From: Bryopsis sp. KO-2023
Lineage: Eukaryota; Chlorophyta; Ulvophyceae; Bryopsidales; Bryopsidaceae
DNA: 64,000 bases
Direction: 5' to 3'
NCBI GenBank assembly: GCA_030272585.1
Contig: BSYQ01000004.1
Coordinates: 4,960,001 to 5,024,000, forward strand
Shown one piece after another: positions 1 to 64,000 of the stretch (its first letter is position 1; the number at the start of each line of letters is the position of its first letter). Under the pieces are notes generated by a model. That model had not been told where the DNA came from, did no database searches, and saw only the letters and a list, made by a program, of their open reading frames with translations. The translations under genes and the position numbers were made by a program.

Positions 1-3000
1 AGATTTGATGTGGAGTATCGAAATCGATGTCTGCATAAGGAATCCCCCCCCCCCAACCCCTTGAATCTCATGTTTGAAGGCCATCAACTCGATTTCCTGT
101 GCAAAATCCACAGCACTGGATTCGTTGCTGATTTTTTTGCATTCAGCATGTTATGTTTTTTTTCTTGGTGTGGTCAGGGTGAAAAGTTACTGCATAGATC
201 GTGGGTATGGTTGGAGCGACAGCTTGGCCAGCACCAGCTGTGGGGAAAACGAATACTACGAAGCCCTCATCGAATTCTATACCAGTAAAGAGAGGGTGAG
301 TGACCTGCTTTATAACTGTTGTTAGTTTACAAAAATAAAGTTTATAAAATAATAGTTTACCTGAATAAATCTGAATAAATAAATCTGTGTGTGTTTGGGG
401 GGGGGGGGAATTCAATCTGTAGAAGACTGAGGTTTTTTTTTTTTTCATTTCTTTGTCCTTAGATTTTCCCATATCACCTCGCACATTATGTTTGTCGAGT
501 TCTGCGGATGACCCCGTTTCGTTATTACTCGGACATTCTTTTCAACAGTCTGAAACTGGAAAAGGCTTACGACAAGATCCCGAATTTTACGGTGAGTTGC
601 CCAGAAGATGGTTTAGAAGGGTGGGTTTCCGAACCGGGAAAAAGAACAAATGGAAAAGGAATAGGCAGAAATCCACAGAGCTCTTATTACCATGGTCGTC
701 AAGCTTATTCATTTTTCGAATGCACCCCCACCTGTGTCGAGACAGGCCATTTCACCTTTCATGGTGAAAAAAGCACATGTCAGACTGATTGGGTGGAAAA
801 TAAATTCAGCAGAAAATAAATTAAGGCTTGAATGGATATTGGTTCGCTTAAGACCGTTCAAAATCCTCCCTGCTGCCACCAGTGTAAATTGTTGGTGCTG
901 GGATTCGAACGATGGACCTATTTTAGTGATTAAATCATGTGATGTTTTTTTTTCTTCTGTTTTTTCATTTGCGTTTTTTTCCTCCCCCCCCCCCAAAAAA
1001 AAAAAAATAAAAAATCATCAAGGCAGCCGACATTCTGCGAGTAGTAGGGATCGGCCGAAACGAGTACATAGCGATCTTGGATTCATGCAAAGCAAAGAAA
1101 TTGCTGTGGAGGGTGAACAAAGGGGTGGCAAAAGAAAAACTTCCTGCAGAGCCGGTCAACATTCCGATGGAGCCCTGGTGGAAGATCGGAGTTGTGAATG
1201 TAGGTAGGGAAAAGTAAACAGCAAAAAAGTGAAAAAAAGAGTTAAAATAGAGTGGAAAAGCGTGGAAAATTATGGAAAAGTGTGGGGAAAAAGTGAAAAA
1301 AGTGATAAAAAGTGAAAAAGTGAAAAAAAAGAGCGAACCCTCTCGAAGGAAAGCTTTATCCTTGTTATCTCTTGTTAGGGTTCCTTTGTCACACTTCTGT
1401 GTCATACTTTTTTTTTTTTTTTGGCCGAGGGCCTGCCACAATGACTTTTGTACTTTCAGTTTCTTGAAATTTTTTGCTTGCGGGGGTGGGGGTGGGGTTT
1501 TTTTGGCAGGTCAGTGAACAAGAGTTTCAGGGTCTGAACAACGAAGAACTGGACACGTTGCAAAATGCTTGCAACGGCTCAGGGCTTGAAGTCGGGGAAA
1601 TCGACCCGGACCTCATGAGATCGCTGTACAGGCGAGGGTTGCTTTTTTTGAGAGTGCCTGTGAGGGAGGACGACAGATTCACGATACCATCCCTCGAGGT
1701 ACTGTTTCTTCTTTTTGTTTTTTTTGTTTTTGGCTTGATTTTTTTATTTTTTATTTTTATTTTTCGCTTGATTGAAAAAGTTATTGATCCTTATCACATG
1801 TATTCTTCAAGAATTTTCGAATGATTTTTTCTTTTAATTTGAGACTGGCAGCATAGCCTTTTGCAAAATGTTCTAGAAAAAGCAACCCAAAAAAATTCTG
1901 GATGGGTTGCATTATTGGACCAACAATGATTGCACACTGTATTGTATGCGACTGTCTGTTGAAACATGCTTTTCTTTCTTTTTTTTTGTTTTTTTTGCAA
2001 AAAGAAAAAAGAAATTATTATCTCCACAGAAAAAAAGAAAAGCTGTTGAAAAAGTTACGACATATATCGAGGAGAAGTCCAGGTCGTGATAGTTGTGTGG
2101 TCATCTACAATATATACACACATATATACATTTTTTTTTACTTAATTTCAATTTCAATTTCAATTTCTTTTTTTTTTTTTCAAATGCTCAGGGGTTCGTT
2201 TCGAATCGAGATGTAGCTTCCGATGGAGTCGACCCGATGGAGAGTTTGCTGTACTCTGTTTTCGTCGCGAACAGCGAGAATGTGGCCATCGGAAATTTGG
2301 CCAGGGTGTTGAATGTGGATATCAGGGATCTGAGGGCAGCCATGTCGATAGCTTGCCGATTAGGGTTTTCCTCCAGAGTGAAAAGAGACCCCCCACAAGG
2401 TGTGAAAACGAAACAAAGCTCCAGCACCAAAAACCACCACACATGCAAATAAACTCCCACCGACCCACCCTCAAATTGAAAAAAGCACTTGCACACGCAA
2501 CCACAGAGTTCAAACGACCCTTCAAAATTGAAATGCCGGAAATGCCAACAAGCGTTTTGCATTTAGGTGTGTGTGTGTTTGTTGTTTTGAAATTTTCTTG
2601 GGTTTGGGTAGGGGACGATACATTGTCTTGTGAAAGTTTTCCTCTCAACAACGAGGGGGATGAGGCGGAATCGATGACAGACAAGGAAAGAGAAGTGGGG
2701 CCATCCTCTGGAGAGGGCAGGGCAGTGGCTCTGGTCGTGGATGCAGAAACTACATCTTATTTGATGATGGGTGCTCTATCACCAGGTTCGTTGAATATAT
2801 ATAAATATATATATTTATATGTATATAAGTATATTCTAGCGGCACTGTCAAAACATCAGAATCGTTTGAAGCGGGGGGGGAACAGGGGTGTAATTATGAC
2901 CGATGGTTTGATGGGGTTTGGTTTCAGGAGTCAAGCGACATGCTGTGACTCTGTTCGAGGCCGGAAAAGTCGCAGGGGATGAAGTGATTGCCGAACTCAT

Positions 3001-4998
3001 AGCGGAGCTTCGATCGTCCGTGATGTCTTGCATGAAGCTGGAGGGGGAAATGATCCACTTGACGAATCATGCCTCGGCCCTGGCAACAGCATTGGACTGT
3101 GCCAGAGTGAGTTGGAACAGCAGCATCCTGGATTGGTTGTTTTAATTAAAAAAAAAAGCTGTTTTGTTCCGAGATATAGGGGTTGCACAGTGGTAAGAAT
3201 GGTCTGACTTGGGAGTGAGTTTTGAAGTGCTTGACAGAAATGCATACATGCATGCATCCATGCATGTCATGATGGTAATTTGTCTCTTTTTGGAGTGCAA
3301 TTTCTTATATGTTTGCTGTGTGTTGTGCATATGCCTTCGTCAGGTCGCATCCGGGGGTCGTTCGATTGAGCTCCTCCGAAAAGAATCCCTGGTCGGCCTC
3401 GCTCCAGGCGCCATCCAAAGAGTGTTTTCACACAGCTACAAGGTGGTCCTCCCAGTCACCCCTTTGCCTGGAGATCCTCTGCCATTGATCTCCGGTGGGG
3501 TTTCCCCGGTTTACTTCGGGCCCTCTGGCCCCGTGGCTTCCCCGTGGTTTCAGTTAGCCATGTATCAAAGCGTCAGACAAGGACCGGTGTCGATCGTGTT
3601 CATGCGGGGTCAGGTGGGTGGTAAAAAAAGGCACTCCCAAAACCCAACAGGGCTCATGCACTTGCCATCGACCCCAGCCCTCCGATGGAAATCTGAAAAG
3701 AAGATTGCCGGAAGTGCTGAGTGCGATTGTTTGTTCCAAGTCAGAGGGTCCATGAGCTTCCCTCGATCATCAACACATGCAGCCTGGCATTCCTGCGCGT
3801 CTGGGGGCCGGTGTCAAAATTTCCAGTGGTGGTGGGGCAGCCGTTTCTGTTACATTACCTGAACACGCTGCTGAAGACCAATGCCGTGATGTTGCAGCCC
3901 CTGTGCTCCGACGCTCTGGGATCAGATGGGAAAATCGAAGAAAATGCCTTGGTGGATGTTCCGCTGCCTTTCAGCGTGTCCAGTGAGGAAGGCCGTCATT
4001 GGGCAAAAGGTATGATTTTTTTAAAGGAAAAACAAGTTTAATTTTTTTTGGTTACTTTTTTTTTCCCCGAGATTGTGTTTCGTGTGTCGGGTTTTTCCCG
4101 TCAAAACAAAATTGGGTTGCAGTCATGATTGAGAGGCGGTGTGGAGTTGTAGGATTTTACATGGGCTCAGGGGAGGAAGTTCAGATCGGGGTCCCATCGA
4201 ATCTAGAAGCTGCCATCCAGGAAATAGGATTGGATAGATCTATTGGGTTTCTGCGCATGATGCATTTACAAAATCTGGGCGAAGCTTCAGAGGTGGGGTC
4301 CAGCAGGTTTTGCTTCCTTCGGAGGAGGAAATTAAATTTCTTAAACACCGTAGATTCTGTTGTTGATGTGACCAGTCTCACAACGAGCTTAATAGTAGCC
4401 TTAACACATGCAATTGATCTCAGATTTTTGCTTGCTTGGGGGATGGTGGGGGTGGGTTTTAGAAAGGGGGTTGGAGGGGTGGAATTCAAATTGGTTCATC
4501 ATTCGTGGGTTTGCTTTTTGTAAATATGCATGCATCTTTTAGCATGCGTATGATCATAAATATGCATGCATATTTGACGTGCATGTGATCGTAAATATGC
4601 ATGCATTTTTGACATGCATGGGATCGTGAATATGAATGCAGGATGACTGGGTTCCGATAGAAGTGCATGTCGGGCTGCCAATCCATGCAGTCGGTCTATG
4701 TGGGCAAGTGTGTAGAGTCGCTGGGGAGCAAAAGCTCCTGGACACAGACAACCAAATCCTGCAAGTCACGATCCAGCACAAACGCAAGGAACTGTTGGAA
4801 GACATCATGTGGGAGTATGGAGCCAGTTGGGGTCCAGAGAGGGGCGATAGGTCGAAAGCTGCAGCCCTTCCTGCCTGCAATTTTATGTTCGATGGGAAAA
4901 AATTAGGTCGTATGGACTTCGGGGATTGCCTCCAAGGATCAGGGTTGAACCTTCAAGGGGGTGCAAAACCGATTCGGCCGGACACTGTAGTAGCATGA
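1..4998 (+). CDS. FAM91: FAM91 family protein (FAM91A1-like), 5' partial
   Basis: Exons by splice signal and frame: 1-32 (partial), 178-295, 463-591, 1023-1199, 1510-1698, 2192-2399, 2612-2785, 2928-3106, 3344-3613, 3745-4009, 4123-4292, 4642-4998. All joins keep phase, giving about 755 residues; animal FAM91A1 has about 840, so the N terminus lies left of the window. Recognisable family blocks are IFPYHLAHYV, FRYYSDIL, PNFTAADILRVVGIGRNEYI, EPWWKIG, GFVSNRD with LLYSVFV, RHAVTLFEAGK, QGPVSIVFMRG and a C-terminal DDWVPIEVHVGLP block. FAM91A1 is known as a WDR11-complex subunit acting in tethering of endosome-derived vesicles at the trans-Golgi; the same role here is inferred. The first visible intron (33-177) seems to have a GC donor. 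Identity is firm; the first exon and exact ends of weaker exons are less so. Confidence 0.9.
4522..4641 (+). repeat. Intronic minisatellite running into the last FAM91 acceptor
   Basis: Three units of 35-36 bp, each starting AAATATGCATGCAT, begin at 4522, 4558 and 4593. A diverged partial fourth copy from 4628 ends in GAATGCAG, whose AG is the 3' splice site of the last FAM91 exon. Every unit carries one or more TGCATG hexamers. Confidence 0.85.
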
Positions 4999-6146
4999 TT
5001 ATTTGCTGCTCTGTCCTGTGATTTGTTGCTGGGTTGGGTATCTGAGAAGAGTGAGGTGGGGGGGAAAGGGGGAGGCATTTCCCCCTTTAAACCACATGAG
5101 GTGGCCGGGTTTTTCAAATAGTGGAGTCGAAAGGGTATTGAAGGCTGGGTTGGAGAGAGATGATGGAAGTTGGAATATTGCAAGCTATTCATCTCTGGCC
5201 GGTTTGCTTGGGTTTTATTGTGATATCGAGGGGAAAATGTATCAAATCGAGCAACGTCAATTTTGCAAGTTATCAAATCGTTTTCTGGGCAAGGAGTTTG
5301 TCTGAACATTAGCTAACAGACAGTTGCATCCAGATGGATGGTGTTTTGCTAACCCGCATCATGAAAGCAAGTTCAAGATGATGAAGCCCCAGCAGGGGTG
5401 ATGAGGCAGCACTGTTAACAATACACTGTTTTACCCTGTTTTACCGCTATGGCAGACTCTCCTTTTTCTGAAAAAAGTATGTATGAGCTGTAGAGGAAGA
5501 ATCAGCTCATACATACTTTTTTGAGAAAAAGAATCGCACAAGCAATCATAAAAACGAGTTGAACAGGAAGAAGAAGAAGAACTAAACAAACAGCAGTTAG
5601 TCCACTGTTTCCAGCTGTCTCCGCATTCCATCATCATTGGGGTTTGTGGGCTCTTTGTTAACTGGAAAAGTGTAGTTAAGTGCTCTTTGCCACTGGTGGT
5701 GGTTAAAGTGACACAAACATCTTTGTAGATAAAACTCAAAAAACACACTGTCGTTCTTCAGTAAAGCGATGAAGTCGACCCAAACACTCGGGGATCAGAA
5801 GCAAGTTCCGTTTGGTACGATTCTTACATTTATCCTGGTCCTTTTCGAGTACTACCTATATTTTTTGAAAGCCTGCAAAATCCATATCTCTAACCCCCTA
5901 TATTTTTAGTGCATACACATTTCTTCTACTTCCCAATCCCTCCATTTCCATTTGTTCTTCTCGCTACGATGTTCGAATGTGCTTACTCTCTGCACAACCC
6001 CAGAACCCCCCCTGTGTCAGCCCAACAAGCAAAATTTGCAGTCTGATAGAGAAACTGTTCCCCCCAAAAAACATTCAACCTCCAACCTCCCATGAATTTG
6101 GAGCATCGACACCACGAGGGCTGCATTTCGATTTCTTGGTGTGGTT
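4999..6146. other. Intergenic region between convergent genes
   Basis: FAM91 ends on the left and the membrane-protein gene ends on the right, so both 3' flanks lie here. No reading frame shows family similarity or splice-supported extension. The only clear structure is the long inverted repeat at 5462-5531. The rest is simple AT-rich and CT-rich sequence. Confidence 0.6.
5462..5531. repeat. Long perfect inverted repeat (hairpin)
   Basis: Arms 5471-5490 and 5503-5522 are perfect 20-bp reverse complements around a 12-base loop. Past one mismatch (5470/5523) the pairing continues for 8 bp (5462-5469 with 5524-5531), a 29-bp stem with one mismatch. It could be a short foldback element or a small-RNA precursor; the sequence cannot decide. 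Confidence 0.85.
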
Positions 6147-6539
6147 TCAATATTCTGGATCGGTTTGAGGCAATCGAGACACTGGGGTCATGAAGTTGCT
6201 GTTGGATGGCTCAGGGAGGTTTTTCATTTCTTCTCTTTTTCGTTCTTCTTCTTCGTCTTCATTGGTTTCTGAATCAACCTCCGAATTGGTTTCCGAATCG
6301 CTGGACAGAAAGGCCATCTAAAAACACACACCATGTCGATCGATATTCGCTATTCACTGAGAAAACACTGGCATAAAAAGAAAAGAAAAGAAAAAATCCA
6401 TCCTCATTCAGAAAATGTACAAAAAATATGTGGGAAAACATGGACCAAAAAAAATGCTCAAGAGCAAGAGCAGGTTTTTTTAATTCAGTGTACAAAAGCA
6501 GGTTTTTGACCACATTATGGTGAATATTTCTTCCTGCCC

Positions 6540-6570
<31 letters not shown>

Positions 6571-7647
6571 CTGAAAAAGAAGAGCCACAAACATCTGAAA
6601 CTTTAATCGACATTCCCCTCACCTTCTCTGATTTATGATATTCTTGGATTCGAAAAAGGACCAGCATGGCAAAAAACACCCTCACAAGAATGGCAAGACC
6701 TTCTATCAGAAAATGGGGTTGAGCTTCGAACGGATCGTCGGCACCGGACGCTTTGGAGGCATTGTACATGGCAACGGGCAGCGATGTCAGCAAAAACACC
6801 CCCCAAGCCATATCATCCATCGCACCTCCCGAAGTGACATACACTGGAGCCACAAAACGCTGTCAGCTCCACCGAATACATGTGTGGAGGAGGATTGGAA
6901 CACAATTAGTCAAAAGGAAGCTTTTATATATATACATGTGCATACATTTTTTTATTTTTTTTTTGAAATTGAAATTATATACACAAATCCAAAAGGGCAA
7001 GTGCCGGCCGGCCGTTCAGGAAATGTGTTACGGGCTGAGTCTTAACAGCGAACGCCACCCTGTCAAAACCCCCAATGTATATGAATGAATGTTCGCTTTA
7101 CTTTAAGATCAACTTGCCCATTTATAATATATAATATAATATAATATATTATATTATATTATATATACATAATATTAGTGCATTAACCGAACACTCAACC
7201 CCAATGTGACATTTTTCCATGCCGGAGATTTTTCTTCACAGAGTATCGAAAAAGCAGCAAATTTAGCTCACGAGCAGGAATGGTGAAGGCGGGCAAGGAC
7301 GACAGCTGAATGTAAAGCGGCACTCGCCACCTGTCCCTGTCGATATATTCTTTGACGGCCGCCTGCACTCTTTCTGGAACCTTTTCCCCGATTTGAAAAC
7401 GCCTGCGGAGCGCCACGGAAAAAACATTACGCCAGACTGAACGTTCGGCGAGGGAAAACAACACCACCAAGATTTCGACATTGCCGCATTCTTGTAAGGT
7501 GTACGTAACCCACCACGAAGCAACGCACCTCGCGAGGGGCTCTATCGCACCCATGCACACGCATCTCGTCACCAACGCGACGACCAGCCCGCAGAGAGGC
7601 CCCAACCACGAGCCTGCCACTCTGTCGACAACGTCCTGGACTGTCAT
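6147..7647 (-). CDS. Multi-pass membrane protein of unknown function
   Basis: Three exons on the minus strand: 7647-7240, 6859-6623 and 6317-6147, joined in phase 0 (donors GTGAAG and GTGAGG, acceptors CTGACAG and TTTTTAG). The product is 271 residues if translation starts at the ATG at 7647; the frame stays open upstream, so an earlier start or 5' exon is possible. Hydrophobic stretches include GPLCGLVVALVTRCVCMGAI and ILVVLFSLA in exon 1 and MAWGVFLLTSLPVAMY and ILVRVFFAMLVLF in exon 2. The last exon is short, acidic and hydrophilic (run of D/E followed by KR) and ends ...QTDPEY. I do not recognise the family. The gene is convergent with FAM91 and shares strand with the transporter upstream. 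Confidence 0.6.
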
Positions 7648-8414
7648 GATGGCGCTGCTCGAAACTGTGCTTCTCAGCAGAAACTCCACCCAGTGAAGAG
7701 ATGGACGAACAGTGAAGAGGGTTCCTTGCAGGCCACATGGCAACTCACCCGGGATGCCAGAAACTGGGACGATGTTCCCCGACCCCTATGTCGGACATAC
7801 AAAAATCTGGTCCCACTCTCCATCTTTTACCTTGTATTACTCTGGCATTATGGGGGGTGATGGCCTCTTTTTGCTGTAATTGATTGATTGATTGAACTCT
7901 CCATCTTTTGAATATTTTTCGCTGTTGTGATTTACCCTTGAAAGAAAAGGGGGTTTGGGGTCGACAGGTGCTGAAAAACTGTACTTCAAAACATTTCTGC
8001 TTTTCTTTTTGGGATTTTTTCACGACCATTCAACTCCATTGCTCCTCTATCTCAACAGGTTTTATTGGATGGTACAAACCATCCAATCATTCAAGCATCA
8101 GCCCGGGCTCGGTTGGAAAAAACACTTCCTTGGCCAAGGTGTCATATGAAATACTTCGGAATAAAAAAAGCAATATGTCAGATATAATGAGCAACCCCCC
8201 ACCCCCCAGAAATCACCAACCCTGTGCAAAAAAACTCTGGTCAAGATCCTTGTTTTTACAAACAAAAAAATGAAACAAAAAATACCAAAAGCAAATTGAG
8301 GGAAACACCCAAACAAGAAAAAAAAAAACGCACGGAAAAAATGTTTGGATTAGTCCCTCACCCCCAACTTCTTTTTTTTTTTCTTTCTTTTTTCTTCAAG
8401 AGAGAAAAAAAAAA
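7648..8414. other. Spacer between two minus-strand genes
   Basis: It holds the putative 5' end of the membrane-protein gene and the 3' flank of the transporter gene. A donor-like GGGTGAGTT lies at the right place (near 7744) to end an untranslated 5' exon of the membrane-protein gene. Nothing else is supported; the region near 8280-8410 is A- and T-run rich. Confidence 0.4.
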
Positions 8415-9920
8415 TCAAACACTTCTTCGCCGTTTTCTTAAAGAATTCGACACCAAGTCGTACCCTTTCACCACCACAACTGAAGCTGCCCCCACGCCGA
8501 ATCCGATGGCCGTATTGCTGGTGGCAAACACCGAGCTGGCCGTGATCAACATGAGGCCCACTCCCCTGGCCCCCTTCTCAGACTTGCAACACCCCGCCAA
8601 CTCCACCCCCGAAAACAGCAGCATGGCCCCCATGAGAGGCTCAGGAAATGCTTTCAGCAACGAAAAGAGGGACGACCCGAACACCAACCCCAACACAAGC
8701 TTGACCAATCCTAGGAAAACCGGAGCAGCCCCAGTCCTTGCCCCAAATCGGGCCTGCGCAGCCAGCCCCCCCGCACCATGACAGCAAGGCATAACCCCAA
8801 ACCAAGAGCCCACGATGTTCATCAACCCCACGCTAAAAGCGACCGAATTCGGACTGGCTGGGTTGTCGGGGAACAGATCCGAAGAGAGCTTGCACACTGC
8901 AACGACCGAATTCAGGGTCGTCAGAGGGAGCTGAGGCAAACCGCCCCTCAGCAATCCGGTCTTGACCTCCTCCCAGGTGGGGAGGATGATCGAGAAGCCG
9001 CTGGGGCCGAGGCTCAGGTCTTTCGCAACAGAAGGATGGAAGGCGAAAGTCAACACGATCCCCACCACCACCATGATCAAAGCTCCGGGAGCCCGGCGAT
9101 GTCCACCTGACTGACTGCAACAAGGAATCCCAGAATCGGCCTGTTTGCCTGTTTGTTCACCGGCAGAAGGATCCCCACTCCTGGTTTCAGCTACCCTCAC
9201 CCCCTCCGCTGAATCCCCCATTTTGGTCAATTCCACCCCTGGCTTCTCCTCTGACTGGGTTTCTTCCGTGGTTGTGGGCAAACCATCTGGTTTGCATTCC
9301 TCCGACTCCAATCTGATCGATGAATCTGTGGGCATGGTGGTGACTAGAATAAACACGATTCCCACGATGCCCAGTATCAAACCGTCAGTTCCGGTCCCGG
9401 TCCAGTCCCTCCAGTCCTTGCCTTCCTTGTCAGTGTACAACGCCAGTCTCACCCCTCGTATCGCCAGTTTCAACCCCACTCCCAACTGAATGCCCCTCAC
9501 CAGCGACAAAGGCACCAAACGATTGAAAGCGTCCATCAGCCCGGTCACACCGAGTATCAACACCACCGCGCTGACGCCCAGTCCGGCAACGGCGATTTCC
9601 GGAACCGTCAGCGGCTCCTCGCTGAGGGCGACGGCGGAAATCGTTTTCATGGGTTGAACGGGCATGGGTATTCCGAACTGCAAGCCCGTGACGATGTTGT
9701 ACACGCCTGTGGCGACGAGAGTCGCGCCCAGGTCCAATCCCACGGCCTGCACAAGTCCAACCAACAAAGGCAAAAACGTCCCCAGGTCCCCCAGGGCGCC
9801 ACTCACCTCGCTCAGCGTTAGCTCCCGAGGAAAGCTCTTGATACGGCTCCATACCGTCGCGAGCATTGCGGGAGAAAGTCGCCGAAGCGCTCGTGTTCGC
9901 GCGAAATGAGGGAAAGCCAT
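8415..9920 (-). CDS. MOT1: MOT1-type molybdate transporter
   Basis: An intronless frame of 501 residues from the ATG at 9920. It has the diagnostic MOT1/SULTR5 blocks in order: LGDLGTFLPLLVGL, FGIPMPVQPMKTISAVALSE, LVRGIQLGVGLKLAIRG, a hydrophilic loop of about 90 residues rich in E, T and G, then GGLPQLPLTTLNSVVAVCKL and MPCCHGAGGLAAQARFGART near the C terminus. Members lack the STAS domain of ordinary sulfate transporters, and none is seen here. In Chlamydomonas and Arabidopsis the family takes up or redistributes molybdate for molybdenum cofactor enzymes; the same role is expected. The frame stays open upstream to about 10016 without an ATG, and an ACTG/GTGAGT donor at 10017 suggests an untranslated 5' exon. 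Confidence 0.93.
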   Translation of the reverse strand: MAFPHFARTRALRRLSPAMLATVWSRIKSFPRELTLSEVSGALGDLGTFLPLLVGLVQAVGLDLGATLVATGVYNIVTGLQFGIPMPVQPMKTISAVALSEEPLTVPEIAVAGLGVSAVVLILGVTGLMDAFNRLVPLSLVRGIQLGVGLKLAIRGVRLALYTDKEGKDWRDWTGTGTDGLILGIVGIVFILVTTMPTDSSIRLESEECKPDGLPTTTEETQSEEKPGVELTKMGDSAEGVRVAETRSGDPSAGEQTGKQADSGIPCCSQSGGHRRAPGALIMVVVGIVLTFAFHPSVAKDLSLGPSGFSIILPTWEEVKTGLLRGGLPQLPLTTLNSVVAVCKLSSDLFPDNPASPNSVAFSVGLMNIVGSWFGVMPCCHGAGGLAAQARFGARTGAAPVFLGLVKLVLGLVFGSSLFSLLKAFPEPLMGAMLLFSGVELAGCCKSEKGARGVGLMLITASSVFATSNTAIGFGVGAASVVVVKGYDLVSNSLRKRRRSV

Positions 9921-10468
9921 TGACAGGAGGGGCCAGTTTTTTCGACAAGAGCCCGTCAGCCATGCACCCTTCGCCCCTATGTCAGCAAAATGACAAAGGG
10001 CTGCATCCAAACTCACCAGTTACATGAAGGAAGAGATGGGTTTGGTTGCAGTTACGATTTACTGGAGGAGTGCTTGAGGAGCATGCAATTCAATCCAGTA
10101 GCGGCCAAAATAATCCACATATTCTTGGTTTGATATGGAGTGTGGGGTAGGGCAAATGACAGTGTGCATGACTTGGGAGGGAGTGTCGAAAAGCGGCAAA
10201 ACTGGATCTTACATGAATGACATGAAGGATCAAAACGAAAGAAACAGCAGCAAAGAGTTGCCAGACAGCCTGAGGGCCTGCAATCCATCTCAGCTTTTAC
10301 GACTGTAGAAATCTGCCCAAACACTTGAAAACCCCTTTAACTTCTTCCAATCCCTAAACTCACCATGGATTTGTTCAGTTTCTTCATCCCACGCAAACCT
10401 AAATCAAACTCCCTGAACAATGTCAAAAAAGAAACGAAAAAACCCCCCGAAAAAGAAACGAGAAAAAT
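9921..10468. other. Spacer between transporter and condensin genes
   Basis: It contains the 5' leader of the transporter (possible short intron about 10016-9977 on the minus strand, GTGAGT to CATAG) and the 3' flank of the condensin gene. I see no further coding sequence. Confidence 0.4.
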
Positions 10469-13358
10469 CTAATCCATTACTTCTTGATCGTCATTCTGGC
10501 CCTCTCCGTCCCCACCACCAGACAATTCGGAAGCTTCCGACTCACTGCTGCCCAAGACCCTGGTTATATCGAAATCCAAACCATCGAATCCCTCCTCAGA
10601 AAGCTTCTCGAAATATTCTCGGAGCATGTCCAACACCTCCTCCACTTTTTCCTCACCCAATGGCTCCACCACGGTATCCCCCAGCTTCTCCCTCAGCACC
10701 TCGGCCCTCTGTCGGCTCAGATCTCCCTCCAGGGCCCAATGCTCCACCAAGGAGGCCAAAACCTTGACCTCCCTCCTTGGAGCCTCGTCAAACTCCAGGT
10801 TCGATATTGCCTTCCAGAGCATCGATGTGTAGGCCCTGACCCCAAACTCGTCGGTGCAATGCACCAGCTCCCACAGCAGCAAACAGCCCAATTGGATGTG
10901 CCCTGATGTCACTCTTTTGCTCTTCCCATTAGGGGAGCGCACCGGGGCAAACAGAAGGTCCGATAAGAGGTTCACAGCTTGACAAGCTGGGCCTCGTCTC
11001 GGACCAGGAAGCTCCAGGCACTCGTAAACGGCAGGCAAGAAGGCCAGCTGTAAGTCGTGCTGCTTGCTTGCGCTAGATGTGGCAAATCTGCAAACAACAA
11101 GACGAAAAGGATGGTCTGTGCGGTGCATTTGTATAGGTTTCGACCAACATCTAAGCCCATGACGGAGATAGGGTTCCCTTCCAATCCACATTCAAAGTTT
11201 CTTGGGAATTCCCCCGTTAGCAGAGTAAAACAAAGAGGTGACCTTTCTTTTCGCCTAGGATGCCCCACGAGCTCCCTGAGGAATCGCCAAGCAAACAACT
11301 CTTTTTGCCGTTGAAAGAAAGAACGAACGAAGGCACCATGTCTCACTCTTCGAAGAAGACCTCCAGTATTTGATCGACTTCGGGGGCGATGTCTGTGCAT
11401 GGATGGCACATCACCACTACGAGTCTGACCAGGCACCGCAGCTCCGTAGCTTTGTCCATGCCTTTCTGTTTCCACTTGTCGTTGAAATACACCAGCCTGC
11501 ACAAGCATTTGATCGCCGTGACCTCCATGGAGCTGAAACCTTCATCTTCATCTCTGTCTTCCAGTCCAATTCCACGCTCCAACACAGACTCGATAAACCC
11601 TCCCGAGTTTTCCAAAGCTTCTGTCACGGTGCGAATGCCGAACCTCTGCGCGATGTCCATCAACCCTTTGAAACCCGCCTCCTGAATTTCTGGCTCGTCC
11701 CTCATCCACCCCGAATGCACCGCCCTCACCACTTGCTGATCGATACCGAAAACCAAGCAATGCATAGGCAACGCTTCGAGGGCTGTGGCGACCAGTTCTG
11801 GAGGCACCCCCTCTTCCTGGGAGTGCACCAATCCCATGAGGTGCTCCAGCAATTTGGCCATCAGATTCTGGTGGCGGGAAGGCACCGCCATCTTCGCACC
11901 GATGCATCGGAAGACCTCCGCCACCAATCTGCATGCATGCAACGAATTGCCCCCTTGTCGTGTGCATACATCCTCCACCACCTGAAGCGCGTTGTCGACG
12001 AAGGACTTGGCGTCTGGCCAGACCACTCTCCCCAGCGATACCGAGGTGGACAGCCACTCTTTCCCGCCGTCGATCGTCAAGAGCTCTTTGACAAGCGACG
12101 CCACCTCTTGTCGCTGAAACGCGTCGTTCAAGTCACACGCTCCAGCCATCAACGCTACGAATTGCCTGACTTGAAACCGCTCCCCAGAGCCGATGTGATG
12201 TCTGATGCTGCTCACCAGGTGCTCTACCGCCGGGAGTACCCTGTCCAGTGTTTCCACCGTCGCTTGATTTTCGGTTTGTTCGGCGACGTCCGAGGGGTTG
12301 GGGGCTTTCTTGCATTCGCCATGCAGCCAGACGCACGCCACCCGCAACAAAAAAACCCAATTCTTGTCCAAGCTCCGGCCTTGCCACACAGTGTCGCCGA
12401 CCCCGCAACTGCTGCACAAGGCCTCCAGAGTGATGAACTTCTTGGCGAGCAGATAGGTGACGACTTCTTCGGATTTCTCTTCAGACTCCGCGGGGTCCAG
12501 CATCGTCACGAACCTGACGGGATCCCCGTTGGCCCAACCTTCCAGCCAGAAACGCACCATTCGCTCCGCCACTGTTCGTACAAACTCCGACGCATCCGTC
12601 AGCCCTTTCGAAGCCGTCGTCACCATCTGCTTCCCGTCAAGTCGTCCAGCATCCAGCTTGCGGTGTAGAATGTTGAGCGCCATCACCTGGACCACCTCGC
12701 TGGTATCAGAAGCGCGCTCGAGAATAACTTCGAGCGTTTCGTCGTCAACAGGCAAGGAATTCAACGCCGCGGCGCGAGCTTTGGCTGAGCCATCACTCCT
12801 CGCGAGGTTCATCAGCGATTCCTTCACAGCGTCGTCCTCGTCCCCCCCTCCTTGAAACCTGTGAACGCCTTTCGCGGCCTCGGAGCGGATGCCGCTTTCC
12901 TTGTCCGTCAATCTCGCCAGAAACGCCTGCTGTATTTCGTCCGCCATATCCATGTCGAGCTCCGCATCACTCGGAAACTGCTCCAGAAAGCAAACCAACA
13001 AGTGGCAAGAGCACATCCGAACCGATTTCGACGACGACATCGTCCTTGCCGCGACGCCTTTCAAGACCTCGTTTCCGAACGCGACCACGGACTCGTCCTC
13101 GCTGGCCACAATCGTCGCCAAAACCACCGAGAAAAACCGAACGCAGGTTTCGACGTCGTACTCTTCCGTGGACGCGGTGATAAAATCGACTATTGAATTG
13201 AACTCGTCCATCACGGCCTGGCTGCCCTCGCTCAAGAGCTCCACGAATCGCGACGCGAGCTCATCCTGTTGCTGCTCCGCTGCGTCCGGTGGTTTCGAAC
13301 GCCGAATTTCGCAGGACATTTTCATCAACTCCCCTAAGGAACGCCCACGCACCACCAT
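10469..13358 (-). CDS. CAPG: Condensin complex subunit 3 (CAP-G / Ycg1 type HEAT-repeat protein)
   Basis: Two exons, 13358-11347 and 11087-10469, joined in phase 2 (donor GA/GTGAGA, acceptor TTTGCAG), encode 876 residues; relatives have about 900-1050. The protein is alpha-helical with HEAT-like repeats. Family signatures include VRMCSCHLL in the first repeats, DKESGIRSEAAKGVHRFQ, VQVMALNILHRKL, VRTVAERMVRFWL and a C-terminal Cnd3-like part with LQLAFLPAVYECLELP. Within condensin I, CAP-G is a HEAT subunit that binds the kleisin CAP-H and contacts DNA during mitotic chromosome compaction. The C terminus is an acidic low-complexity tail (SESEASELSGGGDGEGQNDD). The start ATG gives a short basic lead before the first helix. 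GC content is clearly higher than in the flanks. Confidence 0.88.
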
Positions 13359-14143
13359 TGCTGCCTATACAACTCCAACGCCCAAACGAACGACGTCCCT
13401 CTCCGAACTGTGCAAACCCCACACAACAAATTTTTCCTTCTCGTTTCTGCAATGCTTCAAATTGGATCAATCAAGGTTGATGCACATTGAAGAAAATTGC
13501 AACGGGAGAATTGCATCAGACAGGCAGTGAAAAATTGAAGGGGATTTGAATTTGACGATTTTTTAGTCTGTTTGTCCAGGGCCTCTTTCGTTGGAGATGC
13601 AAGTGTAGACTTTGGGGCCTCCATCTTATGGTCAGAAAAACATAACTGCACATAACTGTACAGAAAAACAAAGGCAATTGCTCTCAACTGGATCAGATTA
13701 TATATTTTGTGTGTGTTTCAAACCTGGAGTTGGGGAGCTTGTGTTTTTTCAAGTCTTTTCCACTGAATTTGCTGTTTCGGATTGTAACCCAACATTATAT
13801 ATCTGTTTACTGAACATGAGTGTCAGAGTTTTTCTCTCTGTCTGTCTTTCCTTGTTATCAGGAATCTCTGGGTATTTTTGGCTGCCAGCTTTTTCTTTTT
13901 CTTTTTTCTTTCTGTGTGACATCGTGGGTGATGGCCTCCTATGGAAGCAACGATGATACACAGGCGACAGAAAAACTTGGGACGCACGCTGATGGTCCAG
14001 CGTGTCCAGTGATTGCCAGCATGGCGCGTGGTGGGTGGGTATAAGTATGAACGCTTTGACACTCCCAACACACCAAGCTTTGCGCGTTGCACAGTCCTGC
14101 TCGATCAAGCATTCGCCACTGCACTTGCCAGTTCTCAGTAAAG
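13359..14143. promoter_or_regulatory. Divergent promoter region with TATA box at 14040
   Basis: This region separates the minus-strand condensin gene from the plus-strand lectin gene and must hold both promoters. TATAAGTA at 14040-14047 lies 104 bp before the lectin ATG and is a reasonable TATA box. No other coding sequence is supported. Confidence 0.45.
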
Positions 14144-14524
14144 ATGAGTCCCGCCAATCTCGCTGTTGTTATGCTGTTGGCGATGATCGCCACCGGTGCA
14201 TATGCCAGGGTCGGGGTGGTCGACGTTACGAAACTGGGTGACAGGGGCTCTTGCCCCGTGAGGCCATGGACTCCACAGCAAACCGCCGCCAGGGAGAAGA
14301 CGGTTTCAGTGAAGTTCGGTTTCAAGTACACCACGCCGCCCCAAGTGATGGTGGCCCTTTCCGCACTCGACGCCGACAAGACGAAGAATCTGAGGGTCCG
14401 CCTGGAGGCGGAAGATATCACGGAAGAAGGATTCACCTTGAGAGTGGGCGTCTGGTGCCAGACTTACGTCTACTGGGCTCGCGCTTCCTGGGTCGCGATT
14501 CCCGATGTCTACGCCACTGCCTGA
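14144..14524 (+). CDS. Small secreted H-type lectin domain protein
   Basis: A single exon of 126 residues. The ATG at 14144 is chosen because it begins a typical signal peptide (MSPANLAVVMLLAMIATGAYA, cleavage expected after AYA); an upstream in-frame ATG at 14087 would bury it. The mature part is one H-type lectin domain (PF09458-like): VSVKFGFKYTTPPQVMVALS, then LDADKTKNLRVRLEAEDITE and GFTLRVGVWCQTYVYWARAS, the alternating strands and tryptophans expected of the fold. In snail agglutinin and discoidin this domain binds GalNAc-type sugars as a trimer. Two cysteines (SCPVRP and WCQTY) could pair. The ligand is unknown; an extracellular sugar-binding role is inferred. Confidence 0.85.
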   Translation: MSPANLAVVMLLAMIATGAYARVGVVDVTKLGDRGSCPVRPWTPQQTAAREKTVSVKFGFKYTTPPQVMVALSALDADKTKNLRVRLEAEDITEEGFTLRVGVWCQTYVYWARASWVAIPDVYATA

Positions 14525-15567
14525 GTTTGGATCGACAGCAGTGATGCTTTTTTGGGGGGATAGTCGGCACAACCCTGGATCTACTCGTGGGAAGCAGTGA
14601 TTCTTTGCCGATTTTGAATTTTGGTCGCCTTTGTGTTCCGAGGCTTGGTCGAGCAGCTCACCAGGTCACAGAATCTTGGTGCTTTTTTTTTCATGATAGC
14701 CATTTTTGAGTTTCTTATATTTTTGAACAAGAGGTTTTGAGAGGATACAGAGCTGAAACAAATGATCAGCTTTTTTTTAAATCTTGTTTGTGCTTTGAAA
14801 GCAAAACAAACAACTGCTTTCTCAAATGGTCTATGTGAGACCTTTCCTGCTCAAGTTCATACGGATAGGTCGTCTTTTAGGACAGTCAAATGGATTCACC
14901 ACAAGATCATCATGTCAAATATTGGGCTCAGGCTATCTTTTTGGGTCACTTAAGAAAGAAGAAGTGGGTTTAGTGCAACATTGATTGGGACTTCTATGGA
15001 ATCTGCAATCCATGGTATCTCCAAGTTCTAACATTTTCATTCTCTATTATAGATGGAGGTCATAAGAAACCTCTCTGTGGTCTATATATAATTATTTTGT
15101 CGAGTGACAATGACAGGTAAATCATCCTTACTTAAACCCAAATAAGAGTTGATACAAACGATACCAGCCTTCGAGTCTGGAAGAAAAACAACAGATCCCA
15201 AACACTGCAACTCAAGTTAGCACTGTGGATATGAATTCCACTCTTCACTATCGTGATCTCCCTTCAGTCATTAAACTCATCCATTCAGTCATTACTCCGA
15301 ATCTGTATCTCAGACCGGAAAAAAAACTCCTGCTGTTTTGTAATTGTTGGTCGACCAGGTTCCCTGCCCGAGGAAAAGAGCTGTGTCGGACTCGCGATTA
15401 TACGTCAAATTGCGACGTCGCTGCTCAACCAAGGAAATAGCCGTCACGAGTTTCTGTCATCGTGGTAGTCCACCCCTTCCCTCCAAGACGATGTACGACA
15501 GAGGGCGAGCGGACACCAGACAAAGCCGTGAGGTGGTGGAGTTTACGCAGGGAAAGGAGAGGACAGA
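14525..15567. other. Intergenic region before CKS1
   Basis: It contains the lectin 3' flank and the CKS1 upstream region. Short frames between 15225 and 15571 have no family resemblance or in-phase splice partners. A GC-richer stretch from about 15340 is the likely CKS1 promoter and leader. Confidence 0.45.
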
Positions 15568-16096
15568 ATGACTCGGGGAGAGGATGATATCGTATATTCC
15601 GAGCGATACTACGATGAGCGCTTCGAATACAGGTGTCAGGAAATGCCTTGCTTGGGTTGTAAACAGACGGTGGAGCTCAATTGCATCGTCCGTTTCTGTG
15701 GTTCGCACCGCTGCCCCTGGCTGCTGGTTTGAGAAGAGGCCCGAAATGGAGTTGGATTGTGGACGCCCCTGCTGGAATTCTTCTCTTCGCGTTGACTTTC
15801 GCTGTTTTCTCGTTGTTTTTTCTCCAGGCACGTGATGCTGCCCAAGCGTCTGCTCACCAGGTCTCAATTCAGGGAACCGCATCTCATGTTCGAGGTGGGT
15901 TTGCCTTCGCTCGTTGCAAGATGATCGGCGCCACTCGGCGATTTCCCTATTTCTGAGGTGAAAGAAAGAACAACGACGACGGGGTTTGGCTCGTTCGACG
16001 CAGGAAGAGTGGAGGGCTCTCGGAGTGCGGCAGTCCAGAGGCTGGATTCACTACGCCATTCACGATCAAGAGCCATGGATTCTGCTGTTCAAGTAG
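15568..16096 (+). CDS. CKS1: Cyclin-dependent kinase regulatory subunit (CKS1/Suc1 family)
   Basis: Three short exons, 15568-15632, 15828-15894 and 16004-16096, join in phase (AG/GTGTCA to TCTCCAG/G; GAG/GTGGGT to GACGCAG/G) to give 74 residues, close to the 79 of human CKS1. Exon 1 has [16 protein letters not shown], matching the first CKS signature; exon 2 starts HVMLPK; exon 3 has [20 protein letters not shown] then [13 protein letters not shown] proteins bind CDKs and phosphorylated substrates and promote multisite phosphorylation at cell-cycle transitions. Two differences stand out: the hinge usually written HxPEPH reads HDQEPW, and the segment between LPK and HLM is about two residues longer than in human CKS1. 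The protein stops immediately after LLFK. Confidence 0.93.
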
Positions 16097-16602
16097 GGAG
16101 CTCGTGAATCGTCGCCAGCGACACTGCGACTGGGGGATATCGCCGACAGTAGGGGCGGGCCGACGTCGCCCCACACTCGAACTGACGCTTACTGAACATG
16201 AGAGAAAAATGCCCATAATGGAGAACTCACCTAAAACCTGTCAATACGTCTCAGCACATTTTGCCCCCAGAGTTGATTTCGCAATAACAGGGGAAATTTA
16301 GAGAGAGTAGTGGTGAGCATTTGAAATCAAACACAAAACATGATTTTAAAATTAAGGTACTGTATCCCCAAATCAGCAATAGATATATCAGTTATATTAA
16401 CGCTCTGTGTGGTATATGGGGTCACAAAATGAATATTTATGAAACATATTAGAATATTTATTTGATTTGTTTTAGTTTCAAAATCTGACTGAATTCATGG
16501 GGAAGCAGGGAGAAGTTTTTTCCTGATGGATTCATTATTATGATTATTTACTATTTTTATTTATTTTTTATTTTTTTAGGGGGGGGGGGGGTTATGTCAG
16601 TT
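16097..16602. other. AT-rich spacer
   Basis: CKS1 3' flank and AT-rich sequence with a G run near 16580. No gene is seen. Confidence 0.4.
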
Positions 16603-16835
16603 TTATTCACAAGGATTGAGGAGATGGGTGTATGAAACAGGCGGCCTAAGGGCTTCCAGCAGCTGACCCTTGCTCAGCAACACGACCACATCTGCAAAAG
16701 CGACCACTTCATCGACAGATTGAATCAGAGGCTTGCGGAATGGCGATATCGGAGCCGGAACATGCCGGGAGAAACAGAGTGCCCCTACTGATTGATAGAT
16801 TTTTTTCAAGGAATCGTAGCACTCCAAATCGAACC
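16603..16835 (-). pseudogene. Isolated exon resembling part of a Rossmann NAD(P)-binding dehydrogenase
   Basis: On the minus strand a good acceptor (TGGAGCACAG) opens a 77-codon frame ending in TAA at 16603. It contains GFDLECYDSLKKI and then DEVVAFADVVVLLSKGQLLE, which resemble the second and third beta strands of the 6-phosphogluconate/3-hydroxyisobutyrate dehydrogenase N-terminal domain. No upstream exon with a GxGxxG nucleotide-binding loop could be found up to 18 kb, and no catalytic domain follows. It is either part of a gene with exons I cannot join or a relic. Family assignment is tentative. Confidence 0.3.
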
Positions 16836-17137
16836 CTGTGCTCCACAGAAAATAGGAATGGCGGCTGGTTGCAGGAAGTGAGGTTTTCTGTTTTTTTGGC
16901 GAGGTGAGTTTGTGTTTGACGACACTATTGGTGGGAGCTGACGACCATTGGCGATGGTCATTGGTAGTGACTGATGAATTTTGATTTGGTAGGCGAACAT
17001 ATGCTGTGGAGGAGTGGGGCTGCAATGTATGGACCCAAGTGGAATATGTAATGATGGGGATACTAACAGCGGAGAGGGGCAGTCATGTTGTGTCGATAGA
17101 ACAATGTTCAAGGAGGGGTTTTGGAAGCAACACTCAT

Positions 17138-17183
17138 TTCTCCAATTGAATTCTCTGCAGTTGACTCCAATTGAATTCTCTGC
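17138..17183 (+). repeat. Tandem duplication of a 25-bp unit
   Basis: The 21-base block CTCCAATTGAATTCTCTGCA and flank occurs twice, about 25 bp apart (from 17139 and 17164), with near identity. It is a short local duplication in non-coding DNA. Confidence 0.7.
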
Positions 17184-18050
17184 ATTCGGCATCGATTGTG
17201 GAGGGCAAATGGAAGACGCCTTATAGCTTTTTTTTTCTGTGGGTTTTGGGGGGGGGAGGGGGGACTCCACTCCAAGGATTTGGATTTCAAAGCCCTTCGC
17301 TTCTTTTGTATGGTGATGTGAAGATATCATTAGATACAGCCAGACAGAACAAACAAAAATGCCCTGCCTGTATTTTGGGGAGGCACCGTCCATCCTCATA
17401 TCAGAAGCGTGTCCCTATCAACCTGGCTGCCCCTCTGAATATATACTCTTTGGCACTTAGTGGTCTCGTAATTTGCGATCAAAAGTATCAGGATTGATTT
17501 CTTTTCTCAGTCAGTCAGTCAATCAATACTTACAACTGTGAAAGGACCCATCTTCATGCTTTTAAAATGATGTAAAACCTGTTTTGGAGCTGTGTTTTCT
17601 GGACTGACCGGCTGTCTGGCACAATACACTGGAAATAAGAAATTTTGCAACCCATCCACAGCAAAAGAGAGCCTGATGCTGACTGATTTCTTTTGTGCCC
17701 CGATTTCGAAGTCAGTTGGATGAATTCAGCTCTGGTGTGGAAAATCAAATCAAAGCATGATTCCACTCCGAGAAAAACAAAGAGGAAACCGTCCAAAAAA
17801 AAAACAAGGATCTCCTACCCCCTCCTCTTTTTTTATAAAAAAATAAAAATAAATCACAAATGAATGAATGAATGAATCAAAAGTTACAGCCCACAGGAAA
17901 AGAGAGCCATCACGATCGATGACGCTGAAACAAACAAACAACAAACAACAATAATTACATATTGCCTGAGGGGCCACTCGCCCCTGTCACAACCAATGTT
18001 CCAGACAAATACTCCAATCAAAAATTAATCCTTGAATGTCAATACCCAGA

Positions 18051-18154
18051 TTAACCAAACCCACTTAAATCGCTCACAGTTGCTGATATAGTCTCCACCA
18101 CTAAAATCTCCGGGGTCGAAATTTCCCCAAACACCAATTGGGCAATCCTATCCC
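18051..18154 (-). pseudogene. dUTPase-like C-terminal exon, isolated and with a changed last motif
   Basis: After an acceptor-like TGTTTCAAG the minus strand reads GDRIAQLVFGEISTPEILVV and ends ETISATVSDLSGFG-stop. GDRIAQL followed by PEI is characteristic of trimeric dUTPases before motif V. Normal motif V is RGxGGFGSTG; here the arginine is absent and the frame stops after GFG. A GTGAGC in the ACTGTGAGC stretch (18077-18072) could instead be a donor to an unseen last exon. Upstream motifs I to III were not found in the 1.1 kb to the right, so this is either the end of a gene whose other exons I missed or a remnant. Confidence 0.4.
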
Positions 18155-19280
18155 CTTGAAACAGACACAACAAGACACCCCCCCCCCCCCCCTTCTTGAA
18201 TCTGGATTCCAGATTCCATGACCGTCTGGACAATACAACGTGAGTCAGTTAAGCGGGACACTGGGATTCAGCATTCGCTCGTTGCCACCCAGAAAGTCAC
18301 ATCGTTGGTTTCTGAGATCAGTCTCATTCCAGCCATGTACCATCACCAGAATTAAGTTTTCCCCCCCAGCACCCCCAGCTTTTCTTTTCAGACACGCTTT
18401 TCTTGTTTTTCCGTCTGTACGGTAATGCGGGAGGTTTCGTGGAGTGAGGTGAATTTTCTCGGGTCGCGTTGAAAAAAAAGAAAGAAAGAAAGAAAAAAAG
18501 AAAGAAGTAATACACGCGCACCAAGGGACCCTCGCTTTGGAAACTCGACGGGTTCGATCGTTCGGTTTTTTTGGACGAAAAACACACGCGAAGAAAAGAA
18601 GAAAAGCAAAAAAAAAAGAGAGAGAGAGGGAAGGGTGGGGTTAGAAAGCAACCCCACGGTACAACCACCACGACACGCGCGCATCACTACACTCCTGCGC
18701 ACCCCTTTTGCGCGCGGCCCTGCGCCAAGACAGAGCCTCTTTTCGCTGGCGTCGATTGATTAACTGCGGTGGTGGTGAGGGACAAAAAAATACACACACG
18801 CAGAGAAAAAAAGAGAGAGGGAAGAAAAAGTGGTGGTTTTTTCGAGGAGCCCATGCCGTGTGGTGCGTCACAGGACCAACAGACGTGAAAGAAAAGAAAC
18901 CTTTTCTTTTCGACAGAATCCTGTGCAGGAGAATCGGTTCGAGAAAGGGAAAAAACGAAGCCTATCGACGGGGGCCAATACTCGAAAAAGAAGTGGTCAG
19001 AAACTGAGCAGGATTCCTGAAACGAGCTTTTTTTTTGGCGTGAACGAGTGGGCGTCAGGATTTGATTAAATCCATATTTTGGGGCAACCATCGGGTCGAG
19101 ACCAGGGAAAGAAACAGGACCTCTGCTTTCTGCACTCAGCCCGAGTGTCTCTGCCTGCAGACATCGGCACCAGCTTTTCTTTTTTTCGTGACCACCTTCG
19201 GGGAGCGCCTCTGGCCGTGATATTTGGGGAGGTGGTTATTGGTCAGGTTCCTTTCGAGCGAAAGAGGTTGAGAAAGAGAC
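18155..19280. other. Upstream region of the vWA/filamin gene
   Basis: Purine-rich runs near 18470-18640 and 18780-18830 alternate with GC-richer sequence. It must include the promoter and 5' leader of the plus-strand gene starting at 19281. No coding exon is supported. Confidence 0.4.
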
Positions 19281-22200
19281 ATGCAACGCTCCCAGAGTGG
19301 TACAGCGCGTCCGAAGAATCTCGTGAATGGGGAGTCTGGGGAGGTAAGGGGAGCCTCAGTGCCCTGGACCTTGAATGGTCGTCATGACCACTCATTCATG
19401 ACAAAACACGTTTATTATCTGGTGGTTTTGTGAAACGTTGGCGCCGTAGCTGCGTGCGCCACGAAACGAAAACGCTAATTCACGGCTGAGTGACGAGGGA
19501 AAATACTGGAGACGTCCGTCGACGGTTTGCAGGTTTTTTTCAAGTTTTTCTTGGATTTCGTTCCTCTTTCCCTGCTCTCCCCCCCCCAAAAAAAAATAAA
19601 AATAAAATAAAATAGGGTAAGAAAACTAAAGTATTACTATCAAGTATAAATAACAGTAACAAGAGATGAATAAATAAAAGGGAATACAGTCCATATCGTT
19701 GGTGTCGAAACAAATCTAAAGCCGAAGGGTATGAGGGGAAAGAAAAAGTCGAGTGCTGTATTTCTTTTTGCTTGTATCTATCTCTATATATATTTTTCAC
19801 AAACTATGCAGGTGGATGGGGCGTTACAAGAAGCCCGTGCCAAGATAGTGCTGCTGAAGCAACAGCTCGCAGAATTGAGCGATGCCTTTTCGTACGCATC
19901 CGATGGCTCTAGAGACAACCCTCTCGACACACTCCCTGAGGGAAATAACCGAATAACAGACAAACCCACGACCACCAGATATCCTAGCGATGCCAGCGGA
20001 GCCTCCAGCAAATCCCGGGGATCCAAAGGATCACGAAACGTTGCCATGGATCCTCCACCCTCCAGTCTGTTTTACAAGGGCATCACCAACGAGACGTCCC
20101 GGGGGAATATTTCCCCGAGAAGAATACAAATGGAGCCGCAATCAGGGGCGGCGAAGGGCAACCGAGGGAACCGGATCGATGAGGCTCGGTCGGTGTCGGT
20201 GAACAGCGAGGCTTCGTCGGGGCCCAAGATCGTTTCGCCGTTTGCGAGGTTTTCGGACAGGGAGTTCGAGAGAGGGATCGATGTCGATGAGGAGGCGGAG
20301 GAGCAACGGCAAGCGGCCATCGCTCGTGATGTTGTAAGAAATGCATGCATGGATGCATGAACGATTGGATTGATGTGGATGATTTCTTTCTTTTCAGTCG
20401 TCAATATGCTCCTGCTCCCCCCCCAAAAAAAAATAAAAAAATAAAAATAGCATCCTCTCAAATTGAAATAATGCGTTTGCGTTCCAGCTTTTGGAACTGA
20501 GATGAAGGGTCGAGGATATGTTGGTAGTTTGTCTGCCCACCTGGTGTGCATTTTCTTTTCTTTTTAACTACATTCTCTGAATTTTCAACATTTGACTGTG
20601 GATAGCCTCCCCCTCATATGACTGTTTTTTTTATACATTCAACATTCATGTGTGGCATCGACCATATTCGTCAAAACATGACCTTTTTTTTCATATTGTT
20701 TCAATTGTTTTTCTTTTTTCCTCCCTTTGAGCAGTCACGCTGTAACGGCGGGAGGGACGAAGATGAAAGCGACGACGACACTGTTTTTCATTCGCCCCGA
20801 ACCGATCATTTTCGAGACCACGATTCTCAAGCCTCCTCGAAACGAGACTACCGCTCCCCATCTCCGGACGATGCCGCCATCCCCCAGACCCCAGTCCGAA
20901 GCGGCGAAGCTCTGTTGAACGCCGGAGCCAGAATGCACAGTGAACCCCTGCTTTTCGACGACCCCATGATGAAATCCATCGCCATGAATTCCGGGGAGGC
21001 CAATCCTCACTCCGGCGATTCCAGGGGGAGTTCTCACACCCTCTACCACGAACAAGGGCATGTCCCTTTGCCAACCGATGGGGTGCATCAGTCAGGGGTC
21101 GGTCCAGCTCCGGCATATGCCGACACAGATGATGATTTCGAGAGCGATGCGATTGCATGGATATTGTTTTCGTTGGGGTCTTACATCAGCTGGCCGGGCA
21201 AGGACAAAAGGCACTCTCAGTTTGGAGCCCATTTGCAATCCAGATTCGGGGTGCCGGAGATGGATTTACCGGTGTATCCAGTGCCTAAGGTATCCTCCGG
21301 AGGGAAAACCGTCAGGGAAGCCATAGCTAAACTCTGGAGTGAGGGCGGTGTTTATGTTGTGGAGGAGCTCTGGGAAATGATCGCTGGAATCATCGAAAGC
21401 CAGGTAATCAACTGGGCTGGGGCGGCATTTGGCTTTTTTTTTTGCCGTTTCTGTATTTTCTCTTAATTAAGGCAGAATTGTGGTGTGGGCGACGGGATCT
21501 CAAAAGCGGATTCAGCCCAACAGGAATTGGTCCAATTTAGAACCAGAAATTGCAACAGATGGATCGATTTTGTTGTTGTGAATAACCTTTCTTCTCATCC
21601 TTCCACCAATGTTGTGTTGAAATGGCTCCACGATCATAAACGCACATTTTAAAATTTTCTTATTGCTCTTTGACCAAAGGACCTTGTCAAAGAAAACCCC
21701 ATCATCATGACTTTATTTTGTTATTTGTTTTCTATTTATTTTACTGTTTTAAGTTGTTTCACAGGAGGTGAACAAGGGGCTGGATGCTCAGAGCAGCTGG
21801 CTGTCGGGTCGCTCTCTTCATTGCGCAGCCGACGGCCTTCCATTTGCCTTCACTGTGCATACGTTCAGCGCTCCAGGGATGCCTTGCACCGTTGGCCGGG
21901 CCAATGTTTCTGCTGAGGTTTGCAGCTCTGACATGAGTCGGGCCCCACAATGTATTGCATCCGGAGACAAAAAGGATGAAGAGGTGCGCACTCAGAAATT
22001 GACGTTTTTCCCATGCTGTTTGCTGTTTTTTTTGGGGGGGGGGGGGGGAGGATAGAGGTGCGCCTGTCCTGTCTGGTTGAATGTGCTCAGAATGCACAGT
22101 GTTTCAGAGTTGAAGTTTGCAGCGGATTCGAAGATTTCTCCGAAATTATTGCGACAAAAACAACATTTCCAAGTTGGTCTAGGAGAGTTTTGTCCGTGGA

Positions 22201-25200
22201 GGGGGGAAAATGATGTTGGACTTGTGTAGAACTCTAAGAAAATAGCAGGCATACCAAAATACCAAAATGTACATCTCCCACCTTGGGAAAATGGAGGAAA
22301 GGGGAGCGAACAGACTGGAGTTGTGACATCTTGGTGATTGGGCAATCCTAACATGCATCATCTGCATGCATGCATGCATGCAGGCCGTCGAAGTACCTCA
22401 GAGTCCGCGAGCAGATATGCCGGAAGCCGACATTCGAAAGAGTCTATCAGGACAGCTCGTCAATGGGCACATCATTGGAACACACAGTTCCTTGGAGCAA
22501 AAACCGGCAGTGGTCGTCGACAAAAGTTTGATGAGGCAGTCCTCCGCAGACATCAAGAAAAGCATGCAGGCGGAACCGGAATCCGAGGAGATGGTGGAGG
22601 TTTCGCTGAATCCACGAAAAGGCAGGTCTAGGACGACGGAAGATCATGTCAGGGGGCTCCAGCAACAACAGCCGTTCACTCCGAGACGTGGAAAAGGCGA
22701 CGAGATTTTCTCATTTCACTCTGGCTCGTCGAAAGGTAGCCGCGCCGAGAGGTATGTTATCGTATGTCTGTCAGGTGGTCCTCTTGATTTTTTGGGTGGG
22801 GGTTGACTTCGTATATATATATATATTGCTATATATACACTGCTGCGTACAGAAAATAAGTACAGAAAATCATAGTGTGGAGCCCGAGATTTTTGATTCC
22901 ATTGTCGATCGTGGATTTTGTGGAAAGACTGAGAAAGTGGGGTTTCTCATGATGAAGGTCTGACAAGCCAGGAAAATCTGATCCGATGGCCACCGCCGAT
23001 TTGACAGCATTCATCAGGGGCCCCGATGATGCCGTCGGCCCTGCGCTGGGGAAGCACCCCTACGAGGGCCGAGTCGACAGTGACGAATTTGAAACGGCAG
23101 ACTTGTCGATCTTCCGAGATGGGGCTGCATCCATCGGGACGGAGAGCGAATCATTGTCGTTTCACAACCGAGGAGGCTCCGCGTCCATGACCTCCAACGA
23201 ACAGATCGACACCGCTGATTTGAGCGGTTTCGTCAGGCCTCGGGCCGATCGATTGGCTCCTGTCGACGAAGCGGAGAAGATTTCATCCCAAGGGGAATCG
23301 ACGCAGCCTCATGGGCCCCCTTCGTTCGCGGCGGTGGATTTGGTGTGGGAGGTGCGATATGTCAAGGCTGGGGACCACAGCACAGCTGTGATCGAGATGT
23401 GCTTGAGTCCGACGGAGCCGGAAGAGGAGGAGGTCAACAGGACGTGGGAAACCTACCCTGGCGATTCAGATTCAGAGGCCTCGGCCACGGGCAGGACTGA
23501 CGAAGCGGGGGGGACCAAGCCGGGGCACTCTTCAAAGCGATCTGTGGATATGGATATCCTTCGCAGCGTGAGTTTGAAGGGCTTCCTGGCGAATCAGGCC
23601 GAGCAAAGGAAAAACAGTCGACGGAAAATGAACGTGGAGCCTGTGGCGGAGATAGAGAGCGTCGGAAGTGCCAGCAGTCGAAAACAGGTGTGTGTGTGTG
23701 TTTTCCTGCACTATTCTTTCTTTTTAGCATGGGGTTCCAAGAAAAGAATCCAGCAAATATGCATCGACGCGGAAAAACGAACAGGAACTGCATCGACTCT
23801 ATCTTTGAGGGACAGGGGTGCTCATTCAATCTGTATTGAAATTAATGCACCAGGAAACCCAGGAGTCTGGCGGCGGTGGCAGCAGGGCAGGTCGGCCCCC
23901 GCTGCCTCGCACCTCCAAAGGCTCGGGGTCCGATGGTGAAAGGCCCAAAAAGAAACCCCCCGTTGCTTCAGGATCCCGGAAGGAGCTGCTGGCCAAAGAA
24001 CAGCGAAAAGCAGAGAAGGCCCAGAAAAAAGCCAGGCTGCCGAAATTCTCGAAACTGGTGAGGAGAATACGGAGCTTGGTGGGCAGCGGTCGTGGGGGGA
24101 AGACGGACTATGCCTCCAATGTTTTGGAGGAGACGGAAGCGGTGGATAGGGGGTGCCAATCGGAGAGGTTTTTGCCACGGCCGGAGCATGAGTTGCGGGC
24201 GACCCGGTCTGCCCAATTGATAGTGGGAAGGCATGATGAGGAGGATGAGGAGGAAGAAGTGGAAAAAGGGTCGGAAGGTCAGAAGGAGACGCAAATGCTG
24301 AGGCAGCTGTCCATAGAATCCATCCATCCTGAAGGCAGTGGATCACAGGTATGCTGTGTTGTGTGCAGTGGTTTTTGCATGAAGCCGAAAAAAATCCGAG
24401 GGAATTCTCAAAAGTTGAGAAAATCAGACGGCTCCAGGTCTTCCATCTTTCTGAGCAATGAGGAAGTCCATATGGCACCACACTCCATATTTTGAAAGCT
24501 TTGGTGGTAACGTTTCGTTTTGGATGCTTTTGCATAGGCTGTGGTTCCTCACGAAGGAGGGTTGGAGTCCCCAGGCTCCTCTGGACTGGAAATGGTGGTT
24601 GCACACCATGACCCCAATGCCGCTCAGGATGCTTTCTGGGGATTTCCACGGTCGGTGAGTCTCCCCGTGAAGGACCTCGGCAACGGCCAATACTTGATCA
24701 TGGGGCACTTGGCTGGAGAAGGGTTGTACGAAATCAGTGTCAAAGTCGGGGGAAAGCACGTTTTGGAGAGTCCCATTCGCTTCAGGGTAAGAGGAAGCTT
24801 CCCGACGGGGGAGGAGGTCCCATCAGTGTTTGTTCGGTCAAGCGAGAGCATCTGGTTGCTGAGTTTTTGTCAGGAAGTTTCTGGGAATTGTTTGCATATG
24901 CAGCCATGTGACACCCCCTGTGGTGATTTCCAAACACGCACACAGGTGGTTCCGCCCAGAAGCCTCGGAAGCGGTATCACCCCAGATGGACCTTTCTACC
25001 CACATCGCGACCTGCCCTACTTTCCTTCTCAGACCACCCCGCTGTCACCTCACCCCACGGACCCCCCTTGCCACTCAGTTTCATACGACGCGGAGAGGCT
25101 GGAGTATGCTAGGCAGCACCCCCATATCGGGTGCGTGGATTTGGTGTTTGCGGTGGATGCGACGGCCAGCATGACCGCTGAATTGGAAGAGCTGCCCAAT

Positions 25201-27182
25201 GTGATCAAGGAATTGAGCGGTCTGATCGGGGAGGTTCACCTGTGCAAGAGGGTGAGGTTTGCTGTGGTGGCGTATCGGGACCATTGGCCCGAGGATGACC
25301 ATGCCTTCGTGCTGAGCAAATTGGACTTCACCGAGGATGTTGAAAAGGTCGGTTGCAGTTTTCTTCACACCCTTGCCGGTTAATGTTACGCTTTGGAACG
25401 CAAAACTCCAGAAAGTTTTTTGTTTGGGGGGGAAAGGGGGGAGGGATCTATTGTTTGCTTGTTGAACATATATGACTAATATATTGTACTTTTTCTTAAT
25501 ACGTTTTCTTAAAGACTTACCGATTATTTAGGGTATTTTTGTTTTGTTTTTTTTGGGATCAGGTTTGCAACTTCATCCGTTCTCTGGAAGCCAGTGGAGG
25601 AGGGGATTATCCCGAGGCCGTGGAAGCTGCTTTGATCGAGGCTGCAGAGGGGGTTTCTTGGTGGCCGTTTTCTTCCAGATTAGTCATATGGGTGGGCGAC
25701 GCTCCACCACATGGGTATGAGGGAATGGGCCCAAAACAGGCGCTCGAACACGAAGAAGCATTTTTGCAGGCAAAACAGAGGGTGAAAAAGGTGAGCTGAC
25801 GAACCAGAGGGTTTTTTTATTGCAATTTTCAATTTTCGAGTGGTCGATGCCAGGAGTTTGGTAGTTGGCTGTTTCGCTCTCCTTTTTTTTGCAGTTTTTT
25901 TACACGATTGTTTGGTAAACACCTCTGTTTTTTTCTACTTTTTTTTAAAGGATCGATTGGTAAACCTCTCATATCTTTCTGGCATTTCTTGAACGATTGT
26001 TTGTTTGGCATTTTTTGAACGATTGTTTGTTAAACCTCGACCTCCCAACAGGCAGCCGCCGCTGTGCACCATGCCGTTCGTTCTGGAACTTCGACCGATT
26101 GGAACCAAGAAGACGCTGAATTGAAGGAAGCCTTGGCAGGATGCGATAAGCTTGCCATGTACTATGACAACTTCCCTTTGGGTATGTCAATTTTTCAAAA
26201 CTGATGCTTGCAGACCATCGGCTGTCTTACTCAGCCCGCCTTGAGTCCTTTGGGGGTGAAAAAAAAAAATTGAGCGGGGGACGGGGGTGATCGGCTCAGA
26301 ATGGCTGCTTGTGAAAAAGAGGAGATCAAAATTTGAACAGTGAGTTAAAAAAATGTGTATCATTGTGCAGGTGTGCCAGGCGGCGTCCGATGGGAGGAGG
26401 CGGCGGTCAGACTGTCTTCGATCGGTGCACGAGTCATTGCCATAGGTTTGCGGGATGCCATTTTCCATGCACCCTCCCAAGCTTGCCTGAGGAGCATCGC
26501 TCACTTGACGGGGGGTGCCCTGCTGGAAGTGGGGAATCTCGAAGGCTCGGTGGTGGGACCTCTGACCACCGCAATCGTCGAGCAGCTGCTGGATCAGCAG
26601 CTCGTCGAGGAAGAAGTGTGCGACCTGATGATCTGCTGCCGCGTGGATTTGAAGCGCAGACCTCCTACAGAATGCATGAAAATCATTATCGACACGATGA
26701 ACCGGGCGGAAAAGCTGCCGCACAGATTGCAAGTGCTGCCGGCGGAGTCGACGTCTGGGGAGGAAGGGTTAGGAGAGCAGGTGCTGCCGATATTGCCGAC
26801 GGACGGGTCGAACGAACGTGTCTCTCAGTCTGACTCGACTCTGCCGGTGGATGGTTGGAAGGGAGGTGTAGGCCAGAGCTTGCTGCTGGGAATGCAAACC
26901 GTGGAGTTGCATGACAAGATCTTGGAGCAGTTTCTGAAGGGGATTCGGTCCAAAGCGGAGAGCGTTGGTCTAGCGCTGCAGGCGGGTTTTGGTTCTCGAT
27001 CGTCTTGGCTGGAAACCTTGGGCAGCGGGCTGGGGGATGTCAGTCAGTCACAAGGCCGCCGAGCGCACAAACGGATCGCAGAGGAGGTTTTGACTTCGCC
27101 GGTTTCGCTGAGATACCTCTTGGCGGAAAAGTGTGTCGCAGAAATGCTGGGAAAGAGAGCGGGATCTAGACAAGATCAATAA
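19281..27182 (+). CDS. Large vWA-domain protein with a filamin-type repeat
   Basis: Exons: 19281-19343, 19812-20333, 20735-21403, 21765-21983, 22384-22735, 22972-23687, 23854-24348, 24538-24786, 24946-25347, 25563-25790, 26052-26181, 26371-27182; every join keeps phase, giving 1618 residues. The ATG at 19281 has an in-frame stop five codons upstream. Residues 1-1010 are mostly hydrophilic and low complexity, with a short coiled coil near the start (ARAKIVLLKQQLAELSDAF) and a Lys/Arg-rich helix (KELLAKEQRKAEKAQKKA). Residues about 1013-1095 resemble a filamin/ABP280 repeat (LGNGQYLIMGHL, GLYEISVKVGGKHVLESPI). A von Willebrand A domain follows (VDLVFAVDATASM, VRFAVVAYRDHWPEDDHAF, GGGDYPEAVEAALIEA, LVIWVGDAPPHG), close in style to Dictyostelium vwkA. 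No alpha-kinase or transmembrane segment is seen. The 22735 donor is chosen for phase; a stronger-looking donor at 22752 does not keep frame. Function unknown; an intracellular scaffold is likely. Confidence 0.8.
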
Positions 27183-30100
27183 CTTTTGGGTGGGGGGAGG
27201 GGTTCTTTTTTTTTATGTTGTTTTTTTACGTAGTGTATTGGAGGTGAGAGCATGTGACCTGGCGGAGGAGTCGAAACAAAAAGAAGAAAAAGAGAAAACC
27301 CATTCGATTATGATTTTCTGGGGGGTTTTCTGGGGGTTTCTGGATACTGCATGAGATGGTGTAAGGTTTTCCTGCAAAAATGTGGTTTTCGTCCTGCCCT
27401 GTGCTGGTGTGAGTGTATTTTTTTATGTGTGTTTTGGATGCATATATGTGTCGGGATGGCAGCAGGATGTGTGTGGTTTTTGCTTTTGGGGAAAAAAAAG
27501 AAAGGAAAAATGAACATGTAGAGAAGAAAAACAAGAAAAAAAGAAAGGTTTGTTTTTATGCATACAACCGGGCTCAAATCAAACTGCGTTGTGTATACAG
27601 TGGATGGATCTTAATTTTTGGCCTTCGAAAAAAAACAACAGGAAAAAAAAAAAAAAGAATTTGCGCTTCGGGGACGAAAAGAAAAAGAAAAAGAAAAAAG
27701 GAATTTGGCTTGCGAAAAAAAAAAGTAAAAGAAAAAACATTGTTGCATTTTTTTTTCTGTCGAAAAATATGTCAAGAAGCAGCAAGCGTTTTGTTTTGTT
27801 TCGTTATGTTCTTTTTTTTGTTTTAATATGAGTGGTAAGGTTTTTTTGCCTTTTCAGTTTATTATCAAAAAAAAAAACAAATGTCGAAAAAAAAGAAGGA
27901 AATTCACAAACACACACCAACACCACCACTTGAAAAAAAGAATCTTAAAAAAAATCAACTCCCGAAAAGAAGAACTGTTTTTGTTGTGGAAAAAAATGAA
28001 ACAAAAAAAAAGAACAGTGTTTGGGTGTTCAATAGTTGAGAATTAATAGTACGTGATAAAGAAAAAACTATCGATGAAAAAAAAAAAAAAAAGACAGAAA
28101 AAAAAGAGATCGTTTTTTCAAGAATCCAACCATGTCGGATTCGGGCTGGCAAGTTTTTTTTTTGTTTGTCATTTGTGCAAAAAAAGAAAAGGAAAAAAAA
28201 AAAAAAAAAGAGGGAAAAAAAAAATGAAGCCGGGGTTTGCTTTTATTGTTTGTTTTACGCTCTCCTTTGAACAAAAAAAGAATTACTTGTCAAAAAGGAG
28301 GGTTATGTTTCGAAAAAGAAAAGTTACGAAGCGAAAAGGAGGGTTATGTTTCAAAAAAGAAAAGCTTGTGGGTTTTTGTTGCGATTTGTATCTAGATTTC
28401 CATCTTGTGGGGGAATTTTCTTATGTAATCAGGAGAAGTTTTGAGTTTTCCAATTGCAATTGACCAGGGGGGAGGGCACCGGGGGGGGTATCGTGCAAGC
28501 AAAACAAGAGGAGAGGAAAACAAAAATATTCAAGCTGGGGGGACGGGAAAGAATTGATGAGGAAAAAAAAAGGGGGGAAAACTATCACTGGATTAAGGCA
28601 GGGAAAAAAAAAAGGGAAGAAAAAAAAATCGTCGATTGGGGGGGGGTGATTAATTATTGGGGTGCTGCTCCTCAACCATCCCAAAAAAGCTTTAAAAAAA
28701 AGAAAAGAAAAGAAAACAGAACAGAACTTTTTTTTTTCTTGATGTTTTTTTGTGAGTGTGCAAGAAGTAGCGTGATATTTTATCTCCATGAAGCCAAAAA
28801 CTTGAAAAAAAAAAAGAAAAAAGAATGAGTGAGAAAAATTCTGGGGATAAGTTCTTTCAATTTGGCTTGTTTCTTTCTTGCGATGTTTCCCTCATCATCC
28901 GTCAGAAATTTTTTGGAGGGGCAAAAAAAGAGAAAAAAAGAATTACAGAAAAAAAGCAGGAAGAAAAAGAGAAACTCTCCACGCTTGCTCGTTTGTCTCT
29001 CTCTACTTTTTTTTTCTTTTTTTTTTCTCCTTCATTCATGGAGATTTCTAAACTTTTCCATGGGGGATATATCATTACTTTTTGATGAGTATTGTGGTTG
29101 GGAAAAAAAAAAACGGACTTGATGGACATTGAGGAAAAAAAAGAAAAGACAATGTTTTTTTTTTGGGAAAAAAAGTGAGGGTGGAGATCGGAGAGCAACG
29201 CTGAAGTGGAATATCATCCCTTTTAGAATTGGGGATTGGGAAAGAATATGAAAAAAAAAGGCACCGTCCACACGCAGTATTCATTTCCTCTGGGTGGTGG
29301 AAAAGAATACTGTGGTTTGGGAGGAGGCTGGTCGGTGACCCTGATCTGTGTATATTTTGATCAGTGAACCCAGCAAATTTAGGAAAGGATGCTTCAAAAA
29401 ATGAGCATTCCTGAAAAGCATCATCCTGAAAAAAATATGTGTGTGTGGCATCGGGTAGTGAAACGGGAAAGGAAGAATTACATACGGACTTGAATTGGTG
29501 GGGGTATGCGAGATTCTCAACTGAAGCTTGAAACAAAACAACAAAAAAAAATGCCGCATACAAAAGGGCTGAATTAAAACCCTGAGGGAAAAAAAATCCT
29601 AAAAAAAAAACAAAAAAACAATGAGCAGTTTTTGAGGTGTTTATGTGTTTTTTTTTCGTTATTCGTGAGCTGTGAATATTAAAACAAAAAGAGCTTTATG
29701 AGTTTTTTTTTTCTTTTTTTTTGTTATTGTAAGGAGGTCGTGTGGAATGGTTCGGTTTTTTTTATTTTTGTGTTTTTTTTTTTAATTATTATTTTGGGGG
29801 TGGTTATGCACTTTTGTTGTTCGATTTTTGTAACTTGTTCTTTTTCCTTTTTATGTATGGATAGGACCTGGGAAATAAGCATGAGTTGGGAAAGGTGGGG
29901 AAGGGAAAAAAAAAAAGAAAAGATGCTCCCTCTAATAGAGAAAAATGGAAGGATTGAGGGGGTGGGGTGGGGTGGGGTTAGTAGTAAGGGAAATGGTGTA
30001 ATTTGGGTGAATATATGAAATATTCAAAATCGCTCAGGGGGAATGAAGGCAAAACACTATCATTTTCGGTTCTCGAGTAGAGGGGCTTGGATAGGATGTG

Positions 30101-30748
30101 GGAGGGGGAGGAAAATACACAAAAAAAAGAGGGGATTGAATCATTACATATGGTCTCTTTTTTTTGACAGTGTGCTGGACATCAAATCTAGCGGGTCTTT
30201 TTGGTGGGTCTTTTGTTGTTTGTTTAATTAGTTGTCTCTAAGGTGGGAGCAGTTCTCCATTTTTTGAATTCACATATAAAGAACGGCCAAAAAAAAAACA
30301 AAAAAATCAATCCCACCGTTTGTATTACGGAACACGAAGAGGAGTGTCGCAAGAAAAAAAAAAAGAAAAAGAATCACATTTATCGAATTTTTCAATGGAT
30401 AGGTTGGGGGTGTCTTTGTTTTCGTTTTCTTTTTTTTTTAATATTGGGAGGGGTCGGGGTCTCGAAAGCGAGTGAGGGGGAAGAAATTCGTGTACCGGAT
30501 TCTTGGTGTAAGTCAGCACTTTCGTTTTTCTATGTCTTTTGTCCGCCACCTTGTGTTTGGTCGGTTTATTTTTTTCAGGGGCCTGATCACTGATCGCTTG
30601 AGAAAAGGAAAATTCACTTTCTCAACGAGAGCTTGCAGCATACAGTCCCATCCGTATGGAGGGAATTAATCATTTGTTTCAGCAAAATTGGCGCTGGGGG
30701 GGGGGGAGAGGAATGCACAGACAACCCTACCCCTCAAAAAAAGGAACA

Positions 30749-30872
30749 CACGCGCGCACACGTTGTGTTCATTTCACAACATTAATCGATGGATTCACGC
30801 GCGCACACGTTGTGTTCATTTCGTTGTGTTCATTTCGTTGTGTTCATTTCACAACATTAATCGATGGATTCA
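30749..30872 (+). repeat. Compound tandem repeat
   Basis: A unit reading CGCGCGCACACGTTGTGTTC... to ...ATTAATCGATGGATTC occurs twice; in the second copy an inner 15-base block GTTGTGTTCATTTC is present three times. It is a minisatellite-like expansion in non-coding DNA. Confidence 0.8.
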
Positions 30873-30962
30873 TTGGGAAAAAACCTGAACACATCCACTC
30901 AAGAACGCCCAGTCTGTGCTCGACTCCTCCAACCCCTGTACACTTCTCCCTCAGCATGACAC

Positions 30963-31028
30963 GAAATGGGAAAAAAAGTGAGGTCTGGAGGGGCTTCGGA
31001 CAGCGAAGCCCCTCACTTTTTCCATTTC
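30963..31028. repeat. Nested inverted repeats
   Basis: An inner perfect stem pairs GAGGGGCTTCG (30988-30998) with CGAAGCCCCTC (31004-31014) around a 5-base loop. An outer set pairs about 17 bases from 30963 with 31012-31028 (GAAATGG...GTGAG with CTCAC...CCATTTC), with small bulges. The two sets share the CTC at 31012-31014, so they could be alternative folds. Confidence 0.75.
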
Positions 31029-31249
31029 CAGCAACGAAATCGACGGCAGATTGGGGTGCACCTCACGCTCTTTTTTCTCGGTTCTGCCCTTCTAATATGT
31101 GTTCCTCAGCCTCTTGACACATATCAACACATCCCACACGCTCCAAAGTATGGGTTGTGGTCTTCTACGTGTGTGTGCTATCCACGTGGCTGTTGTTGCG
31201 ACGACAGTCCCGACTTCACACGCTGTTAGGGAATTTTGAGGTATTAATC

Positions 31250-31510
31250 ATGCATCTCCTTCGACGCGCGCTCCTCGTTGATGCCACCACTCAATTGTGG
31301 CGGAGCAGAGGCAGCGCTCGGAAAAGCAGCGTCCCACGGACAAAAACCTCCGGAAACGTCTCCCTAAAGACCCGCGCGGGAGCGCCCGCGTTCCACCAAC
31401 CACCAGTTCGGCGGAACGGCTGCTTCTCCGACATGGAATTGTCAGCTGAAGGAAATATCGCGGCACCAGTCATGAAGTGGCAGGTCGAACGAAGGGAAAA
31501 CTCATCATAA
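31250..31510 (+). CDS. Short open frame of uncertain status
   Basis: An 86-codon frame from the ATG at 31250 lies in GC-richer DNA about 400 bp before the kinase gene. The N terminus is basic and hydrophobic (HLLRRALLVDATTQLWRSRG), which could suit an organelle-targeted protein, but no family is recognised and no splice partners were found. It may be chance. Confidence 0.2.
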   Translation: MHLLRRALLVDATTQLWRSRGSARKSSVPRTKTSGNVSLKTRAGAPAFHQPPVRRNGCFSDMELSAEGNIAAPVMKWQVERRENSS

Positions 31511-31924
31511 CCACGATTTGTTGTGGTGAGCTTTGTGAGGCGGAGCGCCGCACCAAAACGCGCCACGTCAGTGGAATATAACGAAACCTGGTGAGGTGGC
31601 AGGTTTGGGCATCAGGGATGAATCTCGCGGCTGGGGGCTGGTGGATTATTTGACATCTTGGTCTGGGGTGCTTATCTAGTTGTTTGGGAAGGCTGAGACC
31701 CGGCCACCCGACTGGGAATGGGGAATGGTGCCGCCCGCTTCTATTCGACATAGGTTCTTTCTTTCTTGAAAACTGCTTTTTGCTTTCGAAGACTGGCGCG
31801 GATATTTTTGGAGGGTTTTCCCCTTGTATTGTAACCTCGCAACAGGGGGTGAAGGGGTCGAGGAGAAAAACACTGAAGGGGGGGGAAGTTAGCTTCGAAG
31901 CGCACCGTAGCTCTTACGACCACC

Positions 31925-34900
31925 ATGGCGTTATACACTCTCGAGGAGGTTTTTAGAGGCTTACGTGAAGAAGGCCATCCTTCAACAGGCGTTTTGTCTG
32001 CGAAGTCAGTCCAAGTCCATAAGCACTCAAGAGGTGTGAGGAAAAACATACATACATATTTCGTGTCTTTTCGTCGAGACTGAGGGAATAAGGGTGTGGC
32101 CGTCTTTCTTCTTGGTGGTTATGTGGGGTGGGTTTCAACCGTCTTTGCGGGGGGAGGAAAGTAAAAATGATTTTCGGGTTTTTCCTTGCGTGTGTGTCAC
32201 TACTAACAGATTTCAAACACAAACGCCACTCTTGACGGTTTTCCATGCAGGAGGAGTATCTTGTTCGGCTTTGCAGCGCCTCGTGCTCTGTGCTATTTGC
32301 GTGCTGTTTCTCGCGCCGACGTCGCTAGGTCAACAAACGGCCGCGGATGGAGCGCTCTTCACCGTGGTAGTGAGCGATTGCGTTCAAATGAGGCGTGAGT
32401 TGGAAAGAAATGTGGTGGATAAGGTAGTTGTTCGGGGCATCCTGACGTGTGACAAGGAGTCGTGGGGCTCTGAACTGGTGGTTTCTCAAGACATCACTGT
32501 GACCGGGAAATCAGACAGGGGTGGGGACCAGGGGTATGGGTTAATCGACTGGGGGGATTCACAAGGGCTGTTGATCGCTGGGGGGGGGGCGCACATAAGG
32601 TTCGAAGAGGTAATCCTGCTTCAGCAGAATGTGGGATTAGGAGGGTTCCATTTCACATTTTTTGACACAGACGACGTGTCACAGGGCACTTTTGCAGGGG
32701 TGGTGCTGGGGGTTGCAACATGTCCGAGTAGTTTGACGTACGATAAAAAATTAAGGAAGAGCTCGAAAGATACTGTCTTCTTAAACAATGCCGTGCTTCA
32801 GGGGCCGGGGAGACGCTCCTCTTGGCAGATTTGCACAAGTGTGCAGGATTGTGGGGTTACCAGGGACGATGTCAGTTTCTTACAGGAATTGATTGCAAAC
32901 GAGGAGATCAATTCGGAATGTACACTGGAGCGTAGTTTACCGAGGGAAGGGGAGAAGGGCTCGCCTCTGATGCTAATAATTTTATCAGCGACGTTTTTGG
33001 CAGTGATCGGTTTAGTGATTCTCGCCGCTGTGTTGTGCATCCGATACAAGAAAAATCACGCAAGTCGTCGTGGATTATCGTTGGACCTCGAGAGGGGCAC
33101 GGAGGAGACTGACGTGGATGGATCCAGCTCGTCGCGATCACTTGTTCAAAAAGGGCCATCAGTGCGTCCCTGGACTTTTCGGATGTCTGACGTACAGTTA
33201 GCCGATCCATTAGGGAGGGGTAGCTTTGGGAAAGTTTACAAAGGGTTTTGGCAGGGCACTGCCGTGGCGATCAAAACAATCATGCATGGACGATCATTTC
33301 TAGAGAAAGAGGGGGAACCATTCGAAGCATATCTCAACCGACACGTATCACATCCAAATGTTGTGCAAACGTTTTTGATTCACACATGGTCCATGGCACC
33401 TAGCGGTAGCACTGCCGATGTTTCGTCCTCTCTGTCTGACACGATGCAGCAAGCGAGTGGGGAAGACCCCACCCCCACCGCAAGCGTGCTGATGTCAACC
33501 GACGACGTGTTCGGGTCCATAGCAAAAGGCCCGGCTGCTCATGATGGGGAGGTGTTCGAAACATGGATCGTCTTGGAGTACTGCGATCGGGGGTCATTGG
33601 CGAAAGCCATTCGCAAGGGGGTGTTCATGGGGAGCAACCCCCGCAGGCCTGACATGCGACACGTCTTACTGACGGCCCTGGATGTCGGCTATGCGGTCAA
33701 CTACCTCCATTCGGTACGGATCATTCATGGGGATTTGAAAGCAGAAAACGTGCTCTTGAAGAGCGATTCCTCCGACCCACGCAGTTTCGTCTGCAAGGTG
33801 GGGGATTTCGGTCTTAGCCGATTTCTGGCTGAAGACACACACATAGAAACTTTCACTTACGGGACCATCACACACATGCCCCCTGAGTTGCTCAAGGGAG
33901 GTGTTCTGACACCCGCGGCAGACATGTACTCGTTCGGAGTGCTGTTGTGGGAGCTTTTGACCGGCCTGAGGCCATACGCGACCAAAAATCATGGCGAAAT
34001 CGTGCTGGCCGTTGTGAACGAGAGCATGCGCCCACCCATCCCGGATTTCTGTCCTCCCGAGTTCAAGGAGCTGCTCCAGGATTGCTGGCGGCATTCTTAC
34101 CAAGAGAGGCCCAGTTTTCCGGAAGTGATCGACAGGCTGAAAGGCATGCTGGAGATGGAGCACAGGGCGCACAGACCAGCAGTTTCACCGACCCAGACAT
34201 TGACAATTCCGTATTCGACTTCCCCCAAGACTGGGGATTCCTGGATACCAGGTGTGGCATGTGCAGCATGCTTTCATATCTCTTGGTTGTGAACTGGATG
34301 CCTCCTTTTTTTGTGAATTTGTTTCGCCAATCGATCGTCTATTTTTTGGGAGAAAGAACTGGTCGTTTTTCGACTAGGAGAAGTGGTGGGCTACTCATTT
34401 TTGTTTTTTTAGTTGTTCGCTCATTTGCCAGCCTGTTTTTTTTTGCTTTGCTGTTTTCAATACGTTGGTAAGATTTATTTTTTGTTTTGTTTTCAGAACA
34501 TCGAGCTCATCCGATCGAGCTGGTAATGACTCCAGGGTTTTGGTCCGTTGATTCGGAGCCACTCGAGGATCAAATTCCAACAAGAGGTACCCCTTGATTT
34601 TTACACTTTTTTTTTTTTTTGATGTCTAATGGAAAAAGTTGAAAAAAAGAAAAAGAAAAAGAAATGAAGAGAGAGAAAGAGAGAGAGAGAAAAAAGAAAA
34701 AAAGAAAGAAGTTTGCACGACCAATGGAAAAATAACAGGGGTCGTTGCTTTTTTTTGAGGGGTTTTGAAGGGATCAAGTGTTGAAAAATTACATAATCAT
34801 TATTCACGAGGCCGAGTCGTCAAATTTTTGATTTTCATGATGGATTTTCTGTTTGCTTGGGGGCCGTTTTTTTTTTTTGAAAAACAAAAGAGTGATCGCT

Positions 34901-35644
34901 GTGACCCCTTTTTTTTGTTTCATTCATATGTGTCATTTTGTCTAGAAAAAGTTTTTTTTTTCCGTTTTTTTTCGCCTTTTCAAATTATAATCTTTCTTCG
35001 AGTTTTGTTTTTCGCTTGTTTTTTTTTTTTTTTTTCAAAAGTCATGTGGGATTTGCACATGTCTTGGTTTCATCCTTTTTTTTTTTTTTTGCTTTTAATT
35101 CTCATGATAAAGAGAACTCCAGTTTGGACGGCTGAGTATGTTTGACAGAAAAAGAGAAAAAGAGCACATTATTGACAGAACGAAAAAAGAGTGAGAGAAA
35201 GAGTGAGAGAAAGAGTGAGTGTGAAAGAAAAAAAAATTAACAAAGAGGGAGAAAATTAAAAGAGAAACGAGAAACCCAAAAAAAAAAATGGTGGTGTGAA
35301 TGTAGTTGCAAATTGTAATTTCGTTTGTGCCAAGCGTGGTTTTGTTTTTCGTTTGTTGTTGTTTTTTACGTTCAGGGGGGCTGGGTGGATTTTCGGCGCC
35401 CCACACTCATCACCAACATCATATCATTGAAAGTAACCCTGCTCTTTCGAGTGTTGATTCTGGAAGTCCAAACGCTCCAATTCACGATGGCCAGATGTTC
35501 GATTATCAACACGACGGCCAAACGAATCCTTGTTTCATGATGACTACGCAAATGACTAAAACCGTGGATTCTCAAACTACGAATATGTATAGAATCAACT
35601 CTGGAGGCGAGCACACCATCGGGTATCAAAACACGGCGGGGTGA
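31925..35644 (+). CDS. Receptor-like protein kinase (TKL/tyrosine-kinase-like)
   Basis: Four exons, 31925-32033, 32251-34251, 34497-34586 and 35376-35644, all joined in phase 1, encode 822 residues. The first exon is a 36-residue lead; a hydrophobic stretch LVLCAICVLFLAPTSLG follows and probably acts as signal peptide or anchor. The ectodomain of about 215 residues has scattered cysteines and no recognised fold. One transmembrane helix (LIILSATFLAVIGLVILAAV) lies near residue 280. The kinase domain shows GRGSFGKVYKG, VAIKTI, HGDLKAENVLL, DFGLSRF, THMPPELL and DMYSFGVLLWELLTG, so catalytic Lys, Asp and DFG are present; HRD is HGD. An insert of about 70 residues lies between the alpha-C region and the hinge (IVLEYCDRGSL). 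The tail is Q-, T- and H-rich. Membrane signalling is inferred; the ligand is unknown. Confidence 0.87.
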
Positions 35645-38600
35645 AAAAAAAAAAGAGAAGGAAGAAGAAAGGGAAAAAAGGGAAAAAAAATATATTGAGA
35701 GTGAGAGTGAGTGAGAGATACTTTTTGAAAAAAAAAAAAGCAAGGAAAGGAACCTTGAAGAAAGAAGGGGGAAAAAAAATGGAAAGAAAGGAAGAGAAAA
35801 GAATTTCTTTTTAAAAAAAAACTTAATTTCGATATATATAGAAGAGGGGAAGAGAGCGAAGGAACTGCAAGAAAAAAAACAGAGAGGAAAAAAAAAAAGA
35901 AAGAGAAAAAAAAAAGCGACAATGAAAAAGATAAGATGGATGTTGAAACAAACAAAAAACCTCCAAAGAAAAAAAAAAAAAAATTGTGACGGAAAAGACT
36001 AAAAAAAAAAAGAAAGGAACTGAACAGCATCAGCTGAAGCAAAAAGCAAAACAAACAAGAAAAAAAAAAAGAAATGGAAATGGTAGGAAAATCGTTTTTT
36101 GGATCCATATCCTCTTGTGTATGATTTTTCCCTTGGTGTTCTATATTCCATGAACGACAGGTTGACCAAAAAAAAAGGAGGTGGGCGAGTGAAAATGGGG
36201 AAAATGCTTGACGTTGTGGGTGAGGGGGGAATTTTGTGGAAAGTGGGGGGAGGGGAGGGGGGTTGGGAAAGGGAAAGGGAGGGGCGAAAAAAAAAAAAAA
36301 AAGAACCAAATATATGTATGTGTATTATGAGTGTACATATCTGGTGCACTTGTGTTTTTTTTCCGAGCAGGTTTGCGCTTGTGGAAGTTAATTGAGAGAT
36401 GTTTCAAATGGGGGGGGGGTTGGATTTCACAGCAGTTGTACCAAGTAATTTATTTAATCATGGATCGTTTCGATCGATCGAAAATTGGCAAGGAGTTACG
36501 ATTGCCTCTTTCCCCCCTCGAGAACAGTCTTTGTTTTTTGAGGGGGGCAAGTGGAGAGTATCGAATTTTTTTCTTATTTTCTTTTTGCTCCCTTGATTAG
36601 TTGGGGATGAGGGGGGGGGTGGGGGTGGGGGGAAGGGTTCAAGGTCATCGGTTGTTGTCGATGTGTTGCTATAGTTACTTTTTTTTGCTTGGTTTAAACG
36701 TAAATTTTTTCGTTGCAGATGTTTGCCTTCCCCATTTTTTCTTTTCTTGTTTCGATGCCCTGTGCTTGATTAAAAAAAAATGAATTCTGTGAACCACAGC
36801 AAATCACCTGAAAAAATGAATCAATGGAAAATATCTTATATTGAATTGTCAAGGATATGCTAAGCAGGGCTATATTTTTTTTTTGTTTTTGTCCATGATC
36901 CTCCTGCATCCAGAAAAGTGCTGGTTGGGAAAAAAAACACTGGGCAGAAAATGCATGTGTGGAATTTCTGGCAATGTATTCCCCCAAGTACACATTTCCA
37001 TTCAAAAAAACCCACCCTTCCACCTTCTCTATCAGAAGAGTAACCACCTTTTCCATTTTCTTAAAAGACAGTATGAAGTTGATTGTAAGATGATGTGGCA
37101 AAGAACACAGAGGACACCAAATTCCCGGCGATATATATTACAATCTTTCACAACACCATCCCCTTTATTCTCACAGTCACAACATTCGAGTTAACATTCA
37201 GGCCTAATCCCCAACCAACCGTAGTCTAACGTAAAACATCAAACAATTCAACCAGATCAAATCCCAATCTTTCCCCTTTCATCTCCAGTCGTCATTTCTA
37301 TTGGCGTCCAGATCCTCCTCTGTACATCGTCACATGCATTTTTCCAATTCAAATCCGAATTTGCACCAACAAGGGTCAGCATTTCCATTACCCTGCTCAG
37401 CGAGGTCCTCCAGATTCATCGACTTAACCAAACCTTTGTGCCATTTTGATTAGTAGCATTTTTCAGCGCTTTCTGGGTCAACAATGGGTTTGAAGTCGTC
37501 AGATCCCTGTGGGTGATTCTCAAATATTTGCTGCTCTGTGTGGAACCTCACACAAATTTTGGAAGCGGCTCCCAGGGTAGTTCATCGATCCTCTGGCCTT
37601 TCCACCTCGACTGCTCAACCAATTATCAAGAGTATGCCAACATGCGGATTCACGCAGGCAAATAAGTTCGATTTTTTTTGGAGGCTACTTCATGTAAGCA
37701 ATCAAAAAGAGGAGAGGGAAAGGGAGGGGGGGGGGGGGCACCTTTATTTCGCATGAGGGTGGCGTTTCAGCCATCCACTTTCAGTTTTATCAGTTTTTCC
37801 AGAGCGGCACCCTTTCTCACGCCATCCAGATAAACCTAGTGGGAAATCAAGGCTTTGGGGTCCAGAGGGAGGTGCTTCCAAGCTCTGGAAAGTGGCAGAG
37901 CTCACGTTCATGAACAGACATTCATTGATCCGTCCAACCTGTGGGCTGATGAAATTGACAGTTGAGGTGACGTCCCAAGCGTTCAGTGATGGGATTGATT
38001 GGTTTGTGAGGGATGATGTTCTTGGATGCTTTACAACTCCAGTATTTGGGTGGCGCAAAAGCTGTCCAGTTCCACCCCTACCTGGTGGATTGGATAGATT
38101 CGTTCGCGTGAGACGCTTGCTGACATTTCCTGCCAGCCAGCCACCACCCAGCAGCCCTTTCACATTCATTGAACCAACAGGACTAGAAATCAAGGGACTG
38201 GGCCCCTTGTCCACATACACATGGATTTCCAACGATCTCGAGCCGTCCCCACAGAGGCGGCTCCCCTTCTTTGCAACAGGACCAAGAAGGACGCTCGTGA
38301 GGTTCGTCGACCAGCTTCTCTCATTCTCGACTCCAAATTTGCCATCAACTAGACATAGTCCTGATGCTGTGGTTTATGATCGACTGTCGGTTGACTTTGG
38401 ACACCCGCCGGGTGATCGCAGGCCTCTCTAGTCTTCCAGACATGCTGCAAGCTATGTCTGGGGTGCCCAATGCCGTTCAGGATCAGTGGGAAGATGTGCT
38501 ACGCAGGTTGTTCATGAGCCTCCACAGTGCTGCCCTTCAATCAGGCCACGTGCGGGGATTGACGGGAACTCCCACAAGTGCATTCGGATCTGGCAATCCA

Positions 38601-38859
38601 AACAGGAAGGATCAGGCCAGTCTCCTTTTGGGCAACCCAACCTGCCGTAGTCAGGTTATCCAGAGTGCCATACCGAGGGCTAGCTCATGCCTATCACCAG
38701 GGTCTGAGAACAGGGAGCATCAGCAATAGTAAAACTGCACCCAACAGGTGAACACAGCAATTCGATACAGAAAATTGAGTGATCGAGAATTAGCATGCTC
38801 TTGCAGGGAAAGAGAGAATATTCTCTATTTTTAAGGATATCCTCATTTGCCCATGTAGG
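35645..38859. other. Low-complexity region, then uncertain coding-like sequence
   Basis: From 35645 to about 37200 there are A-, AG- and G-runs and no credible gene. Between about 37890 and 38730 frames are open on both strands; the plus frame at 38420-38600 (SLPDMLQAMSGVPNAVQDQ then WEDVLRRLFMSLHSAALQ) looks protein-like after an acceptor at 38420, and could be an upstream exon of the PPR-like gene, but I cannot join it. Confidence 0.35.
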
Positions 38860-40031
38860 GTCTGCTGCATCTCTCTGTTGGAGCTATCCCACCTCAGTGG
38901 TTGAAAGCATTGAAGCTGTTGGAGAATTCAGTGGTGAATTCTGCCCTGACACCGTGTTGTACAGCACGGTCATGAAGCTTTGCGGCAATGCACAACGGGA
39001 GCATATCGCCTTCCATGCAAGGAGAACACACTTTTTAGCTTCTTGACAGATTTGAGAAATGTTGGTGGACGGATGATGAAAGCTGTTCACTCTCCTTGAT
39101 GTGAATATGTGCACCAAAGCACCATCAGGATCGATTGCTGAACTTTAATCGCAGTGGCAAGCGATGCCCAAAGTGTATATGACCGGGTGATCGAGGTCTG
39201 GGGATGGCTGCAGCATTCTGATCTGGACGCTGAAAATCACCTGTGCCAATGCTTTTTTGTCCGCTTTGGAAAAAGAGGTGAGGCCAGCATGATGAAACCA
39301 AAAGATTTATTCCACACAGAATAAATAGTGTATTTTGTTTTAAGTATGTGACAGCCCCACCTGCTCTCCCACCATTTTGTCTGATTGAGCAATTTCGCGG
39401 TGTAGGTGGTGTTTGCGTTTTGAGGGCATGTTTTTTGTCTGCAGCTTGTCCTTCTGTTGTGACATTCTCTCAGTGCCTATGGCCTATGGGAGATTGGGTG
39501 AAGTCGATAGAGGTCGTGCAACATCTTATTCAAAATGCTTCGCACATCCAACCAACTCTGGCCACTTTCAACCAGGTGTGTGACTTGAAAAAATTAAATA
39601 AATGCACAATGAACGAGTGGCACAGAGATTTTTATGTTTTGAGGTCAGTGTCAGGTTTTCCTCCTAAAAGAGAGAATTTGGGACCGTACACTTTTATTTT
39701 TTTAAATGGTTTTGAAGCACCCGTGCATCTGGTTTTTTGAGGAACAAACTAGCCGAGCCCATTGTGTTTTCGATCACAAATGTATGGGCACCAGTTGTCT
39801 CATTTCCTTACGTGGATTATATCTGCAATGCTTTTGATCGAGCTTCTGAATTTTCCAAGGGACCTGAGCATTAAATGTTCGAGATGCATCCTTTGAATGT
39901 TTTTTTTTTTCCCTTGTTTCCAATTGCAGTTGCAGGTCCTCCTGTCGAGATACCGGTTGAACCCAAGCAAACGGGCGGAGGTGAAACTCCCGCGGATGGT
40001 CCCCTGGAGCCTCAATCAGGTCAATGGGTGA
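38860..40031 (+). CDS. PPR-like protein, partial or decaying gene
   Basis: Well-joined exons are 39155-39277, 39445-39575 and 39930-40031 (phase 1, then phase 0, to TGA at 40029-40031). They carry PPR-like helical pairs: AQSVYDRVIEVWGWLQHSDL with FVRFGKRG, then CPSVVTFSQCLWPMGDWVKS and IEVVQHLIQNASHIQPTLAT. Upstream, 38861-39045 contains another PPR-like piece, CPDTVLYSTVMKLCGNAQRE, but its helix A reads best in another frame (PPQWLKALKLLE) and no donor leads on in phase. PPR proteins bind organellar RNA in plants and algae. The start is not found; a further frame at 40098-40319 may be the real C terminus if the donor at 40020 is used. Moderate for the family, low for the gene model. Confidence 0.5.
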
Positions 40032-40097
40032 CTCGCGGAGTTCAGGGGAGGCCTTACCCCTGATTTTATTCCTCCACTGCTGAAGACAAACTCACTG

Positions 40098-40319
40098 GTG
40101 GCCAGAAGCTCCAGCCTTAGGCTCCTCAAGAAGGAGGCGATGGATATGCTGGGGGCTCAAATGAGGGACGAGGCTTTGTTGAAGAAAATGTCCAGTTCAG
40201 TGTTGATGGAGTTTGTGAATTCGCTGCTGAGGGGTCTGTCGATAGCTCAGGACAATTCTTTGCTGCAGTGGGGGAGAATTTGTCGATCTCAACGCCCACG
40301 GTGGTGGCAGCTCGAATGA
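40098..40319 (+). CDS. Possible C-terminal exon of the PPR-like gene
   Basis: The frame reads SSSLRLLKKEAMDMLGAQMR, then FVNSLLRGLSIAQDNSLLQW and stops at 40317-40319. It is amphipathic-helical, fits a PPR-type C terminus, and starts 78 bp after a potential donor at 40020, too close for a confident intron. No independent family is recognised. Confidence 0.3.
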   Translation: MARSSSLRLLKKEAMDMLGAQMRDEALLKKMSSSVLMEFVNSLLRGLSIAQDNSLLQWGRICRSQRPRWWQLE

Positions 40320-40740
40320 GTAGGGATGTTTCTGCCGCTCTATCTGGAAATAATCATTAAGAATAGAAAGGGGGAGTTGGTAGGGATAGTGTGTGTGGAA
40401 ATTTTGGAAAGCCGAGTGGATTAAATAGGTGAAATGGGTGTGCATGGTATTGTGGCAGGGATGGTCAAAAGAAAAACACTGGAACTTTTTTCTTTTTGAT
40501 GGGCTCTAGTGGTCAGGACAGGGGGGGCAATAGGTTGATGGACTGAAAAATTTTATTGTGAAACCCAATTTTTTTAATTTGCCTTTTTTTTCTCTCTTGT
40601 GCTCTGTCCTTTGTCCCAGCCTGTTGACAGCTATCCACCGAACTCAGGATGTTCAGTCCTGTGTTTATTCACCCAAAGGTCAAATTGATGTGACGTCCTA
40701 TAGTCGCGTTTCTGGCATCCACAGCACAGCATACGAAATC

Positions 40741-40834
40741 GTCGCCGACCATTTTCACGCCCTTCGCCCTTTCGCCGACCATTTTCACGTCCTTCGCCCT
40801 TCGCCCTTTCGCCCTTTTGCCCTTTTGTTTTCTG
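40741..40834 (+). repeat. Short-period repeat before a start codon
   Basis: TCGCCGACCATTTTCACG is present twice and CGCCCTTT/CGCCCTTC units several times, ending six to ten bases before the ATG at 40841. It probably forms the leader or promoter of the small membrane-protein gene. Confidence 0.7.
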
Positions 40835-40840
40835 TGTGCC

Positions 40841-42104
40841 ATGGATAACCGACGCTCGAGTTCGAGGAAGAGAGCGGAGGAAATTGGGTGGGTAAAAAAA
40901 AAAACTTCTCTTTTGCGAATTTGAAAAGGACAGTTGAGAAAGGTGAAGGTGGTCCTTTTTTTCAAGGAATTTTTTTTTTTGGCTGTGGACCATTGGAAAT
41001 CCAAAACATTGAATAAGGTTGAGTGGAGCGTTTCTGTTATTGGACTTTTGTTTCACAAGTTTTGAAACTAATCAAAAATTTTCAAATCGAAAATTTTAAA
41101 ATCAAATAATGAGTTTATCATGGACTGCCCTTGTAACACTTTATTGCTGAAAATTGTTTGTGGGGCTGAATTTTGAGATAGTGCTAAAGTCTTTATTGCA
41201 CACTACTTTTAGTGATTGATTTTGCCCATTTTTTTTCCCCCTGAAAAATAAATCCAAAGGAGGGAGAAAATCCCACCCAAAAAAAAAAAACTGGCGAATG
41301 TGTTAGTCCATTTGGTGAATGTTTGGTTGTGTGTGCAGAGATGTTTTTCTGGCCATGGCTCTGGTGGCGCTTCTGTTGGGGGCCATGTATTTTTGGCTTT
41401 GTGTGTTCCTGGCCATGCAGCCAGCCCCTCCTCCCGATGTCCCGACTTACCCGGAGCTCGCTCGATACTACGCACGCCCGGTAAGTTTTTTTGCTATCGT
41501 TTTTTTTTCTTTTTTTCTTAGAATACAAATATGAACATCTATACGAGGTGACTTATAAAAAAAAACTGGATGTCAAGAAAAAGGGAGAAAAAAAAAATGA
41601 AATCTGAATTGAGACTAAAGAATGGAAAAAGGAGGGAAAAAAGGAATTAAAAAAAGTTATTCGGGTCCTCTTTCTACCATCCCTTGCAATCCTGATCACC
41701 ATTTTTCAGCAGTCTAACTTCAAGTCGAATCAGTTAATGCATTTTCATTTGAAGAACTTCTGGTTTAGAATAAGAAAAGAAAAAAAATCTGTCACATAAA
41801 AACTTCAATTTTTTTGCAGACTTGTGACGCCCCGATCGCTGCCATGTCTGACTCCACCGAGACCGAGCCTGAGCCCCTGCCCCAGCCTGAGCCCGAGAAG
41901 TCCTTCCGCCAGAGTTGCCTGAGGTACATGGTCGATGTGCTGATCGTGTTCATCGGGCGTTTCCTGTTCCGGTCGATCTTCGCCTTTGCCACCACCAGCC
42001 CCACCATCATCAATATCGCCATTGCCGCTGTCGATAAATCCACTGCAGCCACCATCTGGATTTGTCTACGGATTCGGCGGTTGGCGGGGCTTAGGCCCAT
42101 ATAA
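40841..42104 (+). CDS. Small membrane protein of unknown function
   Basis: Exons 40841-40887, 41339-41480 and 41820-42104 join in phase 2 and then phase 0 (donors GG/GTGGGT and CCCG/GTAAGT, acceptors GTGTGCAG and TTTTTGCAG), giving 157 residues. The N terminus is basic (MDNRRSSSRKRAEE). A first hydrophobic segment MALVALLLGAMYFWLCVFLA is followed by a proline-rich stretch (PAPPPDVPTYPELARYY), an acidic linker (STETEPEPLPQPEPEKS) and a second hydrophobic segment including VDVLIVFIGRFLF and IINIAIAAV. The C terminus is basic. No family is recognised. The stop codon is followed directly by an A run and the minisatellite, so the 3' untranslated region would lie in repeat DNA. Confidence 0.65.
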
Positions 42105-45100
42105 AAAAAAAAAAAAAAAAACCAGGGGGAGGGGGGGGGGGGGGGGAGTTGGGAAAAAAAAAGAAAATCAGGGTAAAACAAAAAGAAATACCATCTTGTT
42201 ATGGTATAGGGAGTTTGTGAAAGGTCTGGATGTTTGTATTTTGGGGTGGGAATTATCTAAAAAAAAAAAAAGAAAATCAGGGTAAAACAAAAAGAAATAC
42301 CATCTTGTTATGGTATAGGGAGTTTGTGAAAGGTCTGGATGTTTGTATTTGGGGGTGGGAATTATCTATAAAAAAAAAGAAAAGAAAATCAGGGTAAAAC
42401 AAAAAGAAATACCATCTTGTTATGGTATGGGGAGTTTGTGAATGGTCTGGATGTTTGTATTTGGGGGTGGGAATTATCTAAAAAAAAAAAAAAAGAAAAT
42501 CAGGGTAAAACAAAAAGAAATACCATCTTGTTATGGTATAGGGAGTTTGTGAATGGTCTGGATGTTTGTATTTGGGGGTGGGAATTATCTAAAAAAAAAA
42601 AAAAAGAAAATCAGGGTAAAACAAAAAGAAATACCATCTTGTTATGGTATAGGGAGTTTGTGAATGGTCTGGATGTTTGTATTTGGGGGTGGGAATTATC
42701 TAAAAAAAAAAAAAAAGAAAATCAGGGTAAAACAAAAAGAAATACCATCTTGTTATGGTATAGGGAGTTTGTGAATGGTCTGGATGTTTGTATTTGGGGG
42801 TGGGAATTAACTAAAAAAAAAAAAAAAGAAAATCAGGGTAAAACAAAAAGAAATACCATCTTGTTATGGTATAGGGAGTTTGTGAATGGTCTGGATGTTT
42901 GTATTTGGGGGTGGGAATTATCTAAAAAAAAAAAAAAGAAAATCAGGGTAAAACAAAAAGAAATACCATCTTGTTATGGTATGGGGAGTTTGTGAATGGT
43001 CTGGATGTTTGTATTTGGGGGTGGGAATTATCTATAAAAAAAAAAAAGAAAATTAGGGTAAAACAAAAAGAAATACCATCTTGTTATGGTATAGGGAGTT
43101 TGTGAAAGGTCTCGATGTTTGTATTTGGGGTGGGAATTATCTAAAAAAAAAAAAAAAAGAAAATCAGGGTAAAACAAAAAGAAATACCATCTTGTTATGG
43201 TATAGGGAGTTTGTGAAAGGTCTGGATGTTTGTATTTGGGGTGGGAATTATCTAAAAAAAACAAAAAAAAGAAAATTAGGGTAAAACAAAAAGAAATACC
43301 ATCTTGTTATGGTATAGGGAGTTTGTGAAAGGTCTGGATGTTTGTATTTGGGGTGGGAATTATCTAAAAAAAAAAAAAAAAAGAAAATCAGGGTAAAACA
43401 AAAAGAAATACCATCTTGTTATGGTATAGGGAGTTTGTGAATGGTCTGGATGTTTGTATTTGGGGGTGGGAATTATCTAAAAAAAAAAAAAAGAAAATCA
43501 GGGTAAAACAAAAAGAAATACCATCTTGTTATGGTATGGGGAGTTTGTGAATGGTCTGGATGTTTGTATTTGGGGGTGGGAATTATCTATAAAAAAAAAA
43601 AAGAAAATTAGGGTAAAACAAAAAGAAATACCATCTTGTTATGGTATAGGGAGTTTGTGAAAGGTCTGGATGTTTGTATTTGGGGGTGGGAATTATCTAT
43701 AAAAAAAAAGAAAAGAAAATCAGGGTAAAACAAAAAGAAATACCATCTTGTTATGGTATGGGGAGTTTGTGAATGGTCTGGATGTTTGTATTTGGGGGTG
43801 GGAATTATCTAAAAAAAAAAAAAAAGAAAATCAGGGTAAAACAAAAAGAAATACCATCTTGTTATGGTATAGGGAGTTTGTGAATGGTCTGGATGTTTGT
43901 ATTTGGGGGTGGGAATTATCTAAAAAAAAAAAAAAAGAAAATCAGGGTAAAACAAAAAGAAATACCATCTTGTTATGGTATAGGGAGTTTGTGAATGGTC
44001 TGGATGTTTGTATTTGGGGGTGGGAATTATCTAAAAAAAAAAAAAAAGAAAATCAGGGTAAAACAAAAAGAAATACCATCTTGTTATGGTATAGGGAGTT
44101 TGTGAATGGTCTGGATGTTTGTATTTGGGGGTGGGAATTATCTAAAAAAAAAAAAAAGAAAATCAGGGTAAAACAAAAAGAAATACCATCTTGTTATGGT
44201 ATGGGGAGTTTGTGAATGGTCTGGATGTTTGTATTTGGGGGTGGGAATTATCTATAAAAAAAAAAAAGAAAATTAGGGTAAAACAAAAAGAAATACCATC
44301 TTGTTATGGTATAGGGAGTTTGTGAAAGGTCTCGATGTTTGTATTTGGGGTGGGAATTATCTAAAAAAAAAAAAAAAAGAAAATCAGGGTAAAACAAAAA
44401 GAAATACCATCTTGTTATGGTATAGGGAGTTTGTGAAAGGTCTGGATGTTTGTATTTGGGGTGGGAATTATCTAAAAAAAAAAAAAAAAGAAAATTAGGG
44501 TAAAACAAAAAGAAATACCATCTTGTTATGGTATAGGGAGTTTGTGAAAGGTCTGGATGTTTGTATTTGGGGTGGGAATTATCTAAAAAAAAAAAAAAAA
44601 GAAAATCAGGGTAAAACAAAAAGAAATACCATCTTGTTATGGTATAGGGAGTTTGTGAAAGGTCTGGATGTTTGTATTTTGGGGTGGGAATTATCTAAAA
44701 AAAAAAAAAGAAAATCAGGGTAAAACAAAAAGAAATACCATCTTGTTATGGTATAGGGAGTTTGTGAAAGGTCTGGATGTTTGTATTTGGGGGTGGGAAT
44801 TATCTATAAAAAAAAAGAAAAGAAAATCAGGGTAAAACAAAAAGAAATACCATCTTGTTATGGTATGGGGAGTTTGTGAATGGTCTGGATGTTTGTATTT
44901 GGGGGTGGGAATTATCTAAAAAAAAAAAAAAAGAAAATCAGGGTAAAACAAAAAGAAATACCATCTTGTTATGGTATAGGGAGTTTGTGAATGGTCTGGA
45001 TGTTTGTATTTGGGGGTGGGAATTATCTAAAAAAAAAAAAAAAGAAAATCAGGGTAAAACAAAAAGAAATACCATCTTGTTATGGTATAGGGAGTTTGTG

Positions 45101-46797
45101 AATGGTCTGGATGTTTGTATTTGGGGGTGGGAATTATCTAAAAAAAAAAAAAAAGAAAATCAGGGTAAAACAAAAAGAAATACCATCTTGTTATGGTATA
45201 GGGAGTTTGTGAATGGTCTGGATGTTTGTATTTGGGGGTGGGAATTATCTAAAAAAAAAAAAAAAGAAAATCAGGGTAAAACAAAAAGAAATACCATCTT
45301 GTTATGGTATAGGGAGTTTGTGAATGGTCTGGATGTTTGTATTTGGGGGTGGGAATTATCTAAAAAAAAAAAAAAGAAAATCAGGGTAAAACAAAAAGAA
45401 ATACCATCTTGTTATGGTATGGGGAGTTTGTGAATGGTCTGGATGTTTGTATTTGGGGGTGGGAATTATCTATAAAAAAAAAAAAGAAAATTAGGGTAAA
45501 ACAAAAAGAAATACCATCTTGTTATGGTATAGGGAGTTTGTGAAAGGTCTCGATGTTTGTATTTGGGGTGGGAATTATCTAAAAAAAAAAAAAAAAGAAA
45601 ATCAGGGTAAAACAAAAAGAAATACCATCTTGTTATGGTATAGGGAGTTTGTGAAAGGTCTGGATGTTTGTATTTGGGGTGGGAATTATCTAAAAAAAAA
45701 AAAAAAAGAAAATTAGGGTAAAACAAAAAGAAATACCATCTTGTTATGGTATAGGGAGTTTGTGAAAGGTCTGGATGTTTGTATTTGGGGTGGGAATTAT
45801 CTAAAAAAAAAAAAAAAAGAAAATCAGGGTAAAACAAAAAGAAATACCATCTTGTTATGGTATAGGGAGTTTGTGAATGGTCTGGATGTTTGTATTTGGG
45901 GGTGGGAATTATCTAAAAAAAAAAAAAAGAAAATCAGGGTAAAACAAAAAGAAATACCATCTTGTTATGGTATGGGGAGTTTGTGAATGGTCTGGATGTT
46001 TGTATTTGGGGGTGGGAATTATCTATAAAAAAAAAAAAGAAAATTAGGGTAAAACAAAAAGAAATACCATCTTGTTATGGTATAGGGAGTTTGTGAAAGG
46101 TCTCGATGTTTGTATTTGGGGTGGGAATTATCTAAAAAAAAAAAAAAAAGAAAATCAGGGTAAAACAAAAAGAAATACCATCTTGTTATGGTATAGGGAG
46201 TTTGTGAAAGGTCTGGATGTTTGTATTTGGGGTGGGAATTATCTAAAAAAAAAAAAAAAAGAAAATTAGGGTAAAACAAAAAGAAATACCATCTTGTTAT
46301 GGTATAGGGAGTTTGTGAAAGGTCTGGATGTTTGTATTTGGGGTGGGAATTATCTAAAAAAAAAAAAAAAAGAAAATCAGGGTAAAACAAAAAGAAATAC
46401 CATCTTGTTATGGTATAGGGAGTTTGTGAATGGTCTGGATGTTTGTATTTGGGGTGGGATTTATCTAAAAAAAAAAAAAAAAGAAAATCAGGGTAAAACA
46501 AAAAGAAATACCATCTTGTTATGGTATAGGGAGTTTGTAAATGGTCTGGATGTTTGTATTTGGGGTGGGATTTATCTAAAAAAAAAGAAAATCAGGGTAA
46601 AACAAAAAGAAATACCATCTTGTTATGGTATAGGGAGTTTGTGAAAGGTCTGGATGTTTGTATTTGGGGGTGGGCATTATCTATAAAAAAAAAAAAAAAA
46701 ATCAGGGTAAAACAAAAAGAAATACCATCTTGTTATGGTATAGGGAGTTTGTGAAAGGTCTGGATGTTTGTATTTGGGGGTGGGAATTATCTTTAAA
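42105..46797 (+). repeat. Minisatellite: 42 tandem copies of a ~111-bp unit
   Basis: The anchor CCATCTTGTT occurs 42 times from 42191 to 46725 at spacings of 109-112 bp (one of 104). A unit is a variable A run, GAAAATCAGGGTAAAACAAA, an ATACCATCTTGTTATGGTAT core, GGGAGTTTGTGAA, GGTCTGGATG and a TTTGGGGGTGGGAATTATCT end. Variants (ATAGGG or ATGGGG; GAAAGG or GAATGG; CTGGATG or CTCGATG; CAGGG or TAGGG; four or five G) recur in order: copies 1-13 match copies 23-35, a shift of 2438 bp, and copies 14-22 repeat most of the same order. Units of exactly 111 bp keep frame, so apparent 37-residue repeat proteins appear on both strands; these are not taken as genes. Confidence 0.97.
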
Positions 46798-46879
46798 AAA
46801 AAACAAAAAAAGTATGGACGGAAAAAAAAGAAAAAAAGAAAGAAAGAAAGGGCGTGTTCGTGAGGGAACAGAGGTGCAT

Positions 46880-47025
46880 ATTTTTATTCTTTATTTCTTA
46901 TTTTTTATTTCTTATTCTTTATTTCTTATTCTTTATTTCTTATTCTTTATTTCTCATTCTGTATTTCTTATTTTTTATTTCTTATTCCTTATTTCTTATT
47001 CTTCATTTCTTATTCTTTATTTATT
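46880..47025 (+). repeat. TTTATTTCTTATTC-type tandem repeat
   Basis: About ten degenerate units of 14-15 bp of the form ATTTCTTATTCTTT, with point changes. A strong strand asymmetry is visible (nearly all pyrimidine plus A on the plus strand). Confidence 0.85.
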
Positions 47026-50000
47026 CATTTGGAAAAAAGGATTTATTGAGAGCTTGGGGTCAGAAAACAATCATGCATACATTCTGGAAGGAAGGAGTGT
47101 CACAAAAAGGCTGGAGAAAGAAAAACAGATGAGAATTACAGGGGGACCCTCAATCAGGATTTGGAAGGGGGGGTGTGGATATGATTTTGAAAAAGAAGCA
47201 CAAGAGAGAACGAAAGAATCCATGCCGTGATTCAAGGTGACAAAGATTGGGGAAAGTTAATTCATCGTTTCTGTTCGAAACGAAACGAAACATTCTATGG
47301 AAAAATGTTTATGGAGGAGAATGGAGAGATGGGGAAATCGAGACATCGTCGATTCTCAGTGGGTTTTGTGCACCTTTGAGAAAATTGAAAAAAAAGAAAG
47401 CATGGGGAGGAATATAAAATATGGGGTTTGGAAGGGAAATCGGTGATGGTCAGGCAAAAACAAAAAGAAGAAATTTGTCGGAGTTTCAGTATGTGGGAAG
47501 CTGGTGGTCCAGATTTCCTGATATGGGATGTCAAAACTAAACTGAACTGGGTTTTGTTGGCATCGCTGTTAATCAACATGGAGGTGTCGACGGGGAAATT
47601 GGTTTTTTCCTGTCGGGAAAGGATTGAGGTTTTCAGGCTAAGGAAAGGAAGGGAAGGATATGGCTTGATGGCCCGTGTCCCAGTGAAGGAATATGGAGAT
47701 CTTCTAGCAGAAATGGAGCTAAATCATGGAGAAAAAAAGAAAAAAACATTGTTTAGGGAGAACCGGCCTGTAGCATTTCTTCCCTCCCAAGAAAAACCCA
47801 GAAACAAAAAGTGGACAGTTGATCGCCACCAACCTCTTATGGTAGAGGTCGGCGGCGATCGACTAGGAAACCCCACCTCAACATGGGTGGTGGATCGGGT
47901 GAGGGAGGGAAGTGGGTGGGTTGCACAGAAGGCCGGGATTCCTGGAATGGAGAGCTTTGTTTTGGGGAAAAAAGGGAAGAAAAACAAATGAGGCGGAATG
48001 GATGGTGCCGGATAGAACTGAGATTTTATTCGCCGCCATATTCAAGAAAATTGGAAACAAGATGCTCAACAAGGAGGGGCAGTTTGAAGATCAGCTTATT
48101 GGTGGGGTCAAAGAGGGGAGAGGTTCCACTGAGGTTTCTTTCCTCATCAAATGGGACCTGAGCTGTGGGTTTTTTGTTTCTGCTGGGTGCAGTGGATCAT
48201 TGCGACAATCAGGTGAATTTTTTTTTTCTTTGGGTTGCATGGAAAAAAAAGTTGTTTCTTTTGCCCTTCAGCACTTCTTCCTTCCCAAAATCTAGTAAAA
48301 AAAAAGTGGACAGTGGATTGCCACCAACCTCTGATTGGATGAGGTCGGCGGCAATCTACTCAAACCCCACCCCAACATGGGTGGTGGACTAGGTTCAGGG
48401 GTGGAAGTGGGTGGGGGGCAGAAAAGGGCAAGATTTAAAAACAAAAAAAAAAGAAAGAAAAACAGAAATGAGGCAAAATCGATGGATGAACGATGCGTTG
48501 GAGAAAACTGGGATTCTTACGAACCAAAAGCAGTGGAAGTGTTTTTTTTTATTATTTCGGACATGGTGGACTGATGGGTAAAGTAATGGATTCTGTTTGG
48601 GTATTTTTTGGCGAGCCCACTCTTTAGCATTTCTTCCCTCCCAAAATCTTAGAAGAAAAGAAGGAAAACCTTGGAAAACAGAAAAAAAGGGAAGGAGTGG
48701 GTGATAAGAGTTGATCGGAACTGATTATTTGAGTTTGGTAAATGATATTTACATGGACAAATTGTGGGTTTGCAATTTTAGTGGGTCACCCCCCAGTCCC
48801 CCTACCCTCCCTAAATGGCACGAGTACTGGACAGTTTATCGCAACCAACCTCTGAATGAATGAGGTCGGCAGCGATCGACTCGAAAATGCCCGAAAAATG
48901 GGTAGGGTTGTGGAGGAGTGGGGGACAAAAGGGGGTGGGTGTTCATTATACATTCAAAATCTCAATTTTGTAAAGAAATGAAATTGGATGATGATCTTTT
49001 TTTATCTCTGTTTTGTGCACAAAATTTGATGTTGGCTGTTTCATATGACTGACTGCATAAAATCACAGAGACTATTTCTGGATGACGAATTTGTGGTTGG
49101 TCATCCACACACACACAACAGCATTTTTTCCAGTCTGTTGCCTCTTCCAGGCAATATTACTTGACTGTTTGGCTTGCCAGCTGTGAATACTACCTCCCAC
49201 TTTTTCTTGAATGCAAACCGAGCTCTTTTCTTTTGTGTGATGGCTGTTTATTGGTTTTTGGGACACCTTTTTTTTTTCTTGGAGACCTCCCTTTCTCGTG
49301 TATAATTGTTTATATATATATAGCGGAGCGAACAAAAGCCCCCAAAAAAGCAACAGCATGGTGAATGCACAATGAGGAAACCAGTAAGCAGGGAAATCAA
49401 TACAAGCAACATGTTACCAATACAAATTTTTAAAAAAGAAAAACCGATCCATCGGGCAAACAAACAGCAAACAGAACAAAAAAAAAAGGACCCAACAATT
49501 GTTCCTATGCAGAATATAATACCCCATCCCCATCAATTTCCCCCATTCTCTGTACAATCCTTGGAATGTACACCCCAGGCATTTCCTTGCATGACACGTA
49601 TTCATCAGTGCCCTCATCGTTTGCACAATAAAGGAAAACAGCATGAAAAAATTGTATCAAAAAGCATGCTGTCAGCAAACTTATATTCATTTTCATCTCA
49701 TTGCTGAGGCAAATCATCAGCAGGATTGGTTTCGAGCATTTCCTTTTAAAATGTGGAGCGATAGAAACCACCACAATAAGGACAAAAAAAAATGCCTTTC
49801 TTGTGACAGAACCCTGTTGTATTCTTGGGAGTTCCCAAGCTAGTTTTTTTTTTTGATGGTGCGGATGCGGGTCAAGATTTTTCCAACATTTCCAATCCCC
49901 AATCTGGTGAGAAGCCAAATTTCCCGCAGATCACAGATCTGTTTCTATATGTTTCTAAGAACATGGCGTCAGCTCACCTCTTTTCATAGCTTTCATCACC

Positions 50001-50408
50001 AGCGGCGGCAATACCAACTTTTGAGTCGTTTCCAAGACATCGTTGATATGATATCAATTCCGATTAACCCACACGGTGTAAAACAATTAAAGAATTTCAT
50101 CCGTTCCTGGATGACCTGACCGTTCCTATTGCAGTTTTTGTACGCTGTCCCCAGTCAAGTTTTTCGGTGTGTGTGCTCTCCTTCCGGAGTGGATATCGTC
50201 AATACGTCCGGATTTTACATCACATCTTTCTGTTGGGCTTGTATCGTGCAGCGTGTGGTGCCTCGGCGCCGTGTATACGTGGTAAGAACCCCCCAGGTTT
50301 TAAACGTTTTCCGTGCGTTTATCGTGTCTTCCACACACACACACACGAAAACAACAATCGTTCTTGCGTCAACATGGCGTGGGTCCACGTGCAATAATTG
50401 GAGGAACA
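47026..50408. other. Intergenic region with a dispersed hairpin element
   Basis: Apart from the three hairpin-element copies and A-rich runs, no gene is supported. A 187-codon plus frame at 47428-47991 crosses the first hairpin copy and is probably not a gene. A minus frame at about 49640-49505 (CKEMPGVYIPRIVQRMGEID) looks protein-like but has no recognisable family or splice partner. Confidence 0.4.
47766..48880. repeat. Dispersed element, three copies, each with a conserved hairpin
   Basis: Copies lie at about 47771-47905, 48268-48400 and 48626-48900 (the last more diverged). Shared blocks are GCATTTCTTCCCTCCCAA, GTGGACAG, the hairpin, and CCCCACC-CAACATGGGTGGTGG. Hairpins: 47821-47860, 48316-48356 and 48837-48879. 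Stem tips change together: GATCGCC pairs GGCGATC in copy 1, GATTGCC pairs GGCAATC in copy 2. The remaining A-C mismatches on the plus strand would be G-U pairs in minus-strand RNA. It may be a small transposable element or an RNA gene family. Confidence 0.75.
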
Positions 50409-51446
50409 ATGCGCCATTTTTCCATTTCGTCAGACTCGATACAAGAATCGAGAGATCCCATCCCCCACACCAAACCAAGCCAAAAAAACCACATGCAAAG
50501 AGAGACACAGGTCGACGACGTGAGGCCTACCCAATCTTCAAGGGAAGTGATATCGAAGGTGGAGAAAGTGTGTGGACGGGATGTCGGACGGGGCACTGGA
50601 CCTCTGGCAACCCACGCAAAAGGAAACCTGTTCTCAGCCTGTGCATCGATCGCGAATCACCCGTCCCCGTCGATTGGAATCATCACTGGTTTCTTCATAC
50701 CTGGGGCTTCCCCTCCCGCGTGCGAAACAGATGGCCCGATCGGGGCCGCGTTTTTGTCGAGAGCGTTGGCCCAGGTGAATGTTCCGGTGAGAGTCGTCAC
50801 AGATTCATTGTCCGAGAATGCCGTCATGGTGGCCTTGAATGGGATTGGCGCCAGAGAAGGACAAATCGATCTGGATGTTGTGCCGATTGGGGATGACGCC
50901 GCCATCGATCGAATCGTGAAGAGGTGGAAAGACGTCGACGTCACGCATGTGGTTTCGATAGAAAGGGCTGGTCCAGCGGCTGACGGTCGAACCTACAACA
51001 TGCGGGGACACGATATTTCTGACACGAATGCTCCGCTGCACAACCTCTTTGACCGAGCAGATCATGGATGGGTGACGGTTGGAATCGGGGACGGCGGAAA
51101 CGAACTCGGCATGGGATCTCTTCCCAGAGATTTGATTTCGGCCAACGTGAATTTGGGGGCCAAGATCGCATGCGTTGTGCCATGTGATCATCTCGTCGTG
51201 TGTGGGGTTTCTAATTGGGGGGCGTGGGGATTGGTGGCTGGGCTGTGTGTGGTGAAAGAGGAATGGCGGAGGAAAATGTTGGAAGGGTTCAGGGATGGAA
51301 GCTGTGAGAGGTGCTTGAAGGAGTGTGTCAGGAAGGGGCCTGCTGTGGATGGGGTGAGTGGGGAGCAGAGACTCTCCGTGGATGGTCTTGACTGGAAACA
51401 ACATGAAGCCATGCTGGAGGAGATTCTTAATGTTATCACAGAATAA
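50409..51446 (+). CDS. D-glutamate cyclase domain protein (DGLUCY C-terminal/DUF4392 type)
   Basis: An intronless frame of 345 residues from the ATG at 50409. Family blocks: TGPLATHAKGNLFS, IGIITGFFIPGASPP followed by ETDGPIGAAFLSRAL, VVSIERAGPAADGRTYNMRG, WVTVGIGDGGNELGMG and VSNWGAWGLVAGL. The human enzyme DGLUCY converts D-glutamate to 5-oxo-D-proline and carries a DUF1445-like N-terminal part; here only the C-terminal catalytic-type domain is present after about 60 hydrophilic residues. The N terminus MRHFSISSDS is a weak candidate for organelle targeting. The upstream flank (50129-50408) has open frames but no DUF1445 similarity. Catalysis on D-glutamate is inferred from the family. Confidence 0.85.
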   Translation: MRHFSISSDSIQESRDPIPHTKPSQKNHMQRETQVDDVRPTQSSREVISKVEKVCGRDVGRGTGPLATHAKGNLFSACASIANHPSPSIGIITGFFIPGASPPACETDGPIGAAFLSRALAQVNVPVRVVTDSLSENAVMVALNGIGAREGQIDLDVVPIGDDAAIDRIVKRWKDVDVTHVVSIERAGPAADGRTYNMRGHDISDTNAPLHNLFDRADHGWVTVGIGDGGNELGMGSLPRDLISANVNLGAKIACVVPCDHLVVCGVSNWGAWGLVAGLCVVKEEWRRKMLEGFRDGSCERCLKECVRKGPAVDGVSGEQRLSVDGLDWKQHEAMLEEILNVITE

Positions 51447-52165
51447 AGGAATATCAGCTCGCTCATTTTGGACCACTAGTTCCGCCACATTCTCCTCTCA
51501 TGTTTCTTTGTATAACTCTTTTTTAATTATGAGTGGGTTTGGTATCACTCTTTTTTAATTATGAGTGGGTTTGGTTTGCAGCCTCCTCACTCTTTTTTTA
51601 ATTCTCAGTGGGCTATTGCCTCTCAGGATTGAGGCCATCAAAAATAATAAATTCATTACTCAAATTATTTTTTGCAAAAGAATGGGGGAAACTTGGATAT
51701 CTTTTTGCTTCGGATCTCTCTTTGCTTAAAGTGACAACAGTGGTCGACAGTCAGACATCTACCTTACAATATCTTTCCCCATTACGCAGTGTGAAACTAG
51801 CAGGAGGGGGGAGGGTTCCAGAGCAAATGGTTTTCTGCCCTGTCTGAACAGTGAAATATATGATCTAATACAGTGTCATTTTAAAGGATGTGTTTCTTTG
51901 TTTTCCTAACATTGCTCCTTTTATCTGACTAATATCCCCCCTGCTGTTCTCTACCTCCACCAAACACATTTTACCCTTCTCCACAAACTTTGAATAATTC
52001 CAAACACTAAGAAAACCATACTACCCCGCCCCCCCGCCCCCCCCTCCTCCTTCCAATTTCTCAAGATCTGTCGTACCCCAGCACTATTCTCCTTCACTGA
52101 TCTTTTCTCTGCACACTTACTTGTCACACTTTTTTTTAGCAAATTCTCTCTCATATTAGTTCCTC
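51447..52165. other. Convergent 3' flanks
   Basis: The cyclase gene ends at left and allantoinase at right. A 32-bp tandem repeat lies at 51515-51613. No other gene is seen. Confidence 0.5.
51515..51613 (+). repeat. 32-bp tandem repeat, about 2.7 copies
   Basis: ACTCTTTTTTAATTATGAGT with GGGTTTGGT follows from 51515 and again from 51547; a partial diverged copy starts at 51589. It lies about 70 bp after the cyclase stop codon, so it may be transcribed in the 3' untranslated region. Confidence 0.85.
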
Positions 52166-55100
52166 TCACACTTTTTTCCACTTTTCCATTCCTATGGCTT
52201 TTCCATAGGGTGTTCTTGTTACCCCCTTTCCATCCTCGAAAGCTAATCGACCTCCTACCCATGTCGCTAAAACTCTTCCTTTCATTTCGAGGTCTCGGTA
52301 CGGTGTCAGTTTGTGCCGGTGGTAGCAGCCCCCTTTGGAGGTATCTGCCAGTTTGTCTGGATCCCATACCTTCGCCAAGAAAAACCCAAGAAAAACTGAA
52401 AGTAACCGGGAAAAAAAACCCAATGATGGATCCATCTTTGTAAATTCTCATACCGATTGATTGAAAAAAACAACAGCAGCATACTTTCGTCCTCCTTTTT
52501 CCCCTTAGATAGCATATGCTCGTCGAGGATTTTAAAATAGTGTTTAAAATAGAATTGCTTGGTCCTTTTTTTCTGATTGGGAGGTCTATTTGCAATGGCA
52601 ATGCGTTTTGCAGGTAACTTTCTGGAAAAGAATCTGCGACTTCCCAACAAGTCAGGCTGTCCATTGTGTGATAAAAAATAATAATAAAAAAAAAAACCGG
52701 CAAAAGCGCACCAGAAATGAAAATCTACAGGAATCCATGAGAAGCAAGGTTCTTACCATGATGTCTGCGTCATACCCAGCCTTGATCTTCCCCTTGGTCC
52801 TGTGTAGATTCGCCAGCTTTGCTGGATTTTCGCTGAAGACTTCGACCAGTCTCTTTAAAGTCAGTTTTCGGTGCTTAGCTGCACTCCACAAGGCTGGCAA
52901 AGTGTATTGAAGGCCTGCCACACCAAACAAAAAAAGTAAAAAAAAGACTTACCAACACCACCTCCGTCATTTATTGATCTACAAATGATACTCAGTGCAA
53001 CACGTTTTTTCCCTGATTCGATTGCTGGGCATGGATTGGGGGAATCACAGCTGTTCTTCTGTCATATCGAATGAGAAAATCAGTGGTAAATTGAACTATC
53101 GACAACAAGAATTCTGCTGTTTATTTTTTTTTTTGCTCTGCCCATTACAAGCTTCCCAAAAGGAAGTCTTCCTTTCCAACGTCAGTCACCTGAAATGCCA
53201 CCCCAAGTGCTTTTGAAATCCCACACAAAATTGCTCCTCTTTTTCATGTTGGCGGGTGCTGGTGAATGGTCAGACCCCAGCATATCGATGTCTCCATTCA
53301 ACAGGGCATCCCAAAGCCTGTGCTGATTTCTCTTGTCCCGAATGGGGGGGGCACATTTGAATTCCGGAGCATCCCAGGGAACATCATCGGAATCAAATTT
53401 CAAGTAATGAGGACAAGTCTCCACAGAAATGGGCAACCCGCTTGCCTTAGCTTCCTTTTGAAAAAAACAAAAAAAACGACCCCACCAGTTACTGACTTTT
53501 TTATTATTTTTCTCTTTGGAAGCTGGATAAAGAACAACAAAGAACAACAACAAGGGATAGAATTCACTCTTATTTCCAGTGCTATACATAAGGGGAAATT
53601 TATCAAGATTTTCCAGCAGCCTCTCAGTGAATTCTTATCGCTCGTTTGAAAAGCAGGGATGGCCTCGACATGAAAAGGAGAAATAACTAGTTATTCCACA
53701 CCCCCGACTCACTTTGATTATTTTCAAGCTTTCTGCATCCGACAGATGTGCAATGTGAACCCTGAATCCCAGCTTATATTCTGTCTTCTGAAGATCCCGC
53801 ATGACGCCAATCACCATCTTAATTGCATCTCGTTCAAATCTGGGAGGTCTCGAAGCCAGATGCCCTTCGTTTCCCCAAAAATTCGTCTGCAACCCCCACC
53901 CACCCCAAACCAAAAACAAGGATGTTCAGCATATCGATCGAATCAATATTAAATATATATATATGTATTGAAAGTCTGTATAATTACACCAGATCGATTT
54001 TTTTTAAATGAGCAAGTAGAAGAAATCATTTTACCAACAAATACGGGTCAAATGGGCATATTATCAAATCATGCTCCAATAATTACTGCAATATATATAT
54101 ATTTGTATATATATTGGATTGAAAGCGTTTGACACACGGCCAAAAGGTCGAGTGCAGCCCGTTCACGGAAAATGTGTTATAGACTGACTCAGAATGTGTT
54201 ATACAAAGTTGTATCCCAATGTCCATATGTAGCTCTCTACCAACCAAAGTTTACCTAAACTAAAAAAGAAATTGATTCGAGGACCTCCAGAAAAAATGCT
54301 GACCAGAATTGCATGGGTAATCCAAAAAAAAAAAAAATCGTTTATCCAAATATATACATTGTCACTTCTTTGTGCTGGTTGCCCAAATCAACAAACCAAT
54401 GAACAAATCCATTCTGGATTCTTGCAGAGACCTTGAAAAAAGACACCCACCTTGGCTTTCGACTCCAATTCGGCATGCACATACAATGGGACTCCTTCCT
54501 CCATCAAGACCGGCAAAGCCCTGGACAGATTTGCCGCTGACGAATGCGGGAATTCGGGTATCCCTGATGGAGAAAGGAAAGCCTTCACCCCACGAGCACC
54601 ATTCCGGATGCAGCCCCGCAATACGCTGGCCTTGCCGGCGTTCTTAGGAACCAGTCCAGCCCATACTCCGAAATTGACATACGATCTGCCCTGTCCAACC
54701 AAGGGATGAGACCATTTCCCATCAAGCTTCGACAGCAGGAATGAAATTTTGATACTGCCACACGTAGAGGTAAGAAACGAGGAACATAGAGAAGCTGCTA
54801 CCCACACCATTCATCGATTGCAGTACCTTGTCCAGTTGAATGGTTTTCCCTGGGCCACTTTCCGAAAAATCGTTGCTCCAGCGAGAAAAAAAATAAATAA
54901 AAATGTGCTTTGGCCTGGGGTTGATTTTTTTTTAAATCTCGGCCGAATAATGAGGCAGTTTTTATTTATTTTTTTTAACCGCCAGCATCTCCTTCTCGGG
55001 TATCTTACCTTAGCCAGCATTAGTTTCAATCGGGTGCTTCCTTTGTCGATCGTGGGGGGGTTGCTGTTGAGGGGCATATCGATTACTGTAGTGATTCCAC

Positions 55101-56391
55101 CTGCGGCGGCTGCTTTCGTCCCAGTCTTGATACCTAAAAGACACCCCCACAACTCATACCTGCTCATCCAGATTTTCAACATGGGTGTATATCTTCCAAG
55201 GAGGGGGGGGGCTGATTTTATTTATTTATTTTTTTTTTTTGGGCTGATTTTATGGGACGAATTCTACCCTCCCAAAGACAAAGGGAAAATCCCAGCAGTT
55301 TATTCTGCAGTTTCTGAAGTTTCAAAGAAGTTTCAAAATATTCCTGGCAAAATAAATTCTAGGTAGCATGTCTAAATGAATTTCTTAAAAAAAATAGAAT
55401 AAAGCGATTTAACTTAATTAATTGATTCTTGAGTGGCTGCACCAAAGTTGGTTGGGGAAAAACAAGGCGAACGATGTCTAGGCTGCATCAACAACAACTG
55501 ACAGCTTTTACAGAGAGGAAAAAAAACCAAAAAAAACTAAATTGTGGAGGTACCTTCCCATTTTTCCCTTCCGGGTTCGTTGAGATGAACATGGGGGTCG
55601 ATGATTCCAGGAGCAAGAACAGCATTCCCATAATCGATCACTCTGATGCTCGAATTTAAATCAGCCAGACCGATAGGCAGCACTTGAAGGATTTTGCCAC
55701 CTTGGACATAGACTGCACAGAAAAAACAGCTTCGGTGGGAAAAGATGCCACGTTGAGAATGTGCAGTAATTAAAAAAAAAAAGGAAGGCAAATCTATTAT
55801 TTCAAAAATAAATTCAAATTATTTGAAATTTTTGGTGGTGCTGTACAGGTCTTCCCCAAAAGAGCAGCAACAACAAAAACGAAAGGGAAAATTAATCCAT
55901 TGGCTTCAACTCTACCATCAAAATTTAATCTAATTTTCATAATTTTCTTTTTCAGTTAAGTGGGTCAAGAAGCAACCTCGAAGGAGGTTGCTTCTCACCG
56001 ATCGAAAATTCCAATTTCTGTTTAAAAAAGCAGGGAAAAAAAACAATGCCTGGGTAAAAAAAAAGCTGTGCAAATCCTGCACATCCTGGTCGAGAGCTCA
56101 ACCAGTCCAGTCCCCTCTGGCTGAAAAAAAAGCCGACATCCAAAAAAAAATCTGGAAAGTTTTTCGGCACCTGCCTGCAGCCGTCATGACTCCTTCAGGT
56201 GCAACCACCCTCCGGCTCAACAAAATAACCGGGTCGTCAATCCCCCTGACGTCCAGCGTCGACGCCGCGGACAGCCGTTGCGCGATGTTTCCTGGAGATA
56301 AGTAGGCGAGGGGAAATCCGAAACGGTGCAGCAAAACCGCGAGGGCAACGGCTTGGGCGGAAAGGAAGAGCGTCAAGGCCCATCGATCCAT
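52166..56391 (-). CDS. ALN: Allantoinase
   Basis: Eight minus-strand exons: 56391-56175, 55712-55554, 55133-55009, 54690-54451, 53886-53713, 53454-53190, 52914-52757, 52369-52166; all joins keep frame and give 513 residues (Arabidopsis ALN has 506). Allantoinase hydrolyses allantoin to allantoate in purine degradation. Metal and catalytic elements are present: [10 protein letters not shown], the lysine in [10 protein letters not shown] that is normally carboxylated, [17 protein letters not shown], and [10 protein letters not shown]; the C-terminal HRHKLTPY block is typical. The N terminus ([20 protein letters not shown]) is hydrophobic and fits the ER signal anchor known for plant allantoinases. 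Intron 1 seems to use a GC donor (GCAG/GCAGGT), needed to keep frame and family alignment. Exon 4 start is chosen at GGACAG for phase and alignment. Confidence 0.95.
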
Positions 56392-56715
56392 GCGAACGAT
56401 TGATCGTGCAAGCAGTTCAAAGAGGGCGGGGAAGTCGTCGAGAATTGATGAGGCATGGGGGGGTTTATGATTGGGGTGGGGTCTGAGACGACATCTGAGG
56501 CTTTTCTGAGAGTTGTAAAAGCCGCAGGCGGTCCAAGGCTTTTCTTGAGAATCCGAGGTCAGTGTGCTGGGAAATAGGAAATATTGTGACGGAGCTAGAA
56601 AGAACATGGCAGATGTACTGCCACCAGATGTAATGATTATTCCGATGATAATTCGGAAGAATGGAATTGCCAACTCACACTGATAAACAGTCGTATTTTA
56701 CGCTGCTCTATGTGA

Positions 56716-56757
56716 GACCTGGTGGTTCGTACGTCGGGTTCAATTCCTGACGAGGTC
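56716..56757 (+). other. tRNA-like acceptor plus T-arm sequence
   Basis: TCGGG-TTCAATT-CCTGA (56734-56750) is a standard 17-base T arm. It is followed at once by CGAGGTC (56751-56757), which pairs in 6 of 7 positions with GACCTGG at 56716-56722, as an acceptor stem would. Only 11 bases lie between, so there is no room for D and anticodon arms. It is not a normal tRNA gene; it may be a tRNA-derived remnant or chance. Confidence 0.4.
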
Positions 56758-58121
56758 GATGACGTAGGAAAAGTTGTATACTGATACGCTGGAAGATATC
56801 GAATAGCTGGCACGCCAACCCATGGCTAGCGCAGAGTACTAGGAGTCTTACTGCCGGCACTGTCGTTTTATGACATCCGAGGTATGACTTCTACGAAACG
56901 TGCGGCTGGGAACACAAGGAGCCAGCGAAAACACTATGGATTCCAGCGAAACGGATACAACTCCCTACGAAAAACGATCTCTTAGGCGATACGCACGACT
57001 GGCAGTCGGGTCGCTAGTCGACCCCTGTCGTGACGCCGAACTCGCGGCCAGCACACATGCGCTAGCGCTAGAACCAGCCGCGAGTATAAATATCCCACAG
57101 AATTCTGGTTAAGGACAGACAGAACTCGGTGAATACCTCGTTTACTTCTTACTTCGGACATCTATCTATAGGAGGACTCTCTTATCGAGACGGACTTAAG
57201 GAAAGCTTCGCGACTTACCTTAAACGGGAATCCCGATCGGACGAGGTACTTCTGGCCAAAGATAGCATCATCCAAGGTTTTCTGAAGTACGCTTTTGAAA
57301 TGGGATACACCATCCCTTCTCTTTCTGTAAAAATATTCTCTTGCTATTATTTCTTGTGTCTCTGAGTGTCTTTATTCAAAATAAGGTTGTTGCTGATCAA
57401 ACTTTGATTCGAGAGGAAATAGGAGTGGAGTCAGAATAGTAAGAGAAGGTGCTGCCCTTCTCTTAGGAGGTTTTTCTCCACTCAGAGGAGCCGACCTCTC
57501 CTCTAAGTGTCCCCTTTCGTTTTTGGTGTTTGCGTTTTGTGTTCCTCTCTTCTCCAGTTCAGTTTCCAGAGTCCCCTTAGGCCATGGTCTCTTAGCGACT
57601 ATCCTCCAGGGGACTCCACTTTCTGTCTCACTCTCGGGAGCAAGGCCCTCTTAGCGGGTGTCTCCGTCGACTTTGACTCGTGTTGCGTTCAGATGCCTGG
57701 TCTTAGGCTTTTCGTTGAAATGGGGAATCGAGACTGTGACTCTCGGATGGTGATGATTGTTAGCGCGACTGGTCTTAGCCGACTTCTTAGGTGACGATAG
57801 TTTCAGTGCGTCGCAGTTTAGATACCAAGTTTTTGGATAAGACATTCAACGTCGGCGTAGTCCGACTCAGTTGCCGTAGACAGACTCTGCGGTAATTCAG
57901 TGCGACTCTATCTTCAATCGCTGAGCGAATGAAGAATTAGTAGTTGTGCCGAATGCGTTTTCTGGTTTCGGAGCGTGACGAGCTTCGGACCTGTTAGGAA
58001 TATGGGCCCACTAACGAAAACAACACAAGTTCTGTGCAACACGGTTTATTCTGGGGATCACCTCTCGAAAACGAGAAAGCGCTCCAGAAAATTAACACAA
58101 GTGTAACACCCTGTAGGAACT
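56758..58121 (+). mobile_element. 5' leader/LTR-type region of the retrotransposon
   Basis: The region before gag has the features of an LTR and leader: TATAAATA at 57085-57092, a run of small frames without family similarity, and no host-gene signal. The hexamer TCTTAG recurs at least six times between 57460 and 57795. I could not fix the LTR ends or a primer-binding site, because the 3' LTR is outside the window and no clear match to a tRNA 3' end was seen. Confidence 0.45.
57085..57092 (+). promoter_or_regulatory. TATA box of the putative LTR promoter
   Basis: TATAAATA in a GC-richer context (CCGCGAG before it), about 1 kb before gag, placed as expected for U3 of a Ty3/gypsy LTR. Confidence 0.5.
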
Positions 58122-60038
58122 ATGGTTGGAATCAACTCTGCCGACAAATACCGTGCCCCCAAGCTCGAAAAGTTTGACGGGAAGAAACCCCCAGCCGCCG
58201 AATGGTTTAAAACCGTGGAGGCTACGGCCACGGCGCAAAACTGGCCATCTCGCTCAAAAGTCAGTCGGGCTAAAGCCAATTTCACGCACGGAGCGGCTCG
58301 ATGGGCGACGGCTCTCCCAGAAGATATGAGCTGGGAGAACTTCAGGAAAAAGTTCATGAAGAGGTGGCTGGGAGCTACGGACGATCTGATGAGTGAGCTA
58401 ACTCGGCGTCGTCAACGGCCGACGGAAACGGTGGAGGATTTCGCAGACGCCCTTCGAGGCTTAGCAGAAGATATTACAGACATACAGACTGCGACACGCA
58501 CCGACGGCGCTACTCCGATTACGCTGAACGACGAGTTTCTTCGTCATATCTTCCAGGTTGGAATACCTTCGAAAATTAGGGATGCTATAGCCCCTCTCCA
58601 ACACCAGAACTTCGATGAGGTGGTGAATGCTGCAAAGGCAGTGGAAGGGTTAGGTATGAATAAGAAAAGAGGAGCCCCAGACAGCACAGATTCTGATTCT
58701 GATACAGAAAAGAATACTGGACAGACTTCAGACTCAAAAGAAGACAAACTTTTGAGTAAAGTGATGAACAAAGTCCAGAAAGTATTAGATGGGCAGATCA
58801 GCAAAATCTATGCAGCTCTTCCAGCTCCAGAAGAGAGACTGCAGGAATGGAGGAAGAAAGTGAATGGGGGAGCTTCAGGGAACAGAGGTGGAGGGAGACA
58901 GACTTTTGGGGGCAGCAGGCCCAGGGGCTACTATAGTCCTTTATTGAATAGGGATTTGATGCTGGGGGATTGCTGGAATTGTGGAGTACCAGGACACAGA
59001 TGGGGAAGGTGCCCTCAGAAAAAGGCGGGAGTGTCCTACAGCCTCCAGTACAGGGCAGGCAACACTCCTTTAGTTGTTCAGGAAAAAGATTCAAGGAACT
59101 TTAGAACTCAGGGCCCTCAAATGAACATGGTAGAAGGAAAGACTTCAGGAGGGGAAAACAAGTATAGGATGGGGAACAAACATGCTCTGACAGATGCTCA
59201 GGCCTTCCTGGACAAGACTGAGTTGCCAGTACCTCTAAAAACATTTATGTTTTACTCCCCTGAACTCAGGGAGGCTATTATGAGAGAGGCAGAGTTAATG
59301 ACATCAGTGGATGCTGGGGTGACCCAACCCCTCCACTTTGAACCGGAAATCAGTGGCCAGGGGACTGAGAACAAAGAGGTGGGCATGTTGGAGGTTGACA
59401 CCCTGCAAAGAGAGGATGCCTCCAGGAACACCCCTGCCAAGTGTGCCATCAGGATCAAAGGGGAGACATTAGAAGCAGTGGTGGACACTGGGGCTAGCCA
59501 CAGTTGCATCTCAAAGGCGACTGTAGAAAAGCTTGACCTGGTGGGGCAGGTCTTACCCTCTGAATGGGTTTTTAGGACTGCCTCTGGGGAAATAGCCACC
59601 TCCCTTGGGTACCTCCCCAAGCTCTTTGTAAACATAGGAGGGACAGGCTCCTATAACTCTTTTATGGTTACAGACACAGACACCTGCTGTGTGCTGCTGG
59701 GGATAGACTTCTTAAAATCTATCAGGGCTATGATAATGCTGGGACCACAGCAAATATTTTATCATAAGGGAAATGGGAAGATGGGGGCTATCCCTCTCAA
59801 GACAGAGGAGAAACAAATCCTGGAGACAGAGGAAACAGTCCAGGCTGCAGTAGGGAAAAAGAGAAAAGGAGGGAAGCTGACCCAGGAGAAAAAGGTCAGG
59901 TTTGACACCACCCCTGAAACCATCCCAAAGGAAGCTCCACATAGCCCTTTGCCATCAGGATTTGGACAGAGGAGTGCCCCAGCCACAGGAGTATTGAAAA
60001 ACAAGGGAGGAGAAGGACCTTCAAAGGATTTTCACTAA
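58122..60038 (+). CDS. gag-pro: Retrotransposon Gag-protease polyprotein (Ty3/gypsy type)
   Basis: An intact frame of 638 residues. The capsid-like part shows the retrotransposon Gag pattern (FTHGAARWATALPE, MSWENFRKKFMKRWLG, RQRPTETVEDFADALRGLA). A CCHC zinc knuckle (CWNCGVPGHRWGRC) lies near residue 283, after a G/R-rich stretch. An aspartic protease follows, with the active-site LEAVVDTGASHSCIS near residue 454 and LLGIDFL later. The C terminus is Lys-rich. The frame ends at TAA 60036-60038 while the RT frame is already open in -1. Codon choice shifts from mixed to A/G-rich (AGG, GGA) after about 58600. Confidence 0.93.
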   Translation: MVGINSADKYRAPKLEKFDGKKPPAAEWFKTVEATATAQNWPSRSKVSRAKANFTHGAARWATALPEDMSWENFRKKFMKRWLGATDDLMSELTRRRQRPTETVEDFADALRGLAEDITDIQTATRTDGATPITLNDEFLRHIFQVGIPSKIRDAIAPLQHQNFDEVVNAAKAVEGLGMNKKRGAPDSTDSDSDTEKNTGQTSDSKEDKLLSKVMNKVQKVLDGQISKIYAALPAPEERLQEWRKKVNGGASGNRGGGRQTFGGSRPRGYYSPLLNRDLMLGDCWNCGVPGHRWGRCPQKKAGVSYSLQYRAGNTPLVVQEKDSRNFRTQGPQMNMVEGKTSGGENKYRMGNKHALTDAQAFLDKTELPVPLKTFMFYSPELREAIMREAELMTSVDAGVTQPLHFEPEISGQGTENKEVGMLEVDTLQREDASRNTPAKCAIRIKGETLEAVVDTGASHSCISKATVEKLDLVGQVLPSEWVFRTASGEIATSLGYLPKLFVNIGGTGSYNSFMVTDTDTCCVLLGIDFLKSIRAMIMLGPQQIFYHKGNGKMGAIPLKTEEKQILETEETVQAAVGKKRKGGKLTQEKKVRFDTTPETIPKEAPHSPLPSGFGQRSAPATGVLKNKGGEGPSKDFH

Positions 60039-61666
60039 GGTCAGAGGTCAGGCCTGGTGACCTCAGGGGTGTGGCCACAGGGCTACACAAGTTTACTACT
60101 AGGGGAGTGCCTCCTCAGGAATCAGTGTTGGTGGCACAGGAGGAAAAGATATCTACTTTTGCTGACTTGAACATAGGAAAAAGTCTTTCCAGAGATGAAA
60201 GAAGGGCGGTGGAGAAGTTATGCAAGAGTAGGAGGGAGGCCTGGTCTCTAAGTGAATACGAGATAGGCTCCTTTAAAAATCATAGCTATGAAATAGAAAC
60301 TGGCACAGCCAGGCCTGTAGCCAGGAGACAGTATAGAGTCAGTGAATTCCAGAAAGGGGAAATAGAAAGACAGTTAGAAGGGTTGCTGAAAGTAGGGGTA
60401 GTTAGACCCAGCCCAGGGTCACCCTGGTCTTCACCCACCCTCCTGGTTCCTAAGAAGGCTCCAGGGAAGTGGAGGTGGTGTGTAGACTTTAGGGATCTAA
60501 ACAATTTAGTGGAGGCAGATCAGTACCCTCTGCCATTGATTGATGAGCTACTGGATGGGCTGGGAGGAAGAAAATATTATTCTAGTTTAGATTTGAAATC
60601 AGGGTACTGGCAGTTACCCCTAGCAGAGGAGGATAGGAAAAAAACAGCCTTCAGAACTTCCTCTGGGTTATATGAATGGGTTAGGTGTCCTCAGGGACTA
60701 AAAACAATGCCAGAGGCTTTCCAGAGAGTTATGGATTCTCTATTTGGTCATTTAGAAGGGGTCCAGGTTTATTTAGATGATATAGTGATTTTTAGTTACA
60801 CCTTCCAGGAACACCTGGAAACTCTGGAAAAGGTGTTAGAAATTCTGGAGAAGGAGGGAGCCAAGCTATCCATAGAAAAGTGTTTTCTATTTCAGGAGGA
60901 AATAGAATACTTAGGACACCACATTACTAAAGCTGGCTTCAGCCCCCAAGAGGATAAGATGGCCTCTATAGCCAGACTAAAAACACCTACTACTGTCACT
61001 CAAGTTAGGTCTTTCCTAGGACTTACTGGATACTACAGAAGACATGCTCCAGACTATGCTAGGAGGGCAGGAGCTCTGACAGAACTCACTAAGGAAGGAG
61101 TACCCTTTCTTTGGACTTGGAGATGTGAATATTCATGGAGGCTGCTGAAAAAGATGCTTACAACAGCTCCAGTAGTGACTACTCTAAGGAGGGAAGGGGA
61201 GGTGTTCTTATGCACTGACTGGAGTCAGTATGCTATAGCAGGAGTATTAGGTCAGATTCAGGAGGGGCAGGAAAAGGTAATCGCCTACTTCTCTAAAAAG
61301 AATAGTGAAACAGAAGCTAGATATGCTCCTAGTCAAGGAGAGGCTATGGCAGTGATTAAGACTATTAGAAAATTTAGTTACTATTTGACAGGAAGGAAGT
61401 TTACTTTATTTACTGACTGTGGGGCTTTGATCTGGCTTATGGGTTCTAGACACTTATCCAACATGATGGCCAGATGGGTTTTAGAATTACAAGGGTTTGA
61501 TTTCAAGGTAATCCATAAGCCTGGGAAGCACCATGTCAATGCAGATGCATTGTCCAGGCTTGTGATGAATAGAGAAAAGAAAAAGGAGGCTCAGGGTCGG
61601 CCTACAGTGTCTGATCGTTTACTTTTAGGAAAAACAGTGAAAATAGGGGAGTCTGGGAAGAAGTGA
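59945..61666 (+). CDS. pol: Reverse transcriptase-RNase H
   Basis: The frame opens at 59945 after TAG and overlaps the Gag-protease frame by 94 bases in the -1 frame, so translation by -1 frameshifting is likely; G_AAA_AAC at 59996-60002 is a near-canonical slip site. First in-frame residues have no ATG. The RT has VVRPSPGSPWSSPTLLVPKK, RWCVDFRDLNN, SLDLKSGYWQ and the catalytic YLDDI; RNase H follows with FLCTDWSQYAIAGVLG and FTDCGALIWL. The frame ends ...NADALSRL and a basic tail. No damage is seen. Ty3/gypsy (Metaviridae-like) assignment rests on domain order and RT motifs. Confidence 0.93.
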   Translation, partial: PFAIRIWTEECPSHRSIEKQGRRRTFKGFSLRSEVRPGDLRGVATGLHKFTTRGVPPQESVLVAQEEKISTFADLNIGKSLSRDERRAVEKLCKSRREAWSLSEYEIGSFKNHSYEIETGTARPVARRQYRVSEFQKGEIERQLEGLLKVGVVRPSPGSPWSSPTLLVPKKAPGKWRWCVDFRDLNNLVEADQYPLPLIDELLDGLGGRKYYSSLDLKSGYWQLPLAEEDRKKTAFRTSSGLYEWVRCPQGLKTMPEAFQRVMDSLFGHLEGVQVYLDDIVIFSYTFQEHLETLEKVLEILEKEGAKLSIEKCFLFQEEIEYLGHHITKAGFSPQEDKMASIARLKTPTTVTQVRSFLGLTGYYRRHAPDYARRAGALTELTKEGVPFLWTWRCEYSWRLLKKMLTTAPVVTTLRREGEVFLCTDWSQYAIAGVLGQIQEGQEKVIAYFSKKNSETEARYAPSQGEAMAVIKTIRKFSYYLTGRKFTLFTDCGALIWLMGSRHLSNMMARWVLELQGFDFKVIHKPGKHHVNADALSRLVMNREKKKEAQGRPTVSDRLLLGKTVKIGESGKK

Positions 61667-61956
61667 AAGTTTATTCTAGAGGAGGACTAGTAGGAGGCCA
61701 TATTTCGTGAATTTTCTGGGATAGAGTTTATTAGGAGGCACAGGACTGGAATAGGAAAGATAGAAGTTAATCCAAGAGAACTCCAGGAGAGGAGGGAGTG
61801 CCTGGGATAAAACAAGTCGTGTTTAGACTTCTTAAAGCGAACGCAGTCTAGGAAAAAGTATACTGGAATAAGTTTGTCGAAAAACAACACAGAGTTCAGT
61901 AAAAGAGGAGTTCGAAAGTTAAGGGTTTAGAAAAACACTCGGAGAACAAGGAAGAT

Positions 61957-62466
61957 ATGGACGCAACACAGACTGCCGCTTTCGCCCACATTGTCGCTGT
62001 TCTGATAGCGTTGATCGTAGAGATGGAGGAGTTTGAAGAGGAACTTCGACAGCGTCTGCTCCAGGGGGAGTTTAGAATGAACCATACTGCTGAAAGAGAG
62101 ACTAGAGTAAACGTCTCGAAGCTCGCTCAGTATACGGGCACGCTCATGACTTTGCGAGGCTTGCTGGAAGGATTCCGGGCGGGAGTTCTAACTGTGCCAG
62201 GCCCCCTTCGACCTACTCAACCGCAGATTACAGCGGCGCTGGCCCAGTCAATAGGAAATGCGCGAGAACAGGGCGGAGGAGGAGGAGTACCCCGCGACCT
62301 CCTCAACCTGCCGCGTTTCTACCCGGTGGCGCGAGTGGAGGCGAGGTTCGAGGAGAACGGGGATGGCGAGATGCAGGAGGTGCCTCCAGAGGGGCCGATA
62401 ATGGTTTACTCCTCCGGGGAGGAGGAGAACGAGGGGGATGCAGGGGCACCAGGCCCCAGTAGTTAA
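61957..62466 (+). CDS. Additional retrotransposon ORF between RNase H and integrase
   Basis: A 169-codon frame from the ATG at 61957. The N-terminal third has a hydrophobic helix (FAHIVAVLIALIVEMEEF) followed by a charged helix (EEELRQRLLQGEFRMNH); the C-terminal half is rich in G, P and E and ends EEENEGDAGAPGPSS. No known domain is recognised. Its GC-rich codon use differs from the A-rich RT frame and resembles the 5' part of gag. It may be an extra structural or accessory protein, or the start of a gag-like gene from a second, nested element. Confidence 0.55.
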   Translation: MDATQTAAFAHIVAVLIALIVEMEEFEEELRQRLLQGEFRMNHTAERETRVNVSKLAQYTGTLMTLRGLLEGFRAGVLTVPGPLRPTQPQITAALAQSIGNAREQGGGGGVPRDLLNLPRFYPVARVEARFEENGDGEMQEVPPEGPIMVYSSGEEENEGDAGAPGPSS

Positions 62467-62658
62467 GGTCGTGGGTTAGGAAGTTTGGGTGGTTAGCTTG
62501 GGAGTTTGGGTTAAGAAGTTGATGTCAGGGTTGGGGTTGAGAAGTGGGTCTGTAAGCAGGATTCTGCCTTTTCTCTAAAACAGTGATATAAGTCTCTTCA
62601 GAAATAGTTAAGACCCCTGGAACAGCTGAGTTCCACCCCTTAACTAACATCACTCTGA

Positions 62659-62919
62659 GTTTCTTTTCAATCCCTACTGAAAAGCAGGAAACCACTCTGC
62701 TCACAGCCAGTTAATCCCAAAGGTTCTAAAGTAAAGGTCTGCAGACTAGGGGTGGTCTCAGACAAAAGCTCAGATTCTCTAGAGATAAGGTATCCTGAAA
62801 AGGGAAACTCTAGGATTGAGGACTACAGTTTGGGTAAAACTGTACACACCTTGATTTATTATAAATCAATCCCTGTGAGGACCTCAGAACATATGTATTT
62901 AAAACGGTGTGGTGTTTGA
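62659..62919 (+). pseudogene. Stop-to-stop coding-like segment before integrase
   Basis: An 86-codon open stretch without a usable start reads, in part, SKVKVCRLGVVSDKSSDSLE and GKTVHTLIYYKSIPVRTSEH. Composition matches the A/G-rich retroelement frames. A second short open stretch follows near 62980-63091 (KMMTFKAYSFQPAHKPAVPA) in a different frame. They look like pieces of a coding region broken by indels, or like exons of a spliced transcript. Confidence 0.3.
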
Positions 62920-63179
62920 TCCAGCCTAGAAGTTGAGGTCACTTAAGAGGATAAGTGCTCTCTCCCAGAAACAGGACTAATAGTTCAGAACCCTGGGATT
63001 AAACAACTGATGTCTAAAGTGACTAAGATGATGACCTTCAAAGCTTACAGCTTTCAGCCAGCTCACAAGCCAGCTGTTCCAGCTGTTTCAACCTGAAGGA
63101 TTTTGTATTTAAGTAGAAACCCTTAATATCTAGAGGAAAGGGCAAACACTGCTTTATCTACCCAGGATAAGCAACTTAA

Positions 63180-64000
63180 AAGCAAAAAGATAGAAGCCAG
63201 GAGGCTCTAGAAGAAGAAGTTAGTAGTCTGGTAGTAAAGCTACAGATGAGGAAGTTTGATGTGTGGAAGGACTCCTGCACTCTTAGTCTTTTACAGAAAG
63301 ACTTTGAGAAGTTTGCTGGATATTCCAGCCAGGAGAAAGCAGCTGCCAGGAAGAAAGAGATGAGATATCTCTGGGATCCAGAGACAGAGCAGCTATTCTT
63401 AAGAGACCCAGGAGGAGATAAAAAGAGAGAGGTGCCAGTGGAGGCTAAGAGACAGGAGCTAATTATGGAGGCACACATAGCAGTAGGACATGTGTCTGTG
63501 AAGGGAACTCTGGAGAAGCTCAGGGAGCACTACTTTTGGTATGGGATGGAAAAACAGACAAAAGAAACATTGGGGAAGTGTGAGACCTGCCAGGAGATCA
63601 GGCCAAAGTTTCTGATACAGCCTAGACTGCTCCAGACCCCAGCTGGCCTTCCGTTTTATCAGTGGGGGATGGATACATTTTCCATTAGGATGCCTGACAC
63701 ACAGGCTTTAGTGCATATTTTAGTAGTGGTGGACTATTTTACAAAATGGGCTGAGGCTGGAATAGTGGATGCAAAGAGTCCAATTTTTATAGCTCAGTTT
63801 CTATTCCAGAACATCATCTGTAGGTTTGGGGTTCCTAGATTCTTCCTATGTGATAATGGGACAGAGTTTAAGGGTTTAGTGTTAGATTTATGCAAGCAAG
63901 AGGGGATAGAGATTAAGAACACTAGTCCGAACCATCCTAGAACAAATGGGCTGGCGGAGAGATTAAATCAGACCCTGAAACAGGGAATAGTGGGTAGGCT
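63180..64000 (+). CDS. pol: Integrase, 3' partial
   Basis: Open from 63180 after TAA to the window end; the first ATG is at 63246. The N-terminal HHCC zinc domain is present (AHIAVGHVSVKGTLEKL, then CETC), and the catalytic DDE triad appears as WGMDTFSI, LCDNGTEFKG and NGLAERLNQTL. It is separated from the RNase H stop by 1.5 kb and lies in its own frame, without a visible frameshift link. How it is expressed is unclear: splicing, reinitiation, or this copy is a composite of two elements. The C-terminal part is beyond the window. Confidence 0.9.

Follow-up and report, generated by a model that had tools for sequence, protein, structure and literature searches.

Behind a small gene of the green alga Bryopsis sp. 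KO-2023 lies a run of repeats of about 111 bp, and we asked what kind of element this is, how its units came to be ordered as they are, and whether it is tied to the chromosome at large or to the gene that precedes it. The window analyzed (the whole stretch of 64,000 nucleotides at C4:4960001-5024000, within a contig of 7,414,136 bases) forms part of a 91.1-Mb assembly of 28 contigs, which served for all genome searches. Contig C28 (91,672 bp) bears an ORF recognizable as plastid rbcL of the green type, which, together with the telomere-type repeats described below, agrees with a green alga as the source. Its dominant tandem array, the minisatellite of ~4.66 kb, occupies positions 42154-46811 on the forward strand, as are all features below (TRF: period 111, 42.1 copies, 97% matches). 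The count of 42 copies given in the original prediction was confirmed by TRF, by unit typing and by a 37-mer search: cutting the array at a common motif yielded 42 units of 104-112 bp each (the last was scored as 114 bp, its ragged end included), and a 37-nt segment that all 42 units share letter for letter produced 42 matches without mismatch and, at up to three mismatches, none elsewhere in the window, where 100 shuffles led us to expect none. Minisatellites have units of roughly 10-150 bp in arrays that are kilobases long, and this is a tandem array of kilobase scale at a single locus (42 x ~111 bp, 4.66 kb, one place in 91 Mb). Twenty more stretches of 10 kb each, chosen by position and not at random, were screened across the genome; none held an array as long (TRF, periods up to 500), and only at the start of contig C2 was there one of ~1 kb with a period above 100.

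Several simpler identities were rejected. A coding repeat (VNTR protein) would have to pass 48 to 62 stops per frame in all six frames of the array, in which the longest open stretches reach up to 207 codons despite stops in every frame; and because unit length varies from 104 to 112 bp, the reading frame shifts along the array. The whole window gave no Rfam match at gathering scores, which discounts a known structured RNA, and a transposon-derived tandem repeat was discarded when the genome search, which passes over simple repeats and words of very high frequency, returned no copy of the unit outside the array. The strand is markedly asymmetric in composition, with 25.0% G and 6.3% C in the array and a GC skew of 0.55 at 42001-44000 and 0.60 at 44001-46000.

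The order of the units preserves a readable history. When unit cores (94-95 nt) were typed, 12 core types emerged, arranged as ABCDDEDCFGH DCICDDDCFGH ABCDDDDCFGH DCFGH JKLB, and we compared the mean edit distance between units at lags 1 to 30 with that in 5000 permutations of their order. At lag 11 the mean distance was 2.29, as opposed to 3.98 +/- 0.34 in permutations, and at lag 22 it was 1.85, values that none of the 5000 permutations reached. Neighboring units (lag 1) were likewise closer than chance at 3.27, a value reached by 30 of 5000 permutations, and lags 10, 12 and 5 were reached by 68, 81 and 129. Units 11 or 22 positions apart are thus more alike than immediate neighbors, as in a higher-order repeat, and these permutation results set the higher-order period at 11 units (~1.22 kb), so that the shift of 22 units (2438 bp) noticed earlier represents two 11-unit blocks.

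Core typing and the lag test delimit three such blocks: block 1 (42164-43383; units 1-11, ABCDDEDCFGH), block 2 (43384-44601; units 12-22, DCICDDDCFGH) and block 3 (44602-45819; units 23-33, ABCDDDDCFGH). Blocks 1 and 3 are separated by 3 edits over 1220 bp, and block 2 stands further off, at 16 edits from block 1 and 13 from block 3. There follows a five-unit duplicate, DCFGH (45820-46372; units 34-38), that matches units 29-33 with 0 edits in 553 bp, and the array closes with four terminal units, J, K, L and B (46373-46811; units 39-42, from core typing and edit distances), among which the steps from 40 to 41 (11 edits) and from 41 to 42 (6 edits) are among the largest neighbor distances in the array. 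What had been proposed about this order holds: units 1-13 correspond to units 23-35 at a shift of 2438 bp with 3 edits (1440 vs 1438 bp), much of the order recurs in between (in units 12-22, where units 14-22 had been named), and the period of 11 together with the exact five-unit duplicate attests the duplication of multi-unit blocks and not just single-unit slippage, runs of single units being present as well (lag 1).

One unit seems to combine parts of two types. Unit 14 (type I), in block 2, follows a C unit and bears the 5' T mark seen in four of four F units in that position, whereas its 3' marks are of B type and its tail is the same as that of B units 2 and 24; the combination of an F-like start with B-type marks and tail identifies it as an F/B-like hybrid, best read as having formed within the unit through recombination or conversion. 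Unit tails, compared by length and sequence with the A-run included, agree throughout slots 4-9 (21 of 21 units); slots 10 and 11 each have one deviating copy out of four, and slots 1-3 deviate in block 2, the rearranged block. The uniformity in slots 4-9 indicates that blocks are copied there faster than A-runs slip. Some marks remain private to their block, namely E in unit 6, a tail C in unit 10 and the hybrid unit 14. Interspersed variants of 12 core types, an order of period 11 and a hybrid unit are what a minisatellite shaped by block duplication and conversion displays.

The gene that precedes the array (40841-42104) encodes a small protein with two hydrophobic stretches in about three exons (~40841-40887, 41339-41480 and 41820-42104, read by eye with putative splice sites) and ends with a TAA at 42102-42104. 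The array had been predicted to start at this stop codon, which it does not: 49 bp intervene (42105-42153), an A-tract followed by a G-tract, similar in kind to the 3' flanks of the paralogues described below (flank comparison; profile hit at 42074-42146, E 6.2e-10). Transcripts of the gene had been predicted to end in the array or to run through it, but their poly(A) site could also lie in this tract ahead of it. The protein has no Pfam match. A search of its own genome with the conceptual protein returned 13 matches at E up to 1. Three of these correspond to the exons of the gene itself; of the rest, seven fall within 4.30-4.67 Mb of C4 and three on C2. The ten other places are paralogous loci, and the gene therefore belongs to a duplicated family. 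In five of the ten a TAG lies inside the match, and the one at the very end of the match at locus L056 may be that copy's stop. Among the titles and opening lines of abstracts listed from open-licence literature, none concerned such a gene family, which may nevertheless have been described in print.

We compared 950 bp at the 3' end of six of the ten paralogous places (L051-L056), two of which, L052 and L054, lie 48.5 kb apart and are identical over 949 bp, so that the six comprise five distinct flanks. Past the coding end, all six show an A-rich tract and then a G-tract, and three carry a TRF array with a period above 100 bp (146 bp in L051, 133 bp in L053 and 101 bp in L055). The other three, including the mutual copies, have no TRF array of period above 100 bp within 950 bp, and L056 shows just one distant 85% direct repeat in the 950 bp read. 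These arrays resemble the 111-bp array in gene family and 3' interval but differ in their units, none of which has a match in the window, and in position: they begin at 515-657 of the 950 bp read (~490-640 bp past the coding end), whereas the 111-bp array stands right behind the G-tract, so the interval is common to them and the starting point is not.

In the genome search, the 146-bp unit occurred at no fewer than 21 places in C4:4610555-4613574, the 101-bp unit at 22 or more places in C4:4431556-4433757, and the 133-bp unit in at least about 2.5 copies. The 101- and 133-bp units are related (78-83% over 58-102 bp; 76% in a separate genome search), and their two arrays need not, therefore, be independent births; single stretches related to them lie ~1.3 kb behind the gene copies at 4638846 and 4669098. 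Over the stretch of the 101-bp array that was read, copies two units apart are 97% alike as against 94% for neighbors, and part of the array shows matches of 100% and 94% in alternation, a pattern like that of a two-unit higher-order repeat. The 146-bp query also matched, at 76-84%, at least C4:4620430-4625091, C4:4887878-4890008 and C11:686195-688702. In the 600 bp before two of the 146-bp-related arrays (L057 and L058) the same flank modules stand in tandem with a spacing of 107-108 bp, and this flank stretch recurs on C11 (86%). The gene search found no match beside the 146-bp-type arrays of L057, L058 and C11, which indicates that the flank has spread with or without a recognizable gene copy. 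Several other arrays are present at 4.43-4.89 Mb of C4.

Within the window, sequence homologous to the paralogue flanks extends over ~42072-42148 and ends at the array, with the exception of short A-rich matches (~81%) between L055 181-222 and many of the 111-bp units. It resumes on the far side, where L054 from ~614 onward aligns with 46998-47372 (score 184 vs 88 for the largest of 200 shuffles; best part 47054-47113, 82%). From the G-tract to this downstream block the distance is ~0.56 kb in L054 vs ~4.9 kb in the window, and the longer interval is almost all tandem repeat: 4.66 kb of 111-bp array and 0.14 kb of a second array of 14-bp units in the same 3' interval (46879-47022; TATTTCTTATTCTT, 10.4 copies by TRF).

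Viewed by eye, the 111-bp unit and the flank modules share a layout (A-rich, hairpin, GGGTGGGAA, A-rich) and a similar length, and L057 and L058 have a similar period. Descent of the unit from the flank modules is nevertheless not supported by sequence comparison. In local alignments with five flanks, 24 to 156 of 300 shuffles scored as well; against the profile of module 1, unit type D scored -0.6 and type G did not match, with at least 11 of 300 shuffles higher (up to 7.3), and that of module 2 gave 2.6 (type D) and -5.8 (type G) vs up to 5.8 in shuffles (the profiles took in L055 and left out the truncated first copy of L057). With profile scores inside the range of the shuffles and no significant alignment, no link between the unit and the flank modules could be established, which counts against the reading favored below.

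The alternative that survives best assigns the array a function as 3'-UTR or terminator, in which an array of hairpin modules would govern how the 3' end of the mRNA forms, or the stability or localization of that mRNA. Every unit had been said to contain an inverted pair, and ATACCAT-CTTGTT-ATGGTAT is indeed intact in 42 of 42 units (motif search and folding; first copy at 42188-42207, all 42 identical), as a functional array would have it. In addition, hairpin modules occur in this interval of paralogue flanks too, with one pair per stem changed on both sides in each of two stems, and L057 and L058 repeat the hairpin module in tandem. However, the absence of all nine variable columns from the 20-nt inverted repeat is not beyond chance (P = 0.11), and one unit folded as RNA gave z = -1.96, with 7 of 200 shuffles folding at least as well; the inverted pair thus stands as predicted, and the RNA stem proposed along with it is possible, though weakly favored by the fold. 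The covariation score of the paralogue hairpins was matched by 58 of 500 and 66 of 500 shuffles, from 5 and 9 related rows with one unpaired cell each (L052, being a copy of L054, was excluded, and the module-1 set merges L055 with L054, which has the same letters), so that compensatory changes are suggestive at most. The hairpin letters of the window, moreover, differ from those of the paralogue modules and lack profile homology to them. We regard this function as unlikely. Still more doubtful is a bolder version, by which the 3' tails of the family would be RNA-hairpin cassettes: modules of hairpin, A-rich and G-rich sequence of ~107-111 bp, their stems drifting by paired changes and their copy number amplified independently at each locus, with the 42-copy array as the extreme; copy number would then tune, gene by gene, how mRNA 3' ends form or where the mRNA is localized.

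A centromeric or subtelomeric satellite with higher-order repeats, that is, a chromosome-wide family of structural DNA, is very improbable. Centromeric DNA of the alpha-satellite type is built of multi-unit blocks and forms very large arrays on many chromosomes. The 111-bp array resembles it in having multi-unit blocks more identical than neighboring units, and the further arrays at 4.43-4.89 Mb of the same contig could be taken to point the same way, but it amounts to one 4.7-kb locus among genes. The genome-wide search by which the suggested centromeric or subtelomeric placement was to be judged went against it: all 42 matches of the unit in the 91-Mb assembly fall at this one place, whereas a centromeric satellite would be marked by a single family forming large arrays on most chromosomes or all of them. 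The 20-nt hairpin core behaves similarly, with 42 exact matches, all in the array, and six others, each with three mismatches, scattered over the genome. As for the 146-bp-type arrays, those among the matches listed are on C4 and C11 only. The window lies in the interior of its contig (4.96-5.02 of 7.41 Mb), and the telomere-type repeat CCCTAAA was found at the starts of C1, C3 and C4 (of C4, the start was read). Recognizable genes flank the array on either side: nine ORFs of the window were scanned, with matches to MFS_MOT1, condensin Cnd3, a kinase, a D-glutamate cyclase-like protein and retrotransposon families, the remainder giving weak hits and, in two cases, no match. The surroundings are gene-bearing DNA and not a satellite domain. 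An assembly artefact, with blocks collapsed or falsely duplicated, is just as improbable: near-identical copies (0 edits in 553 bp, 3 in 1440) are where assemblers fail, yet the blocks have private marks and differing unit orders, the end units have diverged, and an 11.4-Mb contig (C1) suggests a long-read assembly.

We therefore consider it likely that the array is a locus-private minisatellite on a nuclear chromosome that arose in the instability-prone 3' flank of a duplicated-family gene; that sister genes bear other arrays in their tails favors an unstable gene-tail region over a centromere. The array would have been born inside the 3' interval between G-tract and downstream block of one family member and would have grown by out-of-register recombination, either unequal sister exchange or synthesis-dependent strand annealing, which duplicated several units at a time (5, 11 or more), gave rise to one or more within-unit hybrids, and was accompanied by gains of single units. 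A-runs, the 7-bp hairpin that every unit contains and a strong G-over-C strand skew beside the gene may have caused the instability, by provoking replication stalls, breaks and misaligned repair. Against this reading weigh the three of six flanks that lack such an array, the differing starting points and the kinship of the 101- and 133-bp units. Instability of the flank is deduced from one assembly, and the array itself is probably without a selected function.

Among known systems, the closest parallels are hypervariable minisatellites with MVR maps (human MS32, CEB1 and MSY1), which share with the 111-bp array locus-specific variant maps, duplication of unit runs and apparent intra-array conversion. 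Differences are that the 111-bp array has an 11-unit higher-order period of its own, that it is known here from one assembly and that some sister genes carry other arrays. The units of MSY1, moreover, are 25 bp and never vary in length, according to PMC2599865, in contrast to the variable units of 104-112 bp described here.

The element itself is of a known type, its setting an uncommon one. Considered alone, the locus is an ordinary minisatellite whose history can be read from its units, and its family setting is the more useful part: at least four family members have arrays in this 3' interval, and the units are of three or more kinds (111 bp; 146 bp; 101 and 133 bp, which are related). If strains vary, these arrays are ready length markers, and the gene family offers a natural replicate experiment on the birth and growth of minisatellites, in which the contribution of flank sequence may be weighed against that of chance.

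Two of the 3' flanks that follow paralogues of the small gene ending at 42104, at 4481780 and 4530320 of contig C4 (BSYQ01000004.1) and 48.5 kb apart, are identical over 949 bp, and on this sequence identity the pair is evidently a recent segmental duplication. Two further gene copies on the same contig, at 4638846 (- strand) and 4669098 (+ strand), look like an inverted pair. Within the window, the profile built from the paralogues' 3' flanks also weakly matches 29928-30044 (E 0.001), a segment in which a G-tract occurs together with a CTCAGGGGGAAT-like module; this match may reflect either chance or a decayed flank.

At C4:4625092-4625691 and C4:4887278-4887877, a tandem hairpin module with a period of 107-108 bp lies ahead of a 146-bp-type array, and a gene search of the genome detected no gene copy adjoining either set of modules.

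The 3' interval of the gene, which holds the main 111-bp array, also contains a second tandem array at 46879-47022, with 10.4 copies of a 14-bp unit. Elsewhere in the window, two ORFs at 58122-61666 (+ strand) match gag/aspartyl protease and reverse transcriptase/RNase H domains, and we take this pair to be a Ty3/gypsy-type retrotransposon.

Repeats were also found at contig starts: The first 10,000 bp of C2 are very dense in them (31 TRF rows), including one array of 7.6 copies of 134 bp, alternatively read as 3.8 copies of 267 bp. The first 10,000 bp of C3 carry three arrays of a 164-bp unit (2.9 copies each) spaced 1999 bp apart, with CCCTAAA repeats at both ends of the array-bearing stretch; this stretch looks like subtelomeric blocks of approximately 2 kb.
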